A stretch of DNA of 11,307 nt from Synergistaceae bacterium (GTDB taxonomy: Bacteria; Synergistota; Synergistia; Synergistales; Aminobacteriaceae), in NCBI GenBank assembly GCA_017446645.1, contig JAFSQO010000270.1:1-11307 (forward strand), written 5' to 3'. Of this stretch, positions 1-11,307 are shown piece by piece. A program made the position numbers and the translations under genes. The notes under the pieces are model-generated. The model saw only the letters and a program-made list of their open reading frames with translations, was not told the origin of the DNA and did not search any database. How positions within the stretch are numbered: position 1 is the stretch's first letter; each line of letters starts with the position of its first letter.

Positions 1-2
1 CA

Positions 3-47
3 GACGCAGAGTCACCAGGGTTCGGCGCTACAGAAGATATTAATTAA
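3..47 (+). CDS. Possible 3' end of a plus-strand gene entering from the left edge
   Basis: A short open frame reads D-A-E-S-P-G-F-G-A-T-E-D-I-N and stops with TAA at 45-47, eight bases before a strong hairpin with a plus-strand T-run. That position suits the last codons of a gene convergent with degP. A second frame (2-43, arginine-rich, also ending TAA) is equally open, so the choice of frame is a guess. No product can be named from 14 residues. Confidence 0.2.
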   Translation, partial: DAESPGFGATEDIN

Positions 48-50
48 GCA

Positions 51-94
51 AAATCCCCCGACTCAGTTCACGTGAAGCCGGGGGAAATTTTTTT
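51..94. terminator. Bidirectional intrinsic terminator
   Basis: CCCCCG (55-60) pairs perfectly with CGGGGG (79-84). The loop contains the small palindrome TTCACGTGAA (67-76), which can form an inner arm. On the plus strand the hairpin is followed by a T7 run (88-94). On the minus strand it is followed by ATTTTGCTT. It lies about 18 bases past the degP stop, so it ends the minus-strand cluster and probably also a convergent plus-strand transcript from the left. Confidence 0.8.
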
Positions 95-101
95 ACTTTT
101 A

Positions 102-1544
102 CTATTTGCTGTTATCCTGTTTTTCTAGCCTGATTATGAACGGTGAGCCTTTACGTTCCATCATGAGCACGATTGAGTCACTGTTACCTGCTGCTTTCTT
201 AGCTTCTGCAGGGGTTTTTACGTCCAGAGCATTAATTTCGAGGATTAAATCGCCTTCCCTTACGCCCTTTTCGTAGTATGCCGGCGAATTAGGGTCAACT
301 TTAGTGATTACAAGACCTTCACTTGCCGAGTCAATATTGTATTGCTTGCGTAACGAGTCATTGACGGTCGAGATTTCAGTAATTCCGTAATCCTTCAGTA
401 CTTCGCCGTCCTGTCTGCCCGCTGGTGTGCTGCTTGATTCCGGGCTTTTTCTGCCGTCTGCTGAGTTTGCGCGTTCGCCGAGCTTGACGTTAAACCTCAT
501 TTCTCTGCCTTTCCTGACGATTACGAGTCTTGCAGTAGTATTCGGAGCGAGTGTTCTGACTTTCTGGACGAATGCGCCTGCGTCTTTGATTTTCTCGCCG
601 TTGAGTTCGATTACTACATCACCGCGCTTGATGCCTTCTTTGTCTGCCGGGTCTCCCTTGAAGACTTCGAGGACCATTGCGCCCTGTTTGCCTTTGACAC
701 CGTAAGCCTTTGCTATTTCTTCATCGATGTCGCGGACACTGACACCGAGCCAGCCCCTTCTTGCGTGTCCGTAAGATACGAGGTCGCCCATGATTTCCTT
801 TGCTTTGTTTACGGGAACAGCGAAGCCCATACCCTGAGCATATGGGATAATAGCCGTGTTTATAGCTATGACCTTGCCTTCCATGTTGAGCAGGGGGCCG
901 CCTGAGTTGCCTGGGTTAATAGCTGCGTCAGTCTGCATGAAGTCATCAAAGTTTATATCTTGAGCGTGAATGCTCCTGTTCTTTGCTGATATAACTCCTG
1001 TAGTTACAGTCTGCTCGAAACCGTAGGGATTGCCTATAGCTACGACATATTCGCCGACTTCGACAGCGTCAGAGTCACCAAGTTCAAGAACTGGCAGATC
1101 CGTATCAGGCTCAATCTTGATTACAGCCAGGTCATACGTTGGGTCATTGCCCTTAAGTGTAGCAGGGTATGTCTTTTTGCTGCCGTCCGGTAGTAATACT
1201 GATACTGTAATCTTGTCAACTTTATCGACAACGTGATTATTTGTGAGAATTAAGCCTTCTTTCGACACTATGAAGCCTGAACCCATGCCCTTCATCGGGA
1301 CTGAACGCGTAAAATCTTTGAACGAGTCCCCGAAAAAGTGCTTAAATATCGGATCATCATCGAACGGGAAAGGAGTCCTTGAACGTCTTGCGATCTTCTC
1401 AACGTCAATATTGACAACTGCAAGAGAAGCACGTTTCACTATCGGGACTATCGGATTGTTGATGCTCCCAGCGAATGAACCTGCTGCCGAAACAAGGATT
1501 AATGCAAGCGTCAGAGTCAACGCCATAAATATTTTCTTTGTCAT
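102..1544 (-). CDS. degP: Periplasmic serine protease, DegP/HtrA (Do) family
   Basis: ATP-independent envelope serine protease/chaperone that degrades misfolded exported proteins. Residues 1-25 form a signal peptide (basic start, hydrophobic core, cleavage near SFA-G), with no lipobox cysteine. The trypsin-like domain shows the full triad: His104 in TNNHVV, Asp138 in YDLAV and Ser214 in GNSGGPL. Two PDZ domains follow, about 264-355 (from RGWLGVSV) and about 385-475. They are joined by a hydrophilic Ser/Pro/Gly-rich linker near 358-380. The 480-residue length is normal for two-PDZ members. The ATG has a clear GGAGGT site at 1553-1558. It lies 89 bases downstream of the Lgt-like gene and is followed by a terminator, so it may be the last gene of that cluster or have its own promoter. 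I found no convincing -35/-10 pair in the gap and no recognisable heat-shock operator. Confidence 0.96.
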   Translation of the reverse strand: MTKKIFMALTLTLALILVSAAGSFAGSINNPIVPIVKRASLAVVNIDVEKIARRSRTPFPFDDDPIFKHFFGDSFKDFTRSVPMKGMGSGFIVSKEGLILTNNHVVDKVDKITVSVLLPDGSKKTYPATLKGNDPTYDLAVIKIEPDTDLPVLELGDSDAVEVGEYVVAIGNPYGFEQTVTTGVISAKNRSIHAQDINFDDFMQTDAAINPGNSGGPLLNMEGKVIAINTAIIPYAQGMGFAVPVNKAKEIMGDLVSYGHARRGWLGVSVRDIDEEIAKAYGVKGKQGAMVLEVFKGDPADKEGIKRGDVVIELNGEKIKDAGAFVQKVRTLAPNTTARLVIVRKGREMRFNVKLGERANSADGRKSPESSSTPAGRQDGEVLKDYGITEISTVNDSLRKQYNIDSASEGLVITKVDPNSPAYYEKGVREGDLILEINALDVKTPAEAKKAAGNSDSIVLMMERKGSPFIIRLEKQDNSK

Positions 1545-1552
1545 TATAAATT

Positions 1553-1558
1553 ACCTCC
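1553..1558 (-). promoter_or_regulatory. Ribosome binding site of degP
   Basis: GGAGGT on the minus strand, eight bases before the ATG at 1544-1542. It fixes the start. A run of nine A residues (minus strand) lies just upstream in the otherwise featureless 89-base gap. Confidence 0.75.
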
Positions 1559-1633
1559 GAATTAATTTTTTTTTCAGGCATGTATTTTAGTCTCATGTGT
1601 AAATAACTTCATGCTTTATTTTACTTATCTTAA

Positions 1634-2392
1634 CTATTCGTGTTTGTCTGAAAAAATTTTACGTAAATTCACCGCAAGCCATAAGCATTCCAGCGGGAGG
1701 GCAATCATCAGGGCTTTATAATTCCAGTAATGAAATAGTGACTCAGGTTCCCTTACGAAAGCTATCGAGAGCCTCATCACTGCATAGAGAATTAATGCCA
1801 TTGGGGTGATTACTTTACGTTTACGGGGCAAAACTTTTTTCTCGACCCATAACAGAATCACAACGTTCACGAGTGCAAACAGCGAGTAATAAATCTGCAC
1901 AGGGTGTCTTGTTATGCCTGCCTTGTCATTAGGGAAGTGAAGGGCCGTCCAGAAATGAGACTCCAGTCCAACGCAGCAGCCATTGAGAAAACAACCCCAG
2001 CGGCCTATACAGATTGCTAGCATTCCAGGAATTGCAGAGACCTCACATAATTCCAGAAACGATATTTTTTTGCTTCGATAACAGAGAATCATAGCAGCCA
2101 GAATTGCCCCGACGATTGCTCCGCCTTCTTCGAGTCCCCCGTGATTTAGGTCAAGCAGCAGAGACGGATCATTGACGTAATCCCGGAAGTTCTTGATGTA
2201 TTCAGGTGCCCTTGCTCCCAGAAGCATGAATAAGAATGAGATTGCCATAATCCGCCTTGCTTCGTCTTCGTCAAGGTGATAGAGTGAGAGCCTCTTCATC
2301 GACCAAAGAATAGCGAGTGATAAAGCAACGAACCAGATTACACTGTACGAGTCAAGCCTGAAACTGCCGATTTGCAACAGAGTCGGGTACAT
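1634..2392 (-). CDS. lgt: Divergent prolipoprotein diacylglyceryl transferase (Lgt) family membrane protein
   Basis: Lgt moves a diacylglyceryl group from phosphatidylglycerol to the lipobox cysteine of prolipoproteins in the inner membrane. This 252-residue protein has several hydrophobic segments (about 15-32, 48-60, 92-104, 118-136, 165-182, 196-213, 226-241). It also has family landmarks: HGGLEEGG (84-91), GRWGCFLNGCCVG (130-142), RHPVQIYYS (162-170) and R207 in the last third. By eye, positions important in E. coli Lgt differ. The GRxGNFxNGE signature is GRWGCFLNGCC here, so the key Asn and Glu are both Cys, the SFHGG histidine is Glu, and the Glu after the final Arg is Ala. It therefore belongs to the GCFxxGCC subgroup and activity is not certain. 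Its start is two bases after the hydrolase stop, with a GGGAGAG site inside that gene's end, implying coupled translation. Membership of the Lgt family is firm. Use of the lgt symbol is provisional. Confidence 0.8.
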   Translation of the reverse strand: MYPTLLQIGSFRLDSYSVIWFVALSLAILWSMKRLSLYHLDEDEARRIMAISFLFMLLGARAPEYIKNFRDYVNDPSLLLDLNHGGLEEGGAIVGAILAAMILCYRSKKISFLELCEVSAIPGMLAICIGRWGCFLNGCCVGLESHFWTALHFPNDKAGITRHPVQIYYSLFALVNVVILLWVEKKVLPRKRKVITPMALILYAVMRLSIAFVREPESLFHYWNYKALMIALPLECLWLAVNLRKIFSDKHE

Positions 2393-2394
2393 GA

Positions 2395-3366
2395 TTATTC
2401 ACTCTCCCAGAGAAGAATGTTGTCATCGAAAAATGCCCTGACTCTTCCCTGAGTCTTCAGCCATGACAGAAAAGAACGAACGGTGCTGCCTACTAGAACA
2501 TACTGCTCGAAGTTCATGCTTAGATTATAGAGTGCGAATAATTTCTGCAAAATCCTCTCGAAGTTAAGCGGCTCCCTGCATATCTTCATGATGTCACTTG
2601 CAATATTATTGACGCTGTCGATGTTGTATTGAGCCAGGTCAAAAATGTTATCAGTGAGTTCAGCATGAGAAGGCACGAAGTAATTTGCGTTGAGGGTCTT
2701 TACTTTCTCAAGGGTTGACAAGTAAGCAGCAACGTCATAGATAAACACTATTCGGTATTTCTCAAGAGCCTCACGTGACGCAAGACAGTCAGCAAGGAAA
2801 ATTACGTCATCAGGTGTCCTGAAGCCAACCATGTCAAAGAAATGTCCGGGCAAATTTATAATCTCGAAACCTTCAGGAAGACTTTCAGGAGTGAGAAGCT
2901 CTGCGTTGCTTTCCTGAGCCATCAAGAACTTGTGACGCAATTCATCAACAGGGAAGCCACCGAACAGAAAAGCAGGTTCGAGCAAAGTATGCCGAGTGAA
3001 ATCGCATTCTATTCCGGGCGCGTAAATTTTGCAGCCGGTTTGAGCCTGAAGGTATTTATTGCCCCCAATGTGATCTGCGTTAGAGTGTGTGTTATAGATT
3101 GCCTGTAACTTCCAGCCGTTTTTGTCGAGGATTTGCCTGACTTTACGGCCTGCCTCTTTGTCGTTGCCGCTGTCGATTAAGCAGACTTCAGAAGATAACA
3201 CCCCCCTAAATCCCCCCTTGACAGGAGGGACTTGTGACATCGCGTTTTTCACCGTCCCCTGTGAAGGGGAAGGCCGGGAAGAGGTTTCACCAAGTCTCAC
3301 GAGACCAATCTTCGCGGGACTCTGAATGTAATAGCTGTTACCTGCTATATGAACTAACTCGTACAT
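2395..3366 (-). CDS. Metallo-beta-lactamase-fold hydrolase with an in-frame insert
   Basis: Metal-dependent hydrolase of unknown substrate, 323 residues, with no signal peptide, so cytoplasmic. The metal motif reads THSNADH (93-99): His94, Asp98 and His99 are present but the second His of HxHxDH is Asn96. Later ligand candidates are His175 (LPGH), Asp193 (LADC) and His234 (PSHAEL). The C-terminal 90 residues are predicted to be mainly helical. Residues 28-60 are a Ser/Pro/Gly-rich stretch that breaks the expected run from RLGE into VCLIDSG, where the first strands of the fold should be nearly continuous. It corresponds to a GC-rich hairpin element in the DNA. The ATG overlaps the upstream ligase stop (TAATG), so translation is probably coupled, and the stop is two bases before the Lgt-like start. 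The tight link to an acyl-CoA ligase suggests a substrate in CoA-thioester or acyl metabolism, but this is inference. Confidence 0.88.
   Translation of the reverse strand: MYELVHIAGNSYYIQSPAKIGLVRLGETSSRPSPSQGTVKNAMSQVPPVKGGFRGVLSSEVCLIDSGNDKEAGRKVRQILDKNGWKLQAIYNTHSNADHIGGNKYLQAQTGCKIYAPGIECDFTRHTLLEPAFLFGGFPVDELRHKFLMAQESNAELLTPESLPEGFEIINLPGHFFDMVGFRTPDDVIFLADCLASREALEKYRIVFIYDVAAYLSTLEKVKTLNANYFVPSHAELTDNIFDLAQYNIDSVNNIASDIMKICREPLNFERILQKLFALYNLSMNFEQYVLVGSTVRSFLSWLKTQGRVRAFFDDNILLWESE
3187..3285 (-). repeat. GC-rich double-hairpin element inserted in frame in the hydrolase gene
   Basis: A 99-base (33-codon) segment differs sharply from its surroundings in composition. It holds two hairpins. 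TCCCCCC (3211-3217) faces GGAGGGA (3224-3230) across a six-base loop. TCCCC (3255-3259) faces GGGGA (3266-3270) across another six-base loop. A C-run (3201-3206) flanks the first. Translated, it gives a linker containing PPVKGGFRG. It sits exactly between two recognisable parts of the hydrolase N-terminus and keeps the frame. This resembles dispersed palindromic elements that insert inside bacterial genes. No second copy occurs in this window. Confidence 0.6.
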
Positions 3367-5009
3367 TATTTTTTCTCTGATTCTGCTTCTGAGTAAAAGC
3401 TGCTGCCCTGAGCGTACATCTTGCGTAATTTAGGCTTCTCGATTTTCCCCGTGGGATTTCTCGGAACGTCGGCAAAAATAATTTTTCTGGGTCTCTTGTA
3501 TCTCGGCAAATCAAGACAGAACCTGTCAATTTCTTCTGCTGTGCATTCCATTCCCTGCTTAATCTGGATAATGGCCGCTGCAATCTCACCCAGTCTAGGC
3601 TCAGGAAGTCCGATAACTGCAACGTCATGAACTTTCGGGTGCTTCATCAGGAAGTTCTCGATTTGGACGGGATAGAGATTTTCACCGCCCGTTATGATTA
3701 CGTCTTTTTTGCGGTCAACGAGCCACACAAAGCCTTCACTGTCCATCATGGCCATGTCTCCGGTAAAGAGCCAGCCGTCTTTAATCGTCTCTGCCGTAGC
3801 TTCCGGGTTCTTATAGTAGCACAGCATGACCCCCGGACCCTTTACGCAGAGTTCTCCGGTCTCGCCTTGAGGTACTTTGTTGCCTTCACTGTCTACGATT
3901 TTGAGTTTCCAGCCATAGCCAGGCACACCGATAGCACCGACTTTGTGAATGTTTTCGATTCCAAGATGAACACAACCAGGCCCAGTTGACTCTGAAAGTC
4001 CGTAATTCGTGTCGTACTTGTGAGTCGGGAAATAGTCCAGCCAATGCTTTATGAGTGACGGCGGAACAGGCTGCGCACCGATATGCATTAATCGCAGTTG
4101 TGATAATCGTCTGCCTTCGAGCTTAATATCTCCCCTGTCAAGAGCTGTAAGAATATCTTGGCACCACGGCACTAAGAGCCACACGATTGTGCAGAGTTCC
4201 AGAGATATGACATCAAGAATTGCCTTCGGTGACGTACCCTTGAGCAATACGGCCCTGCTTCCCGTGTAGAGCGACCCGAACCAGTGCATTTTTGCGCCTG
4301 TGTGATATAACGGCGGAATACAGAGAAAAATGTCGTTATGTGTTGTCTCATGGTGAACTGCTTCCATGTGTGCCGACTGCATCAAAGCCGTATGATTGTG
4401 CAAAATAGCCTTCGGAAATCCTGTAGTTCCTGAAGAGAAATATATTGCAGCCTCGTCAGTATCTTCGACTAATACTTTCGGGGCCTGTGATGAGCAGTTA
4501 TTTACGGCTTCGTTATAGCTTTCTGCAAATGAAGGGCAGTTAGTGCCTACAAAGAAAAGTAAACACGTTTCACCGAGAGCAAGCACTGTATTCTCGACCC
4601 TGCCGATGAACTCCGGGCCAAAGAAGAGAATTTCAACGTCAGCGAGTTTCACACAGTACTCTATTTCTTCAGATGAGTATCGAAAATTCAAGGGGACTGC
4701 AATTGCTCCCGTTTTGAGAATTCCGAAATAGATTGGCAGCCATTCAAGACAGTTCATCAAGAGAATGCCTACTTTCTGGCCTTTCTTAACGCCCCTGGAG
4801 AGCAGCATGTTAGCTACACGGTTAGCCTTCTCGTCAAAGACAGACCAGGTTATTTCGCGTCTGTATGGTTTTGAGGAAGTAGGCTGAATTAATGCGTATT
4901 CTTTCCACGTGAGCCTTACTGGTTCCTGCTGTTCCGGGTTAATTTCTACTAGGGCAACTTCATCGCCGTATAGCTTAGAATTTCGTTCAAGTAAATCTGT
5001 AATTGGCAT
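3366..5009 (-). CDS. Acyl-CoA ligase (AMP-forming), class I adenylate-forming family
   Basis: Activates a carboxylic acid with ATP to an acyl-adenylate, then transfers it to CoA. The 547-residue protein has the family motifs in order: the phosphate-binding SSGTTGFPK (192-200), YGLSEST (336-342), TGD (416-418) with Asp418 for ribose binding, hinge-region VDRKKD (431-436) and the C-terminal catalytic Lys522 in NPTGKIEK. The N-terminal domain covers roughly 1-425 and the mobile C-terminal domain the rest. No signal peptide or membrane segment is visible, so it is cytoplasmic. Which acid it uses cannot be told from sequence; medium-chain or other fatty acids are plausible. A GGAAGGAA site lies 12 bases before the ATG, rather far. 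It is the first gene of a cluster with the hydrolase (one-base overlap) and the Lgt-like gene. A candidate promoter and a terminator lie in the 131 bases upstream. Confidence 0.92.
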   Translation of the reverse strand: MPITDLLERNSKLYGDEVALVEINPEQQEPVRLTWKEYALIQPTSSKPYRREITWSVFDEKANRVANMLLSRGVKKGQKVGILLMNCLEWLPIYFGILKTGAIAVPLNFRYSSEEIEYCVKLADVEILFFGPEFIGRVENTVLALGETCLLFFVGTNCPSFAESYNEAVNNCSSQAPKVLVEDTDEAAIYFSSGTTGFPKAILHNHTALMQSAHMEAVHHETTHNDIFLCIPPLYHTGAKMHWFGSLYTGSRAVLLKGTSPKAILDVISLELCTIVWLLVPWCQDILTALDRGDIKLEGRRLSQLRLMHIGAQPVPPSLIKHWLDYFPTHKYDTNYGLSESTGPGCVHLGIENIHKVGAIGVPGYGWKLKIVDSEGNKVPQGETGELCVKGPGVMLCYYKNPEATAETIKDGWLFTGDMAMMDSEGFVWLVDRKKDVIITGGENLYPVQIENFLMKHPKVHDVAVIGLPEPRLGEIAAAIIQIKQGMECTAEEIDRFCLDLPRYKRPRKIIFADVPRNPTGKIEKPKLRKMYAQGSSFYSEAESEKK

Positions 5010-5060
5010 AAAATAAAAAATTTCCTTCCGTTTACGATATTATGCATACAACAATATAGC

Positions 5061-5089
5061 AAAAAGCCCTGTCATGTGTGAACAGGACT
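5061..5089 (-). terminator. Intrinsic terminator after the solute-binding protein gene
   Basis: Read on the minus strand, AGTCCTGT (5089-5082) pairs with ACAGGGCT (5072-5065) with one G-T wobble and a nine-base loop, followed by a T5 tract. It lies about 50 bases past the stop of the solute-binding protein gene. Its hairpin starts just after the -10 box of a candidate promoter for the ligase. Confidence 0.8.
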
Positions 5090-5094
5090 CTGCG

Positions 5095-5123
5095 AAAATA
5101 CATTAAAGTTTTTGGAATGTCAA
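5095..5123 (-). promoter_or_regulatory. Candidate sigma-70-type promoter for the ligase-hydrolase-Lgt cluster
   Basis: Minus strand TTGACA (5123-5118, perfect -35), a 17-base spacer, then TATTTT (5100-5095, 4 of 6 for -10). The predicted start falls near 5088, at the foot of the terminator hairpin, giving a leader of about 79 bases to the ligase ATG. A weaker alternative -10, TAATAT at 5042-5037, lies after the hairpin without a good -35. Confidence 0.5.
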
Positions 5124-5140
5124 GTTATTCAGGAGCGTGA

Positions 5141-6121
5141 TTATTTCTTGAAGATATTATCGAACGTGTTGAGAATCTTGTCCGAGTTATCAGCCAAAGC
5201 CTGAAGGTCTACGTTCATTGCCGACTTTGCTATATTCTCAACGTCAACGCCTTCCTGTTTAATGTCATTGCGTACCGATAAAAGATTATTTGCGATTAAA
5301 ATCTCCTGGCCCTCTTTCGATAAAATAAAGTCATAGAGCAGTTTTCCGTTCTCGTTGTTGGGGCTTCCCTTGACGAGTCCAATAGGTGAGAAAATCGAGA
5401 TTAAATCCTTCTTGAGATAAGTAAACCCAATCGGTGAACCCTGAGCCATCAAGTTATGCGATACGTAATCTAACATTATGCCGACCTGATATGCACTTGC
5501 TGCGACCTGATTATGTGTTGCTGTAGTCCCTGATTCGAGTTCACAGCCGTTAGCACGCAATTTCTTGAAATACTCTTCGCCATATTCCGGGCTGGCGAGC
5601 AATGCTGCGACAAAGTATTTTGTAGTCCCTGCGCTTGAAGGGTCAGTCATAACGATTTGGCCTTCCCACTTAGGGTCAAGTAAATCGTTCCAGCTTTGAG
5701 GGGCATTTTCAGGTTCAACGAGTGCAGAGTTATAGCCGATACCCATGTTCATCATTCGTGCACCTGTGTAGTATCCTTCAGGGTCAATGAACTTTGTATC
5801 GATATTCTTTGCTTCAGGTGATGAATACTGAGCGAGTATGCCTTCCTTCTTGAATGAAATATAGTCCGCCGGGTCACCTACCCAGATAACGTCAGCAGCT
5901 ACTTGGCCGGCCTGGTGTTCTGTAGCGATTTTCGTGATGACTCTGCCTGTTCCTGCAAAATAATAGTCCATTGTGATGTCAGGATATTTTGCCTCAAAGC
6001 CCCGTTTTATGGCTACGAGCTGGTCCTCCTGCATTGATGAGTACATCATGACCTTGCCCGCTGAGAAGGCACTGGAGACGCTGAGAATGACGAGTAATAA
6101 TGCGAGAATAAAACGTTTCAT
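5141..6121 (-). CDS. ABC transporter periplasmic solute-binding protein (Fe3+/polyamine/phosphonate-type fold)
   Basis: Periplasmic binding protein that captures a small solute or metal for an ABC importer. Residues 1-21 form a signal peptide ending near AFSA-GK. There is no lipobox cysteine, so it should be a soluble periplasmic protein, which favours a diderm host. The mature part shows class II binding-protein hallmarks: GTGRVITKI (57-65), ADVIWVGDPADY (76-87), SWNDLLDPKWEGQIVMTDPS (143-162), a hinge region with LDYVSHNLMAQGSPIGF (217-233) and a helical C-terminus. The 326-residue length fits the ferric-iron and 2-aminoethylphosphonate-type binding proteins. The ligand cannot be assigned, and the paired iron-binding tyrosines of FbpA are not obvious. 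No permease or ATPase gene lies next to it: the gene is flanked by its own terminator and the divergent glf, so it is an orphan here. An AGGT site lies ten bases before the ATG. Confidence 0.9.
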   Translation of the reverse strand: MKRFILALLLVILSVSSAFSAGKVMMYSSMQEDQLVAIKRGFEAKYPDITMDYYFAGTGRVITKIATEHQAGQVAADVIWVGDPADYISFKKEGILAQYSSPEAKNIDTKFIDPEGYYTGARMMNMGIGYNSALVEPENAPQSWNDLLDPKWEGQIVMTDPSSAGTTKYFVAALLASPEYGEEYFKKLRANGCELESGTTATHNQVAASAYQVGIMLDYVSHNLMAQGSPIGFTYLKKDLISIFSPIGLVKGSPNNENGKLLYDFILSKEGQEILIANNLLSVRNDIKQEGVDVENIAKSAMNVDLQALADNSDKILNTFDNIFKK

Positions 6122-6168
6122 GAAAAATTACCTGCCTTTATGTATGATAATGTTTTATAGATACGAAA

Positions 6169-6197
6169 ATTATATTACACTTGTAAGGAGATTTAAA
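6169..6197 (-). promoter_or_regulatory. Candidate promoter of the solute-binding protein gene
   Basis: Minus strand TTTAAA (6197-6192, 4 of 6), a 17-base spacer, then a perfect TATAAT (6174-6169). The predicted start is near 6162, giving a leader of about 40 bases. The -35 and spacer lie over the ribosome site and start of the divergent glf. No comparably good plus-strand promoter for glf is visible in the 77-base gap. Confidence 0.6.
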
Positions 6198-6198
6198 C

Positions 6199-7311
6199 AT
6201 GTACGATTACTTAATTGTCGGCTCAGGACTATTCGGAGCTGTCTTTGCTCATGAGGCAGTCTGGCACTCAAAATCGGTCCTTGTTGTCGAAAAGCGCGCT
6301 CATATCGGCGGCAACATCTACACCGAGAACATTCACGGGATTCACGTGCATTCTTACGGTGCACATATCTTTCACACGAACAATAAACGCGTCTGGGACT
6401 TTGTGAATAATCTGGCAGACTTCAACAGGTTCACAAACTCGCCTATAGCAAATTACAAGGGTGAAATTTACTCGTTGCCCTTTAACATGTACACTTTCAA
6501 TAAAATCTGGGGAGTAATCACACCTGAAGAGGCCCGCGAAAAAATTAACTCTCAACGTGAAGCAGCAGGCATAACAGAGCCTCATAATCTCGAAGAGCAG
6601 GCAATAAGTCTCGTAGGCACAGACATTTACGAGAAACTAATCAAAGGCTACACCCAAAAGCAGTGGGGCAGGTCATGCAGGGAACTTCCGGCGTTCATAA
6701 TAAAACGTCTCCCAGTCCGGCTGAAATACGATAATAATTATTTTGACGCACTCTATCAAGGTATCCCGGTTAATGGCTACACGAGCATCATAGAGAAGCT
6801 CCTCGAAGGCTGCGAAGTGAGATTAAGCTGCGATTACTTTGATCACAGGGCAGAACTTGAGGGACTTGCTGACAGGGTAATATTCACTGCTCCGATTGAT
6901 CAATATTTTGACTATGAGCTGGGTACGCTTGAATACAGGACTCTGAGATTTGAGCAGGAAATCCTGAACGGCACGAGTAATTTTCAGGGCAATGCAGTAG
7001 TGAACTACACTGACGAAGATACGCCCTACATGAGAATTATCGAGCATAAGCATTTTTATCCGGGCCTTGAGCTTGACGAAGATTTAACCGTAATAACCCG
7101 AGAATTCAGCTCAGAGTGGCACAAGGGCATGGAAGCCTATTACCCAGTGAATGATGCGAAGAATTCCAGACTGTACGAGGCATACAGGGAACTCGCTGCC
7201 TCAAGATGTCCTAATGTAATATTTGGCGGCAGATTAGGTGAATATAAATATTACGATATGGACGTTGTAATCGCTAAGGCAATGGAACTCGCAGAAAAAA
7301 TAATTGCGTGA
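6199..7311 (+). CDS. glf: UDP-galactopyranose mutase
   Basis: FAD-dependent enzyme that interconverts UDP-galactopyranose and UDP-galactofuranose, the donor for galactofuranose in O-antigen, capsule or other surface glycans; cytoplasmic. The 370-residue length matches bacterial members. The FAD-binding motif GSGLFG (8-13) is followed by the FAD-contacting EKRAHIGGN (31-39). The family stretch HSYGAHIFHT (51-60) and the substrate region GYTQKQWGR (150-158) are present. RLPVR ending at Arg174 and YDNNYF (177-182) match the mobile-loop area that clamps the UDP-sugar. GGRLGEYKYYDMD (343-355) is the conserved C-terminal flavin/substrate segment. AAGGAG (6185-6190) precedes the ATG by eight bases. 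No glycosyltransferases or sugar genes adjoin it, which is unusual because glf often sits in polysaccharide clusters. The next gene, infC, is 188 bases away and appears to have its own promoter. Confidence 0.97.
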   Translation: MYDYLIVGSGLFGAVFAHEAVWHSKSVLVVEKRAHIGGNIYTENIHGIHVHSYGAHIFHTNNKRVWDFVNNLADFNRFTNSPIANYKGEIYSLPFNMYTFNKIWGVITPEEAREKINSQREAAGITEPHNLEEQAISLVGTDIYEKLIKGYTQKQWGRSCRELPAFIIKRLPVRLKYDNNYFDALYQGIPVNGYTSIIEKLLEGCEVRLSCDYFDHRAELEGLADRVIFTAPIDQYFDYELGTLEYRTLRFEQEILNGTSNFQGNAVVNYTDEDTPYMRIIEHKHFYPGLELDEDLTVITREFSSEWHKGMEAYYPVNDAKNSRLYEAYRELAASRCPNVIFGGRLGEYKYYDMDVVIAKAMELAEKIIA

Positions 7312-7332
7312 AATTGCGATTTATGCTATATT
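7304..7332 (+). promoter_or_regulatory. Candidate extended -10 promoter of the infC operon
   Basis: TTGCGT (7304-7309, 3 of 6), a 17-base spacer, then TATATT (7327-7332, 5 of 6) preceded by TGC, giving the extended -10 form TGnTATATT. The -35 overlaps the end of glf. The predicted start is near 7339, so the infC leader would be about 160 bases long and begin just before the alternating hairpin segments. Confidence 0.5.
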
Positions 7333-7344
7333 TTGCTCCGGCTC

Positions 7345-7480
7345 TCCTGAACGGTTGAATAAATAGATACTGTCAGGGAAAAATATTCAAGCAGCCTGAT
7401 GATAAATTTCTAACCATGCAAATAACGTCAGGATATGCTTGCAAAACGAGCCTGTCCTGATTTTATTATATATTTTTATT
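7345..7480 (+). promoter_or_regulatory. Putative transcription attenuator in the infC leader
   Basis: Five segments alternate in complementarity: A TCCTGA (7345-7350), B TCAGGG (7373-7378), C CCTGATG (7395-7401), D CGTCAGGA (7426-7433), E TCCTGA (7455-7460). Pairing A-B with C-D (seven pairs for C-D) leaves E free. Pairing B-C with D-E builds a terminator followed by a T-rich tract. A and E are the same six bases, so A could also pair with D. Such mutually exclusive folds are typical of attenuation. In Bacillus subtilis the infC-rpmI-rplT leader is controlled by L20 through attenuation. Whether L20 acts here is inference. No T-box motif is visible. Confidence 0.5.
7428..7480 (+). terminator. 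Intrinsic terminator upstream of infC
   Basis: The outer stem is TCAGGA (7428-7433) with TCCTGA (7455-7460). The inner stem is GCTTG (7437-7441) with CGAGC (7447-7451) around loop CAAAA, with a three-by-three internal loop between them. A T-rich tract (7461-7480) follows at once. It can end glf read-through and, given the leader promoter, act as the terminator arm of the attenuator. Confidence 0.75.
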
Positions 7481-7484
7481 ATAT

Positions 7485-7494
7485 AAGGAGGAGG
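7485..7494 (+). promoter_or_regulatory. Ribosome binding site setting the TTG start of infC
   Basis: AAGGAGGAGG offers two overlapping AGGAGG sites, five and eight bases before TTG at 7500. No in-frame ATG lies nearby: the first is codon 41, well inside the conserved domain. The site therefore decides for the TTG start. It lies only a few bases after the terminator T-tract. Confidence 0.85.
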
Positions 7495-7499
7495 AATTT

Positions 7500-8021
7500 T
7501 TGCCCGCTAATGAGGAAAATGCTCCGCGCGTCAATAACGAAATAACGTCACTGCAGGTTTTATTGGTCGATGAAAACGGAGTTAAAGTAGGAGTTACTAA
7601 CACCGCTGAAGCTATACGAATGGCAAACGAACAATCTCTGGATCTGGTAGAGGTCGCACCGCTTGCAAGCCCGCCGGTTTGCAGGATAATGGACTACGGA
7701 AAGTATCGTTATCAGCTCCAGAAGAAGGAAAAAGATGCCCGGAAAAAGCAAAAGGTTCAGGAACTGAAGGAAATAAAAATGCGTCCTAAAATCGATGACC
7801 ATGATTTTGAGTTCAAGACCAAAGCCGTGAGGACATTCTTAGAGAAAGGCCACCGCGTAAAAGTCTCTGTTTTCTTCAGGGGACGAGAGATGTCATTTCT
7901 TGAACGCGGAGAAGAAGTGCTTAATCGGGTAATAGCAATGTGTGAGGACGTAGGCAAGAGTGAAGGCAAGCCCTCAATGGAAGGCCGTTACATGAGATTG
8001 CTCTTAACGCCTCTGAAATAA
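7500..8021 (+). CDS. infC: Translation initiation factor IF-3
   Basis: Binds the 30S subunit, keeps it apart from 50S and checks start-codon/initiator-tRNA pairing. The 173-residue length is normal. The N-terminal domain (about 11-80) begins RVNNEITSLQVLLVDENG and contains the signature region PVCRIMDYGKYRY (59-71). A basic linker, KKEKDARKKQK (75-85), follows. The C-terminal domain (about 88-172) shows KEIKMRPKIDDHDF (90-103) and VKVSVFFRGREM (120-131). The gene starts with TTG behind a very strong AGGAGG site. E. coli infC also uses a rare start (AUU) that lets IF3 repress its own synthesis, so the non-ATG start may be regulatory, although TTG is less exceptional. It is the first gene of infC-rpmI-rplT-pheS-pheT, 27 bases before rpmI, behind a putative attenuator. 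Confidence 0.98.
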   Translation: MPANEENAPRVNNEITSLQVLLVDENGVKVGVTNTAEAIRMANEQSLDLVEVAPLASPPVCRIMDYGKYRYQLQKKEKDARKKQKVQELKEIKMRPKIDDHDFEFKTKAVRTFLEKGHRVKVSVFFRGREMSFLERGEEVLNRVIAMCEDVGKSEGKPSMEGRYMRLLLTPLK

Positions 8022-8048
8022 TAAATCACGAAAGGAGAAATTTTTTTC

Positions 8049-8246
8049 ATGCCCAAATTAAAATCACACTCAGGAGCTAAAAAAAGGTTTTTCAAGACAG
8101 CTTCAGGAAAATTCGCTTATCGTAAGTGCTCGCGCTCGCATATCCTGGTGAATAAAAAGCCGTCAAGAATGCGAAGGCTCAAGGCAACAGGTTACGTCTC
8201 TGAAACTTTGACGACCCAGATGAGACACTTACTGCCCTATGATTAA
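8049..8246 (+). CDS. rpmI: 50S ribosomal protein L35
   Basis: Small basic protein of the large ribosomal subunit, 65 residues, the usual size. It begins with the family pattern MPKLKSHSGAKKRF and contains the typical core FKTASGKFAYRK. The middle is Lys/Arg-rich, and the C-terminal part, TTQMRHLLPYD, matches the usual end with its LLPY motif. AAAGGAG (8031-8037) precedes the ATG by 11 bases, slightly long, through a T-rich spacer. It lies between infC and rplT as in most bacteria, 24 bases before rplT, and is co-transcribed with them. Nothing unusual is seen. Confidence 0.98.
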   Translation: MPKLKSHSGAKKRFFKTASGKFAYRKCSRSHILVNKKPSRMRRLKATGYVSETLTTQMRHLLPYD

Positions 8247-8270
8247 TAGTAATTGGAGAGGTGAAAGATT

Positions 8271-8621
8271 ATGAGAGTTAAAGGCGCATCAGCAAGCAAC
8301 AACAAGCGCAAGAAGTTATTCAAGATTACCAAAGGCTACTGGGGACAGCGCAAGAACGTCTACCGCAGGGCAAGAGAAGCATATTTGGCATCACTGTCAA
8401 GGGCATACGTTGACCGCAAGCGCAAAAAGAGGGATTTCCGCCGTCTCTGGATTACCAGAATCAGTGCAGCAGTCCGTGCAGAGGGCATGAGTTACAGCGT
8501 ATTCATGAACGGTCTCAAGAAAGCAGGAATTAACATCAACCGCAAAATGTTGAGCGAGCTTGCTATTCATGATGATAAGGCCTTCAGGGAACTTGTCGCA
8601 AAAGTAAAGGCAGCACTGTAA
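8271..8621 (+). CDS. rplT: 50S ribosomal protein L20
   Basis: Primary rRNA-binding protein needed early in 50S assembly and, in both E. coli and B. subtilis, a repressor of its own operon. The 116-residue length is standard. The basic N-terminal tail contains KLFKITKGYWGQRKNVYRRA (about 15-34), and the globular part contains RRLWITRISAAVRAEGMSYS (57-76) and ININRKMLSELAI (92-104). The start is ATG with GGAGAGGTG (8255-8263) eight bases upstream. The N-terminus reads MRVKGASASNNKRKK where many L20 proteins have MPRVK, a one-residue-shorter start that the ribosome site supports. The stop is three bases before pheS. L20 is the natural candidate effector for the leader structure upstream of infC. 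Confidence 0.98.
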   Translation: MRVKGASASNNKRKKLFKITKGYWGQRKNVYRRAREAYLASLSRAYVDRKRKKRDFRRLWITRISAAVRAEGMSYSVFMNGLKKAGININRKMLSELAIHDDKAFRELVAKVKAAL

Positions 8622-8624
8622 TCC

Positions 8625-9677
8625 ATGGCATTAGAAATAGAACAACTCAGGGCTTCATTCGTTGAGGCTCTGAAAAATATTAATTCGCTTCAGGAACTTG
8701 ATGATCTGCGAGTAAAATTCACCGGCAAAAAAGGCGAGCTTACCCTGATGCTGCGGTCACTCGGAAAGCTGCCCCCTGAAGAACGCAAACAGGCAGGCCA
8801 GGAACTCAATAATTTACGCGACGAAATAGAGAACTCACTATCATCAACCGGTAAGAAAATCCGCGATTCAGAAAATGATAAACAGGAAATCAACGAACGC
8901 ATTGACGTTACATTACCGGCTAGAGGCAGATTATCAGGAGCTTTTCACCCTGTAATGCAGACAATGCACGAGATAGCGAATATCATGCAGGGTCTTGGCT
9001 ACTCCGTTGCAAGCGGTCCCGAAATCGAAGAGGAGTTCTATAATTTTGAATGCCTGAATGTTCCCAAATGGCACCCCGCAAGAGACATGCAGGATACTTT
9101 TTATTTTCCTGACGGCAAGCTGCTCCGCACCCACACTTCACCCGTTCAGATTAGATCCATGCTGAAGTACGGCGCACCTTTACGCATAGTGTGCCCCGGA
9201 AAAGTCTATCGCAGGGATAACGACACTACACACTCCCCAATGTTTAACCAGATGGAGGGCCTGTTAATCGATAAAGATGTCTCGTTCTCAGAGATGAAGG
9301 GCACGATGTCAGAGATGTTGAATGCATTCTTCGGGAAGTCCCTTAAATCGCGATTCAGGGCGAGTTATTTCCCGTTTACTGAGCCTAGCATGGAGCTTGA
9401 TATCGAGTGCGTTGAGTGTTCAGGTCATGATGAGCATTGCCGAGTCTGTCACGGCACGGGCTGGCTTGAAGTCGTAGGTATGGGAATGGTTCACCCTAAC
9501 GTAATTCGTGCTGGCAAGATTGACCCTGACGAATATAACGGTTTTGCTTTCGGAATTGGCTTGGACAGAATGGCGATGTTAAAGTACGGCATTAGCGATT
9601 TAAGATTATTATTTGACGGTAACGTTTCATTTTTGAATTCAGGCTTGAATTCAGGTTTGGAGGTCTCTCAATGTTAA
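8625..9677 (+). CDS. pheS: Phenylalanyl-tRNA synthetase alpha subunit
   Basis: Catalytic subunit of the alpha2-beta2 enzyme that charges tRNA-Phe; cytoplasmic. An N-terminal coiled-coil (about 1-90) that contacts tRNA precedes the class II core. HPVMQTMHEIANIM (108-121) begins the core. Motif 2 lies around VCPGKVYRRDNDTTHSPMF (189-207) and motif 3 is FGIGLDRMAML (309-319). Residues 262-275 hold four cysteines, CVEC and CRVC, before GTGWLE; this is a common feature of the bacterial family and possibly metal-binding. The protein has 350 residues, slightly long: after DLRLLFDGNVSFL, where homologues usually end, a tail NSGLNSGLEVSQC follows, made by a 12-base tandem duplication. It overlaps pheT by seven bases and carries the pheT ribosome site. 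The start is three bases after rplT with only a weak AAAGG (8606-8610), implying coupling. Confidence 0.98.
   Translation: MALEIEQLRASFVEALKNINSLQELDDLRVKFTGKKGELTLMLRSLGKLPPEERKQAGQELNNLRDEIENSLSSTGKKIRDSENDKQEINERIDVTLPARGRLSGAFHPVMQTMHEIANIMQGLGYSVASGPEIEEEFYNFECLNVPKWHPARDMQDTFYFPDGKLLRTHTSPVQIRSMLKYGAPLRIVCPGKVYRRDNDTTHSPMFNQMEGLLIDKDVSFSEMKGTMSEMLNAFFGKSLKSRFRASYFPFTEPSMELDIECVECSGHDEHCRVCHGTGWLEVVGMGMVHPNVIRAGKIDPDEYNGFAFGIGLDRMAMLKYGISDLRLLFDGNVSFLNSGLNSGLEVSQC
9633..9656 (+). repeat. 12-base tandem duplication in the pheS tail
   Basis: TTGAATTCAGGC (9633-9644) is followed directly by TTGAATTCAGGT (9645-9656), then by TTGGA. The two units differ only at the last base. They encode the repeated L-N-S-G of the C-terminus and lie just before the pheT ribosome site, so the copy number changes pheS length by four residues without moving the pheT signals. 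Confidence 0.85.
9659..9664 (+). promoter_or_regulatory. Ribosome binding site of pheT inside pheS
   Basis: GGAGGT lies six bases before the ATG at 9671, within the codons for Leu-Glu-Val of the pheS tail. It fixes the pheT start and the seven-base overlap. Confidence 0.8.
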
Positions 9678-11307
9678 TTTCACTGGAATTGTTAAAGAGT
9701 TTTATAGACATCGAGATTTCCCCCGAAGAGTTAGCTGACAGATTGACGTTTTCAGGTTCCGAAATCGAAGGCATTACTCACACAGCCGGCAAATTAAGCG
9801 GAGTAGTCGCTGCAAGAATTGACGCGCTTGAAGTTCACCCTGTTGAAGCAAAATATTACGTTGCCCATTTGAATACAGGAACAGGCGGACATGTCTGCGT
9901 AACCAGTGCCCGCAACATGAAGCAGGGCGATTTGGTGCTTTATGCAGGTGCAGGCTCAATTTTGCCGGACGGTACAGAGATGGGAATTCGCGACTTTGCA
10001 GGAATTCAGAGTTACGGAATGATGCTCAGTGCTGAGGAGTTAGGGCTTCACGATGTCGATGATCCTTCAGGTCTGCTGATTTTACCCGACAGCGCAAGAC
10101 CCGGTGATAACGCGGGGAACTTATTTCACATTAACGACACTATCCTTGACGTTTCGATTACTCCTAACAGGGGTGATTTATTATCGCACTTGGGACTGGC
10201 TCGCGAGATTAAAGGACTGTTCCCTGCTAAGTCTGTGTTAAGGTCTCCGGAATGGCTTAGACCCCTTAATCACGATAAAGAATGGGGCGAGGATTTTGGC
10301 GAAATTTCACTGCCAGACAAAGGCTGCTTTGCCTATAGACTGGGTTTAGCGACAGGAGCAAGGATTTATGACTCGCCTTTAACCGTGAAGATAGATTTGG
10401 CTCACTTAGGCATGAGACCCATCAACAATGCCGTTGACGTTACGAATTATGTAATGCTGATGCTTGGCCAGCCTTTACATGCTTTTGACCTGAACACTTT
10501 ACCCGAACGCGAAATAACTGTAAGGGCTGCTCATGAGGGCGAGAAAATTCTCACACTTGACGAGAAGGAACGTTTGCTAACAGCCAGCGACATGTTAATC
10601 ACTTCAGGCGGTGAAGCTATTGCCCTTGCAGGTGTCATGGGAGGAGTTCAGACGGGCATAAATGACGATACATCTACAATCGTAGTCGAGAGTGCATCGT
10701 TCTCGCCAGTCCGAGTCGGCCAGACTTCAAGGCGTTTAGGCATAAATTCAGAAGCAGCTTTCAGATTTTCACGTACTGTAGACCCTTCACTGAGCAAAAT
10801 TGCTTTAACAGCAGCGTTATCTTTAATGCGTGATTGGTGCGGTGCTGAAGTCGATTATCACGTCATGAGCGCAGAAAACGAAATCATTGAGCCAAAGACT
10901 GTGAAGCTGACTCGTAAGAAGCTCAAGACCTATCTGTCATTCGACAACATGAACGAGGCTGCCAGAATTCTCGAAGGCTTCGGGATAAGGCACACAGGCG
11001 AAGATAAATTTTTGCCTCCAAGCTACAGACCCGATATTAGCATTGAAGAGGACCTAATCGAAGAAATTGGCAGGTTCAGGGGCTACAACGAGACAGACGA
11101 GAAATTACCCGGAGAAATGCCTCATCGTGCAGATATTGGCGAGGTCATGGCTCTCTCAGGTTCAGTGAGGAATATCCTGATTTCACGGGGCTACACTGAA
11201 GTAGTGACGTATAGCTTCCTGCCAGAGGACTTTGCTCAGAAATTGCGGCTTCCTGAAGATGACGTGCGCTCTAAAATATTAACGCTGGCTAATCCCATTT
11301 CGCGCTC
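9671..11307 (+). CDS. pheT: Phenylalanyl-tRNA synthetase beta subunit (5' part, runs off the window)
   Basis: Partner of PheS that supplies tRNA-binding and editing domains. The frame is open from ATG 9671 to the right edge, 545 whole codons of an expected 790-810, so the C-terminal catalytic-like fold and anticodon-binding domain are missing only because the window ends. It begins MLISLELLKSFIDIEISPEEL. A tRNA-binding OB domain follows at about 40-150, containing VTSARNMKQGD. The family stretch DVSITPNRGDLLSHLGLARE comes near 160-180. A B3/B4 editing domain occupies roughly 200-385, with NNAVDVTNYVMLMLGQPLHAFD and RLGINSEAAFRFSR. A B5-like domain spans about 405-475, with SYRPDISIEEDLIEEIGRFRGYNE. 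It overlaps pheS by seven bases and has a strong GGAGGT site. No frameshift or unusual composition is seen. Confidence 0.97.
   Translation, partial: MLISLELLKSFIDIEISPEELADRLTFSGSEIEGITHTAGKLSGVVAARIDALEVHPVEAKYYVAHLNTGTGGHVCVTSARNMKQGDLVLYAGAGSILPDGTEMGIRDFAGIQSYGMMLSAEELGLHDVDDPSGLLILPDSARPGDNAGNLFHINDTILDVSITPNRGDLLSHLGLAREIKGLFPAKSVLRSPEWLRPLNHDKEWGEDFGEISLPDKGCFAYRLGLATGARIYDSPLTVKIDLAHLGMRPINNAVDVTNYVMLMLGQPLHAFDLNTLPEREITVRAAHEGEKILTLDEKERLLTASDMLITSGGEAIALAGVMGGVQTGINDDTSTIVVESASFSPVRVGQTSRRLGINSEAAFRFSRTVDPSLSKIALTAALSLMRDWCGAEVDYHVMSAENEIIEPKTVKLTRKKLKTYLSFDNMNEAARILEGFGIRHTGEDKFLPPSYRPDISIEEDLIEEIGRFRGYNETDEKLPGEMPHRADIGEVMALSGSVRNILISRGYTEVVTYSFLPEDFAQKLRLPEDDVRSKILTLANPISR

Follow-up and report, generated by a model that had tools for sequence, protein, structure and literature searches.

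The infC locus and its leader

The DNA analysed here, referred to as the window, is a stretch of 11,307 nucleotides from a Synergistaceae bacterium of an uncultured lineage. At 7500..8621 of its forward strand it carries open reading frames that we take to be infC, encoding IF3 (7500..8021, with a TTG start), rpmI, encoding L35 (8049..8246), and rplT, encoding L20, the proposed sensor protein (8271..8621). InfC homologues are found in 74 of the 81 genomes of the family Synergistaceae, and tblastn matches to rpmI and rplT are present at 75/75 and 74/75 infC loci, respectively. The ORF at 8625, 3' of rplT, is presumably pheS.

A predicted promoter on the forward strand (7304..7332) consists of TTGCGT (7304-7309), a 17-nt spacer, and the extended -10 element TGCTATATT (7324-7332), and transcription probably starts at about 7339-7340. 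An extended -10 promoter in front of the first leader segment had been part of the original prediction. It is visible in the sequence, and its spacing is conserved: the element lies 15-22 nt 5' of GGCUC in 31 of 32 leaders of the window's type, and 60 nt in the remaining one. The predicted -35 region (7304-7311 in the window) is contained in the final codons of the upstream ORF 6199-7311.

The predicted transcript opens with GGCU (7340..7343), the 5' strand of helix H1, which pairs with 7393-7396 (100% of cells paired, 31 sequences). It is followed by strand 1 of the L20 motif (C-N-CC), which runs into the 5' strand of helix H2 and corresponds to segment A (7344..7355). C5, C7, and C8 are invariant in 31 leaders, and the C's matching strand 1 do not vary among the 28 canonical L20 cores from other genera. 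The 3' strand of H2, segment B, lies at 7369..7378, and H2 pairs in 92.3% of cells. Strand 2 of the motif, AAGNAG plus CC and here AAGCAGCC, occupies 7389..7396, with A, A, G, A, and G invariant in 31 leaders. The 5' strand of the putative antiterminator, CAAGCA-g-CCUGAUG (7388..7401), comprises segment C and the strand preceding it and has its partner at 7426-7441. This partner is segment D (7426..7441), which provides both the 3' strand of the antiterminator and the 5' strand of the terminator. Segment E (7447..7460), reading CGAGCCUGUCCUGA, is the 3' strand of the terminator, the outer helix of which is paired in 98.9% of cells. A T-rich tract 3' of the terminator (7461..7484) and the ribosome binding site AAGGAGGAGG (7485..7494), which is kept in relatives, complete the leader; all of these features are on the forward strand. 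Simple consensus scans detected neither this promoter nor this terminator, probably because of the poor -35 element and an internal mismatch in the stem.

At canonical loci of the family (e.g. L136, L153, L122), the likely infC start is ATA in 32/34 cases and ATT in 2/34, located 8-9 nt after GGAGG where GGAGG is present, and infC seems to start with AUA in this family. In the window's genus, ATA TTG (7497-7502 in the window) is kept at 6/32 loci and ATT TTG at 3/32, while UUG is the likely start at the other 23, the window included. IF3 control works through rare start codons, and this control may have been lost at the loci of the genus that start with UUG.

Strand order and distribution of the leader forms

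In leaders of the window's type, the motif is arranged in the order GGCU-C-N-CC ... GG ... AAGNAG-CC, whereas AAGNRG comes first in the canonical order of other genera. All 28 canonical cores have AAGN[AG]G on the 5' side of the hairpin, whereas the corresponding strand AAGCAGCC of the window sits 3' of H2 rather than 5' of H1. The strand order of the Rfam L20_leader (AAGNAG, H1 hairpin, C-N-CC hairpin H2) is thus not found in window-type leaders. Nevertheless, their 5' domain contains the core invariants of L20 leaders, namely AAGNRG, C.C.CC, and GG. An invariant permuted counterpart exists for 10 of the 14 invariant canonical columns (A,A,G,G / C,C,C,C / G,G), and the remaining four are distal H1 pairs, which are replaced by GG/CC in permuted leaders. 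In the RNAalifold results, the G of AAG forms an additional pair with a C, both in the permuted leaders and in canonical cores that were permuted in silico. When a two-strand canonical profile was read in permuted order, 0-9 of 1000 shuffles attained its score in the 19/32 leaders tried, 13/32 having been left out. Scores ranged from 2.2 to 10.4 in canonical and from 16.8 to 18.5 in permuted order, the leaders being related and the tests not independent. Helices and conserved nucleotides are therefore the same as in the canonical form, with the ends moved, as in a circular permutation; at the level of sequence, the permuted order is plain.

The distribution of the two forms was followed in 185 Synergistota genomes from 62 genera, among them 43 genomes of the window's genus (g1). 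The next genus (g11) is joined to g1 in one clade with a support of 96/89. The 40 infC loci of g1, which come from 39 genomes, comprise 32 with a window-type leader, two of another form (L114 and L116), three with a canonical L20 leader (L131, L134, and L138, from two genomes), and three that were unscored owing to a contig end (L100) or an insertion (L087 and L117). The permuted aptamer was later located upstream of infC in L087 and also within the genome of L117. In these two genomes, leader and infC are about 1.3-1.4 kb apart (L087:2017-3440; L117:1671-2348, with the leader at 4481-4544 of contig C42 in genome G035). The insert of L087 contains a 377-aa ORF with the Pfam domains OrfB_IS605 and Cas12f1-like_TNB, which starts about 35 nt after the leader's AAGGAGGAGG, and the insert of L117 contains an ORF of 225 aa that is similar by eye.

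Three models were used. R2 is a canonical model from 28 cores of other genera, R1 is based on R2-type cores permuted in silico, and R3 is a model of the permuted g1 form with 31 training rows, the window among them. In alignments A2 and A3, 20 of the 48 extracted canonical cores were left out, 18 because of an H2 end misplaced by the script or a very long hairpin and two (L131 and L134) as members of the window's own genus. R2 matches the infC leader at 40/40 loci of other genera tried, 16 of which are outside its training, and none of the 32 permuted leaders. At E 1e-3, it matches 118/185 genomes and 50/62 genera, with 0/43 in g1; adjacency to infC was checked at the 40 loci only. Two g1 genomes carry a canonical leader below this threshold of the phylum search, and a direct search of the canonical g1 loci with R2 gave E values of about 1e-4 for L131, L134, and L138 and of 0.003 for L114. 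R3 matches 33/185 genomes at E 1e-3, all of which belong to g1, and covers 7340-7396 of the window with 52.4 bits, the window being one of its training rows. Genome G041 contains three copies of the permuted leader (contigs C49, C129, and C170). An R3-type match to the permuted motif 3' of infC (L127:2104-2143, 20 bits, E 0.0045) is probably due to chance.

At full reach, R1 matches 11/32 permuted leaders with E 0.5-1.8 over 129 kb and L082 in part (E 4.6), with no match in the window. It also scores 11.8-28.9 bits on 29/36 other canonical loci through the H2 of its training and thus discriminates poorly. R1 was set aside as a weaker line of evidence for the permutation, since its matches are in the right place yet weak and unspecific.

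Origin of the permuted form

All 32 permuted leaders fall into one clade of 37 with a support of 100/99, in a tree calculated without 18 of the 75 rows. The four leaders of g11 are matched by R1 over their full length with 47.5-48.7 bits, compared with at most 28.9 bits at other canonical loci, and are also matched by R2; L118-L120 are training rows of both models, and L121 is not. In these leaders, a second AAGCAGA lies 3' of H2, with CUCUCC and a CCG/CGG hairpin behind it, so that AAGNRG stands on both sides. The second AAGNAG site was not reported by R2 in g11, and R3 matches 3/4 of the g11 leaders weakly (E 0.12-0.28). In L121, the first copy reads AGGCAG and the second AAGCAG, indicating that the first AA has decayed.

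The ancestor of the permuted form may have been an L20 leader in which AAGNAG occurred a second time, 3' of H2, as it does in g11. The first copy would then have been lost, and the promoter would have come to adjoin GGCUC. In canonical leaders, the extended -10 element lies 18-42 nt 5' of AAGNRG where found (25/34), while in g11 it lies 54-56 nt before it (2/3 examined); these spacings fit a loss of the first AAGNAG copy with the promoter moved up. Local alignments between g1 and g11 leaders were equalled by 6-79 of 500 shuffles in 9/12 comparisons and by 274-352 in the other three, including window versus L121.

A possible, if less favoured, route to the same order is a new AAGNAG strand that grew 3' of H2 and replaced the old one, which was then lost. 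In line with such a strand replacement, L114 has AAGCGGA directly after H2 and no second full motif, the sister loci L131/L134/L138 have a single site, and the tandem arrangement occurs in one genus only. The second copy in g11, however, is followed by CUCUCC and the CCG/CGG hairpin and in this way resembles a full L20 site, and its spacing is kept by half of the permuted leaders: the distance from AAG to CUCU is 12 in the second copy of all four g11 leaders and in 16/32 g1 leaders, nine further g1 leaders having different distances and seven lacking the CUCU word. In g1, this word is CUCUG[AG], part of the antiterminator strand. Tandem duplication is regarded as the best, though unproven, account of the origin.

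The g1 forms are mixed. L114 and L116 lie inside the permuted clade, yet have the canonical order, L114 with the additional AAGCGGA after H2, and L131/L134/L138 are sister to the other g1 leaders and have one canonical site without a second copy. Their history must therefore have included a reversal, two origins, or a dual form that persisted for a long time. On balance, the data favour a circular permutation with stages, from the canonical genera via g11 with both strands to most of g1 with the second strand only, in the course of which the ends, the promoter, and the switch would have been rewired so that the L20 strand is now part of the antiterminator.

L20 as the likely effector

The leader is located directly before infC-rpmI-rplT, as is the Rfam L20_leader (RF00558), with which it also shares, by structure alone, a terminator before infC. 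The Rfam model matches infC leaders at 6 of 20 loci tried, all of other genera, with E values of 8e-9 (57.5 bits; L153), 6e-6 (L155), 0.0095 (L145), 0.032 (L118), 0.17 (L122), and 0.8 (L124). Across the phylum, it gives noisy matches in 43/185 genomes at E 1e-3 and passes its gathering cut-off in none of the 185; in five g1 genomes, its matches are on contigs other than that of infC. The same search also matches Thermotoga maritima. An Rfam scan of the window, which had been proposed as a check, returned nothing in the leader up to E 10. The proposal that L20 is the likely effector is nevertheless upheld as a prediction by the core invariants in the window-type leaders together with the Rfam matches in other genera.

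Conceivably, the attenuator is conserved and responds to another effector, e.g. IF3, another product of the operon, or a small molecule, its likeness to L20 leaders being convergent or accidental. The absence of an Rfam match in the window and the marginal E values of R1 on the permuted leaders would be in keeping with this. It is unlikely, however, because the motif occupies the place that the canonical L20 motif has in front of the same operon in other genera and keeps 10/14 of its invariants. Furthermore, canonical and permuted models never match the same genus at E 1e-3, and in g11 AAGNAG is present on either side of the hairpin. L20 is therefore considered the likely effector.

Conserved helices and the predicted switch

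The attenuator was originally predicted from five short segments that alternate between CCTGA- and TCAGG-type words. These words are present at 7346, 7373, 7395, 7428, and 7456. Among 20000 dinucleotide shuffles, 806 (4%) contain some 5-base word that alternates with its complement in this five-fold manner, and the alternation alone is thus only slightly unusual. By contrast, 7336-7480 folds with -35.5 kcal/mol compared with a shuffled mean of -24.7 kcal/mol, and 0/200 shuffles were as low. The leader had also been described as built from repeats of one six-base word. This applies to the window but not in general: segment B is CGGGG in 24/31 leaders and segment C is CUCUG[AG] in 25/31, the window being in neither count.

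Alignments A1 and A4 contain 31 of the 32 permuted leaders, including the window; L110 was left out because of long inserts. RNAalifold recovers H1, H2, and the terminator without a given structure, and both sides have changed in 17 sequences for column pair 12-51 and in 12 for 16-47, both within H2. The structure of H1, H2, and terminator beats 500/500 column shuffles in the numbers of paired cells and of cells with double changes and in covariation score, and is unexceptional in pairs with double changes (61/500 shuffles) and pair types (82/500), although related sequences may exceed such shuffles without any structure. Two pairs with double changes are found in the outer terminator helix in 31 leaders. 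The antiterminator (AGCC/GGCU, CUCUGA/UCAGGG) is formed in 88.1% of cells, a value reached by 1/500 shuffles; its covariation score was reached by 20/500, its pairs with double changes by 188/500, and its pair types by 462/500, and its outermost pair fails in 10/31 leaders.

When segments were swapped between species, pairings as good as the real ones were obtained in 1/5000 permutations for A-B and in 0/5000 for both C-D and D-E. For B-C, A-D, and A-E, the real pairings had no advantage over swapped ones (588, 4614, and 431 of 5000, respectively). The terminator D-E with its T-rich tract before the infC ribosome site and the alternative helix C-D, both part of the original prediction, are thus borne out, and the proposed survey of relatives did not return the adverse outcome of no covariation in segments A, B, or C. 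H1 (GGCU/AGCC), H2 (A-B), the C-D antiterminator, and the D-E terminator are conserved among the aligned sequences, and the attenuator structure is well supported.

The pairing GCAUA/UAUGC (A1 columns 139-143 and 202-206, before D and after the U tract) spans the U tract and is formed in 91.5% of cells, with no double changes; it could extend the terminator or form in read-through RNA alone. Between terminator and ribosome site, GCUG[C/A]GGCA (A1 columns 223-233) is present in 29/31 leaders and absent from the window and L082. The post-terminator GCUGCGG presumably resembles 23S rRNA. A 23S mimicry by this motif is not claimed; the matching stretch of Synergistota 23S rRNA is GCTGCGGG. In 23S rRNA, a G-rich strand is followed by CUAAG, an order that resembles the permuted form and is regarded as a lead only.

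In the original description, the switch alternated between A-B with C-D and B-C with D-E, four helices in all. The B-C duplex reaches -8.9 kcal/mol in the window, where B and C can pair because the same word recurs, and has similar values in L085 (-9.6) and L107 (-8.8). Over the 32 leaders, however, its mean is -6.0 compared with -5.8 kcal/mol after swapping, and A-B is compatible with both states and stays paired in both in the folds printed, so that this scheme is very improbable. C-D instead competes with a helix between the C strand and GGCU (7340-7343), which had been overlooked. Equally improbable is a constitutive or merely structural leader with a terminator and no regulation, since two mutually exclusive helices beat species swaps and are formed in 88-99% of cells and a plain terminator needs neither the C-D helix nor H1.

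When the transcript ends after D, forcing the antiterminator gives a lower energy than forcing H1 in 29/32 leaders, by a mean of 3.1 kcal/mol. The window has -24.6 kcal/mol with the antiterminator and -14.7 kcal/mol with H1, and the antiterminator is the lowest-energy state of this transcript. When the transcript ends after E, forcing H1 and the terminator yields a lower energy than the antiterminator in only 10/32 leaders, the state differences spanning -5.7 to +8.3 kcal/mol. According to these folding models, read-through would be the default, since the transcript ending just after D prefers the antiterminator. Folding thus favours read-through, and H1 must be held by something for termination to occur.

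The proposed mechanism centres on the switch strand AAGCAGCCUGA (7389-7399), which would pair either back to GGCU or forward to D. Surplus L20 would bind the 5' domain and stabilise H1/H2, tying up AAGNAGCC and thereby blocking the antiterminator. The freed D could then pair with E, and RNA polymerase would stop at 7461-7484, before infC-rpmI-rplT. The original prediction of an attenuator in front of infC agrees with the conserved, mutually exclusive antiterminator and terminator, and that interpretation as a whole is partly supported, its scheme of states having been replaced. The leader at 7340-7484 is thus probably an attenuator whose 5' domain is a circularly permuted L20 leader and in which L20 binding would bring about termination.

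Comparison with known systems

The closest known system is the L20 leader of Bacillus subtilis and other Firmicutes (RF00558), which has its terminator just before infC in the same operon and in which binding of L20 at the H1/H2 junction promotes the terminator, as described for B. subtilis (PMC6097659). The Rfam consensus AAGaAG...CUUCUCgCCU...CAGG has the same motif positions as the leaders described here. In the Firmicutes leader, AAGNAG opens a closed H1 hairpin that is followed by H2, whereas here H1 is open and GGCU comes first; because AAGNAG comes after H2, the L20 strand runs straight into the antiterminator strand. The canonical leader of Synergistota as represented by R2 shares with the permuted form the phylum, the gene (40 loci), the promoter-proximal place, and the core nucleotides, and differs in strand order and in the distal H1, which is mostly AGAGG/CCUCU compared with AGCC/GGCU here.

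The B. subtilis-type leader has been called narrowly distributed to Firmicutes (PMC6097659), and L20 leaders have been recorded for Gammaproteobacteria and Firmicutes, along with a candidate in Deltaproteobacteria (PMC7247131). Since the Rfam model also matches Thermotoga maritima, Firmicutes are not its sole home, and the present leaders extend it to Synergistota, where scores fall under the Rfam cut-off. In Escherichia coli, L20 autoregulation acts by rRNA mimicry at the translational operator of rpmI-rplT (PMC10931766). This operator has two L20 sites, one of them a long-range pseudoknot, and differs from the present leader in being translational, in its scaffold, and in that infC is outside L20 control. 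The candidate in Deltaproteobacteria has a two-part site with two G-C pairs and an AA dimer on another scaffold (PMC7247131); it is recorded with a single regulated gene and is not called a permutation in the available part of that paper. The B. subtilis rplJL attenuator, in which the L10(L12)4 complex acts via an anti-antiterminator (PMC10931766; see also PMC4538822), is likewise a case of attenuation by ribosomal proteins, with both protein and RNA other than here.

A search of the literature by titles and the beginnings of abstracts, with subscription journals mostly outside its coverage, found no permuted ribosomal leader and no Synergistota leader. Natural RNA permutations have been described for hammerhead and twister ribozymes, 5S rRNA, group II introns, and some processed RNAs, and tandem duplication has been discussed as a possible route to them (PMC10085705). 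In these cases, the fold is the same and the strands are joined otherwise, as in the leaders described here, and the available part of that source names no protein-binding leader or riboswitch. If the proposed permutation is true, it would be a protein-binding regulatory case and would show that an RNA switch can be rewired through a shift of its ends with its binding site retained. Along the series of genera, this path is testable with the same L20 on canonical, dual, and permuted leaders.
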